Source: Acidobacteriota bacterium (GTDB lineage Bacteria; Acidobacteriota; Terriglobia; Acidiferrales; UBA7541). From it: a stretch of 36,200 nt of DNA. The stretch is taken from contig QHYU01000158.1 of assembly GCA_003224235.1 (NCBI GenBank), positions 1 through 36,200 of the forward strand, read 5' to 3'. Made by a program: the position numbers and the translations under genes. This document shows, in pieces, positions 1-36,200 of this stretch (the stretch's first letter is position 1; every line of letters starts with the position of its first letter). The notes below the pieces were generated by a model that was given only the letters and a program-made list of their open reading frames with translations, did not search any database and had not been told where the DNA came from.

Positions 1-300
1 CGGCGGAATCTGCTACGGCGTCATGTGGGACCGGCGTGCCAGAGAATCGGATTGCCAGCCGTCACCTGGCACACGCTACGGCATTGCAATGCCACATTTC
101 ATGACGCCGCGGGCACACCGCTCGGAACCGTCCAGGCCCTTCTCGGTCACGCTTCATCCGAAGTCACGCGCCAGGTCTACTTGCATGCGATACCGGCTGA
201 CCAGCACCGTGCGGTTGAAGCGGTAGAGAGGCTGCTTTTTGGACCGAAATGGACCCAAGTTGACGAAGTTCGCGAAGAGAGCAGACTGACAACTAATTGA
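1..300 (+). CDS. Tyrosine recombinase/phage-type integrase, C-terminal fragment (cut by window edge)
   Basis: The frame is open from base 1 to the TGA at 298-300, so only the last ~99 residues are visible. They hold the C-terminal half of the tyrosine recombinase catalytic domain: HTLRH (the HxxR box), then LLGH, then VYLHAI, whose Tyr would be the nucleophile. Enzymes of this family cut and rejoin DNA at attachment sites. The gene ends 16 bp from the 3' end of a tRNA-Ala on the opposite strand, the usual arrangement of an integrase at the edge of an element inserted in a tRNA gene; the element would lie to the left of the window. The N-terminal arm-binding domain is not visible, so phage, ICE or genomic island cannot be told apart. 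The tail after the Tyr (about 40 residues) looks ordinary and complete. Confidence 0.85.
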   Translation, partial: RRNLLRRHVGPACQRIGLPAVTWHTLRHCNATFHDAAGTPLGTVQALLGHASSEVTRQVYLHAIPADQHRAVEAVERLLFGPKWTQVDEVREESRLTTN

Positions 301-316
301 TTTTTCAGGGGATGGT

Positions 317-392
317 TGGTGGACGTGGGGGGGCTCGAACCCCCGACCCCCTGCTTGCAAAGCAGATGCTCTCCCAACTGAGCTACACGCCC
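317..392 (-). tRNA. tRNA-Ala (anticodon TGC)
   Basis: Read on the minus strand, a 76-nt cloverleaf is complete. The acceptor stem GGGCGTG pairs with CACGTCC (one G-T wobble). The D arm is GCTC/GAGC. The anticodon stem-loop CTGCTTTGCAAGCAG carries TGC at positions 34-36. The T arm has a G/C-rich stem around GTTCGAG. Discriminator A is followed by an encoded CCA (319-317). The 3' end faces the integrase fragment, so this tRNA is a likely attachment site. Confidence 0.96.
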
Positions 393-741
393 GCTGCTGT
401 GGCTCATTGTGAGGCAGATCCGCTGGTTGGGTCAAGTCGCGCTTGCTGCATAGGAAACTTGGAACGCAATGAGCCTGTCAGGCGCGCGCCGATGTCACAC
501 TCTTTTTTAGACAAGCTTCTCCACTAATGGCGCGGAGCCACCTGGCAGTGTGAGGAGTGTTCAGCGCCGGGGTGCTCCGCAGCTGGGCGGGCAAATTGAC
601 GGCCTGACGGTGGTGACAACACGGGTTGCAGGGGACGCACGTTGCGGCGCTGCTTTCTGGAAGCTGATGTCCTGCCGGCGTATGATCAAGTAAGAATAAG
701 GCGCTCGAGTAGAGCGCCGATCGATCGCCAGGGAGGCTCGC
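393..741. other. Intergenic stretch, no gene seen
   Basis: About 350 bp between the tRNA and the next CDS. No convincing coding frame was found on either strand. The only structure noted is a 7-bp hairpin (GGCGCTC/GAGCGCC, 700-718) shortly before the ribosome binding site of the downstream gene, of unknown meaning. The stretch should also carry the tRNA promoter, reading leftward, but no clear -35/-10 pair could be assigned. Confidence 0.5.
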
Positions 742-1755
742 ATGAAGCGCTCGGTTTTCTATGTCTTGATCTTAGGAATGATTTTCGGGGGTGCGAACAC
801 AGTCTCCGCGCAGCACGAGCATCCGCAGCACAACCACCACGGCATGGCGCACCAGACGGCGGCGGGGGTAAAACTCGAGGTGAAGGATGACGCCGCCCAA
901 GAGATGACCCTGCGGCTGGGTCCGGTTGATCTGCCGGCACATACCGACCACATGGCCACGGCGCAGCCACCCGACCTGTTCTGGGCGGTGCCGATCGACG
1001 GGTGGCTGGTGGGCTATCACCCGCGCTTGGTGGATGTTGCCGGCAACCCCGAGCCGGGCCGTCTGCTCCATCACGTCGCGTTTTGGAACACGAGCCGCTC
1101 CGATTTTCTGTGTCCTAACAAGGAAGAACACCTCTTCGGCGCAGGTGGCGAGATGAACGACTGGCCCGCGGTGCCCGGCTACGGCTATCGCGTGCGCCAG
1201 GGTGAGCGCATCCGCATTGAGACAATGTTTCACAATCCGACTGACACCTCGCATCCCCAAACCTACCTCGAAATCCGCATCGAATACCGCGCTGGCAGCG
1301 CTGCTGCGGGGCAGATGACCGAGCCAATCAAAAGTGTTTATCCCACCTGGTTCGACGTGATGCAGTGCGGCCATTCCGGCTACGACCTGAAGGCGGGCAA
1401 GAATGTCACCACCGGCGAAATCACCGTGAAGTATGCTGGCACGCTGCTGGGCGTAGGGGGGCACCTGCACGACTACGGCCGGCGGCTCGTGCTGGAGAAC
1501 CTGACCCGCAACGAAGAGGTTGCCGCGCTGGACGCGAAACTCGATGCGGCTGGTCGCATCGTGGCGATGCCGGTCCAGACATTTCTTGATCGTGGCGGCT
1601 ACCGGCTGAACCGCGGCGAGCGCCTCCGGGTCACCGCGACCTACGATAACCCGGAAGGCAAACCCCTCCCCGGCGGCGCAATGGGCATCGTGGTCGGCTA
1701 CTTCGTGCCGGACAACGATACCCAGATGGCGGCGCTTCAGCGCAAGTCGAAATAA
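742..1755 (+). CDS. Secreted PHM-like copper type II monooxygenase-fold protein
   Basis: A 337-residue protein with an N-terminal signal peptide (about 1-23, cleavage near VSA-Q), so it should act outside the cytoplasm. A His-rich segment follows (HEHPQHNHHGMAH, 25-37). The remainder carries the metal-ligand pattern of the PHM/dopamine beta-hydroxylase fold: HH at 110-111, His164 (MFHNPT), HxH at 241-243 (GGHLHDYG) and Met314 (GGAMG). In characterised PHM enzymes these are the CuH (three His) and CuM (two His, one Met) ligands. The order and spacing argue for two copper sites, but substrate and activity are unknown, and bacterial relatives may only bind copper. The start is set by GGGAGG at 731-736. 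The gene appears to stand alone upstream of rpmB. Confidence 0.65.
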   Translation: MKRSVFYVLILGMIFGGANTVSAQHEHPQHNHHGMAHQTAAGVKLEVKDDAAQEMTLRLGPVDLPAHTDHMATAQPPDLFWAVPIDGWLVGYHPRLVDVAGNPEPGRLLHHVAFWNTSRSDFLCPNKEEHLFGAGGEMNDWPAVPGYGYRVRQGERIRIETMFHNPTDTSHPQTYLEIRIEYRAGSAAAGQMTEPIKSVYPTWFDVMQCGHSGYDLKAGKNVTTGEITVKYAGTLLGVGGHLHDYGRRLVLENLTRNEEVAALDAKLDAAGRIVAMPVQTFLDRGGYRLNRGERLRVTATYDNPEGKPLPGGAMGIVVGYFVPDNDTQMAALQRKSK

Positions 1756-1827
1756 CTTCCGGCAATGGGATTTCTCTGTTAGGATGGCGTGTTTGTCTAA
1801 CCCCAATTTTTTGTGCGAGGAGCAGTG

Positions 1828-2019
1828 ATGGCCCAGAGATGCGAGATTTGCGGCAAAGGGCCGCGCTACGGAAACATCATCAGCCACGCCAACAATGTCC
1901 GCCGGCGCCGCTGGAATCCGAACCTGCGCCGCGTCCGCGCGATCATCCACGGCGTGCGCAAGCATGTGCGCGTCTGCACTGCCTGCCTGCGTTCCGGCCT
2001 AGTGAAGAAGGCCGCCTGA
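1828..2019 (+). CDS. rpmB: 50S ribosomal protein L28
   Basis: A 63-residue basic protein, the usual length for L28, a component of the large ribosomal subunit. It starts MAQRCEICGKGP, keeps the family segment around HANNVRRRRWNPNLR, and ends in CTACLRSGLVKK. The CxxC pair near the N-terminus (5, 8) and the CxxC near the C-terminus mark the zinc-binding form. The ATG at 1828 is chosen because a GAGGAGC ribosome binding site lies just upstream and L28 normally starts with this motif; an upstream in-frame start at 1813 would add an atypical extension. No L33 or other ribosomal protein gene is adjacent. Confidence 0.96.
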   Translation: MAQRCEICGKGPRYGNIISHANNVRRRRWNPNLRRVRAIIHGVRKHVRVCTACLRSGLVKKAA

Positions 2020-2068
2020 ACTCGCCTGAGGCGGGTTCCCTGCATCCCATTGAAAAGGAGTTCCTGTC

Positions 2069-3130
2069 GTGAAGCGTTGGCTGCCTGGCCTGGGAATCCT
2101 GGCGGCTCTGGGCGTTGCGCCAGCCTGCAAAAAGCAGGGCCCGCCGGCGCCTGACGTCTGGGCCGTTGTGAACGGCGAGGCAGTCAAGCGCGACGAAGTA
2201 GAAAAGTATTACCGCAGCCGCGTTACCCGCGAGACTCAGGAACCTTCCCAGGAGGAGGCGCTGTCACTCAAGCTGAACATCCTCGACGAGCTCATCAACA
2301 ATGAAATCCTGCTGGAGCGCGCCAAAAAGCTCAGCCTCGAGGCCAGCGACGGCGAAGTCGAAGACAAGTTCACCGAGTTCAAGAGCCCCTACACGGAAGA
2401 CGAGTTCCAGCGGCAGATGAAGGACCGCGGCTTCACCGTGGACGACTTGAAGCGCGACCTCCGCCGCCAGCTCTCCATCCAGAAGCTGATCAACAAAGAG
2501 GTGGTGGCCAAGGTCACCATCACCGACCAGGACGTCACCGACTTCTACAACCAGAACCGCAGTCAGTTCAACGTCGCCGAGCCGCAGTACCGCATCGCAC
2601 AGATCGTCGTCACGCCACGCAAGGACCCGTTGTTGCGCAACCGCAAGAACGACGATGCCACCACCGAGGCTGAAGCGCGACACAAGTGCGCGACGCTGCT
2701 CGAACGTCTCGCGGGCGGCGCCGATTTCGCCACCCTCGCTATGGACTATTCGGAGGATCCCACCACCGCCACGACCGGCGGCGACCTCGGTTACGTCCCG
2801 GAATCTGCGCTAAGCCAGTCGGACCCGGCGCTGAAGAAGGTTGTGCTGGCGCTGAAACCCGGCCAGACCAGCGGCGTCATTGCCCTGCGCGATAGCTACC
2901 GCATCCTGCGCTTGATCGCTCGCGAAGCCCCGGGGCAGCGCGACCTCGCCGATCCGCAGGTGCAGCAGACCATCCGCGACACCTTGCGCAACCGCAAGGA
3001 ACAGTTGATCCGCGCCGCCTACCTCGCCACTGCTCGCGATGAAGCCCGCGTGACCAACTACCTGGCGCGCCAGGTACTCGAGTCGGCCGGGAAACTGCCG
3101 GCCGTGCCGGGCATTGCGGAAAAAAAATGA
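2069..3130 (+). CDS. Periplasmic SurA/PrsA-like peptidyl-prolyl isomerase
   Basis: A 353-residue protein with an N-terminal hydrophobic signal and a possible, weak lipobox (APAC, Cys20) followed by KK, so it may be a lipoprotein facing the periplasm. Residues ~30-150 resemble the SurA N-terminal chaperone region (WAVVNGEAVKRDEVEKYY, then a charged helical stretch). Residues ~170-285 form a parvulin (PpiC) domain with FATLAMDYSED, GGDLGYV and LKPGQTSGVI. Such proteins assist folding of exported or outer-membrane proteins and isomerise Xaa-Pro bonds. Translation starts at a GTG (2069) 8 bp after AAAAGGAG. It follows rpmB by about 50 bp and may share its transcript. The exact subfamily (SurA, PpiD or PrsA) cannot be fixed by eye. 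Confidence 0.85.
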   Translation: MKRWLPGLGILAALGVAPACKKQGPPAPDVWAVVNGEAVKRDEVEKYYRSRVTRETQEPSQEEALSLKLNILDELINNEILLERAKKLSLEASDGEVEDKFTEFKSPYTEDEFQRQMKDRGFTVDDLKRDLRRQLSIQKLINKEVVAKVTITDQDVTDFYNQNRSQFNVAEPQYRIAQIVVTPRKDPLLRNRKNDDATTEAEARHKCATLLERLAGGADFATLAMDYSEDPTTATTGGDLGYVPESALSQSDPALKKVVLALKPGQTSGVIALRDSYRILRLIAREAPGQRDLADPQVQQTIRDTLRNRKEQLIRAAYLATARDEARVTNYLARQVLESAGKLPAVPGIAEKK

Positions 3131-3196
3131 GTCCGGAGACAGAACTGGGAGCGTACCCAACTCGGTCGGTTGTTCGTGTTGCTTCCTGGGAGTCCT

Positions 3197-3712
3197 TCAG
3201 GTGATGACGGCGAGGACTTCGCCGGCATTGACGGCTTGGCCTTCGCTGATCAGCATCCGCTCGACCTTGCCGGTCTTTGGCGCGCGGATTTCGTTCTGCA
3301 TCTTCATCGCTTCGACTACCAGCAGCCCCTGACCGGCCTCGACCGCGTCGCCCGCCTTCACCAGCAGTCGCACTACTTTCCCCGGCATCGGCGCGATGAT
3401 CTGCTGGCGGCCCTCGGCTTCGAGCACGCCGCTGCGCTTGCCGCGCCACGCGCGCGGGTCGAGCACCTTAGCGGCAAACTCTTCCGCGCCGATGTGGACG
3501 CGGAGGCCGCCTTCCACCGGCAGCACGCGCACTTCAAACGACCGCCCGGCTAGCAAAATTGAGTAGGTTCCTGGTGCGATCTCGACGGCGTCGGCTTCGA
3601 GCTGGCGGCCGTCGAGCGTTACCCGCAGCCGGCCGCCCTCGCGCTCAAGCTCGAGGCTTCGCGTTCTTTCTCGCTGACCTCCAGGGCCGCTGATGCGCAC
3701 CTCGAGTTTCAT
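3197..3712 (-). CDS. Biotin carboxyl carrier protein subunit of acyl-CoA carboxylase
   Basis: A 171-residue protein. Its last ~75 residues form a biotinyl domain with the biotinylation motif EAMKM (Lys137), preceded by IIAPMPGKVVRLLVKAGD and followed by GKVERMLISEGQAVNAGEVL, the two halves of the lipoyl/biotinyl barrel. The N-terminal ~95 residues are a beta-rich linker region. The carrier shuttles carboxyl groups between the biotin carboxylase (4438-6027) and the carboxyltransferase (7917-9485). The ATG at 3712 overlaps the TGA of the upstream small ORF in an ATGA arrangement, which supports this start and translational coupling; an in-frame TTG at 3745 is less likely. Last gene of the minus-strand cluster. 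Confidence 0.92.
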   Translation of the reverse strand: MKLEVRISGPGGQRERTRSLELEREGGRLRVTLDGRQLEADAVEIAPGTYSILLAGRSFEVRVLPVEGGLRVHIGAEEFAAKVLDPRAWRGKRSGVLEAEGRQQIIAPMPGKVVRLLVKAGDAVEAGQGLLVVEAMKMQNEIRAPKTGKVERMLISEGQAVNAGEVLAVIT

Positions 3713-3930
3713 GGCGCCGGTGGGGGATGCTGTAGCGGACCGCAAACGTGGCTGACTTTGTCGAGTACGGCGCGCCAGCCGCGGCCGCCGCAGACATGAG
3801 TCTCCGCCTTGGCGCCGTCGAACACCTTCTCAACGCCCTGGCATGAATTTTCCACTGCTTGCTGCACTGCGGCAGAGGCAGAGAGAAGTAGAATCGAGCG
3901 TAGGGCGACGAGGGCGGGAAAGCGCTTCAT
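3709..3930 (-). CDS. Small hypothetical secreted protein, 73 aa
   Basis: Not recognised. The ORF begins 3 bp after the stop of the ChrB-like gene and its TGA overlaps the ATG of the biotin carrier gene (ATGA), so it sits tightly in the operon. The product starts MKRFPALVALRSILLLSASAA, a plausible short signal peptide, followed by ~50 residues with three Cys (NSC, HVCGG, HVCGP). The tight packing supports real translation. An alternative is that it is just the coupling segment that brings ribosomes to the carrier gene, with no function of its own. Confidence 0.45.
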   Translation of the reverse strand: MKRFPALVALRSILLLSASAAVQQAVENSCQGVEKVFDGAKAETHVCGGRGWRAVLDKVSHVCGPLQHPPPAP

Positions 3931-3933
3931 GAT

Positions 3934-4389
3934 TTACTTCTTCTTGGCTGCAGCTTTTGCGCGGCCTTCGCACCAGGCATAGAGCGCGTCATAGATGGGA
4001 AAACCGTAGGCTAGGCGTTTCTCATCGCTGAGGTTGAGTGCATGGAAGCCTTCAGCGATCGCCTTGAGCCCTGGCGCCTCGGGCGCGGTGTGCTCCTCAC
4101 CGCTGATGTCGGCCGCGTGAACGATCTTCGCCAAGCGGGCGAGTGTCGGCTCTTTCAGGTCGAACTCGCGCAGCAGGACTTCAAACGTGCACAGGCCCTT
4201 GTGGTGGGTGAACTTCAGCTCCGGATTGCGAGGCATGTCAAACGGCACAGCGTCTTCCCGCGCGGCGATGGCCAGCACCTCGTTCTCCGGCGCGAAAAGA
4301 AACTGAGCCTTGTCATCAATGAAGCGCCGGATCAGCCAGGGGCAGGCCACGCGATCGACTTTGATGTTTTGCCTGGTGATCCATTTCAT
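3934..4389 (-). CDS. ChrB C-terminal-domain-like protein (chromate resistance family)
   Basis: A 151-residue protein resembling the C-terminal domain of ChrB: MKWITRQNIKVDRVACPWLIRRFID at the start, then FTHHKGLCTFEVLL and the C-terminal YGFPIYDALYAWCEG. ChrB proteins are linked to chromate resistance, but stand-alone copies of this domain are common and of uncertain function. The conserved Cys-Pro and His-His pairs could bind metal; this is inference. No signal peptide is visible. It lies 48 bp downstream of the biotin carboxylase gene and directly before the small secreted ORF, so it appears co-transcribed with the acyl-CoA carboxylase genes, an unexpected partner. No chrA transporter is in the window, so a chromate role is not supported locally. 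Confidence 0.75.
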   Translation of the reverse strand: MKWITRQNIKVDRVACPWLIRRFIDDKAQFLFAPENEVLAIAAREDAVPFDMPRNPELKFTHHKGLCTFEVLLREFDLKEPTLARLAKIVHAADISGEEHTAPEAPGLKAIAEGFHALNLSDEKRLAYGFPIYDALYAWCEGRAKAAAKKK

Positions 4390-4437
4390 GGTGTGCTCCT
4401 GGGCCCTGTCGGTTTGGCCGCAGTTTCGGCCGCAGAT

Positions 4438-6027
4438 CTATCGCCCTGGGGCGCGGTCGAGTTGCGCGCGGCGGCCTTCGAGCTTCCAGCGCGACTCCGG
4501 TTTCTCCGCGGCGCTCCCTGCAGTGCTCGACGAGCCATTCTTACTGAGGTGCCAGAGCGCAGCGGCCAGCAGCGCCGCATCTTCGACACTGCCTTGGCGG
4601 CCGGCGACGTGCTCCGATTTGGCCCCAGCGACTCCAGCCGCAGCGCGGGGATCGCGGGCGGAGCCAGATTCAGTCGCGGCTGCGGGCGCTTTCAGCCACT
4701 CGTCGAGCCAGCGAGTATGAATCTCGCCGCGCGCAAATTCCGGGTCGGCCAGGATGCGCCTGAAAAGCCCCGCGTTTGTTCTGATACCGCTGACGTAGTA
4801 CTCCTCGAGCGCGCGCCGCATTCGCGCCAGAGCTTCGCCGCGATCGGCGCCCCAGGCGATCAGTTTGCCGAGCAGCGGATCGTACTCAGTGGGCACCGTC
4901 CACCCGGGATAGACGCCGTCATCCAAGCGAATGCCGGGACCGGAGGGCACGCGCCGCGCCAGGATTGTGCCCGGCGAGGGGAAGAAATTGTTGTCCGGGT
5001 CTTCGGCGTAGAGGCGGCACTCGATGGCGTGGCCGCGGAGGGCCACATCTTCCTGCGCAAATGACAGCGGCTCACCCGCAGCGATACGCACCTGCAGCTT
5101 CACCAGATCGAGGCCGGTGATCGCTTCGGTGACCGGATGCTCAACCTGCAGGCGCGTGTTTACCTCGAGGAAATAAAAGTTGCGTGCGGCGTCCACCAGG
5201 AATTCGACCGTGCCGGCGTTGGTATAACCTCCGGCGCGCGCCAGTTTCACCGCCGCCTCGCCCATGGCCCGGCGCAGCGGAGCATCCACCACCGGCGAAG
5301 GCGCTTCTTCGATCACTTTTTGGTGACGCCGCTGCACGGAACATTCGCGCTCGCCGAGGTAAACGATGTGGCCATGCTGGTCGGCAAGGATTTGGATTTC
5401 AATGTGCCGCGGCCGGTCGAGATATTTCTCAATATACAGCCGCGGGTCGCCGAAAGCGTTGAGCGCTTCCGAGCTGGCATCGCGCCACGCCGCGGGCAGC
5501 TCGGCTTCGCCGGTCACCAGGCGCATACCCTTGCCGCCGCCTCCGGCGACGGCCTTGAGCAGCACCGGGAAACCGATGTCTCGCGCGAGCTGGCTCGCCT
5601 TTTCGAGCCCCTCGATCGGCTCTACCACGCCAGGCACAGTGGGCACGCCGGCGCGACGCGCCAGTTGCCGCGCCGCCGTCTTCGAGCCCATCTGCTCCAT
5701 AGCTTCCGCCGCGGGCCCAATAAAAGTGATCCCGGCGGCGAGGCAGGCCCGCGCAAGTTCGGGATTTTCCGCGAGAAAGCCATAGCCGGGATGGAGGGCA
5801 TCGCAGTCTGCGCGTCGCGCAACATCCATCAGCTTGTCGATCCGCAGGTAGCTCTCGCGCGAGAGTGATGGGCCGATGGGATAGGCCTCGTCGGCCAGCC
5901 GCACATGCAGGGAGGCGCGATCCGCCTCGCTAAACACGGCGACCGCGCCAATGCCCAGCTCGCGGCAGGCGCGCAGGATGCGGATGGCAATCTCACCCCG
6001 GTTCGCAATCAGGATCTTCTTGAACAT
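4438..6027 (-). CDS. accC: Biotin carboxylase subunit of acetyl/propionyl-CoA carboxylase
   Basis: ATP-dependent carboxylation of the biotin on the carrier protein. The protein (529 aa) starts MFKKILIANRGEIAIRILRA, the family signature. It continues with the ATP-grasp loop AGGGGKGMR, ERECSVQRRHQK, and the catalytic stretch EVNTRLQVEHPVTE (Glu, Asn, Arg). The core ends near residue 450. About 80 further residues follow (DEWLKAP... to the end), rich in Ala, Ser and Arg; this tail is longer than in E. coli AccC. ATG 6027 is chosen over an in-frame start 12 codons upstream because the family begins at MFKK; no strong ribosome binding site is seen. The matching carboxyltransferase is on the same strand but is separated from this gene by the R-M insert. 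Confidence 0.95.
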   Translation of the reverse strand: MFKKILIANRGEIAIRILRACRELGIGAVAVFSEADRASLHVRLADEAYPIGPSLSRESYLRIDKLMDVARRADCDALHPGYGFLAENPELARACLAAGITFIGPAAEAMEQMGSKTAARQLARRAGVPTVPGVVEPIEGLEKASQLARDIGFPVLLKAVAGGGGKGMRLVTGEAELPAAWRDASSEALNAFGDPRLYIEKYLDRPRHIEIQILADQHGHIVYLGERECSVQRRHQKVIEEAPSPVVDAPLRRAMGEAAVKLARAGGYTNAGTVEFLVDAARNFYFLEVNTRLQVEHPVTEAITGLDLVKLQVRIAAGEPLSFAQEDVALRGHAIECRLYAEDPDNNFFPSPGTILARRVPSGPGIRLDDGVYPGWTVPTEYDPLLGKLIAWGADRGEALARMRRALEEYYVSGIRTNAGLFRRILADPEFARGEIHTRWLDEWLKAPAAATESGSARDPRAAAGVAGAKSEHVAGRQGSVEDAALLAAALWHLSKNGSSSTAGSAAEKPESRWKLEGRRAQLDRAPGR

Positions 6028-6143
6028 GGAGGCGTCTCTGAGGTCGAGGAGCGATTCTAGCACGCCCCGGCACGAGTCATTCGGGCGTGGACGAGGATTT
6101 CACAAATCCCCCAGATCTCGTCGCGCTCCCGAGAGTGATATAT

Positions 6144-6168
6144 GACTATAGTCCGTAGACTATCAGTC
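6144..6168 (+). promoter_or_regulatory. Double C-box operator of the restriction-modification system
   Basis: Two dyads stand side by side: GACTATAGTC (6144-6153), a CGTA spacer, then GACTATCAGTC (6158-6168). This is the GACT-N(2-3)-AGTC architecture bound by C (controller) proteins of type II R-M systems such as PvuII. Two adjacent boxes usually give activation at low and repression at high C-protein levels. They lie 26 bp before the endonuclease-like ORF, and a C-type regulator is encoded just downstream, which matches the assignment. Confidence 0.88.
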
Positions 6169-6193
6169 ACATAGGGGGCATGTTGCCAGATTC

Positions 6194-6739
6194 ATGTCTA
6201 TGAGCGAAGAGCACCCGCTCGAGAAGATGTTTGCGCTGCACGCTTCTGCCATCCTCGACGTAATCCATAGAAATAATCGCTTGCTAGTAGCGGTTAAGGG
6301 AGGGATAGCGCAAGAGCATCTTCGACAGTATCTGACTACATTGCGTGACACGCGCCAGATCACTGACTTCGGTTCCCCGGTCGAGGAAGGAAAATCGGAT
6401 TTCTGGGTGCTTTTTGAAGGACGCAAATATCTCATCGAATGTAAGAACGTTCAAAAAACATTGAGAGCCGGAGAGATTACGGTCGATTTCATGAGGACCC
6501 GATACGCGAAAACGGTTGGACCACAAGGCAGGTTTTATAAGCCTTCAGAATTCCAAGTCCTTGCGGCGTGCCTCTTCAACCAAACTAATCGGTGGGAATT
6601 TCGATTCATCCCTACCGCAAAGCTCGCACGCCACAAAGTCTATCGGGGCCGCATCGACAATAGAGTCTCCCTGGGAGAATCCACGCCTTATTCTGGCTAC
6701 TGGCGCGAGGATTTGGTTTCCGTACTGCGCTTGGTGTAG
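6194..6739 (+). CDS. Putative type II restriction endonuclease, PD-(D/E)xK type
   Basis: A 181-residue protein with no family I can name. The segment from Ser68-Asp69 to Glu82-Cys83-Lys84 fits a PD-(D/E)xK nuclease core (Asp, a beta hairpin WVLFEGRKYLI, then ExK). Its position between a double C-box and a C-protein gene, beside a DNA methyltransferase, makes a restriction enzyme the best reading. Start ATG 6194 is the longest; an in-frame ATG at 6200 is equally possible and overlaps the stop of an 8-codon micro-ORF (6180-6203). Base composition is visibly less GC-rich than in the flanking carboxylase genes, consistent with acquisition. The recognition site cannot be read from the sequence, and a nuclease of another kind cannot be excluded. 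Confidence 0.7.
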   Translation: MSMSEEHPLEKMFALHASAILDVIHRNNRLLVAVKGGIAQEHLRQYLTTLRDTRQITDFGSPVEEGKSDFWVLFEGRKYLIECKNVQKTLRAGEITVDFMRTRYAKTVGPQGRFYKPSEFQVLAACLFNQTNRWEFRFIPTAKLARHKVYRGRIDNRVSLGESTPYSGYWREDLVSVLRLV

Positions 6740-6742
6740 CGA

Positions 6743-6970
6743 TTGGTGAGCTTTTCAGCCAGATTCGGAGAAGTCGTGCGGGAAGTCCGCACTCGACGGG
6801 GACTTTCTCAAGAAAAGCTCGCCGAGCTTGCCGATTTGGATCGGACCTTCGTCAGCATGATCGAACGCGGAAAGCGTCATCCAACTCTAGAGACGGCGAA
6901 GAGCTTGGCCGAGGCACTCGATATGCCTCTCAGCACCATGATCGCTTCAGCGGAACGCCGGAAGACTTAA
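6743..6970 (+). CDS. XRE-type controller (C) protein of the R-M system
   Basis: A 75-residue protein that is almost only a helix-turn-helix of the Xre/Cro type: [47 protein letters not shown]. The length and the RxFxSxIERGxRxPxL segment are typical of C proteins (about 70-85 aa), which time restriction expression through C-boxes like those at 6144-6168. Start is TTG 6743 or GTG 6746, only 3-6 bp after the endonuclease stop, so both genes should be translated from one mRNA. Its TAA (6968-6970) overlaps the stop of the convergent methyltransferase gene. In well-known systems C usually precedes R; here it follows. Confidence 0.88.
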
Positions 6971-7917
6971 CGAGCAGATGCGCTGCGAAAGAGCTCTGGT
7001 TCCTCAAAGCGGAAACGTGATCCCTCCAAATAGTCCTTCCTGATTTCTATGGCGATCCAACGCCTGTTGGTAAACTCAGCGGCCTCGCCAGTCACGTTTG
7101 AACCGGCGAATGGGTCCAGAACCAAATCCACTTCCTCCGTAGTAAGCTTTATGAAAAACTCCGGTATTTCTCTCGGGAAGCGGGCCGGGTGGGGTTTAAG
7201 CCCGGCTTTTTCACAAGCTTTGAGATAGTAGCTGTTGGATTCATTGCCGCCCACTTGTAGAAGGTTCGGTGGAATCGCGCCACCACGGTCATTCATAAAC
7301 TTGGGCGTCACGAAATGGCCGGACGGACGAAGCTTTGGCCTGTACCCTTTTTGGAGGAGCCGTATCATATCTCTGCTATACGGTTGCAGCACATTTCGAT
7401 TGTTGGCTTTCGGCCATTCGGTCTTGCTCAACCACCAAATACAGTTCACTGAGTCCTTCACCCGAATCCGCCTCACGGCGACCCACTCGGCAGGCACGGG
7501 CAGCACCGCCGGTCGGAACCAATAAAAGTCCTGGGCAAGGTGAAGACCAACCTCCTCACAGAGAGTTAACAGGAGCTTGAACTGATAAAGAGATCGAGTT
7601 GGGTTTCCTTTCTTCCAGGCTCCGCCTATGTCTATCACGATGCTTCCGTTCTTCTTGATAACCCTTTTCATCTCGCGCGCATGTGGCAGGAACCACTCTA
7701 CGTACTCGTCTGAATCGGGGTTACCGTACTCCTTCTTGAAAGCAAGGCCGAAAGGCGGCGAAGTCATCACTAAGTCGACCGAATCGTCAGCCAATTGACG
7801 GATGATTCTTAGAGAGTCGCCCAGGTAGGCTCTCCCTAGATGAGTTTGATAGTAGGGCGTATACGACACGCTACGAAGGATAATACCGGTGATGACTCTA
7901 GTCAACAGACCATCCAC
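6967..7917 (-). CDS. Type II DNA methyltransferase, beta class, N4-cytosine type likely
   Basis: A 316-residue SAM-dependent DNA methyltransferase. The catalytic motif IV comes first ([18 protein letters not shown], ~51-68) and the SAM-binding motif I near the C-terminus ([15 protein letters not shown]), which is the beta-class order. The SPPF form points to N4-cytosine methylation. [20 protein letters not shown] and [10 protein letters not shown] also match, as I remember it, the PvuII methyltransferase group; specificity is not proven by this. The GTG at 7917 overlaps the TAG of the upstream carboxyltransferase gene by one base; a GTG at 7869 is an alternative start near the first conserved residues. 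Convergent with, and stop-overlapping, the C-protein gene. It protects host DNA from the partner endonuclease. Confidence 0.93.
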
Positions 7918-9485
7918 TAGAGCGGGATGTTGCCGTGCTTCTTTTTAGGGTTGGAGTCGCGCTTGGTTTCCAGGGCGCGGAGCGCGGTGATGAGCTTGGC
8001 GCGGGTCTGCGAGGGCTCGATGACGGCGTCAATGTAGCCGCGCTCGGCAGCGACGTAGGGATTGGCGAAGCGTTCCCGGAACTCAGCGATTTTTTCCTGA
8101 CGCAGGCGTTCGCGCTCAGCCTCAGGGGCGCGGTCGAGCTCGCGTTTGTAAACGATATTGACCGCGCCTTCCGGCCCCATCACCGCGATTTCGGCGGTGG
8201 GCCAGGCGAAATTCGCGTCGGTGCGGATGTGTTTGCTGGCCATGACGCAGTAGGCCCCGCCGTAAGCCTTGCGCGTGATCACGGTGAGCTTGGGCACGGT
8301 GGCCTCGGCATAGGCGAAAAGCAGCTTGGCGCCATGCTTGATGATCCCGCCGAACTCCTGCTGTGTGCCGGGCAAGAAGCCCGGCACGTCCTCAAACGTG
8401 ACGAGCGGGATATTGAACGCGTCGCAGAAGCGCACAAACCTCGCGCCTTTCACCGAGGCATTGATGTCGAGGCAGCCCGCCAAGATCGCCGGCTGGTTGG
8501 CGACGATCCCCACGGGCCGGCCGTCCAGCCGGGCAAAGCCCACGACAATGTTTCTGGCGTAGTGTTCCTGCACCTCGAAGAGATAGTTTTCGTCCACGAC
8601 CGCTTGGACAGCGTCTTTGATGTCGTAGGGCAGCATCGGGTCCACGGGCACCAAGTGGTCGAGAGCTATCTCGACGCGGTCCCACGGGTCGGCCGTGACG
8701 CGACGCGGAGGGTCCTCGAGATTGTTCAACGGCAGGAAGCTCATCAGCTCGCGGATCATCGCCAGGCATTCGGCGTCGTCGCGCGCGATGAAGTGGGCGA
8801 CGCCGCTGGTGGCGTTATGGGTCATCGCGCCGCCCAGGTCCTGCTTGGTGACCTCCTCGTGCGTCACCGTCTTGATCACGTCCGGCCCAGTGACGAACAT
8901 ATAGGAGGTGTTACGGGTCATGAAGATGAAGTCGGTGATGGCGGGCGAATAGACGGCGCCGCCGGCGCACGGCCCCATAATCGCGCTGACTTGCGGGATG
9001 ACGCCGCTCGCCAGCGTATTGCGCAGGAAGATGTCCGCGTAGCCCGCCAGCGACATCACTCCTTCCTGAATGCGCGCGCCGCCCGAGTCGTTCAGGCCAA
9101 TCACCGGCGCGCCCGCACGCATGGCCAGGTCCATGATCTTGCAGACTTTCGCGGCGTTGGCTTCGGAGAGCGAGCCGCCGAACACTGTAAAATCGTGCGC
9201 AAAGACGTAGACCAGCCGGCCGTCGATGCGGCCGTAGCCGGTGACGAAGCCGTCGCCCGCCGGGCGGTGCTCCTCCATGCCAAAGTCAGTGCAGCGGTGC
9301 GTGACGAATTTGTCGAGTTCCTCGAAGCTGCCCTCGTCCAGCAGCAACGCGATCCGCTCCCTCGCGGTCAGCTTGCCGGCCTTGTGTTCCCGCTCGCGAC
9401 GGTCCGGCCCGCCACCGGCTTCGGCTTCCGCGTTACGCCGGCGAAGTTCTTCCAGCCGGTCGTGGAGTTTCTGATGAATCGCCAT
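7917..9485 (-). CDS. pccB: Acyl-CoA carboxylase carboxyltransferase (beta) subunit
   Basis: A 522-residue carboxyltransferase of the propionyl/acetyl/methylcrotonyl-CoA carboxylase type. It transfers the carboxyl group from biotin to an acyl-CoA. Visible landmarks are the crotonase-like halves: [31 protein letters not shown] with [13 protein letters not shown] in the N half, and [36 protein letters not shown] with [15 protein letters not shown] in the C half. It ends in KKHGNIPL, the usual end of PccB, so the gene is intact despite the R-M insert directly behind it. ATG 9485 ([11 protein letters not shown]) fits the family start and has an AAGGGGC site upstream; the longer in-frame extension is not family-like. 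Substrate (acetyl or propionyl-CoA) cannot be settled by eye. Confidence 0.95.
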
Positions 9486-9718
9486 CCGCTTCGCCCCTTG
9501 CTGTGCCCCATCCGAATTTGCTCTCGCGCAAGCGTGCCACAGGGCAAGCGCGTTGGGCAAGCGCCGCGCTTTCCATACTAGGAGCCTGTAACTCCGAGCC
9601 CTGATCGAAGATTTCAGCCCTGCCGGAAGCAATCTGTCCTACGGTGGGGGTCGTACAAGAACAAGAGAGATCCCTCGCTCGGAAGAACAAAGACTTGTCG
9701 ACGTTCTTGAAAACGATT

Positions 9719-9961
9719 CTAGTCGGGCTGCGGTGGGGGCCCGCCGCCGAAAATGCGCACGGCCAGCCGCACGGCCAGGTAAACGGTGCCAAGCAGAAGC
9801 ACAACCCCCAGGACGAGCTCGGCGATCACCGCCACGGCGCGCATCAGCGGGTTGGTCATTTTGGCAACGACGAGGCTGGCCTTGGTCAGCAGGAACACCG
9901 CGGCAAGCGTCATCGTCACGACCAGCAGCGCAGTGAGAACGCTGGCGAGGAGTCTCTTCAT
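9719..9961 (-). CDS. Small hypothetical membrane protein, 80 aa
   Basis: Not recognised. Two hydrophobic segments are clear: residues ~4-26 (LLASVLTALLVVTMTLAAVFLL) and ~42-68 (AVAVIAELVLGVVLLLGTVYLAVRLAV), separated by a short polar loop with Lys. The C-terminus is GGGPPPQPD. Membrane insertion with both ends on the same side is likely. No strong ribosome binding site is visible. It stands between the carboxyltransferase and the DUF3592-like gene on the same strand, with gaps of over 140 bp on both sides, so it is probably transcribed alone. Confidence 0.55.
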   Translation of the reverse strand: MKRLLASVLTALLVVTMTLAAVFLLTKASLVVAKMTNPLMRAVAVIAELVLGVVLLLGTVYLAVRLAVRIFGGGPPPQPD

Positions 9962-10104
9962 CGGAACTTCAAGTGTCGAAATAGCGCGTCATCTTTTTGC
10001 AGGAACGTAGCGCTGCCCGAAGGGACCTGGGGAAGGATACCTCTAGGGGGCTGAAACGGGAACTGCATCATTTTTCCGCGTAGGCGACTTCAAGGGCCGC
10101 GAGC

Positions 10105-10563
10105 TTAGTGCAGGCCGGACCAGTCGTCGGCTACTAGAATGGAATTGCTGGGATTGGCCGGATCGTACTTGACGCTGGCGGGCTGCCCAGCCACCAGGCG
10201 CTCGAGATGAACTCGCTCCTCGAGCCCAGTAATATCCTGCGCGGTTTCGTAAGTTACCCCGGAAATCGAATAGCTATAGCAGACCAGTGTGCGCCCCGAA
10301 TTCGCCAACGCCGGACCGTGTTTTTTCTGGAAGAGCCCGAGTCCACCGCTTGGCTCCGCGGCCTGCGCCGGAGTTTCGCGCAGCTCAACGACCTGGCCTT
10401 CAACGATGCGCCCGACCTGATTCAGATGGGAGCGCCGCTGCCGTTCGATTTCTTCAGGGTCGGGAGGATGTCGGCGCCACCAGTAGAAAGCGGCGCTCGC
10501 ACTTACGGCTGCGGCCGTAGCGGCCCCCAGCAGAATCCGCCAATCGATTCCTGCCTGTCTCAA
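10105..10563 (-). CDS. Membrane-anchored DUF3592-like protein
   Basis: A 152-residue protein of unknown function. One transmembrane segment lies near the N-terminus (WRILLGAATAAAVSASAAFYWW). A soluble beta-rich domain follows, with GRIVEGQVVEL, a Tyr-rich strand (LVCYSYSISGVTYETA) and the ending ASVKYDPANPSNSILV. The Y-DPANP-x(5)-L motif is what I remember for DUF3592. TTG 10563 is preferred as start because it overlaps the TGA of the upstream aldolase gene (TTGA) and has an AGGG just before it; a longer frame reaching to 10629 would lie inside the aldolase gene. Translational coupling to that gene is likely, but a functional link is not obvious. Confidence 0.6.
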   Translation of the reverse strand: MRQAGIDWRILLGAATAAAVSASAAFYWWRRHPPDPEEIERQRRSHLNQVGRIVEGQVVELRETPAQAAEPSGGLGLFQKKHGPALANSGRTLVCYSYSISGVTYETAQDITGLEERVHLERLVAGQPASVKYDPANPSNSILVADDWSGLH

Positions 10564-11255
10564 CGCCCTCGTTTGCCCGCGGTGGCCGCTTGGACGATGT
10601 CGCCCAGCACCTCGCGCGCCTTCTCCCAATCTTTCAAGAATCCTTCAAGCCCGCGGTCGGTTAGCGGGTGCTTGAATAGTTGCTCGAATACCTTGAACGG
10701 CATGGTGCCGATGTGCGCTCCCATCTTCGCGGCTTCGACCACGTGTATTGGATGGCGCAGGCTGGCCGCCAGCACTTGCGTCTGGAAATTATACGCGCGA
10801 TAGATGGTCAGGATCTCATGCAGCACGCCGAGGCCATCCTGCGCAACGTCATCCAGGCGCCCGAGGAACGGGCTGACAAAATACGCGCCGGCCTTCGCCA
10901 CGATCAGCGCTTGCGCCGGCGAAAAGACCAGCGTGACGTTTATGCGAATGCCCTCGCGCACCAGAGTATTCAGCGCGCGCAAACCGTCCGGTGTCATGGG
11001 CACCTTCACCACAATGTTGGGGTGCCAACTGGCGAACTCCCGGCCTTCGCGCAGCATTCCGGCCGTATCGGTTGAAACTACTTCCACATTCACTACACCG
11101 GGCTTAACGATCTCGCAGATTTCCAGGATGTGCTCGCGGAAGGGTCGCTTTTCTTTGGCCACCAGCGAAGGATTGGTGGTGATGCCGTCGAGCACACCCA
11201 GCGAGGCGGCCTGGCGGATCTCCTCTAGGTTCGCCGTATCCAGAAAGAACTTCAT
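10560..11255 (-). CDS. fsa: Fructose-6-phosphate aldolase / small transaldolase
   Basis: A 231-residue member of the small transaldolase (TalC/FSA) group, forming a Schiff base with the substrate through Lys84 in NIVVKVPMT. Other family landmarks are MKFFLDTANLEEI at the start, DGITTNPSLVAKE, GIRINVTLVFSPAQA, YFVSPFLGRLDD and VLAASLRHPIHV. The family cleaves fructose-6-phosphate to dihydroxyacetone and glyceraldehyde-3-phosphate, or acts as transaldolase; which of the two is not decided by visible residues. ATG 11255 has CAGGAGCG upstream. The C-terminal ~15 residues (AATAGKRGR) are basic. The downstream DUF3592-like gene starts within its stop codon. Confidence 0.92.
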   Translation of the reverse strand: MKFFLDTANLEEIRQAASLGVLDGITTNPSLVAKEKRPFREHILEICEIVKPGVVNVEVVSTDTAGMLREGREFASWHPNIVVKVPMTPDGLRALNTLVREGIRINVTLVFSPAQALIVAKAGAYFVSPFLGRLDDVAQDGLGVLHEILTIYRAYNFQTQVLAASLRHPIHVVEAAKMGAHIGTMPFKVFEQLFKHPLTDRGLEGFLKDWEKAREVLGDIVQAATAGKRGR

Positions 11256-11336
11256 TTGCGCTCCTGACTGACAAGCTGCGTCCAGTCAATCCCTGCGTCG
11301 CGGTTCCTCCGCACGCTCAAATGCCCTTGCGTGCCG

Positions 11337-12146
11337 CTAAAGTCCCGCGATCACCGGATTGCGCAGCGTGCCCACGCCGCCGACCACCACCTCCACCATG
11401 TCGCCGCCGTGCAGCTGGCCGACCCCCGCCGGGGTGCCGGTGGCGAGGACGTCGCCTGGTACCAGCGTCATCACGCGCGACACCCATCGAATTATAGCAT
11501 CAACGGGGAAGATCATCTCCGTGCCGCGGGCGGACTGTCGCCGCTGGCCATTAACATAGGTTTGAATTATCACAGCGGTTAGATCGAGGTCGGTCTCGAT
11601 CACGGGTCCGAGTGGGCAGAAGGTGTCGAAGCCCTTTGCGCGGGTGAACTGCACATCCGCCTTCTGCAGGTCGCGTGCGGTCACGTCGTTGAGACAAGTG
11701 TACCCCAGGATGTACGTACGGACGTCGTCGTCGGGCGCGAGTTGTGAGCAGAGCCGGCCGATCGCCACGGCTAACTCGCCTTCGTAGTCCACGCGCTGAG
11801 AGATGGGCGGGAGCACAATGGGCTCTTCAGGACCAATGATCGCCGAAGGCGGCTTAAGGAAGATTAACGGCTCTTTCGGAACATCGTGACCCAGTTCGGC
11901 GGCGTGCTCGCGGAAATTGCGCCCCAGGCAGACGATCTTGCTGGGCATCACCGGGGGGAGCAGCTTCACTTCAGCGAGCGGCCAGGCGCGGTCGGTAGCT
12001 TGCCACGAACCGAAGATGTCGCCCGAAATCTCCCGAAGCGTTTCGCCAGCGATGACGCCGTAGCGGGGCTCCGGACGCTCCTCAGAGCCGCGACCCCCAA
12101 GCTTCTCGACACTGAACAAGAGCGGCTGGAACCGACAAAGCTTCAT
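11337..12146 (-). CDS. Fumarylacetoacetate hydrolase (FAH) family enzyme
   Basis: A 269-residue protein. The C-terminal ~205 residues form the FAH catalytic domain: KIVCLGRNFREHAAELG (substrate side), then VDYEGELAVAIGR with the metal-ligand acidic residues, LNDVTARDLQ, RAKGFDTFCPLGP and MTLVPGDVLATGTPAGVG. The N-terminal ~60 residues (MKLCRFQPL...) are the usual small lead domain. The family includes fumarylpyruvate and acylpyruvate hydrolases and oxaloacetate-related enzymes; the substrate here is unknown. ATG 12146 is family-like, while the frame stays open upstream over 140 residues of unlikely sequence. It begins 8 bp after the membrane-protein gene, suggesting co-transcription. No strong ribosome binding site was found. 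Confidence 0.93.
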   Translation of the reverse strand: MKLCRFQPLLFSVEKLGGRGSEERPEPRYGVIAGETLREISGDIFGSWQATDRAWPLAEVKLLPPVMPSKIVCLGRNFREHAAELGHDVPKEPLIFLKPPSAIIGPEEPIVLPPISQRVDYEGELAVAIGRLCSQLAPDDDVRTYILGYTCLNDVTARDLQKADVQFTRAKGFDTFCPLGPVIETDLDLTAVIIQTYVNGQRRQSARGTEMIFPVDAIIRWVSRVMTLVPGDVLATGTPAGVGQLHGGDMVEVVVGGVGTLRNPVIAGL

Positions 12147-12154
12147 TGGGTGGG

Positions 12155-12610
12155 TCAGGGGGAGCGCCGGCGCAGCACCACCATCGGTTGATGTCGCGCT
12201 GCCAGCGCCAGCGAACACACCCACGCGAGCACGGCGGAACAACCATAAGTGGCTGCACCGAGCATGAACAAATGAAAGGGTCCCATACGGCTGTGCAGCC
12301 GCTGAAAAAAGATTCCCAGGATCAGATAGGTGAAGGTGAGCACGGCCCAGCCCATGACCCCAGAAGCAAACAGCCGCCCCGGCGACCGCAGGAAGCGGCC
12401 GAGAGGAATGAACATCACGAGTAACACGATCGCAGCAGCGGCGGCGTTGCGGGGAAGGGCAAAGTTGGCGGACCAGGGAATGCGATTGGCGACTACCAGC
12501 CAGGCCCACAGAACCGCGGACAGATACACCCCAGTGAGGATGCCGATGCGCAACGTCGCGTTGCGCAGCCAAGAAAACCATCGAGAGCCTGGGGGCTGGA
12601 AGCTGGGCAT
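12155..12610 (-). CDS. Hypothetical four-helix integral membrane protein
   Basis: Not recognised. Of 151 residues, four hydrophobic segments stand out: RIGILTGVYLSAVLWAWLVV, AAAAAIVLLVMFIPLG, LFASGVMGWAVLTFTYLILGIFF and LFMLGAATYGCSAVLAWVCSLALA. Short basic loops (ALPRNA, RFLRSPGR) lie between them, and the C-terminus is RHQPMVVLRRRSP. The ATG at 12610 (MPSFQPPG) has an AAGG upstream; a TTG at 12670 would overlap the end of the fibronectin gene and is less likely. It lies between the lipoprotein gene and the FAH gene on the same strand with tight spacing. Confidence 0.65.
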   Translation of the reverse strand: MPSFQPPGSRWFSWLRNATLRIGILTGVYLSAVLWAWLVVANRIPWSANFALPRNAAAAAIVLLVMFIPLGRFLRSPGRLFASGVMGWAVLTFTYLILGIFFQRLHSRMGPFHLFMLGAATYGCSAVLAWVCSLALAARHQPMVVLRRRSP

Positions 12611-12644
12611 GGGCTCAGCCTTAATCCCTAGGATCCGTCCGTCC

Positions 12645-13850
12645 TTACGGCTCGGAAAGGGGTACTTCAACCGTTACCGCGCTACTCAGCGGACTTTCGT
12701 TGCCGGCCCGGTCCACAGCACTGACTCGGTAGGTATAACGCCGGCCCGGCAGTACCGACATATCACGAAAGGCCGGAGCAAGCAATAGTTCTCGGTTCAG
12801 CCGTTGGCCCGATGTGTCGGGTTGTTCACTTCGATAGACGTAGTACCCGGCCCAATCCGGCTCTGGACTGATCTCCCAGGATAGTTCGATGTGCGCCGGA
12901 GCCTGTGGGGTTGCCGGCACGACCAGCACCACCAGCCCTTTGGGCGCCGCGGGAGGGAAAGTGTCGCGAGGCGTCACGATCGCCGGCAAAGAATCGGCCG
13001 ACTCGACCGAATCGGCCTCATACTGGGCAACACTGCGGACGACGTAGAGATAAGTGCGGCCGAATTCAAACTGCGTGTCACGTAACGTAGCCGAAGCCGT
13101 CGGGCCCAGCAGCTCGAGCGGCGTTTTCAGTTTGACCTTCGACACGTCTTGCGCGGCGGCCGATTCGCCGGTTTGGCTAGCCGAGGCGGGGCCTGTCTCC
13201 ACCTCGGCGCGATAGATGCGGTAGCCTGCTGGGGGCGCCAGCGGGGTGCCGGCGGTCGTACGCGTGGGCGGAGACCAAGAAAGTTCGATGGCGTTTTCAG
13301 TGACCGTGGCGCGGAGGTCGCGGATCCGCTCCGGCACCGGATAAACACGCAACGCCGCCACATTCGAGTCCGCCGAGGCGCGACGCTTCGCCGCGCGCGT
13401 CCGCACCATATAAACCATCTGCCCGCCCGCGCTCGCGGCTAGTTCCTCCGGGGGCAGCGGATCGGAAAACGTGAATCGGCCTGCGCTGAGATAGGTGTCC
13501 ACCAACGCTCCGGGGATCGTATAGACCAGCCGCATGGAGAGCTTTCCGGGTCCCGCGCCCTTGGGAATCATGCTGCGAAAGATTTCCACCGCCGGCGGCT
13601 CGGCCAGGGGCCGATGTTCGATGGTGTTTCGCGGCAAGGTGAACGTCAGCACCACGGCGTCGCCCACCGGGCGCGCCGCCAGGTCCCCGATGGCTTCAGG
13701 GACGGGGGGGTGCCTATATGTGGGCTCGCCGGGCGCGGCGCAGCCCAGGAGCGCGCAAAAACAGGAGATGGAAAATAGGAAATGGAAAATCGGGTCGGGC
13801 GCGGAGGAGCGCCGGCGCGGGCCAGTGTAGTTGCTTTTTCTATTCTCCAT
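12645..13850 (-). CDS. Lipoprotein with three fibronectin type III-like domains
   Basis: About 401 residues. A lipobox-like LLGC follows the hydrophobic segment IFHFLFSISCFCALLGCAAPG, so a lipoprotein on the outer face is expected. After a Pro-rich linker (TYRHPPVP) come three beta-sandwich units with FnIII features: about 45-150; 170-280 (IELSWSPP, GYRIYRAE); and 295-395 (HIELSWEISPEPDWAGYYVYRSEQ, YTYRVSAVDRAGNESPLS). The role is probably surface binding or structural. The start is uncertain: ATG 13850 is used, but the N-terminus runs through short repeats of a 12-bp motif (see the repeat entry), and part of the signal peptide is itself coded by the repeat. It lies about 97 bp downstream of hslU. 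Confidence 0.75.
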   Translation of the reverse strand: MENRKSNYTGPRRRSSAPDPIFHFLFSISCFCALLGCAAPGEPTYRHPPVPEAIGDLAARPVGDAVVLTFTLPRNTIEHRPLAEPPAVEIFRSMIPKGAGPGKLSMRLVYTIPGALVDTYLSAGRFTFSDPLPPEELAASAGGQMVYMVRTRAAKRRASADSNVAALRVYPVPERIRDLRATVTENAIELSWSPPTRTTAGTPLAPPAGYRIYRAEVETGPASASQTGESAAAQDVSKVKLKTPLELLGPTASATLRDTQFEFGRTYLYVVRSVAQYEADSVESADSLPAIVTPRDTFPPAAPKGLVVLVVPATPQAPAHIELSWEISPEPDWAGYYVYRSEQPDTSGQRLNRELLLAPAFRDMSVLPGRRYTYRVSAVDRAGNESPLSSAVTVEVPLSEP

Positions 13851-13924
13851 CTTCCGTTTTCTGCGTGTCATGCGGCAGCAGCGAACGGGCACGCAGTCCG
13901 GCACTCCTCTTCCCTATTCTCCAT
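13768..13924. repeat. Four copies of a 12-bp motif ATGGAAAATAGG, two direct and two inverted
   Basis: Near-identical copies occur at 13768-13779 and 13782-13793 (plus orientation) and at 13839-13850 and 13913-13924 (reverse orientation, ATGGAGAATAGA/G). The first two lie inside the signal-peptide codons of the fibronectin lipoprotein. The third provides its putative ATG. The fourth lies in the gap behind hslU. Paired copies could fold into a hairpin. The spread suggests a short dispersed repeat family rather than chance. Confidence 0.6.
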
Positions 13925-13946
13925 TTCTCCTTTCGGTTTTCAGTGC

Positions 13947-15380
13947 TCAGAGGATGTACCGGCTCAGGTCCTGGTTCTTGACGATGTCGGCAAGCTGTTT
14001 GGTGACGTAGGCGACGTCGATCTTGATCGTTTTCTTCTTAAGGTCGGGCGCCTCAAACGAGATTTCGTCCAACACCTTTTCGAGGATGGTGTGCAGTCGG
14101 CGGGCGCCGATGTTTTCGGTCTGCTCGTTCACCAGCGCCGCATAGCGGGCCAGCGTGCTGACGGCGTCTTCGGTGAACGTGAGCTTCACTCCCTCGGTAT
14201 CCAGCAGCGCGGTGTACTGCTTGACCAGAGCATTCTTCGGCTCGGTGAGGATGCGCACGAACTCGGCCTCCCCCAGCGAGGTCAGCTCGACGCGAATGGG
14301 CAGCCGGCCTTGCAGCTCGGGGATCAAGTCCGAAGGCTTAGTAATGTGAAACGCTCCGGCGGCGATGAACAGGATGTGGTCGGTGCGGATCATGCCGTAC
14401 CGTGTGTTCACCGTGGTGCCCTCGACGATGGGCAGGATGTCCCGCTGAACCCCCTCGCGCGAGACGTCCGGTCCGTGGCCCGATTCGCGCCCGGCGATCT
14501 TGTCGATCTCGTCGATGAAGATGATCCCCATCTGCTCGGCGCGCTCCACGGCGATCCGCGTTACCTGGTCCATGTCGATCAGGCGGTTTTCTTCCTCCTG
14601 GATCATGTAGTCTAAGGCTTCCGCGACGGTCATCTTGCGCTTCTTTTTGGTCTGGCCGAAGAACCCGGAGAGCATGTCCTTGACGTTGATGTCCATCTCC
14701 TCAACGCCCTGATTCGTGATGATCTCAAACGCGGGCATCGAGCGCTCCCGCACCTCCACCTCGACCATGCGCTGGTCGAGCTTGCCCTCACGGAGCTGGC
14801 CGCGCAGCTTTTCCCGCGTCCGGAGGACCTGCTCCTGATGCGCCACTTCGAGCGCGCGGCTGGCGCCGTCACCCGGCACCGGCGTCGGCGGCAGCAGCAG
14901 GTCGAGCACGCGCTCCTCGGCGGCCTGCTCGGCGCGCTCGGCCACCTCGTCGAGTTTTTCCTCGCGCACCATGTCGATGGCGGTCTCCACCAGGTCGCGC
15001 ACCATGGATTCGACGTCACGGCCCACGTAGCCGACCTCGGTGTACTTCGACGCCTCTACCTTCACGAACGGGCACCCGGCCAGCCGTGCCAGGCGTCGCG
15101 CGATTTCGGTCTTGCCCACGCCGGTGGGGCCGATCATCAGGATGTTCTTGGGCAAAACCTCCTCGGCCATCTCCGGCTGCAGTTTTTGCCGGCGCACGCG
15201 ATTCCGCAACGCGATCGCCACGGCGCGCTTGGCGGCCGTCTGCCCGACAATATATTTGTCGAGCTCGACGACGATTTCGCGCGGCGTGAGCTCGTCGAAA
15301 GAAGGCGCCGGCTCGGGCTGCGCCGCGCTCTGCTCGCCGGGGAGATAAATCACGCCGTCCTTGTCCGCCTTGCCGCTCAT
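13947..15380 (-). CDS. hslU: ATP-dependent protease ATPase subunit HslU (ClpY)
   Basis: A 477-residue AAA+ unfoldase that feeds substrates to the HslV peptidase in the cytoplasm. Features are the Walker A GPTGVGKT (84-91), then [23 protein letters not shown], the central I-domain (~165-250, charged), Walker [15 protein letters not shown] and the sensor/arginine region [11 protein letters not shown]. It ends in LSRYIL, the C-terminal tail that inserts between HslV subunits. About 26 extra residues precede the family start ([21 protein letters not shown]). It lies 39 bp downstream of hslV on the same strand, forming the usual VU pair. No heat-shock element is evident. Confidence 0.97.
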
Positions 15381-15419
15381 GGTTTCCTCGAAGGGCCCCT
15401 CATTGGGTCCTGATCGCCC

Positions 15420-16034
15420 TTACAATTCTTCTAGAGTGAAGTTGCCGTTCGTAAAAATGCAAATCTCGCTCGCGATGCGCATGGCCTCCTGCGCGATTTC
15501 CTTGGCGCCGAGCTTGGTATGCTTGACGAGCGCCCGCGCGGCCGACAGCGCAAACGGCCCGCCCGAGCCAATCGCGCACAGGCCATCGTCGGGCTCGATG
15601 ACGTCGCCGTTGCCGGAAAGCACAAACGTGGACTTCGCGTCGGCCACGATCAGCATCGCTGCCAGGTGGCGCAGCGCACGGTCCCTGCGCCACTCCTTGG
15701 CCAGCTCCACCGAGGCCTTCTGCAAATTGCCGTGATGCTCCTGCAACTTGCTCTCGAACCGCTCAAACAGTGAGATCGCGTCTGCCGTCGACCCCGCGAA
15801 CCCCGCCAGCACCTTGTCGCTGAAGAGCCGCCGAGTCTTCCGGGCGGTGTGCTTCACCACGTTGTCGCCCAGGGTCACCTGGCCGTCGCCCACCATCACT
15901 ACTTTGGAGTCCCGGCGCACGCACAGAATCGTTGTGCCGTGCATCTCGAAGGATCGTCCGCTCTTCATCGCCCCGGGTCGCGTGGTGCGCGCCATCGGCG
16001 AAGTACCTTGCATCGGCGAACTTTTCTGCGCCAT
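15420..16034 (-). CDS. hslV: ATP-dependent protease peptidase subunit HslV (ClpQ)
   Basis: A proteasome-beta-like threonine peptidase that forms the chamber capped by HslU. The family core begins [53 protein letters not shown] and a C-terminal TLEEL are also present. The Thr in HGTTI (Thr34 with the chosen start) would be the N-terminal nucleophile after removal of the preceding residues. Most HslV start at Met-Thr-Thr, so this protein carries a propeptide of about 33 residues rich in Ser, Met, Arg and Pro. ATG 16034 is preferred because a GGGGAG site lies at the right distance. It opens the hslVU unit and is divergent from the CPBP protease gene 45 bp away. Confidence 0.93.
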
Positions 16035-16079
16035 CTGCATCTCCCCATTATACCGCCACCCGCCAGCAGGAACCATCGC

Positions 16080-17060
16080 ATGCCGAACACGCCAACTTCA
16101 ACCGTATATCCCCCGGCTTCAGAGGTCATGCCGCAAACCACCAAGCTCCTAAAATCCTCGCCCAGGACAGCACATGGGTATACTCCCTTTGTGACGACTA
16201 GGACCAATATTGCGCCAGCATCCCTAACAACAGCGCTAGTTCTGTTTCTGCTGCCCGCAACCCTCTTCACGCTGGCCATTCACCTAGTGGGTCCGGTCAT
16301 GCGACTACACGGCAGTACCTGGTGGGTTACCTATCACGTGATTCTGGTCCTGCCCATGGCCCTTCTCCTTGCGGCTGCGCTGGTTGCTCTTCGCCTGGAA
16401 ACGCACAGTCTCTCGTGGCCCCGGGTGAGAGATCGTTTCCGCCTGCGCCGCTTGAATAGGTCTGGATGGTTGTGGAGCATGGCCCTGGCCGGCTTTATGT
16501 ACGGCGGGAACGTAGGTGACGGCATCGCCTTGGTAGGCTCTGGTCTGGCCCTCTGGATTGAGAGCCGGAAGAATGCATTCCTGTGGCCGCTCATCGCAGG
16601 TTTCACATGGGCAAAGCGAAACCTGGGAGCCCTTCAACCCCTTCTCGAAAAGATAAGGTTTTATGAGCAATCTGAGTTTGTGAAGGAGTTCCTGAGTCGT
16701 TTTGGTCCTGGAGACTTCATGGGCATTCCACTTGCCGGTGCCTGGTGGCTTGTCTTTTATTACGCGGCCATACTTCTCATCTTCAATGTGGGAGGAGAGG
16801 AGTTGTGGTGGCGCGGATATGTGTTGCCCAGGCAGGAACTAGCCTGTGGCAAGTGGGCATGGATTGTTCACGGCGCACTTTGGGCCGTGTTCCACATCTT
16901 CTTCCAACCCACTCTCTGGGACATGGTGCGCATGTGCCCGACTTGTTTAGCACTCGCGTTCGTTTGCCAAAGGCTTCAAAACACGTGGCCCGGGGTCATA
17001 GGACACACTTTCGGAAATATGCCCTTCCTCCTGCAGTTGGTCCGCGGCGCAGCCAATTGA
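16080..17060 (+). CDS. CPBP family intramembrane metalloprotease (CAAX protease/Abi type)
   Basis: A membrane protein of about 326 residues. The three CPBP motifs are present: [16 protein letters not shown] (EExxxR), ALWAVFHIF (FxxxH) and VIGHTFGN (HxxxN). Glu-Glu and the His residues are the expected metal ligands. At least five hydrophobic segments can be seen, including [38 protein letters not shown] and [12 protein letters not shown]. In bacteria the family is tied to CAAX-like processing, bacteriocin immunity or unknown proteolysis; no local clue favours one. The start is uncertain: ATG 16080 has AGGA eight bases upstream, and ATG 16128 or GTG 16191 are possible. It is divergent from hslV; no operon partner. 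Confidence 0.82.
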
Positions 17061-17224
17061 GGCCGTCTTACACAGGGTTTCTCTGATCACTGTCGATACG
17101 TCGGCATCTCGGGTAGAACGACCGGCCAGCAAAGGTTGCCGAGCAAATTGGAGTATCCAGCCCACATCTCCAATTCATTAGCATAAAGACATGACTCGTT
17201 TACTCACTGACTTAGCGCCACGTT

Positions 17225-17770
17225 CTATCTTTTTTCGGAGATTTCCACCGAGGCCCGGGTCGTTTCCCAGTCCATGCGCAGGGTGCAACTGGTGCCAGCC
17301 TGGTCAAACCCGATGGTAAAATTCTCGACTGGCGAAGGGAGCTTCGCAACTTTCATGTCCACGCGCGCCAGGTCGTCACCTTCTCCGGGATAGGGGATCC
17401 CCCACTCGCCAGTTTTCTTGCTGATGACCAGTGTCCACTGGTCCTGGTTGGGGACGGTGAAGATGGTGTAGCCGCCCGCTGGCACGGCTTTGCCGCCCAC
17501 GGTCAGATCCGTGTTGGCGACGAACGTGGTCGCTTCGTTCGCGCCGGTGCGCCACACCTGCCCGTACGGGACCAACCCACCGTAAATTTTGCGTCCGTTC
17601 ATGCGAGGGCTGGAGTAGTCCACGGTAATCGTCTTGCCGCCGGCGAACTTGCAATCGGCTTTGGCCGGTGGGCTGGGACGCTTGCTCTTATCCCCTTGGC
17701 CCAGGACGGGGGCGGTCAAAACAGCGAGACTTAGAAGAAGCACAGTACAAAACGCAAAACGTTTCTGCAT
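17225..17770 (-). CDS. Secreted DUF2911 protein
   Basis: A 181-residue protein with a clear signal peptide (MQKRFAFCTVLLLSLAVLTAPVLGQG, cleavage near residue 25). The rest matches what I know of DUF2911: ITVDYSSPRMNGRKIYGGLVPYGQVWRTGANEATTF, then VPAGGYTIFTVPNQDQWTLVISKK, WGIPYPGEGDDLARV and a Glu/Arg-rich C-terminus. The family is frequent in Acidobacteria and Bacteroidetes and its function is unknown. ATG 17770 is well supported by GAGGAGAG upstream; the frame stays open further upstream but without family features. It lies just downstream of the cytochrome gene on the same strand (65 bp gap), so it could be co-transcribed with the molybdenum hydroxylase genes, though with its own strong ribosome binding site. 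Confidence 0.85.
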   Translation of the reverse strand: MQKRFAFCTVLLLSLAVLTAPVLGQGDKSKRPSPPAKADCKFAGGKTITVDYSSPRMNGRKIYGGLVPYGQVWRTGANEATTFVANTDLTVGGKAVPAGGYTIFTVPNQDQWTLVISKKTGEWGIPYPGEGDDLARVDMKVAKLPSPVENFTIGFDQAGTSCTLRMDWETTRASVEISEKR

Positions 17771-17835
17771 GTTCTCTCCTCTCGAAACACTGTATGGCTT
17801 GGACGTATGCAGGCAGCCATAAGATAGCCGGCTCC

Positions 17836-18498
17836 CTATCGATTCTCCGCTGTCTCCGGGCAGGCGGCCCCGTTGCTCGCCCATTGATTCATGAGGCCGG
17901 CGAACTCTGTGTGGCCGAGTGGCGGGGTGGTGCGTCCCTCCCCTGGATTCCAGCCCCACAGAACCAACTTGTCCGAGGCGACGTGCTCGATGATCTGGTG
18001 AATTGTTTTCCCTCCGTTCTGCGAGGGATCTTTAAGCTGGCGACAGAGTTCGCCAGGGGTCCTCCCCACAAACACCATTCGCATGTTCGGCGGCGGCAAG
18101 TGCCAATTGGGAGCTCCTGGCGGCATGTTGGCGCCGGGCAGATTCGTGAGCTGATGGCACGCGCTGCATTTCATCCCATACTTGCCCCTCCCATCCGGGC
18201 CGCGCTTGACGCTTTGCGCGTGTGGGTGGCTATCGTCCCCCTGCAAGGGTGCGTCGCCTGCGGGATGACAGTTCTGGCACCGCGGATGTGTGAAAACCGG
18301 CGCCGCAGCCAAGAATGCCGCGCGGGCCGCGGCATCATCCGACACGGTGCGAACAGTTGCTGGCCGGCCTGCCGGGTAGTCAGCTCGGACCCTGCTACCT
18401 CCTCGTGTGGATAGCCTTCCTGTTCCGGCCCAAAGCGACGCGGCCCCTAGAAGTAAAGCAGCAATGGTCTTTCTCTTCCAGTTCCATCTGATGTGCAT
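17836..18498 (-). CDS. Dihaem-type cytochrome c-like partner of the molybdenum hydroxylase
   Basis: A 220-residue protein with an N-terminal hydrophobic export segment (TIAALLLGAASLWAG, ~11-25) and two CxxCH haem-binding motifs, CQNCH (74-78) and CSACH (111-115). Met residues around GANMPPG and PNMRM could be axial ligands. It should sit in the periplasm and pass electrons on from the iorAB oxidoreductase encoded directly upstream (24 bp gap). ATG 18498 is preferred because GGGAGAG lies six bases before it; an ATG at 18516 is in frame but poorly preceded. The haem count and the mature form need experimental confirmation. Cytochrome partners are common for membrane-linked aldehyde/isoquinoline-type hydroxylases. 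Confidence 0.8.
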   Translation of the reverse strand: MHIRWNWKRKTIAALLLGAASLWAGTGRLSTRGGSRVRADYPAGRPATVRTVSDDAAARAAFLAAAPVFTHPRCQNCHPAGDAPLQGDDSHPHAQSVKRGPDGRGKYGMKCSACHQLTNLPGANMPPGAPNWHLPPPNMRMVFVGRTPGELCRQLKDPSQNGGKTIHQIIEHVASDKLVLWGWNPGEGRTTPPLGHTEFAGLMNQWASNGAACPETAENR

Positions 18499-18522
18499 TC
18501 GGGCTCTCCCTGTCATGGAGCT

Positions 18523-20688
18523 TCAGGCCTTGCGCAAGTCGGAGGCGCGCACCGGCAGTCGCCGGACGCGCTTGCCGGTGGCCGCGAAGATGGCATTCGC
18601 AACCGCCGGTGCGACAGCCGGCACGCCCGGTTCGCCGACGCCGGTGGGGTGCTCTGTGCTGGGCACGATATAGACTTCGATATCGGGAGCCTCGTTCATG
18701 CGCAGCATGGGGTAGTCGTGGAAGTTGCGTTGCTGGACGCGGCCCCGTTCGAGCGTGATCTCGCCCTTGAGCGCGGCCGTCAGGCCGAAGATGATTCCGC
18801 CCTCCATCTGCGCTACGACCGTATCCGGATTGACGACGCGACCGCAATCAACCGCGCAGACGACGCGGTGCACGCGCACGGTGCCGTCGTCGGCTACTGA
18901 GGCTTCTGCAACCTGGGCGACATAGCTGTCGAAAGAGAAATGCACGGCAATGCCCCGGGCCCGCCCGCCCGGCAAGGGCGCGCCCCACTTCGCTTTGCTG
19001 GCGGCGAGTTCCAGCACACCCAGGTACCGCGGCTGGTGGGCCAACAACGCGCGGCGGAACTCGTACGGGTCTTTGCCTGCGGTGTGGGCCAGCTCGTCCA
19101 GGAAGCTTTCGACGACAAAGCCGGTGTGAGAATGCCCGACAGAGCGCCACCACTGCACCGGTACACCGACTTTGGGGCTGTGGAGATCGACCAAGACGTT
19201 GGGGATCGCGTAGGGTAGCTCCGCCGCACCTTCCACCGATGAGCCATCGATGCCGTTCTTGACCATGACGCTTTCAAACATCGTTCCCGCCAGGATGGAC
19301 TGCCCCACGATCGTGTGCGTCCACGCAACCGGATTTCCGGCTGCATCCAGGCCCGCAGCGAGCCGGTCGTACCACATCGGGCGATACCACCCGCCGCGAA
19401 TGTCGTCTTCGCGAGTCCAGATAACCTTTACTGGGGCCCCGACCGCCTTGGCCACCTCTACGGCTTCGACGACGAAGTCCGAAACCGGATTCGCGCGACG
19501 CCCGAAACCACCCCCGAGGAGTGTGGTGTGAATTTGCACCTGCTCGGGCTTCAGCCCGGCCACGGCGGCGGCCGCAGCCCGGTCCACGGTCTGGAACTGC
19601 GTTCCGGTCCAGATCTCACAGCGGTCTGAGCGCAAGTCCACCAAGCAATTCAAGGGCTCCATCATCGCGTGCGCCAGATAGGGGACTTCGTACTCCGCGG
19701 TGACCTGCTTCGCCGCGCTGGCGAGCGTTTGCGTCGGATCACCATCTTTGCGCGCGACAGCTCCGGGTGTCTTCGCCAGATTCGCGTACTGTTCGCGGAG
19801 GCTTGCGGTCGAAAGCGTTGCGTTCGGGCCCTCCTCCCAGACGATATCCAGCGCATCGCGGCCGAGCTTTGCGGGCCAGAAGCCCGAGGCGACCACCGCA
19901 ACACCCGCCCGCACCGAGACTACGGCTGCTACGCCCGGAACGCTCTTGGCCTTCTCATCGTTGATGCGGACAGCCTTTGCGCCGAAAACCGGCGGCCGCG
20001 CCAGCACCGCTGTGAGCATGCCGGGGATGCGTACATCGAGACCAAATTGCGCCGTGCCGTTGATCTTGGACGGCGTGTCGAGACGATGCGTGGGCTTGCC
20101 GATAAGCTTGTAGTCTTTCGGGTCCTTAAGAACGACTTCTTTCGGCGGCTCCATCTTCACCGCGCTGTCCGCGAGAGCACCGAAAGAGAGCCGCCGGTTG
20201 CTGGCCGCATGGATTACGTAGCCGCTTTCCGCGCGACAGCTTTGCGCATTGACGTTCCAGGTCTGCGCGGCAGCGGCGATCAGCATCATCCGCGCCATGG
20301 CCCCAGCTTTGCGTAGTCGCTCCCACTCCGAGTTGACGCTTGTGCTGCCTCCCGTCATCTGAATGCCGAACACAGCGTGGTTATACGCGGGATCCACTGG
20401 CGCCGATTCCACGCGAATCCTGCTCCAGTCAGCCTCGAGTTCCTCGGCGATGAGCATGGGCATCGACGTGTAAACGCCTTGGCCCATCTCCGCCTTGTTC
20501 ACGATGATCGTCACGCTGTCATCCGTTCCAATCCGGATGAAGGCATTAGGCGCAAAGGTCTCTTTGGCGCGGTCCGTTTCGCTTGTGCCGCTCAGTTCAG
20601 GGAGATAAAAGCTGATCAGCAGGCCGCCGCCAAGAGCCGCTCCCGCCTTGAAAAAATCGCGCCGTCTCATCCCGGTCGCTATGTTCAT
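18523..20688 (-). CDS. iorB: Isoquinoline 1-oxidoreductase-type molybdenum hydroxylase, large (beta) subunit
   Basis: A 721-residue molybdopterin subunit of the xanthine dehydrogenase superfamily. The N-terminus [18 protein letters not shown] looks like a twin-arginine export signal, so the folded enzyme is probably sent to the periplasm together with IorA. Landmarks are [14 protein letters not shown], the Moco-binding [17 protein letters not shown], and near the C-terminus [19 protein letters not shown], whose Glu is the expected catalytic base. Members hydroxylate N-heterocycles or oxidise aldehydes; the substrate is open. The start overlaps the iorA stop (ATGA), so both are translated together. 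Separate MoCo-insertion (XdhC-like) genes are not in the window. Confidence 0.93.
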
Positions 20689-21155
20689 TTCGCACCGCCC
20701 GACGCCATCAGTTGGGCCGCACGGCGGATCGCCCGGCGGATCCGCGGATACGTCCCGCAGCGGCAGATATTGCCCGACATGGCGTCGTCAATGTCGGAAT
20801 CTGTCGGCTTGGAGTTTTCGCGCAGCAGGACGGCGGCACTCATGATCTGTCCCGACTGGCAGTACCCGCATTGAGGCACGTCTTCGGCGATCCAAGCCTG
20901 TTGCAAGGGATGGCTCAGGTCCGCTGAGAGCCCTTCGATGGTGGTGACGATTTTCCCAGCCGCCCTGGAGACCGGTGTGACGCAAGAGCGCACGGCTTCG
21001 CCGTCGATGTGCACCGTACACGCCCCGCACTGCGCCATGCCGCAGCCGTACTTAGTGCCCGCTAGGCCGATGTTTTCGCGGATCACCCACAGCAGCGGCG
21101 TGGCCGGATCCACATCCACGCTGTATTGCCTGCGATTGACGTTGAGTGCGATCAC
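20685..21155 (-). CDS. iorA: Isoquinoline 1-oxidoreductase-type small subunit with two [2Fe-2S] clusters
   Basis: A 156-residue electron-transfer subunit. The plant-type cluster ligands are Cys38, Cys43, Cys46 and Cys58 ([17 protein letters not shown] ... SCV). The second cluster has Cys96, Cys99, Cys131 and Cys133 ([10 protein letters not shown] and [10 protein letters not shown]). It accepts electrons from the molybdenum site of IorB and would pass them to the cytochrome encoded downstream. No export signal of its own is visible, so it probably travels with the Tat-exported IorB. It starts at GTG 21155, eight bases after AAAGGAG. First gene of the unit; a promoter candidate lies at 21256-21285. 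Confidence 0.94.
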
Positions 21156-21255
21156 TTTTGTGGCTCCTTTGCCTGCCTGAATTTCACCTTAGATGATCGG
21201 CTCGACATATCGGTGACATACTGTTGCTTTCAAAAATCACATGGCAAAGGATGGC

Positions 21256-21285
21256 AATCTAGCTGTCTTATGACAATCCTGTCAA
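21256..21285 (-). promoter_or_regulatory. Promoter candidate for the iorAB unit
   Basis: On the minus strand TTGACA (21285-21280) is followed after 18 bp by TAGATT (21261-21256), a perfect -35 and a 4/6 -10. An inverted repeat TGACA-N4-TGTCA (21271-21284) overlaps the -35, which could be an operator. About 100 bp then remain to the iorA start. Confidence 0.5.
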
Positions 21286-21438
21286 CAACCCCGCGGTTTG
21301 ACCCTGATCAGCCCGCTTTCGGAAGCAGGCTCCGTCCTCGATAGCTGTCAAGAACCTCCTAAGCAGGACTCTAGCTTTGCGCTGGGCGCGGCAGCTAGGG
21401 GAGAGAGCTGGTGAATGGTTCTCCCGGTTTCTAGGTTC

Positions 21439-21460
21439 CATTAAAATTATTTATTTGACG
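21439..21460 (+). promoter_or_regulatory. Possible -35/UP region of the ilv leader transcript
   Basis: A strongly AT-rich stretch (CCATTAAAATTATTTA) runs into TTGACG (21455-21460), unlike the GC-rich surroundings. No clear -10 follows at 16-18 bp; CATAAT at 21499-21504 is too far. The start of the leader RNA therefore remains open. Confidence 0.3.
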
Positions 21461-21507
21461 TCGTTCTGGCATTAGAGGTACATGGTTACCTGTTTTAGCA
21501 TAATCTA

Positions 21508-21660
21508 ATGATGCGCAAGGTTGAGTGCGAATCGGTTCACGATAGGCCCATAAGACGGGGCTCTCCGCTTTCGCCCCTGGCATTTCCTGCGTCCTTTGGT
21601 GGCCGCGGTCTGATTACTGAGGTCATTGTAGGCCCTATCCCGCTGATACACAGCGGATAA
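21508..21660 (+). CDS. ilv leader peptide, 50 aa, Leu/Ile/Val-rich end
   Basis: A short ORF of 50 codons begins ATG ATG at 21508/21511 and ends TAA at 21658-21660, 104 bp before ilvB. Its last part reads LITEVIVGPIPLIHSG: eight of the 13 residues 35-47 are Leu, Ile or Val, including the rare codon ATA. Codon-rich tracts for the end product directly before a terminator are the hallmark of attenuator leader peptides of ilv operons. The TAA lies inside attenuator arm 2. No good ribosome binding site is seen; a 9-codon ORF (21482-21508, MVTCFSII) overlaps its ATG and could couple to it. The N-terminal part looks like ordinary sequence, so the true start may be nearer. Confidence 0.65.
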   Translation: MMRKVECESVHDRPIRRGSPLSPLAFPASFGGRGLITEVIVGPIPLIHSG

Positions 21661-21733
21661 CGGCCGGCGAAGAGAAATCCTAAGTCGAAACAAGCCAAAG
21701 GCCGTTATCCAGAGCAAAAGGATAACGGCCTTT
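21631..21733 (+). promoter_or_regulatory. Transcription attenuator of the ilv operon (four-arm switch)
   Basis: Four arms can pair in exclusive ways. Arm 1 GGCCCTATCC (21631-21640) lies in the Leu/Ile/Val codons. Arm 2 GGATAACGGCC (21655-21665) includes the leader stop. Arm 3 GGCCGTTATCC is at 21700-21710. Arm 4 GGATAACGGCC (21720-21730) is identical to arm 2. 1:2 is a pause hairpin with an internal mismatch, 2:3 an 11-bp perfect antiterminator, 3:4 the terminator. A ribosome stalled for lack of charged Leu/Ile/Val-tRNA would cover arm 1 and let 2 pair with 3, so transcription continues into ilvB. The mechanism is inferred from the arrangement. Confidence 0.75.
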
Positions 21734-21734
21734 T
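21697..21734 (+). terminator. Intrinsic terminator arm pair of the ilv leader
   Basis: A 14-bp perfect stem AAAGGCCGTTATCC / GGATAACGGCCTTT (21697-21710 and 21720-21733) with a 9-nt loop. It runs into a short T-rich tail (TTTTGGTCTTC), weaker than a classic U-tract. It stands 30 bp before ilvB and would stop leader transcription when the leader peptide is fully translated. Confidence 0.75.
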
Positions 21735-21764
21735 GGTCTTCAGGAGCAATCGGAGGCTGCACCC

Positions 21765-23525
21765 ATGGAGGCGAACTTGAACTCATCGGCGACCACGGTT
21801 CAGGAAGACTACGCAGCCCACACTCCGCGAGATGTCGTGCGCGGCGCGCGGATCTTGTGCGAGGCGCTCCTCCACGAAGGCGTGGATACCATCTTCGGTT
21901 ATCCCGGCGGCGCGGTGCTCCCCATCTACGACGAACTCGCCAAGATGCGCGGCCACCTGCGGCACATCCTTGCCCGGCACGAACAGGGAGCCGTACACAT
22001 GGCCGAAGGTTATGCCAAGGCGACGGGCAAGGTCGGTGTGGTACTGGTCACCTCGGGACCGGGAGCGACCAACGCGGTCACCGGAATCGCCAATGCTTAT
22101 ATGGATTCAACGCCGCTGGTCGTTTTCACTGGACAGGTGCCGCGGAAACTGATCGGCAGCGACGCCTTCCAGGAAATCGATACCGTCGGCATCACGATGC
22201 CCTGCACGAAATACAACTACTTGGCGCGCAATGCATGCGACCTGGCCGAAATCGTCAAAGAGGCGTTCTACATCGCCGGCACTGGGCGTCCGGGACCTGT
22301 ACTCGTCGATATTCCGAAGGACGTTGCAAATGAGAAGGCGCCGTTCATTTATCCCGAACGCGTGCGGCTGCCCGGTTATCGCCCGAGCGTGCTGGCGGAC
22401 CCCGGGCAGGTGCAGCGAGCTATGGCGAAGATAGGCACAGCGAAGCGCCCCATACTGTACGTGGGCGGCGGCGTCATTCACTCCGGCGGCACAGACGAAC
22501 TGGTGGAACTGGCCGAAAGATTGGGCCTGCCTGTTACTCCCACCCTGATGGGGCTGGGCTGCTTCCCATCCGGCCATCCGTTATCTCTGGGCATGCTCGG
22601 CATGCATGGCTCTTATTGGGCCAACATGGCCATTTCCGAGTCCGACCTGATCATCGCCATTGGCGCGCGATTCGACGATCGTGTCACGGGCGCGGTCGAC
22701 AAGTTTGCTCGGCAAGCAGAGATTATCCAGGTGGACATCGATCCCTCGTCCATCGGCAAGAACGTTCGCGCTCACATCGCTCTGGTCGGAGACGCCAAAA
22801 GCGTCATGCGGCAGATGCTCGAAGCGCTGCCGGAAGAGGCTTGCCGGGACAGCTCTGTGCGCCTCGCCGCGTGGTGGGACCAAATCGAGGCGTGGAAAGT
22901 GCACGCCCCCCTGACTTACGAAAATTCCGACCAAGTGATCAAGCCACAGTTTTTGTGCCAGGAGCTTTATCGCTTGACCCAAGGCAATGCCATCATCGCC
23001 ACCGACGTGGGCCAGCACCAGATGTGGCTAGCGCAGTACTACGGTTTCAAAGGCCCGCGGCAGTCCATCACCTCCGGTGGCCTGGGGACGATGGGCTTCG
23101 GTTTTCCAGCGGCGCTCGGCGCGCAAGTTGCTTTCCCAAACCGCCAGGTCATCGCTTTTGTAGGCGACGGCGGCTTTCAGATGACCGCGCAGGAACTGGC
23201 CACCGCCGTTCAATATAAGACCAACATCAAGATCGTGGTGATGAACAACAACTACCTCGGGATGGTCCGCCAGTGGCAGGAGCTCTTCTACGACCACGCT
23301 TACTCGGCCGTGGCGATGGAATGGTTGCCCAACTTCGTCAAACTCGCCGAGGCGTACGGCGCCGTCGGGTTGCGCGCAACGCGGCCTGAAGAATTGCAGG
23401 GTGTGCTCGAGCGAGGACTCTCCACCCCGGGGGTGGTGGTGATGGATATCGTCGTGGCGCTCGAGGAAAACGTCTATCCGATGATCCCGCCCGGCGCGGG
23501 GCTCAAGGAGATGGTGCTCCGGTGA
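21765..23525 (+). CDS. ilvB: Acetolactate synthase, large (catalytic) subunit
   Basis: A 586-residue ThDP-, FAD- and Mg-dependent enzyme of valine, leucine and isoleucine synthesis. It condenses two pyruvates to acetolactate, or pyruvate and 2-oxobutyrate to acetohydroxybutyrate. The N-terminal domain shows FGYPGGAVLPIYDEL and RHEQGAVHMAEGYAKATGK with the ThDP-activating Glu. FIYPERVRLPGYRP marks the central FAD domain. The C-terminal ThDP motif is GDGGFQMTAQELATAVQ...NIKIVVMNNN. Start ATG 21765 has CGGAGG eight bases upstream. An extension of about 20 residues precedes the conserved start (VRGARILCEAL). It leads the operon, immediately behind the attenuator, and overlaps ilvN by GTGA. Confidence 0.97.
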   Translation: MEANLNSSATTVQEDYAAHTPRDVVRGARILCEALLHEGVDTIFGYPGGAVLPIYDELAKMRGHLRHILARHEQGAVHMAEGYAKATGKVGVVLVTSGPGATNAVTGIANAYMDSTPLVVFTGQVPRKLIGSDAFQEIDTVGITMPCTKYNYLARNACDLAEIVKEAFYIAGTGRPGPVLVDIPKDVANEKAPFIYPERVRLPGYRPSVLADPGQVQRAMAKIGTAKRPILYVGGGVIHSGGTDELVELAERLGLPVTPTLMGLGCFPSGHPLSLGMLGMHGSYWANMAISESDLIIAIGARFDDRVTGAVDKFARQAEIIQVDIDPSSIGKNVRAHIALVGDAKSVMRQMLEALPEEACRDSSVRLAAWWDQIEAWKVHAPLTYENSDQVIKPQFLCQELYRLTQGNAIIATDVGQHQMWLAQYYGFKGPRQSITSGGLGTMGFGFPAALGAQVAFPNRQVIAFVGDGGFQMTAQELATAVQYKTNIKIVVMNNNYLGMVRQWQELFYDHAYSAVAMEWLPNFVKLAEAYGAVGLRATRPEELQGVLERGLSTPGVVVMDIVVALEENVYPMIPPGAGLKEMVLR

Positions 23526-24094
23526 GGCGCACGCTTTCCATCTGGGTCGAGAATCGGAGCGGGGAGCTCTCGCGTATCGTCGGTCTGTTCGCCGCGCGCG
23601 GCTACAACATCGAAAGCCTGACGGTGGCCGACACGCCCCAGCGGAACATTTCGCTGGTTACCGTGGTAACGACGGGCACCGATCACGCCATCGAGCAGAT
23701 CGTCAAACGGGTGGACAAGCAGGTGTGCGTCCTGAAAGCCCTGGATGTCACCGACCTCCGGCATGCCGAGCGCGAGATAGCGGTGGTGAGCGTGAAACTC
23801 AATGTCGGCCCGGCACTCCGAGAAGTTCTGCAACTCGTGGCGCGGAATCGTTTGAAGCTCGTGGACGTTTCGCAGGACACCCTCACCCTCGAAGCCACCG
23901 GAGATTGCGCCGCCATCAACGAAATCATCGCGCTGCTCAGCTCCCTTGGCATTCGGGATATTGTGCGCAGCGGCGTGGTGGCCGTGGCCGATCTTCCGCC
24001 GCGCGCGGCTGGTCAGGAAGCCCTCCACCCGGCAATGAACCTTGGCTCAGCCGTGCCCGGATTTTCAGACTCCGCCAGCAAAGCCGAACTCTAA
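23522..24094 (+). CDS. ilvN: Acetolactate synthase, small regulatory subunit
   Basis: A 190-residue partner of IlvB that raises its activity and carries the valine feedback site. An ACT domain covers residues ~3-75 (TLSIWVENRSGELSRIVGLFAARGYNIESLTVA). The C-terminal domain follows (~80-165), with EREIAVVSVKLN and a second ferredoxin-like half. The C-terminal ~30 residues (PPRAAGQEALHPAMNLGSAV...) are a loose tail not typical of the family. Translation starts at GTG 23522, overlapping the ilvB TGA (GTGA), so the two subunits are made in step. IlvC follows 9 bp later. Confidence 0.95.
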   Translation: MRRTLSIWVENRSGELSRIVGLFAARGYNIESLTVADTPQRNISLVTVVTTGTDHAIEQIVKRVDKQVCVLKALDVTDLRHAEREIAVVSVKLNVGPALREVLQLVARNRLKLVDVSQDTLTLEATGDCAAINEIIALLSSLGIRDIVRSGVVAVADLPPRAAGQEALHPAMNLGSAVPGFSDSASKAEL

Positions 24095-24103
24095 GGAGGA
24101 GAG

Positions 24104-25120
24104 ATGCAAGTCTATTACGATAGAGACGCAGACCGCAGTTATCTCAAGAAAAAAAGAATCGCCGTCATCGGATATGGGTCCCAGGGGCACGCCCAAGCGA
24201 ATAACCTGAAAGACTCGGACTACGACGTCGTCGTAGGGCTGCGGGCGCAAAGCCCGTCATGGGCGAAAGCAGAGAAAGCCGGGTTGCGCGTTGTGCCGGT
24301 GGCGCAGGCGGCGGCCGAAGGCGACATCGTTATGATGCTGGTGCCCGACGAACTCGCGCCCGAGGTGTATGCGAGTGAAATTGCGCCGTCCATGAAGGCC
24401 GGCAAGTATCTGGCCTTCTCGCACGGCTTTTCGATCCATTACCGGTTCGTCCGGCCCCCCGAAGAGGTCAGCGTGTTCATGGTCGCGCCCAAAGGCCCGG
24501 GCCATCTGGTGCGGCACGAGTACACCCGAGGCGCGGGTGTTCCCTGTCTGTTCGCAGTGCATCAGGACCCGAAGGGGGACGCGAGGCAAGTTGCGCTGGC
24601 GTACGCAAGCGCCATTGGTGGCGGCCGCGCGGGCGTAATTGAAACGACTTTTCGCGAAGAGACCGAAACCGATCTATTCGGCGAACAGGCCGTGCTCTGC
24701 GGTGGGCTGACCTCGCTGATCAAGGCTGGATTTGAAACCCTCGTCGAAGCCGGATATGCCCCGGAGATGGCTTACTTTGAATGCTTGCACGAGATGAAGC
24801 TGATTGTGGACTTGATGTACGAGGGCGGGATTTCTGAAATGCGCTACTCGATTTCCAACACCGCGCAGTATGGAGATATGACGCGCGGGCCGCGCGTGAT
24901 CGGCCCCGAAACCAAGCGCCGCATGTGCCACTTGCTGTCGGAGATCCGATCCGGCGATTTCGCTCGCGAGTGGATGGAAGAACATGCGAACGGCCGCTCG
25001 CGATTCCGGCAGCTGACGGAGGAAGGAAAACAACATCCGATTGAAGTGGTCGGCGGGCGCCTGAGGGCGATGATGCCCTGGCTCTCGGAAAAACGCTTGG
25101 TGGATAAAGCTCGAAATTGA
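24104..25120 (+). CDS. ilvC: Ketol-acid reductoisomerase (class I)
   Basis: A 338-residue enzyme that isomerises and reduces acetolactate or acetohydroxybutyrate to the dihydroxy acids with NAD(P)H and Mg. The Rossmann region is [28 protein letters not shown] (19-46). The Mg/substrate segments are [52 protein letters not shown] and the C-terminal catalytic Glu region. Length and single knotted domain mark class I. The cofactor loop has Arg and Ser residues (LRAQSPS) that favour NADPH; inference. ATG 24104 follows AAGGAGGAGAG, the best ribosome binding site of the operon. Confidence 0.97.
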
Positions 25121-25131
25121 GGGGGAGAAGA

Positions 25132-25506
25132 ATGGGCTTCTATGATTGGGACAAAATCAAGCCGGAAGAACTGACCAGGCTTTCTCGCTCGAGGATCGCC
25201 CGAAGTGAAAACGTGATGCTGGCTGAGGTTGAGGTCCGGCGCGGCACTTCCACCCCGTGGCATAGCCACGAAAATGAAGAACTGGTCATCGTGCTGAAGG
25301 GAGCGTGGCGATTCTACTTGCCCTCCGGTGAGCTGACTCTCGAGGCCAATCAAATGCTTTCCATTCCCGCGGGGGTCGAGCACTCTTCCGAGGTGCTGGA
25401 AGACACTTTGGCGCTCAATATTTGCACCCCTACCAAGGTTGCGCGCCGGAACGATGAACAGCAAACTTTCGAGCACGATCCGGACCAGTCGCTGTGGGCG
25501 GTCTGA
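25132..25506 (+). CDS. Small cupin-domain protein inside the ilv operon
   Basis: A 124-residue single-domain cupin. The first cupin motif reads TPWHSHENEELVIVLKGAWRFYL, with His, His and Glu as expected metal ligands. The second is IPAGVEHSSEV with the fourth His. The metal site is therefore complete, but the reaction is unknown; cupins range from isomerases and dioxygenases to simple sensors. ATG 25132 has GGGGGAGAAG upstream and is preferred to an in-frame ATG at 25117 that overlaps the ilvC stop. It lies between ilvC and ilvE with 11- and 21-bp gaps, so it is co-transcribed with branched-chain synthesis genes. Confidence 0.85.
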   Translation: MGFYDWDKIKPEELTRLSRSRIARSENVMLAEVEVRRGTSTPWHSHENEELVIVLKGAWRFYLPSGELTLEANQMLSIPAGVEHSSEVLEDTLALNICTPTKVARRNDEQQTFEHDPDQSLWAV

Positions 25507-25527
25507 GGAAAATCAGGGTGGTGCTTT

Positions 25528-26577
25528 ATGTCCTTTGAGCAGGCCACATGGGTGTGGAAAAACGGCGAGTTGATTCCCTGGAAGGATGCCACCGTGCACG
25601 TCTCCGCTCACGCCTTGCACTACGGTAGCGGCGTTCTTGAGGGCATCAGGTGTTATGACACGGCTGAAGGACCTGCCGTGTTCCGCCTTGACGCACACCT
25701 GGATCGGCTCTATGACTCCGCTTCGGTTTACGGAATGGAGATCCCGTATAACAGAGCACAGCTTGCTGAAGCTGTGTGCGAGGTGATCCGCGGCAATGGC
25801 TTTCGAAGCTGCTATGTCCGCCCCATCTGCTTCTTCGGAAGCGCTAGCCTTGCGCTGAACCCCCAGAGGTGTCCGGTCGAAGTTGTGATCTTCGCCTGGC
25901 CCTGGGAAACCTACCTAGGCAACAAAGCCCTGGAGGCCGGCGTGCGCGTGACCCTCTCTCCGTGGGTGAAGTTCCATTCCCGCATGCTGCCCACCACGGC
26001 GAAAGCGTGCGGGCAATATGTCAATTCGATTCTGGCCGTGCGCGAAGCCATGGGCCGGGGCTACGACGAAGCCCTGCTGCTCGCCTCCGACGGTTCGATT
26101 GCCGAAGGATCGGGAGAAAACATCTTCTTGGTTCACGGGGAAAAGCTTCTGACCAACGACGAACGGCACTCGATCTTGCTGGGGGTCACACGCGATGCGA
26201 TAATCGAAATCGCCTGCAATCTGGGCCTCCCTGTTGAAATCAGAGCAATCCAAGTGAACGATCTGCTCTCCGCCGACGAAGCGTTCTTCACGGGCACAGC
26301 CGCCGAAGTGACGCCCATCCGCGAGGTGGATGGCCAGCCCATCGGCAGCGGCGCACGCGGGCCGCTGACCGCCAAGATCCAGCAGGCATTCTTCGCGGCC
26401 ACCTCGGGGCGCGACCTCCAACATAGGCACTGGCTACATCTGGTCGCTTCAGGGCCGTCGAAACCCGTCCCCGCAACCGAAGCGACTTCGCTTAGCGAGA
26501 CTCAACGCAGGGAAATAGAGCACCGGGAGGGGTCAGCGGCGATGGCGAGGGAGGCGGCGCATTGCGACCCCGCTTAG
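25528..26577 (+). CDS. ilvE: Branched-chain amino acid aminotransferase
   Basis: A 349-residue PLP enzyme of fold type IV that gives valine, leucine and isoleucine from their 2-oxo acids with glutamate. Motifs are [18 protein letters not shown] near the start, the PLP lysine Lys159 in [38 protein letters not shown], and [14 protein letters not shown] with the phosphate site. The family normally ends near residue 305-310 (here QHRHWLHLV). The remaining ~40 residues ([29 protein letters not shown]...) look like an unstructured extension. ATG 25528 follows the cupin gene by 21 bp; the upstream site is only a weak AGGG. Confidence 0.95.
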
Positions 26578-26614
26578 GGTCCCCAGCATCACTGTCTCCA
26601 CTCTCAGAGGCATT

Positions 26615-28357
26615 ATGACAGGCGACGGAAAACATCGCAGTCGCGTTCTCCTCGACGGTCCTCGCCGAGCGCCGGCACGATCTTATTTCAAGGCGATTGG
26701 CTTCACGGACGAAGACCTGACGCGACCATTGGTGGGCATCGCCAACACCTGGATCGAAACCATGCCGTGTAACTTCCACTTGCGCCACCTGGCGGAGAAG
26801 GTCAAAGCCGGCGTGCGCGCCGCCGGGGGCACGCCGATGGAGTTCAACACGATCGCCATCAGCGACGGCGAAACGATGGGCACCGAGGGAATGAAAACCT
26901 CGCTTGTAAGCCGCGAGGTTATTGCCGACTCGATTGAATTGGTGGGTCGGGCGTACATGTTCGATGCCATCGTGGCGCTTGTGGGCTGCGATAAGACGAT
27001 TCCCGGCGCGGCGATGGGACTGATCCGCCTGAATGTGCCAAGCCTTGTGCTCTACGGCGGCTCGATCCAGCCGGGTCGCTTTCAGGGCCGCGACGTTACC
27101 ATCCAGGATGTTTTTGAGGCTGTCGGCGCTCATGCGGCCGGCAAAATGTCCGATGAGGATCTTCTGGCGCTGGAAAATGCCGCGTGCCCCGGGGCAGGAG
27201 CCTGTGGCGGTCAGTACACGGCCAACACCATGGCCCTGGCACTGGAGTTCCTCGGGCTGTCCCCGCTGGGAACAGCCAGCGTGCCCGCTACGCATCCACT
27301 CAAGGACGAAGTGGGCTTTCACTGCGGTCAACTCGTGATGGACCTCTTGCGGAGACAGATTCAACCGTCTCACATCCTGACCCGCAAAGCTCTGGAAAGC
27401 GCCATCGCCGGCGTAGCTGCGACCGGAGGCTCCACAAATGCCGTGCTTCATCTGCTGGCTTTGGCCAGCGAAGCGAACGTGGAGTTGCGCCTCGAAGACT
27501 TCGATGCCATTAGCGCCCGCACCCCGCTGCTTGCCGACCTGAAACCTGCCGGCCGGTTCACCGCCGTGGATCTTTATAAGGCCGGGGGCAATCAGCTCGT
27601 AGCAAGAAAACTCCTGGAGGCAAAACTCATCGATGGGAGTCATATGACCGCCAGCGGAAGAACTCTCGAGCAAGAGGCGCTGCGAGCAAGCGAGCGCGAG
27701 GGTCAAGAAGTGGTGCGGCCATGCAGCAACCCGCTGAAACGGACGGGAGGGCTGGTGGTTTTGAAGGGCAACCTCGCTCCGGAAGGGAGCGTGGCCAAAA
27801 TTACCAGTCACGAGAACCTCTATCATAGGGGCCCGGCCCGAGTATTTGATCGCGAAGAAGACGCCATGGAAGCCGTCACCAGGGGAGCAATTCAAAAAGG
27901 CGACGTCGTTGTCATCCGGTACGAAGGCCCGAAGGGAGGGCCCGGGATGAGAGAGATGCTCGGCGTCACTGCCGCGCTCGTTGGCGCTGGTCTGGGCGAG
28001 GATGTGGTGTTGGTGACCGATGGGCGTTTTAGCGGCGCGACACGCGGCCTGATGGTCGGCCATGCAGCTCCCGAGGCAGCTTGTGGAGGACCCATTGCCG
28101 TCGTGCAACCGGGCGACACTATCGTTTTTGACATCGAGGCAAGGAGCTTGCGCGTGGAACTGAGCGCCGAGGAGCTACGCGCTCGGCTTCGCCGATGGAA
28201 GGCTCCTGAACCGCGCTATAAGTCTGGCGCGCTCGCCAAGTATGCCACGCTCGTTTCCTCCGCAGCGGAGGGAGCTGTTACGCGCCCCAACTTTGAGCAT
28301 TTCGGCGCAACAGGACTCGGCCCGCTCGCCGGTCAAACACTTTCCCAAGCGGAATGA
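26615..28357 (+). CDS. ilvD: Dihydroxy-acid dehydratase
   Basis: A 580-residue Fe-S enzyme that dehydrates 2,3-dihydroxy acids to 2-oxo acids, the step before IlvE. Cluster-region cysteines are Cys52 ([10 protein letters not shown]-like context), Cys125 (GCDKTIPG) and Cys191/Cys197 ([17 protein letters not shown]). [31 protein letters not shown] and the C-terminal [22 protein letters not shown] are further signatures. The cluster type ([2Fe-2S] or [4Fe-4S]) cannot be told. ATG 26615 follows CAGAGG. The stop TGA overlaps a possible ATG of the next ORF. It completes the pathway set ilvB-N-C-E-D; no leu genes are in the window. Confidence 0.97.
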
Positions 28358-28380
28358 CACTGGCAAGGTGGGGAGGATGG

Positions 28381-28767
28381 GTGTTGATTTTTGATCGCGT
28401 GATTCCAATCCTACGGATCTTCTCGATCGACAAAGCGAAGGAGTTCTACGTTCAGTTCCTTGGCTTTAAGGTTGATTGGGAGCATCGCTTTGACGAGAAG
28501 GCACCTCTGTACATGCAGGTCTCAAGGGGCAATCTGGTGTTTCATTTGACCGAGCATTATGGTGACTGTTGCCCCGGTTCGACCGCTTTTGTGATAATGA
28601 CCGGGCTCGATGAATTCCATCGCGAGATCAGCTCCAAGGATTACCAATACATGCGGCCCGGCGTCGAAATAACGCCCTGGAATGCAAAACTCATGGAAGT
28701 AATCGATCCGTTTGGTAACCGGATACGTTTCAACGAATACCTTAATCCGCCAAGGAAAGAACAGTAG
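28381..28767 (+). CDS. Glyoxalase/bleomycin-resistance (VOC) superfamily protein
   Basis: A protein of about 128 residues with a single VOC fold in two halves: VIPILRIFSIDKAKEFYVQFLGFKVDWEHRF at the start, GNLVFHLTEHYGD in the middle and MEVIDPFGNRIRFNEY at the end. The segment order fits the bleomycin-resistance-protein branch of the superfamily, but the ligand is unknown and the name does not prove resistance. Start GTG 28381 (or TTG 28384) is preferred because GGGAGG stands just upstream; an ATG at 28354 overlapping the ilvD stop (ATGA) is possible. It is the last gene of the ilv operon on this strand. Its end is duplicated by a short tandem repeat. Confidence 0.8.
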   Translation: MLIFDRVIPILRIFSIDKAKEFYVQFLGFKVDWEHRFDEKAPLYMQVSRGNLVFHLTEHYGDCCPGSTAFVIMTGLDEFHREISSKDYQYMRPGVEITPWNAKLMEVIDPFGNRIRFNEYLNPPRKEQ

Positions 28768-28797
28768 TCCTTAATCTGCCAAGTAAAGAACAGTAGC
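28740..28797 (+). repeat. 29-bp imperfect tandem duplication at the end of the VOC gene
   Basis: Two consecutive 29-bp units (28740-28768, 28769-28797) differ at three positions. The first contains the last codons and the TAG of the VOC gene; the second is non-coding and repeats the same sequence, including a second TAG in the same relative place. It looks like a recent slippage duplication. Confidence 0.8.
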
Positions 28798-28833
28798 TCT
28801 CGCCTGCGAATCGCTCCTAAGTAATCCGCATGT

Positions 28834-29862
28834 CTACGAGCGGCCATTTGGGGTCGAAAATCGCAGCAGAGGCTCAGCAAGTCCGCGCATCAACTCCGCG
28901 AAGCCTCCGAGATCGAGCGACTGTGGTCCATCCGATAGCGCGCGTTCCGGACAGGGATGAACCTCAATCAGCAGGCCGTCGGCGCCGATGGCGACCGCCG
29001 CGCGTGCCGCCGCGGGCACTAGACTGCGCCGCCCAGTCGCGTGGGATGGATCTACGACCACCGGCAGGTGCGAGAGCTCTTTCGCCAGAGCGACACCGGC
29101 CAAGTCCAGCGTATTGCGCATCTCCGTCTCAAACGTCTTGATGCCGCGCTCGCACAAGACGACGTTGGGATTCCCGCCCGCAACCAGGTATTCAGCGGCC
29201 AGCAGCCATTCCTTGATCGTCGCCGAGGGGCTACGTTTCAGCAAAATCGGTCGGGGCGTGGTGGCCAGGCGGCGCAGCAGGGGAAAGTTTTGCATGTTGC
29301 GCGCGCCTACTTGAAGCATGTCGGCGTACTCGCTGACGGTCTCGATCTCCTCCGTGCTCATCACCTCCGTCACGACCGGCAATCCTGTCTCCTCGCGTGC
29401 TTCCTTCAGGATCTGCAGCGCTTCCACGCCCAGCCCCTGAAAGTCATACGGTGAAGTGCGAGGCTTGTAAGCGCCTCCTCGCAGCATGTGGGCTCCCGCC
29501 GCCTTAACCCCGCGAGCAGTCTGCAATAACTGCTCCCGCGACTCCACGGAACATGGCCCGGCCATCACCACCACATCGCCGCCGCCAATGCGAACGCCCC
29601 GCACCTCCACCATCGTGCGTTCGGGTCGCATCTGCCGGCTCACGAGTTTGAATGGGTGGGCGATGGGAATAATCTCCTCCACTCCGGGGGCAGCTCGGAG
29701 GGCCTCCAATTGATTCCGATGATGGTCGCTCTTGCCCACTGCGCCGATGACGGCGCGCTCGGCGCCGCGGATCAAGTGTGGTTGATATCCGCACTCCTTG
29801 ATTCGGTCGATGACGTGTTGGATCTGCTCCTCAGTAGCGTCCGATGACATGTTGACGATCAT
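28834..29862 (-). CDS. aroF: 3-deoxy-7-phosphoheptulonate (DAHP) synthase
   Basis: A 342-residue first enzyme of the shikimate pathway; it condenses phosphoenolpyruvate and erythrose-4-phosphate. The class I-beta form (AroA/KDO8P synthase-like) is indicated by an N-terminal ~80-residue ferredoxin-like domain ([25 protein letters not shown]), then [57 protein letters not shown] and [11 protein letters not shown]. The N-terminal domain may mediate feedback inhibition in this class. ATG 29862 has AAGGAG seven bases upstream. It is preceded by a Phe/Tyr/Trp-rich leader and attenuator (29977-30208). No other aromatic biosynthesis gene is adjacent; it faces the ilv operon. Confidence 0.96.
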
Positions 29863-29976
29863 GGTCTGGCTCCTTTGCGTGTCACGTTGGTTTCGTTGAC
29901 GAATGCGCGCGCTGCCTGGATTTCTCGTACCTGGCTCGCTGTCAAACCTCCCTTTCGTCGTGCCATAACCGAGGGA

Positions 29977-30014
29977 AAAACAAAAAAGCCGCGACCTCGG
30001 TTGAGGTTCGCGGC
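29977..30014 (-). terminator. Intrinsic terminator of the aroF leader
   Basis: On the minus strand GCCGCGAACCTC (30014-30003) pairs with GAGGTCGCGGC (29998-29988), 11 bp with one bulged A and a 4-nt loop. It is followed at once by TTTTTTGTTTTT (29987-29976). This is a strong intrinsic terminator, placed 114 bp before the aroF start, so it must be escaped for expression. Confidence 0.92.
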
Positions 30015-30106
30015 CGGTTTCGAAACTCTTCGCGCTGTCTAGGTCTTAGATCTCATCCCTCACGCGCGTGGGCTTCGCCCGGCCGCTTCCCCAATATGGG
30101 AAGCGG
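29988..30106 (-). promoter_or_regulatory. Transcription attenuator of aroF (pause, antiterminator, terminator arms)
   Basis: Minus-strand order: arm 1 CCGCTTCCC (30106-30098) inside the aromatic codons; arm 2 GGGAAGCGG (30091-30083) extended to GCGGCCGG (30086-30079); arm 3 CCGGCCGC (30017-30010); arm 4 GAGGTCGCGGC (29998-29988). 1:2 is a 9-bp perfect pause hairpin, 2:3 an 8-bp GC-only antiterminator, 3:4 the terminator. A ribosome stalled on Phe, Tyr or Trp codons covers arm 1, frees arm 2 for arm 3 and so prevents termination. The layout is that of trp-type attenuators. Confidence 0.85.
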
Positions 30107-30153
30107 TACGGAAAGGCAAAGCTATAAAATCTCATTTCCATCGCGCGGTTCAT
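30046..30153 (-). CDS. aroF leader peptide, 35 aa, Phe/Tyr/Trp-rich
   Basis: Thirty-six codons from ATG 30153 to TAA 30048-30046, too short for ordinary gene calling. Residues 9-21 read FYSFAFPYRFPYW: eight of 13 are aromatic. Alternative in-frame ATGs at 30141 and 30135 lie just before this run, and a GGACG stands upstream of the first ATG. The final 14 residues (GSGRAKPTRVRDEI) have no such bias. The peptide itself need not have a function; its translation senses charged Phe-, Tyr- and Trp-tRNA. It sits between a promoter-like site and the attenuator hairpins upstream of DAHP synthase. Confidence 0.85.
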   Translation of the reverse strand: MNRAMEMRFYSFAFPYRFPYWGSGRAKPTRVRDEI

Positions 30154-30178
30154 CAGGATTCGTCCGATTGCGGCTCGC

Positions 30179-30208
30179 ACTCTAAGCTATCGCCTCCGCA
30201 GATGTCAA
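30179..30208 (-). promoter_or_regulatory. Promoter candidate for the aroF leader
   Basis: TTGACA (30208-30203) then 18 bp then TAGAGT (30184-30179, 4/6 to the -10 consensus) on the minus strand. The predicted start, near 30172, is about 20 bases before the leader-peptide ATG, which fits an attenuator transcript. Confidence 0.6.
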
Positions 30209-30559
30209 GCCCAGGTCCCGAAAAAGTTGCCTTTGCGGACATTACGATCTCGCTCTCTACGAAATCAACTGAACCTTGATGGGACCGAGCCGGCTTCGTA
30301 AGATCGTCCCAGCTCAGCTTTGTTTTCGGGGACGCGATTTTCGTCTAGTTCTCCGGAAGCCAACGGTCTCGGTCGCTCGGGATCAGGAACGTACTGCTCG
30401 ATGGGCTGCCCGCCCCCTCCTCACTGGAAGCTGGCAACCCGGAAACAGAAACTCTGTCGCAACCGTGGTCAGTCTCCACGATTAGCATTGGAAGTCCGAA
30501 AACTGTCTAAATCCGCTGGAATCCCCGGCGCCGCCGGGCGCCAAAAAAAGGAGAAGATC
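30209..30559. other. Gap between aroF promoter and protease gene
   Basis: About 350 bp without a convincing gene. The frame of the downstream protease stays open far upstream (to 30320), but this part lacks family features. A GC hairpin (GGCGCC-GCC-GGGCGCC, about 30528-30543) lies directly before the AAAAAAAGGAG ribosome binding site of the protease and could affect its translation. The protease promoter was not identified. Confidence 0.4.
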
Positions 30560-32188
30560 ATGACCCCGCTGAGAAATCGCATTAGCCTTCCCCGTAGCGA
30601 ACGCGCTCCCGTGGCTGCTGCGCGAAGAGTCGGCCCCGCCGATCCTCATCAACGAATCGAAGTGACGATCCTGCTTCGACGGCGCTCGCAACCAAACGAC
30701 TATCCCAAGATTAGTCAGATGGGGGCTCGTTTGCCCAAAGATCGCCTTCGCCTCACCCGCGAACAATTCGCCAGCACCCACGGCGCCGATCCGGACGCTA
30801 TTGCCAACATCCGAAAATTCGCCTCGGACTTCGGCCTCCAGGTTGTGAGCGAACATCCCGGCCGTCGTTCGGTCGTCCTCGCGGGGACCGTTGAAGCCTT
30901 CAGCCGCGCCTTCGAAGTCGAACTCACCCGTTATGAATACCCGCAAGGCTCCTATCGCGGCCGGACAGGGTCGCTAACGATTCCAGTCGAGCTCTCCGGA
31001 GTGATTGAAGGAGTTTTCGGTCTGGACGATCGTCCGCAGGTCCAGCCTCACTTCCGCATCCGCAAGGAGTTGGTGGGACAAGCGCGGCCGCGCGTCCCGC
31101 AGGGGGGATACGATCCGCCTCAGGTCGCTCAAGCTTATAATTTTCCAACCGGTCTGGACGGCTCCGGGCAGTCCATTGCCATTCTTGAATTGGGCGGGGG
31201 ATACAGGTCGGAGGACCTCAACGCCTTCTTCGGCAATTTGCAGCTCCCCACTCCCAAGGTCACTCCAATTTCCGTGGATGGCGCCGCAAACTCTCCCACC
31301 GGTGATCCCTTCGGCCCCGACGGCGAAGTCGAACTCGATATCGAGGTTGCCGGGGCGATTGCTCCCGGGGCTCAAATCGGGGTTTATTTTGCTCCCAACA
31401 CCGATCGAGGCTTTCTGGATGCGCTGACAACCGCCATCCACGACACGAACCTGAAGCCGAGCGTTATTTCCATCAGTTGGGGCGCCCCGGAAAATACGTG
31501 GACGCAGCAGGCGATGAACGCCTTCGACTCAGCGTGTCAGGATGCCGCGACGCTGGGCATCACCGTTTTCGCTGCTTCTGGTGACAACGGCGCCACCGAT
31601 GGCGATCCGAGCGGCGACTTGACGGTCGATTTCCCGGCGTCCAGCCCGCACATAACCGGCTGCGGCGGCACCAAGCTGGTTGCGTCGGGAAATACCATCA
31701 CGGATGAAGAAGCCTGGAACGAGCTGAATCAAAACCAAGGCGCAACCGGTGGCGGCGTCAGCCAGTTTTTCCCGATACCCACCTGGCAGCAGGGTGCGAG
31801 CGTACCTACTGCGCCCAACGGCCAAGCGGGCCGTGGCGTCCCGGATGTTGCCGGCGACGCGGACCCCACAACCGGCTACAACGTCTTCGTGGATGGATCT
31901 TCAACCGTTATTGGAGGCACGAGCGCCGTCGCTCCGCTCTGGGCGGGACTGATTGCGCTCATCAACCAGTCCCTGCAACAGCCGGTTGGCTTTCTCAATC
32001 CCCTGCTCTACTCACAGAACGTCGAACCCGCCTTGAATGATATTTCGCAGGGCGACAACGGCGGATACAGCGCGGCAACGGGCTGGGACCCGTGCACGGG
32101 TCTCGGCAGCCCCGACGGGACGAAGCTATTAGCCGCCCTGGGCGGCCAGCCAGTGGGGCAACGGAGGAGGAAGGCCACCACAAGGTGA
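30560..32188 (+). CDS. Sedolisin/kumamolisin-type serine-carboxyl peptidase (S53) with propeptide
   Basis: A 542-residue S53 peptidase, an acid-active endopeptidase family. Residues ~30-165 are the activation propeptide (RLRLTREQFASTHGADP, VVSEHPGRRSVVLAGTVEAFSRAFEVEL). The catalytic domain begins near 183 (YDPPQVAQAYNFPTGLDGSGQSIAILELGGGY). Catalytic residues visible: Glu256 and Asp260 (GEVELDIEV), Asp342 (AASGDNGA) and Ser455 (GGTSAVAPLWAG). The calcium site is near the C-terminus (LNDISQGDNGGYSAATGWDPCTGLGSP). No signal peptide is evident, as in several kumamolisin relatives, so the export route is unclear. ATG 30560 follows AAAAGGAG. The basic tail QRRRKATTR is unusual. A strong terminator follows; it seems a single-gene unit. 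Confidence 0.94.
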   Translation: MTPLRNRISLPRSERAPVAAARRVGPADPHQRIEVTILLRRRSQPNDYPKISQMGARLPKDRLRLTREQFASTHGADPDAIANIRKFASDFGLQVVSEHPGRRSVVLAGTVEAFSRAFEVELTRYEYPQGSYRGRTGSLTIPVELSGVIEGVFGLDDRPQVQPHFRIRKELVGQARPRVPQGGYDPPQVAQAYNFPTGLDGSGQSIAILELGGGYRSEDLNAFFGNLQLPTPKVTPISVDGAANSPTGDPFGPDGEVELDIEVAGAIAPGAQIGVYFAPNTDRGFLDALTTAIHDTNLKPSVISISWGAPENTWTQQAMNAFDSACQDAATLGITVFAASGDNGATDGDPSGDLTVDFPASSPHITGCGGTKLVASGNTITDEEAWNELNQNQGATGGGVSQFFPIPTWQQGASVPTAPNGQAGRGVPDVAGDADPTTGYNVFVDGSSTVIGGTSAVAPLWAGLIALINQSLQQPVGFLNPLLYSQNVEPALNDISQGDNGGYSAATGWDPCTGLGSPDGTKLLAALGGQPVGQRRRKATTR

Positions 32189-32230
32189 ATCGGTACGATT
32201 GAAAGGGGGCACTTACTGCAGGGGATCGTG

Positions 32231-32258
32231 AGGGGCAGGTTTCAGACCTGCCCCTTTT
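32231..32258 (+). terminator. Intrinsic terminator behind the S53 protease
   Basis: A 10-bp perfect stem AGGGGCAGGT / ACCTGCCCCT (32231-32240, 32246-32255) with loop TTCAG and a TTTTCTCT tail. It lies 43 bp after the protease stop. The following ~260 bp to the kinase gene at 32519 hold nothing I recognise. Confidence 0.85.
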
Positions 32259-32518
32259 CTCTATGAAGTCGGTCAGAGTAGTTCTGCGCTCCGCAATAAT
32301 TCGTGCGCCAAGATGACCTCCGTCGAGTTCCCGTTCGAGGAGGTCGCTTGGGACGGGAAGCTGAGTTGGAACATTCCAAAATGAAGCCATGAAGTGTACA
32401 CTCGCGCCTGACCGGGAGAGCAAAATTGCAATCTCGGCCCAATCCCTCGTTCTTTCTTCGCCGAGTTGAATTCTGAGCAGATCATGAGAGTTGACCTAAT
32501 TTCCAAACCGGGCCCGGC

Positions 32519-34654
32519 ATGCCGGCCCAAAGGCGCACACCCGTGATCGGCCAGGTGCTCGGCCACTACCGCATCGTCTCGAAGATCGGAGAAGGAGGAA
32601 TGGGTGTTGTCTACCGCGCGCAGGATGAAATCTTGCACCGCGATGTAGCCTTAAAGGTTTTGGCCGAGAGCACTCTAGTTAACAAGTCGGCCAGGGACCA
32701 CCTCCTGCACGAAGCCCGGGCCTCTTCCGCTTTGAGCCATCCCAACATCTGCACCATCCACGAAGTTGGCGAGAGCAGCGGCGCGCTTTACATCGTAATG
32801 GAATTGGTCGAAGGCAAGTCGTTGAGTGCGCTAATCGGTAGCGCGGGCCTGCCCGTCGAGTCTGTCCTGCGTTACGGAGTACAGATCGCCGGCGCACTGG
32901 CTCATTCCCACGGCCGCAGCATCGTTCATCGTGACCTGAAAAGCTCCAATGTCGTTGTCACTCCCGAAGGCCTGGTCAAGGTCCTCGATTTCGGTTTGGC
33001 GAGGCGCCTGCCCAGGGAGGTGCTCGGCGAAGCCACGCAGACGGTTGCGCCACTCGAGGGTGCAGTCGGACTTACGGGCACCTTGCCCTATATGGCGCCG
33101 GAAGTCTTGCGTGGCGAGGAAGGCGACCATCGCAGCGACCTATGGGCGCTCGGAGTGGTGCTTTATGAAGCTGCCGCGGGGCAGTTGCCTTTTCGAGGGC
33201 GCACCAGTTTCGAGGTCAGCGCAGCCATCTTGCGCGAGCTGCTGCCACCGCTGCCCTCTCGGATACCGCCTAGCCTTTGGGCCATCATCCAACGCTGCTT
33301 AGCCAAAGAGCCTGCGCAGCGCTACCAGCGAGCCAGTGAAGTTCACGCCGCGCTTGAGGCAGTCCAGTCTGCAGCGATTGCTAACCCGGAGCCCCCGACG
33401 GATCAAAGGGGGCCACGAACAACTGTGCTTCGTGGCATTCCACACATTCATGTGAAGAGCGGTGACGTTCTGTTGCTTGTCGGGACGGCAAAGGGAGCGT
33501 TCCTCCTGCGCTCCACCGCGGAACGCTCGAGCTGGGAAGTGGGCGGACCCTATTTCCACGGGCATGCCGTTTATGCCATGGCTTACGACGGCCGAAACGG
33601 TCGGCACCGTTTGTGGGCCTCAACCCACAGCCTGCTTTGGGGCACTTTCTTGCGCTCCAGCGACGATTTCGGGAAGATTTGGACCAATCCTCTGAGAGCC
33701 GACATCAAATTCCCAGCTGATTCAGGCGCCTCCCTGAAAAACATCTGGCAGGTTTGTCTCGGACGCCCGGAGGAGCCTGATGTGCTCTATTGCGGCGTCG
33801 AGCCGGCGGCGCTGTTTGAGTCGCGCGACGCGGGAGAAACATGGTCGCTCGTGCGCGGCCTGTTTGATCATCCACATCGCCCCCGCTGGATGCCCGGAAA
33901 CGGAGGCCTCTGCCTGCACACCATTCTGCCCCACCCCGCGAAAAACGAGCGGATGTATGTTGCTATATCAGCCGCCGGGGTTTACCGCACCGACGATGGC
34001 GGAAGCACTTGGCGCGCGCGTAACCGCGGCATCGCCGTCACGTTTATGCCCGAAAAGTATCCTGAATTCGGGCAATGCGTGCACAAGATCGCGCTGCACC
34101 CCGCTCGCCCCGAACGCCTTTTTCTGCAAAACCACTGGGGCTTGTACCGCTCTGATGACGGCGCTGAAACTTGGCAGGACATCGCCAATGGCGTGCCGTC
34201 CGATTTTGGCTTTGCCATGGTGATGCACCCCCACGACCCCGACTGCGTGTACATTCTTCCTGTCGAGTCCGACGAGTTCCGCTGCGCCCCCGACGGCCGC
34301 TTACGTGTCTATCGCACCCGCAACGCTGGCGCCTCATGGGAACCGCTGATGCGTGGCTTGCCCCAGAAGGGAGCGTACGAGACAGTCCTGCGCGACGCCA
34401 TGACCGCTGACGCGCTCGACCCGCTTGGCCTCTACTTCGGCACCCGAAGCGGACAGCTCTATGCCTCAACCGACGAAGGGAAGACTTGGAAAAAGATTCT
34501 TGAGGGGCTGCCCTCGGTGGTCTGCGTGAAGACTGCTGTCGTCGGGGAGCCTCGCGTGACCCGAAAGCCCAAGGCGGCTCGAGACGCAGCGGTGGCTTCA
34601 TTTCGAGCGAAACGCTCAACTCAGAAAAGCAAGAAACGTCGAGGCAGGCTCTAG
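32519..34654 (+). CDS. Ser/Thr protein kinase fused to a BNR/sialidase-like beta-propeller
   Basis: A 711-residue two-part protein. Residues ~15-285 are a complete Hanks-type kinase: glycine loop GEGGMG (24-29), Lys46 (VALKVL), HRDLKSSN (137-144), DFG (157-159) and APE (193-195), all catalytic residues present. After a short Pro-rich linker (~286-311), residues ~312-680 match a stand-alone bacterial beta-propeller family of the BNR/VPS10 kind, with repeated S/T-x-D-x-G-x-T-W motifs (SRDAGETWS, TDDGGSTWR, SDDGAETWQ, STDEGKTWK). No transmembrane segment is visible, so unlike many PknB proteins it is probably cytoplasmic. A basic tail ends in SKKRRGRL. It is followed 2 bp later by a MoaD/ThiS-like gene. 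The ligand and targets are unknown. Confidence 0.9.
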   Translation: MPAQRRTPVIGQVLGHYRIVSKIGEGGMGVVYRAQDEILHRDVALKVLAESTLVNKSARDHLLHEARASSALSHPNICTIHEVGESSGALYIVMELVEGKSLSALIGSAGLPVESVLRYGVQIAGALAHSHGRSIVHRDLKSSNVVVTPEGLVKVLDFGLARRLPREVLGEATQTVAPLEGAVGLTGTLPYMAPEVLRGEEGDHRSDLWALGVVLYEAAAGQLPFRGRTSFEVSAAILRELLPPLPSRIPPSLWAIIQRCLAKEPAQRYQRASEVHAALEAVQSAAIANPEPPTDQRGPRTTVLRGIPHIHVKSGDVLLLVGTAKGAFLLRSTAERSSWEVGGPYFHGHAVYAMAYDGRNGRHRLWASTHSLLWGTFLRSSDDFGKIWTNPLRADIKFPADSGASLKNIWQVCLGRPEEPDVLYCGVEPAALFESRDAGETWSLVRGLFDHPHRPRWMPGNGGLCLHTILPHPAKNERMYVAISAAGVYRTDDGGSTWRARNRGIAVTFMPEKYPEFGQCVHKIALHPARPERLFLQNHWGLYRSDDGAETWQDIANGVPSDFGFAMVMHPHDPDCVYILPVESDEFRCAPDGRLRVYRTRNAGASWEPLMRGLPQKGAYETVLRDAMTADALDPLGLYFGTRSGQLYASTDEGKTWKKILEGLPSVVCVKTAVVGEPRVTRKPKAARDAAVASFRAKRSTQKSKKRRGRL

Positions 34655-34656
34655 TA

Positions 34657-34938
34657 GTGTCCGTCACGTTTCACATCCCGGGTCCCTTGCGTCCTTTTAC
34701 CGGAGGACGCAGCGCAGTGGAGATCGAAGCGTCCCCAGCCACCCTTCGCGATGCTTTGGAAGTCCTGTGGGCGCTCTACCCCGGCATTCGAGATCGTGTG
34801 CTAGCGGAACATGGACAAATCCGGGAACATGTCAATGTGTTCGTGGGAAACGAAGATGTTCGACACACGGGCGGACTTGCCACTCCCCTACCTGCTGCCG
34901 CTGAGATTTCGATTGTCCCCGCCATCACCGGTGGGTGA
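34657..34938 (+). CDS. MoaD/ThiS-like ubiquitin-fold protein with C-terminal Gly-Gly
   Basis: A 93-residue protein of beta-grasp type. It starts VTFHIPGPLRPFTGGRSAVEIEASPATLRDALEVLWALYPGIRDRVL, continues HVNVFVGNEDVRHTGGLATPLPAAAEISIVPAITGG and ends exactly in Gly-Gly. The free Gly-Gly is the site that in MoaD, ThiS and related sulfur carriers is adenylated and thiocarboxylated. No E1-like (MoeB/ThiF), MoaE or ThiG gene is in the window, so its partner is unknown. GTG 34657 stands 2 bp after the kinase-propeller stop, so the two are translated together. From memory, stand-alone propellers of this family are often next to such a protein, which supports a functional pair. Confidence 0.85.
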   Translation: MSVTFHIPGPLRPFTGGRSAVEIEASPATLRDALEVLWALYPGIRDRVLAEHGQIREHVNVFVGNEDVRHTGGLATPLPAAAEISIVPAITGG

Positions 34939-35589
34939 TCCCGTGAGGCCGTCCGACATCTCTGCCCCAAGAAATACCGCTTTCCGACTCCTCGGGCAGC
35001 GGCAACGAGTCATCCGCCAACACCGCCGCGTTTTAATGCATCTATCCGCGTCACCGCCTTATGGAAGACTGAATCTAGTGTCCTGAGTTAGAGATTCGCG
35101 ACAAAATCCACCGACGCTGGCGAGGATAGGGGGTCGGACCTTTAGGTCCGACAACACAGGCTGGTCGAGCGAGGGGCTTTTAAGCCCTGAAGCTTCAGGG
35201 GCTGAAGCCCATAATCTTGGCATCGGCAACATGTCGGAGCTGAAGCTCCGACCCCCTGACTTCACTGTCTATTGTTCTAGCAGGCTGCCGAAAAGCTCAT
35301 CATGTCGTCATCGGAATGTCTTCCGGGGCACCGCCGGCCATTTTCTTTTTTTCCGTAGCCGTCCTAGGTGGTAACATGAGACTCCCTTCCGAATATATAC
35401 TGCGCCAAATCCTTCCTAGGGGCGGGAGGCCTGAATGAAAGCGTCTGAGAAGCACTCAGCCGAGCGCTCTCTTGCCGGCATACCGCGGCGTTTCCTATTG
35501 GGGAGTCCCCTTGGAGCGGACAGTCCAATCCGTCGAAGCGTCAGAACGGGGTGTGTCCTTTGGCACACCGCTAACCGGGAAGGAACGAC
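34939..35589. other. Long intergenic region with palindromes
   Basis: About 650 bp without a gene. It contains the 130-bp palindromic element at 35128-35257. It also contains a small hairpin (GGTGTG/CACACC, 35550-35569) just before the receiver gene, and a T-rich patch near 35340-35350. No clear promoter was identified. The stretch 34939-35127 shows nothing I can name. Confidence 0.5.
35128..35257. repeat. 130-bp palindromic element (REPIN/MITE-like)
   Basis: The ends are perfect 11-bp inverted repeats: AGGGGGTCGGA (35128-35138) and TCCGACCCCCT (35247-35257). Inside each end lies its own short palindrome, GTCGGACC-TTTA-GGTCCGAC (35133-35152) and GTCGGAGC-TGAA-GCTCCGAC (35233-35252). The centre holds more (GGGGCTTTTAAGCCC, then a GCTTCAGGGGCTGAAGC-like unit near 35190-35210). 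Nested inverted repeats within defined ends are the form of REP doublets. No transposase is encoded nearby. Confidence 0.7.
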
Positions 35590-36200
35590 ATGGCTACCAA
35601 CGACGTGAACGTAACAGCGACACAAGCTCCGCTGCGAGTGCTGATTGTTGAGGACTCCCCAGAGGATTTCGATCTCTGTGTGCGGACACTCGAAAAAGCC
35701 AAGTTGAACATCAGCGCCGTTCAAGTGGCATCGCGAGAATCGTTCCACGATTTGGTTGCCACAAACACCTACGATGTCATTCTTTCAGACTACGACCTGG
35801 GGAGCTGGAACGGAATGGAAGCTTTGGGAATCCTCAGACAACAAGGTAGAGATACGCCTTTCATCCTGGTTACCGGAGCGCTCGGAGAGGAAAAGGCGGC
35901 TCAGTGCATCAAGGAAGGGGCAGCCGATCTCGTCTTGAAAACCCGTCTAAGCGCGCTGCCCGCAGCAGTGTGCAGAGCCCTTTCAGACAAGATCCTCCGC
36001 GAGGTAAAGGAAAGGGCGGAAGCTTCACTCAAGGAAAGCGAAAGAAAGTTTCGAGTTCTGGCCGATTCCATCGCTTCTGCGGTCTTGATCTATCAGGGAA
36101 CACAATGCCGGTATGCCAATCGAGCGGCGCAAACTCTGACCGGATATTCAGGTGAAGAGCTGCTGAGCCTGAGTTCATGGGACCTCATTCACCCCGACTC
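35590..36200 (+). CDS. Receiver-PAS signalling protein, N-terminal part (cut by window edge)
   Basis: The frame is open from ATG 35590 (AAGGAACG upstream) to the last base, so the C-terminus is missing. Residues ~14-135 form a response-regulator receiver domain: VLIVEDSPED (acidic pair 21-22), phospho-acceptor Asp67 (VILSDYDLG), the conserved Thr in FILVTGALGEE, and a Lys in LVLKTRL. After a coiled linker (KERAEASLKESERKF) a PAS domain begins at about 155 (LADSIASAVLIYQGTQCRYANRAAQTLTGYSGEELL). This order usually leads into a histidine kinase, or a GGDEF or other output, which is beyond the window. A hairpin lies just upstream. Confidence 0.85.
   Translation, partial: MATNDVNVTATQAPLRVLIVEDSPEDFDLCVRTLEKAKLNISAVQVASRESFHDLVATNTYDVILSDYDLGSWNGMEALGILRQQGRDTPFILVTGALGEEKAAQCIKEGAADLVLKTRLSALPAAVCRALSDKILREVKERAEASLKESERKFRVLADSIASAVLIYQGTQCRYANRAAQTLTGYSGEELLSLSSWDLIHPD

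Follow-up and report, generated by a model that had tools for sequence, protein, structure and literature searches.

That leader peptides can attenuate ilv operons has long been known (PMC1183508, PMC10272879, PMC1262725). For the enteric ilvGMEDA and ilvBN operons, PMC1183508 describes leaders with a run of cognate codons, mutually exclusive RNA arms and a terminator before the first gene. The Corynebacterium ilvB-II, ilvB-OMG and Leptospira ilvB motifs likewise contain an upstream ORF rich in codons for branched-chain amino acids (BCAA) 5′ of ilvB. Attenuation was proposed or tested for these motifs, which occur in other bacterial groups and have structures other than the one described here (PMC10272879). 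The S. meliloti trp leader peptide peTrpL also belongs to an amino acid attenuator and additionally acts in trans (PMC7298713); the data on the present locus do not bear on trans action.

The locus studied here lies in the window, which is the whole stretch of 36,200 nucleotides that was analysed. It shares the codon run, the mutually exclusive arms and the position of the predicted terminator with the enteric ilv attenuators. In contrast to these, its leader comprises 50 codons without a visible ribosome-binding site, and the arm that holds the stop codon is an exact copy of arm 4. The sequence evidence makes it very probable that the element controls the ilvBNC-cupin-ED operon by ribosome-mediated (leader-peptide) transcription attenuation. 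It would likely act as a switch by which the leucine, isoleucine and valine genes are read only when these amino acids are scarce. The kind of mechanism is known and the RNA family appears to be undescribed. A literature search returned no description of such leaders for this bacterial group, with a mention in Lopatovskaya 2010 being possible.

An intergenic region of 609 bases separates the divergent gene of an Fe-S oxidoreductase (20685–21155, minus strand) from ilvB. The operon continues with ilvN, ilvC, a cupin protein gene, ilvE and ilvD (Table 1). The cupin-domain gene is thereby placed between ilvC and ilvE. The consensus scan listed no plus-strand promoter in 21156–21764. The IlvB of the window was equally close to deltaproteobacterial IlvB (58–59%) and to most IlvB of its own class.

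Table 1. Positions of the leader elements and operon genes in the window.
Feature	Position	Strand	Basis
Possible promoter TTGACG-17-GTACAT, weak −10	21455–21483	+	by eye; absent from the consensus scan list
Leader peptide ORF, 50 codons, end LITEVIVGPIPLIHSG	21508–21660	+	sequence; related leaders
Control codons CTG ATT ... GTC ATT GTA ... ATC ... CTG ATA, 8 Ile/Leu/Val	21610–21648	+	sequence; biased codon choice of related leaders
Arm 1 GGCCCTATCCCGCTG, partner of arm 2	21631–21645	+	fold; 1:2 matched-partner test
Arm 2 CAGCGGATAACGGCC, holds leader stop TAA (21658–21660); core 21655–21665 equals arm 4	21651–21665	+	sequence; 2:3 co-variation
Arm 3 GGCCGTTATCC	21700–21710	+	sequence; co-variation in relatives
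Arm 4 GGATAACGGCC, predicted terminator hairpin with arm 3	21720–21730	+	sequence; fold; co-variation
Short interrupted U-tract TTTTGGTC	21731–21738	+	sequence
Likely ilvB ribosome-binding site GGAGG	21752–21756	+	by eye
ilvB, acetolactate synthase large subunit	21765–23525	+	TIGR00118, E 1.1e-251
ilvN, small subunit	23522–24094	+	NF008864/TIGR00119
ilvC, ketol-acid reductoisomerase	24104–25120	+	NF004017, E 2.6e-166
Cupin-domain protein gene	25117–25506	+	PF07883, E 5.4e-11
ilvE, branched-chain aminotransferase	25528–26577	+	TIGR01122
ilvD, dihydroxy-acid dehydratase	26615–28357	+	TIGR00110

The 50-codon ORF reported in a preliminary description of the sequence was present. It opens with ATG ATG, closes with TAA and translates to MMRKVECESVHDRPIRRGSPLSPLAFPASFGGRGLITEVIVGPIPLIHSG. 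The start coordinate 21482 given there for the whole element is merely an out-of-frame ATG and marks no feature. Ile, Leu and Val account for 8 of the last 16 codons and for 5 of the first 34, in agreement with the earlier remark that the N-terminal part is unbiased. The lack of a good ribosome-binding site, also remarked on before, was borne out, with none visible in front of the ATG at 21508. A short ORF with a run of cognate codons directly 5′ of BCAA genes, as found here, is one of the features by which ribosome-mediated ilv transcription attenuators are recognised.

Two further such features lie in the RNA arms. The antiterminator (2:3) and the terminator (3:4) are mutually exclusive, and a protector hairpin (1:2) has its arm 1 inside the control codons. 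As the preliminary description had stated, the stop codon is located inside arm 2, the arm 2 core matches arm 4 at 11 of 11 positions and arm 3 is the exact complement of both. The minimum-energy fold of 21600–21745, a calculation that had been proposed as a check, contained both the 1:2 hairpin and the 3:4 terminator. Its energy was −60.4 kcal/mol, compared with −39.96 ± 3.86 kcal/mol for shuffled sequences (z −5.3). The 1:2 hairpin in this fold consists of GGCC.UAUCC.GCUG paired with CAGCGGAUA..GGCC, a longer stretch than the pairing between the BCAA codons and arm 2 described earlier.

When both strands of the 36.2-kb window were scanned with a detector for leader, terminator and alternative pairing, a single site was found, the one described here. 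The intergenic region was shuffled 3000 times with dinucleotides preserved; 17 shuffles passed the loose criterion and none matched the observed strength. The leader ORF, the arms and the codon run are confirmed as real. These results also concern a rival explanation, namely a plain intrinsic terminator or a chance inverted repeat between divergent genes, with a short ORF that is Ile/Leu/Val-rich by accident. Short GC-rich hairpins are common, and the weak U-tract and the lack of a visible ribosome-binding site would fit such an origin. It is nevertheless highly improbable, given the shuffle result, the absence of any upstream gene on either strand that terminates here, since the flanking genes are divergent, and the co-variation with arm 3, in relatives, of arm 2, an arm dispensable for a terminator.

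In the attenuator reading, RNA polymerase would synthesise the leader while a ribosome translates the ORF. With ample charged Ile, Leu and Val tRNA, the ribosome would get to the stop codon in arm 2 and mask this arm, and the 3:4 terminator would form about 35 nt before ilvB. With these amino acids scarce, the ribosome would stall on the codon run over arm 1 and free arm 2, which would take the emerging arm 3; no terminator would then form and the operon would be read. If the leader were left untranslated, the 1:2 pairing would allow the terminator to form. Folding with the ribosome at different positions, calculated with an assumed footprint for a transcript ending just past arm 3, gave 7.9–10 expected 2:3 pairs for positions 21610–21640, 1.8 for 21646 and none for 21649 or the stop codon. 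The calculation used positions of arms 3 and 4 that are shifted by one base (21701–21711 and 21719–21729), which should have little effect. Based on these pair counts, a ribosome stalled at any of six of the eight control codons would promote antitermination, and one that reaches the end would favour the terminator. Equilibrium folding of the full-length leader always gave the terminator at any ribosome position, so antitermination would have to be kinetic. Kinetic switching is usual for leader-peptide attenuators.

The U-tract is a weak point. It is short, as had been conceded in the preliminary description, and follows a perfect hairpin that was not listed by the consensus terminator scan. 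Longer U-tracts were found in relatives belonging to family f7, where a hairpin of like kind is followed by at least five U. In several leaders of genus g6, the U-tracts are late or broken. The g6 leaders and the poor U-tract of the window would suit a leader peptide that exerts control via ilvB translation or Rho and not via an intrinsic terminator. We regard this as very improbable, considering the hairpins with U-tracts in f7 and the position of arm 4, which ends about 20 nt before the ilvB GGAGG and leaves it uncovered.

Known RNA families were searched with Rfam. At the gathering score, the only match in the window was a tRNA gene far from the leader (320–392, minus strand, RF00005). At E ≤ 1, the sole match in 21400–21800 was a chance one with E 0.64. 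No family, including those of leader or ilvB motifs, matched the window leader or any of 12 related loci at the gathering score. T-boxes control ilv operons in other phyla, and a tRNA-binding T-box or another metabolite riboswitch would be conceivable on these grounds. The T-box family model was not matched, however, and what is conserved is a run of codons together with a stop codon inside arm 2, which makes a riboswitch of this kind extremely unlikely.

IlvB was searched in 61 and then in 399 genomes and the upstream regions were read. The class probably falls within Acidobacteriota, since a 16S start sequence was present in 14 of 61 of its genomes, though absent from the window's own genome. 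The preliminary description had named the loss of arms or codon run in related genomes as evidence against it; a conserved codon run and conserved arms were found. Many genomes of the class have a leader with an Ile/Leu/Val-rich end 5′ of ilvB or ilvD, with the stop codon in or beside arm 2 and an arm 3 able to pair with arm 2 or arm 4. The detector accepted 17 of 111 ilvB upstream regions including the window, compared with 4 of 1110 shuffles and none of 111 reverse complements; three of 114 regions were too short to be counted. A stricter version accepted 10 of 112 regions, none of 560 shuffles and none of 112 reverse complements. Visible leaders were missed by the first upstream scan and the stricter detector because of the chosen ilvB start and the U-tract cut-off, and the looser detector still misses many (e.g. 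L084, L085, L116, L166, L181, L187 and L193).

Most f7 leaders end alike, with an Ile/Val run followed by GPA and the stop codon, and the GGCCCCGCC before the stop pairs with GGCGGGG of arm 3. In the f7 ilvB upstream regions L136 and L153, a leader was not visible by eye. L112, from the genome whose IlvB is closest, has GGA-TGA-TGGCC where the window has GGA-TAA-CGGCC. In genus g6, which belongs to the window's own family, the loci that were read have the same arrangement 5′ of ilvD, with ilvB next. There, 12 of 32 ilvD upstream regions passed the detector, two of them being second copies (L261 and L262). Arm 2 could pair with arm 3 at 8–11 of 11 positions and resembled arm 4 in 18 of 32 regions examined, a count that includes the window and L112 and omits second copies. 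The stop codon was at the same place in 17 of these 18. In many other genomes, ilvD or an apparent ilvC is directly 5′ of ilvB and a leader is absent there. The window's genus is represented by a single further genome, G001 (80% complete), which showed no such leader 5′ of its ilvB. This ilvB is diverged and has a different context.

Co-variation of the arms was assessed in a matched-partner test with 28 leaders, in which the duplex energy of each arm with its own partner was compared with that of the partners from all others. Seven of eight leaders added by eye were dropped from this set for lack of a terminator recognised by the script. In 2:3 (z −6.7), 3:4 (z −11.2) and 1:2 (z −4.7), none of the 5000 permutations did as well as the own partners. 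The control pairing 1:3 showed no species matching in the 28 leaders, with 1743 of 5000 permutations as good. For the window, the own partner ranked first of 28 in 1:2, 2:3 and 3:4 and 28th in the control 1:3. The result persisted when each genus contributed a single leader (n = 21), when the window was left out (n = 27; 1 of 5000 for 1:2) and in family f7 alone (n = 18; 2 of 5000 for 2:3). The controls 1:3 and 2:4 had no such effect in the subsets, the lowest value being 181 of 5000 for 1:3 in f7 alone.

Alignment A1 held 27 leaders, after exclusion of four of 31 detector matches (three of another architecture and one spurious, L115), and its terminator had kept double changes at 6 of 11 pairs. 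In alignment A2, with 18 family-type leaders, 97.5% of the cells were paired in the terminator, with three double-change pairs, and 85.9% in the antiterminator, with two. The 2:3 count is lowered by row L112, which is misaligned by three columns. A 2:3 control slid by −3 columns reached an equal covariation score (0.116) with only 57.7% of cells paired. One of the 2:3 double-change pairs joins the middle base of the stop codon (TGA/TAA) to C/T in arm 3, with 16 GC and 2 AU. The ilv attenuation geometry proposed in the preliminary description is supported by the conserved leaders, by the co-variation of 1:2, 2:3 and 3:4 between genomes and by a stop codon that, in the closest architecture, changes with its partner in arm 3.

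Codon choice in the 28 leaders differed from that in ilvB of the same genomes. GTA made up 72 of 126 Val codons in the leaders and 48 of 689 in ilvB, ATT 57 of 98 and 101 of 464 Ile codons, and CTT 13 of 32 and 56 of 698 Leu codons, respectively; the leader counts are phylogenetically non-independent. Plain base composition does not explain this bias, since A/T endings occurred in 157 of 249 BCAA codons and, within these leaders, in 36 of the 141 remaining codons. The window shows the bias weakly, with GTA as one of the two Val codons of the run. Biased codon choice is given as a condition for starvation sensitivity in PMC1183508, and the strong GTA/ATT/CTT bias would be a natural test of this theory of starvation-sensitive codons.

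Covariance models were used to search for the element beyond the ilvB upstream regions. Model R2 was built from 17 leaders with the window left out. Its best match in the window was 21622–21743, at full length with 25.7 bits and E 5.6e-7. In the whole-genome searches, which had stricter filters, the window's own genome was without a match at E ≤ 0.001, although the search of the window alone gave one. R2 matched 59 of 399 class genomes, of which 31 belong to genus g6, and 33 of 247 genomes sampled from the phylum. Among 20 R2 phylum loci returned, 15 had ilvB, ilvN, ilvC or ilvD downstream within the locus. The other five were L292 to L295 and L301. Of these, L294 (G549) has a Thr/Ile-rich leader (TTIVITTTT) 5′ of an aspartokinase gene. 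This leader, MQTHPSAATTIVITTTTCGVPRG, carries the same arms and looks like a thr attenuator on a shared scaffold. The R2 loci L292 and L295 are 5′ of a LysR-type regulator and an MFS transporter, respectively.

For model R1, built with the window included, E values of 0.01 or below were obtained in 127 of 399 class genomes. About 95 of these, counted by eye, were at E ≤ 1e-8; weak R1 matches alone are untrustworthy. In the phylum, it matched 16 of 247 genomes at E ≤ 0.001. Twenty R1 loci were read. Besides acetolactate synthase, the genes downstream included ilvN (in L247 called by eye, without an NCBIfam match), citramalate synthase, threonine dehydratase and ilvD. Three loci were rejected as apparent chance matches, namely L266 (nitrite/sulphite reductase domains), L257 (TPR protein) and L258, a near copy of L257.

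The element appears to recur through the phylum and, besides ilvB and ilvD, before ilvN, cimA, ilvA and an aspartokinase gene. Tentatively, and with somewhat more doubt than confidence on our part, these leaders might be one homologous scaffold that was moved before different operons throughout the phylum, with the leader peptide recoded to fit each. It would be defined by a stop codon in GGA-UGA/UAA-YGGC, an arm 3 of GGCC(A/G)U(C/U)AUCC and an arm 4 that is a near copy of arm 2. Its operons would be those of ilvB, ilvD, ilvN, citramalate synthase, threonine dehydratase, pheA-ilv and aspartokinase with a Thr/Ile leader. If true, the scaffold would be a main sensor of amino acid starvation in the phylum, as yet without a name. 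The same RNA architecture before several amino acid operons makes the moving and recoding of a leader-peptide switch testable.

Several other upstream regions were noted. A like leader is present 5′ of a gene for prephenate dehydratase, with ilvD (L278/L291) or ilvB (L296) as the next gene. A leader match elsewhere in the phylum (L281) is directly 5′ of a gene that resembles a cupin gene by eye. Genus g4, of the same family, has a different attenuator architecture 5′ of ilvB with a leader ending in IVVVRLVCASxPGGH before the stop codon (L083, L084, L085, L116, L117, L119, L126, L131, L150 and L182). It consists of a GAGCTGA..AAGCTC hairpin and a CCCACC..GGTGGG terminator, and the 5′ part of the terminator can pair with the leader end. 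Family f6 (L214, L215 and L216) has ilvB without such a leader; near the start there is instead a palindrome of the type ACCGACCGGTCGGT that resembles a repressor operator. Very Ile/Leu-rich short ORFs are located 5′ of ilvB in L036, L039, L046 and L051, from MAGs of Balneolaeota and Ignavibacteria type.

Follow-up and report, generated by a model that had tools for sequence, protein, structure and literature searches.

A predicted ribosome-mediated attenuator upstream of the DAHP synthase gene aroF in Acidobacteriota

The aroF gene on the 36.2-kb contig analysed here (the whole of which we call the window) is probably under the control of a ribosome-mediated, leader-peptide transcription attenuator, a reading to which we give a probability of roughly 0.9 on the strength of sequence comparison. 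The arrangement is very probably a switch that would limit expression of aroF to times of aromatic amino acid shortage. DAHP synthase catalyses the first step in making aromatic amino acids, and the gene regulated here (28834-29862, minus strand, as are all leader features below) encodes a type I-beta enzyme with a ferredoxin-like N-terminal domain. The source genome, that of a soil bacterium, is 4.57 Mb in size and 99% complete; Candidatus Acidiferrum typicum is among its relatives, which puts it within or close to the class Terriglobia of the Acidobacteriota.

The aroF leader and its alternative folds

The leader is preceded by a putative promoter with the -35 hexamer TTGACA (30203-30208) and the -10 hexamer TAGAGT (30179-30184), separated by an 18-nt spacer, where the first-pass annotation had placed it. 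The leader-peptide ORF that follows (MNRAMEMRFYSFAFPYRFPYWGSGRAKPTRVRDEI, 30046-30153, at most 35 codons) was identified from the ORF listing and family conservation and includes the aromatic run FYSFAFPYRFPYW. Among the 656 ORFs of at least 12 codons on both strands of the window, it is the only one with at least 6 Phe, Tyr or Trp residues in 12 codons, and the run is therefore not a product of chance. The ORF proposed in the first-pass annotation is thus present; its length of 35 codons is less secure, as ATGs occur in frame at 30153, 30141 and 30135. Conservation sets in only from about 30141/30135, the start region has no clear Shine-Dalgarno sequence, and the position of the start codon is uncertain.

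Arm 1 (CCGCTTCCC, 30098-30106) forms a 9-bp hairpin with the first stretch of arm 2 (GGGAAGCGG, 30083-30091), which is the 3′ half of hairpin 1:2. The antiterminator part of arm 2 (GCGGCCGG, 30079-30086) can instead form 8 bp with arm 3 (CCGGCCGC, 30010-30017), which is common to the antiterminator and the intrinsic terminator stem-loop 3:4 (29988-30014). A T-tract (TTTTTTGTTTTT, 29976-29987), recognised by sequence reading, follows the terminator. Hairpin 1:2 and the terminator were defined by folding and covariation and arm 3 by pairing and covariation; hairpin, antiterminator and terminator with its T-run all agree with what had been proposed. Arm 1 overlaps the Tyr codon at 30108-30106 and the Phe codon at 30102-30100, which are among the most conserved aromatic positions and are the presumed control codons. 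The Shine-Dalgarno sequence of aroF (AAAGGAG, 29870-29876), read directly, lies seven bases 5′ of the aroF ATG and is clear of the terminator. Between the terminator and aroF there is a second 35-codon ORF (29859-29966, minus strand), whose TGA stop overlaps the aroF ATG, such that translational coupling is possible; this ORF was not seen in the relatives inspected.

The 131-nt stretch folds with z = -4.6, and no shuffle folds equally well. With arm 1 free, hairpin 1:2 and the terminator form. When arm 1 is masked and arm 4 has yet to be transcribed, arms 2 and 3 pair here and in 40/41 family members overall. Only L012 departs from this, and its terminator is unrelated in sequence. In the full-length RNA with arm 1 masked a mixed fold is favoured, and the forced antiterminator and forced terminator are only 1.4 kcal/mol apart; therefore kinetics must decide between them. 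A ribosome protects about 13 nt downstream of its A site, and this footprint was used in the stall folds. When the A site of the modelled ribosome was placed at Phe 30102, arm 2 was left free.

We propose that transcription starts just 5′ of the short leader ORF. Given an ample supply of charged tRNA-Phe and tRNA-Tyr, the ribosome would clear arms 1 and 2, which would re-pair behind it; the terminator would then form and transcription would end about 110 nt before aroF. A ribosome stalled on the conserved F-x-Y-R-F codons would instead cover arm 1, leaving arm 2 to pair with arm 3, and RNA polymerase would proceed into aroF. If the leader were not translated, hairpin 1:2 would form and transcription would likewise end. 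Both the response of termination to tRNA charging and the identity of the dominant amino acid are inferences. Judged by sequence, termination would yield an RNA of roughly 190 nt, and a further role for this RNA or the peptide in trans on other mRNAs has a precedent in the trpL leader of S. meliloti, for which such action has been reported (PMC7298713). Nothing in our comparison needs a trans activity, and we consider it improbable.

Conservation and covariation among orthologous leaders

We gathered DAHP synthase upstream regions from 101 genomes. Of the direct aroF orthologues with enough sequence, 36/41 have a leader in which 5 or more of 12 codons are aromatic and 26/41 one in which 6 or more are, compared with 6% and 0.9%, respectively, of dinucleotide shuffles of the same upstream DNA. 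Paralogous DAHP synthase genes have a leader in 1/33 cases. A covariance model, R1, was built from nine aligned family leaders and found matches in 42/89 family genomes, with a single match in all but one. R1 gave no match to paralogue loci at E below 0.05; at the paralogue locus L064 it reached E 0.089, where that locus carries its own aromatic ORF.

The genes 3′ of the R1 matches are a lone aroF (9), aroQ-pheA (13), aroQ-aroF (2), pheA with aroQ unrecognised by our crude motif (11) and aroQ with no pheA seen (4); three matches were unassignable by motif, two of them at contig ends. All R1 matches with enough 3′ DNA precede aroF, aroQ and/or pheA, except L212, L213 and L208. The first two are the weakest matches and were excluded from later counts, and L208, missed by the crude motif search, has a DAHP synthase gene about 0.5 kb downstream. 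Stand-alone pheA genes across the class are mostly without a leader. Within the source genome, the aroF attenuator was the sole match in a search with R1. We also looked for a second aromatic attenuator there and rejected it, with no aromatic leader before pheA (L214) or near trpE (L215). Convergent to aroF on the plus strand (25528-28767) are an ilvE-like aminotransferase gene, ilvD and a glyoxalase-family gene; on reading the stretch 5′ of the aminotransferase gene, no branched-chain leader was evident.

Covariation was seen in all three helices. Helices 1:2 and 3:4 together show changes on both sides at 13 pairs (63 cells, 90.5% paired; 0/500 shuffles) in an alignment of 43 members, which was built with R1, so that these counts lean towards the model. 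The antiterminator 2:3 is not part of R1 and is 83.7% paired, with 15 two-sided cells (0/500 shuffles). Moreover, arms 2 and 3 match their own partners with a score of 19.3, compared with 16.7 ± 0.35 for swapped partners (0/200). Long independent complementarity is found in several members, with 13 bp in L203 (GCGGCCTGTTGAA with TTCAACAGGCCGC). In the unbiased alignment of nine sequences, one 2:3 pair of the window is changed on both sides relative to its relatives (G-C for A-U). Orthologues thus keep both the aromatic run and the arm complementarity, with compensatory changes, as the first-pass annotation had expected of them. Taken together, the orthologous leaders, the covariation and the folds with arm 1 masked support its proposal that attenuation of the trp/phe type acts on aroF.

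Promoters are a further common feature. At least 9/12 matches to the two hexamers, no more than 75 nt from the leader, occur in 27/41 family members, compared with 1.7% of mononucleotide shuffles, and the spacing between the TTGACA-like box and the -10 box is most often 17 nt. In nine loci (L172, L174, L180, L183, L186, L200, L203, L204 and L208) the leader start codon lies 9-13 nt past the -10 box, and therefore the leader mRNAs of several members are predicted to be leaderless or nearly so. The locus L172 also contains a long near-perfect palindrome (2671-2752) that scores below threshold for an Rfam microRNA family and is probably a repeat or mobile element.

Codon content and the amino acids sensed

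Within the core of the leader, Phe and Tyr interchange at three positions and neighbouring codons vary synonymously, while the codon position in the loop of hairpin 1:2 is Trp in 10 members, Tyr in 17 and Phe in 7. This variation suggests that the ORF is coding, and the combination of aromatic exchange with synonymous change is as expected if aromatic codons, and not one particular peptide, were under selection. The strong conservation of FAFTYRF within the family could be taken to mean that the ORF encodes a small protein that has an independent function, the terminator merely tuning basal expression. However, the aromatic residues interchange freely, the length and C-terminus vary, arm 1 accounts for part of the conservation, and analogous leaders elsewhere have only aromatic richness in common. 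Such a protein would moreover leave the covariation of the antiterminator unexplained, and we regard it as very improbable.

Leader-peptide attenuation raises the question of what is read. The leader probably senses Phe and Tyr, as predicted from codons that are both conserved and well placed. The first-pass annotation had Phe, Tyr and Trp being read together, and for Trp the case is weaker. There is a single Trp codon (30093-30091), it sits in the loop of hairpin 1:2, and when a ribosome was modelled with its A site there (Trp 30093) arm 2 was partly masked and the 2:3 helix could not form in full. Since a ribosome stalled at this codon would cover arm 2, Trp sensing is expected to be weak here; the same partial masking would follow a stall at the last Tyr codon.

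The distribution of Trp codons bears on the same point from the other side. Among leaders of a lone aroF, Trp is found in 8/9 of those in the R1 family and in 32/32 of those not matched by R1, a group that includes about 10 leaders of the same family (mostly of genus g6, plus L030). Only 9/32 R1-type leaders before aroQ/pheA operons contain Trp, and within the R1 set the association with operon type is significant (Fisher p = 0.002, ignoring shared descent). Two genomes, G030 and G058, each have one Trp-rich aroF leader and one Trp-free leader of the R1 type. These patterns suggest that leaders of a lone aroF, as a rule, are likely to sense Trp, and they favour an attenuator that senses Trp as strongly as Phe and Tyr. 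Against this stands the placement of the one Trp codon in the source leader, for which Trp sensing is doubtful: that it is effective in the source genome we put at somewhat below even odds, and that it equals the response to Phe and Tyr at slightly less than that.

In family f10, leaders before pheA-aroF operons contain mainly Phe (FSFAFRFF, FIFNF, FIFFFNF). The loci concerned are L023, L026 and L033 (first 300 bases), with a strong terminator before pheA in L023 and L026. We lean, by a small margin, towards a view of the leader as an amino acid sensor that can be rewritten, its codons evolving in step with the downstream genes, with Phe, Tyr and Trp before a lone aroF, Phe and Tyr before aroQ-pheA(-aroF), and mainly Phe before the pheA-aroF operons of f10. 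The paired leaders of G030 and G058 show the same pattern inside one genome. If this is true, all three end products would control the shared entry-point enzyme via one leader, instead of via three isozymes. Dozens of homologues with different operons and codon sets constitute a testable natural experiment on codon content versus the amino acid sensed.

A terminator with an antiterminator would, taken alone, suit any class of attenuator, including a ligand- or protein-binding RNA (riboswitch, T-box or TRAP-like) next to which the ORF is incidental. However, a search of Rfam, including Trp_leader, Phe_leader and T-box, gave no family at its gathering score here or in relatives, and aromatic codon content tracks the downstream genes. 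A binding RNA is in our judgement very improbable, and we retain leader-peptide attenuation.

Leaders beyond the R1 family and comparison with known systems

Analogous leaders, again with terminators, are present in other families of Acidobacteriota. A hairpin and T-run lie between leader and gene in 33/34 leader loci outside the R1 set, a few of which may be the same species from two collections, and most of these loci have 6-11 bp of complementarity between arms 2 and 3. Their terminators are often CCCACTC-loop-GAGTGGG, which is near-identical before aroF across many Acidobacteriota genera of several families (L013, L015, L017, L022, L027, L028, L042, L046, L049, L053, L056, L057, L068, L099 and L110, among others) and shows more conservation than terminator function would demand.

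Mixed Phe/Tyr, and often Trp, leader ORFs were also observed before DAHP synthase genes in other phyla, with a terminator in 8/11 (L123, L127, L133, L136, L146, L150, L118, L162, L164, L165 and L168). These come from Deltaproteobacteria, Calditrichota, Armatimonadetes, Planctomycetes, Nocardiopsis and Chloroflexi/Anaerolineae, and those scanned had no Rfam match. The deltaproteobacterial leaders L123, L133 and L136 have in common CCATGGC terminators and a C-terminal tail that resembles VCPSLRR, which suggests a separate attenuator family. The R1 family itself is absent from Rfam 15. A candidate match to BcKCsr2 (RF02883) was rejected as chance, since its 20 bits fall short of the gathering score, 40; its E value was 0.036 in a 701-nt search and 1.3 in a larger one, and mainly the GC-rich terminator was matched.

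The leader-peptide attenuators of E. coli trp and pheA are represented in Rfam as Trp_leader and Phe_leader. Like them, the aroF leader has a promoter, a short ORF rich in codons for the product, helices 1:2, 2:3 and 3:4, a T-tract and a biosynthetic gene downstream; it differs in target gene and sequence, in its mixed Phe/Tyr(/Trp) codons, in having no Rfam match and in the position of its stop codon. The E. coli trp leader has its stop codon in the interval from arm 1 to arm 2. Here it lies between arms 2 and 3 (30048-30046), 34 nt past arm 2, and it is 16-44 nt past arm 2 in all 41 members measured, so that the first-pass description of exactly the trp order needs correction on this point. 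Leaders of the ilvGMEDA type sense several amino acids and resemble the aroF leader in that a single leader combines the signals of more than one end product of a common pathway, branched-chain in their case and aromatic in ours.

Two described aroF leaders are closer in target. In Corynebacterium glutamicum, RNA-seq pointed to a putative attenuator leader peptide with Phe-Tyr-Phe before the DAHP synthase gene aroF (PMC4046766); compared by description, this actinomycetotal leader has a short FYF run and no Trp (PMC4046766). The uORFC-13-1 motif of Acholeplasma aroF likewise combines an upstream ORF with Phe codons and a terminator, with attenuation predicted (PMC8632094). It differs in being confined to Mollicutes, in having a U run that gives at least one Phe, and in its structure (PMC8632094). 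For Acidobacteriota, a 2010 survey associated functions with almost none of the predicted attenuators, and our literature search, which covered papers outside subscription, found no description of an aromatic attenuator in this phylum, although an earlier prediction is possible. Leader-peptide attenuation is classical, and the present case is one for which we found no earlier description in Acidobacteriota. With it, the phylum gains a concrete and strongly covarying candidate attenuator with a clear input and output.
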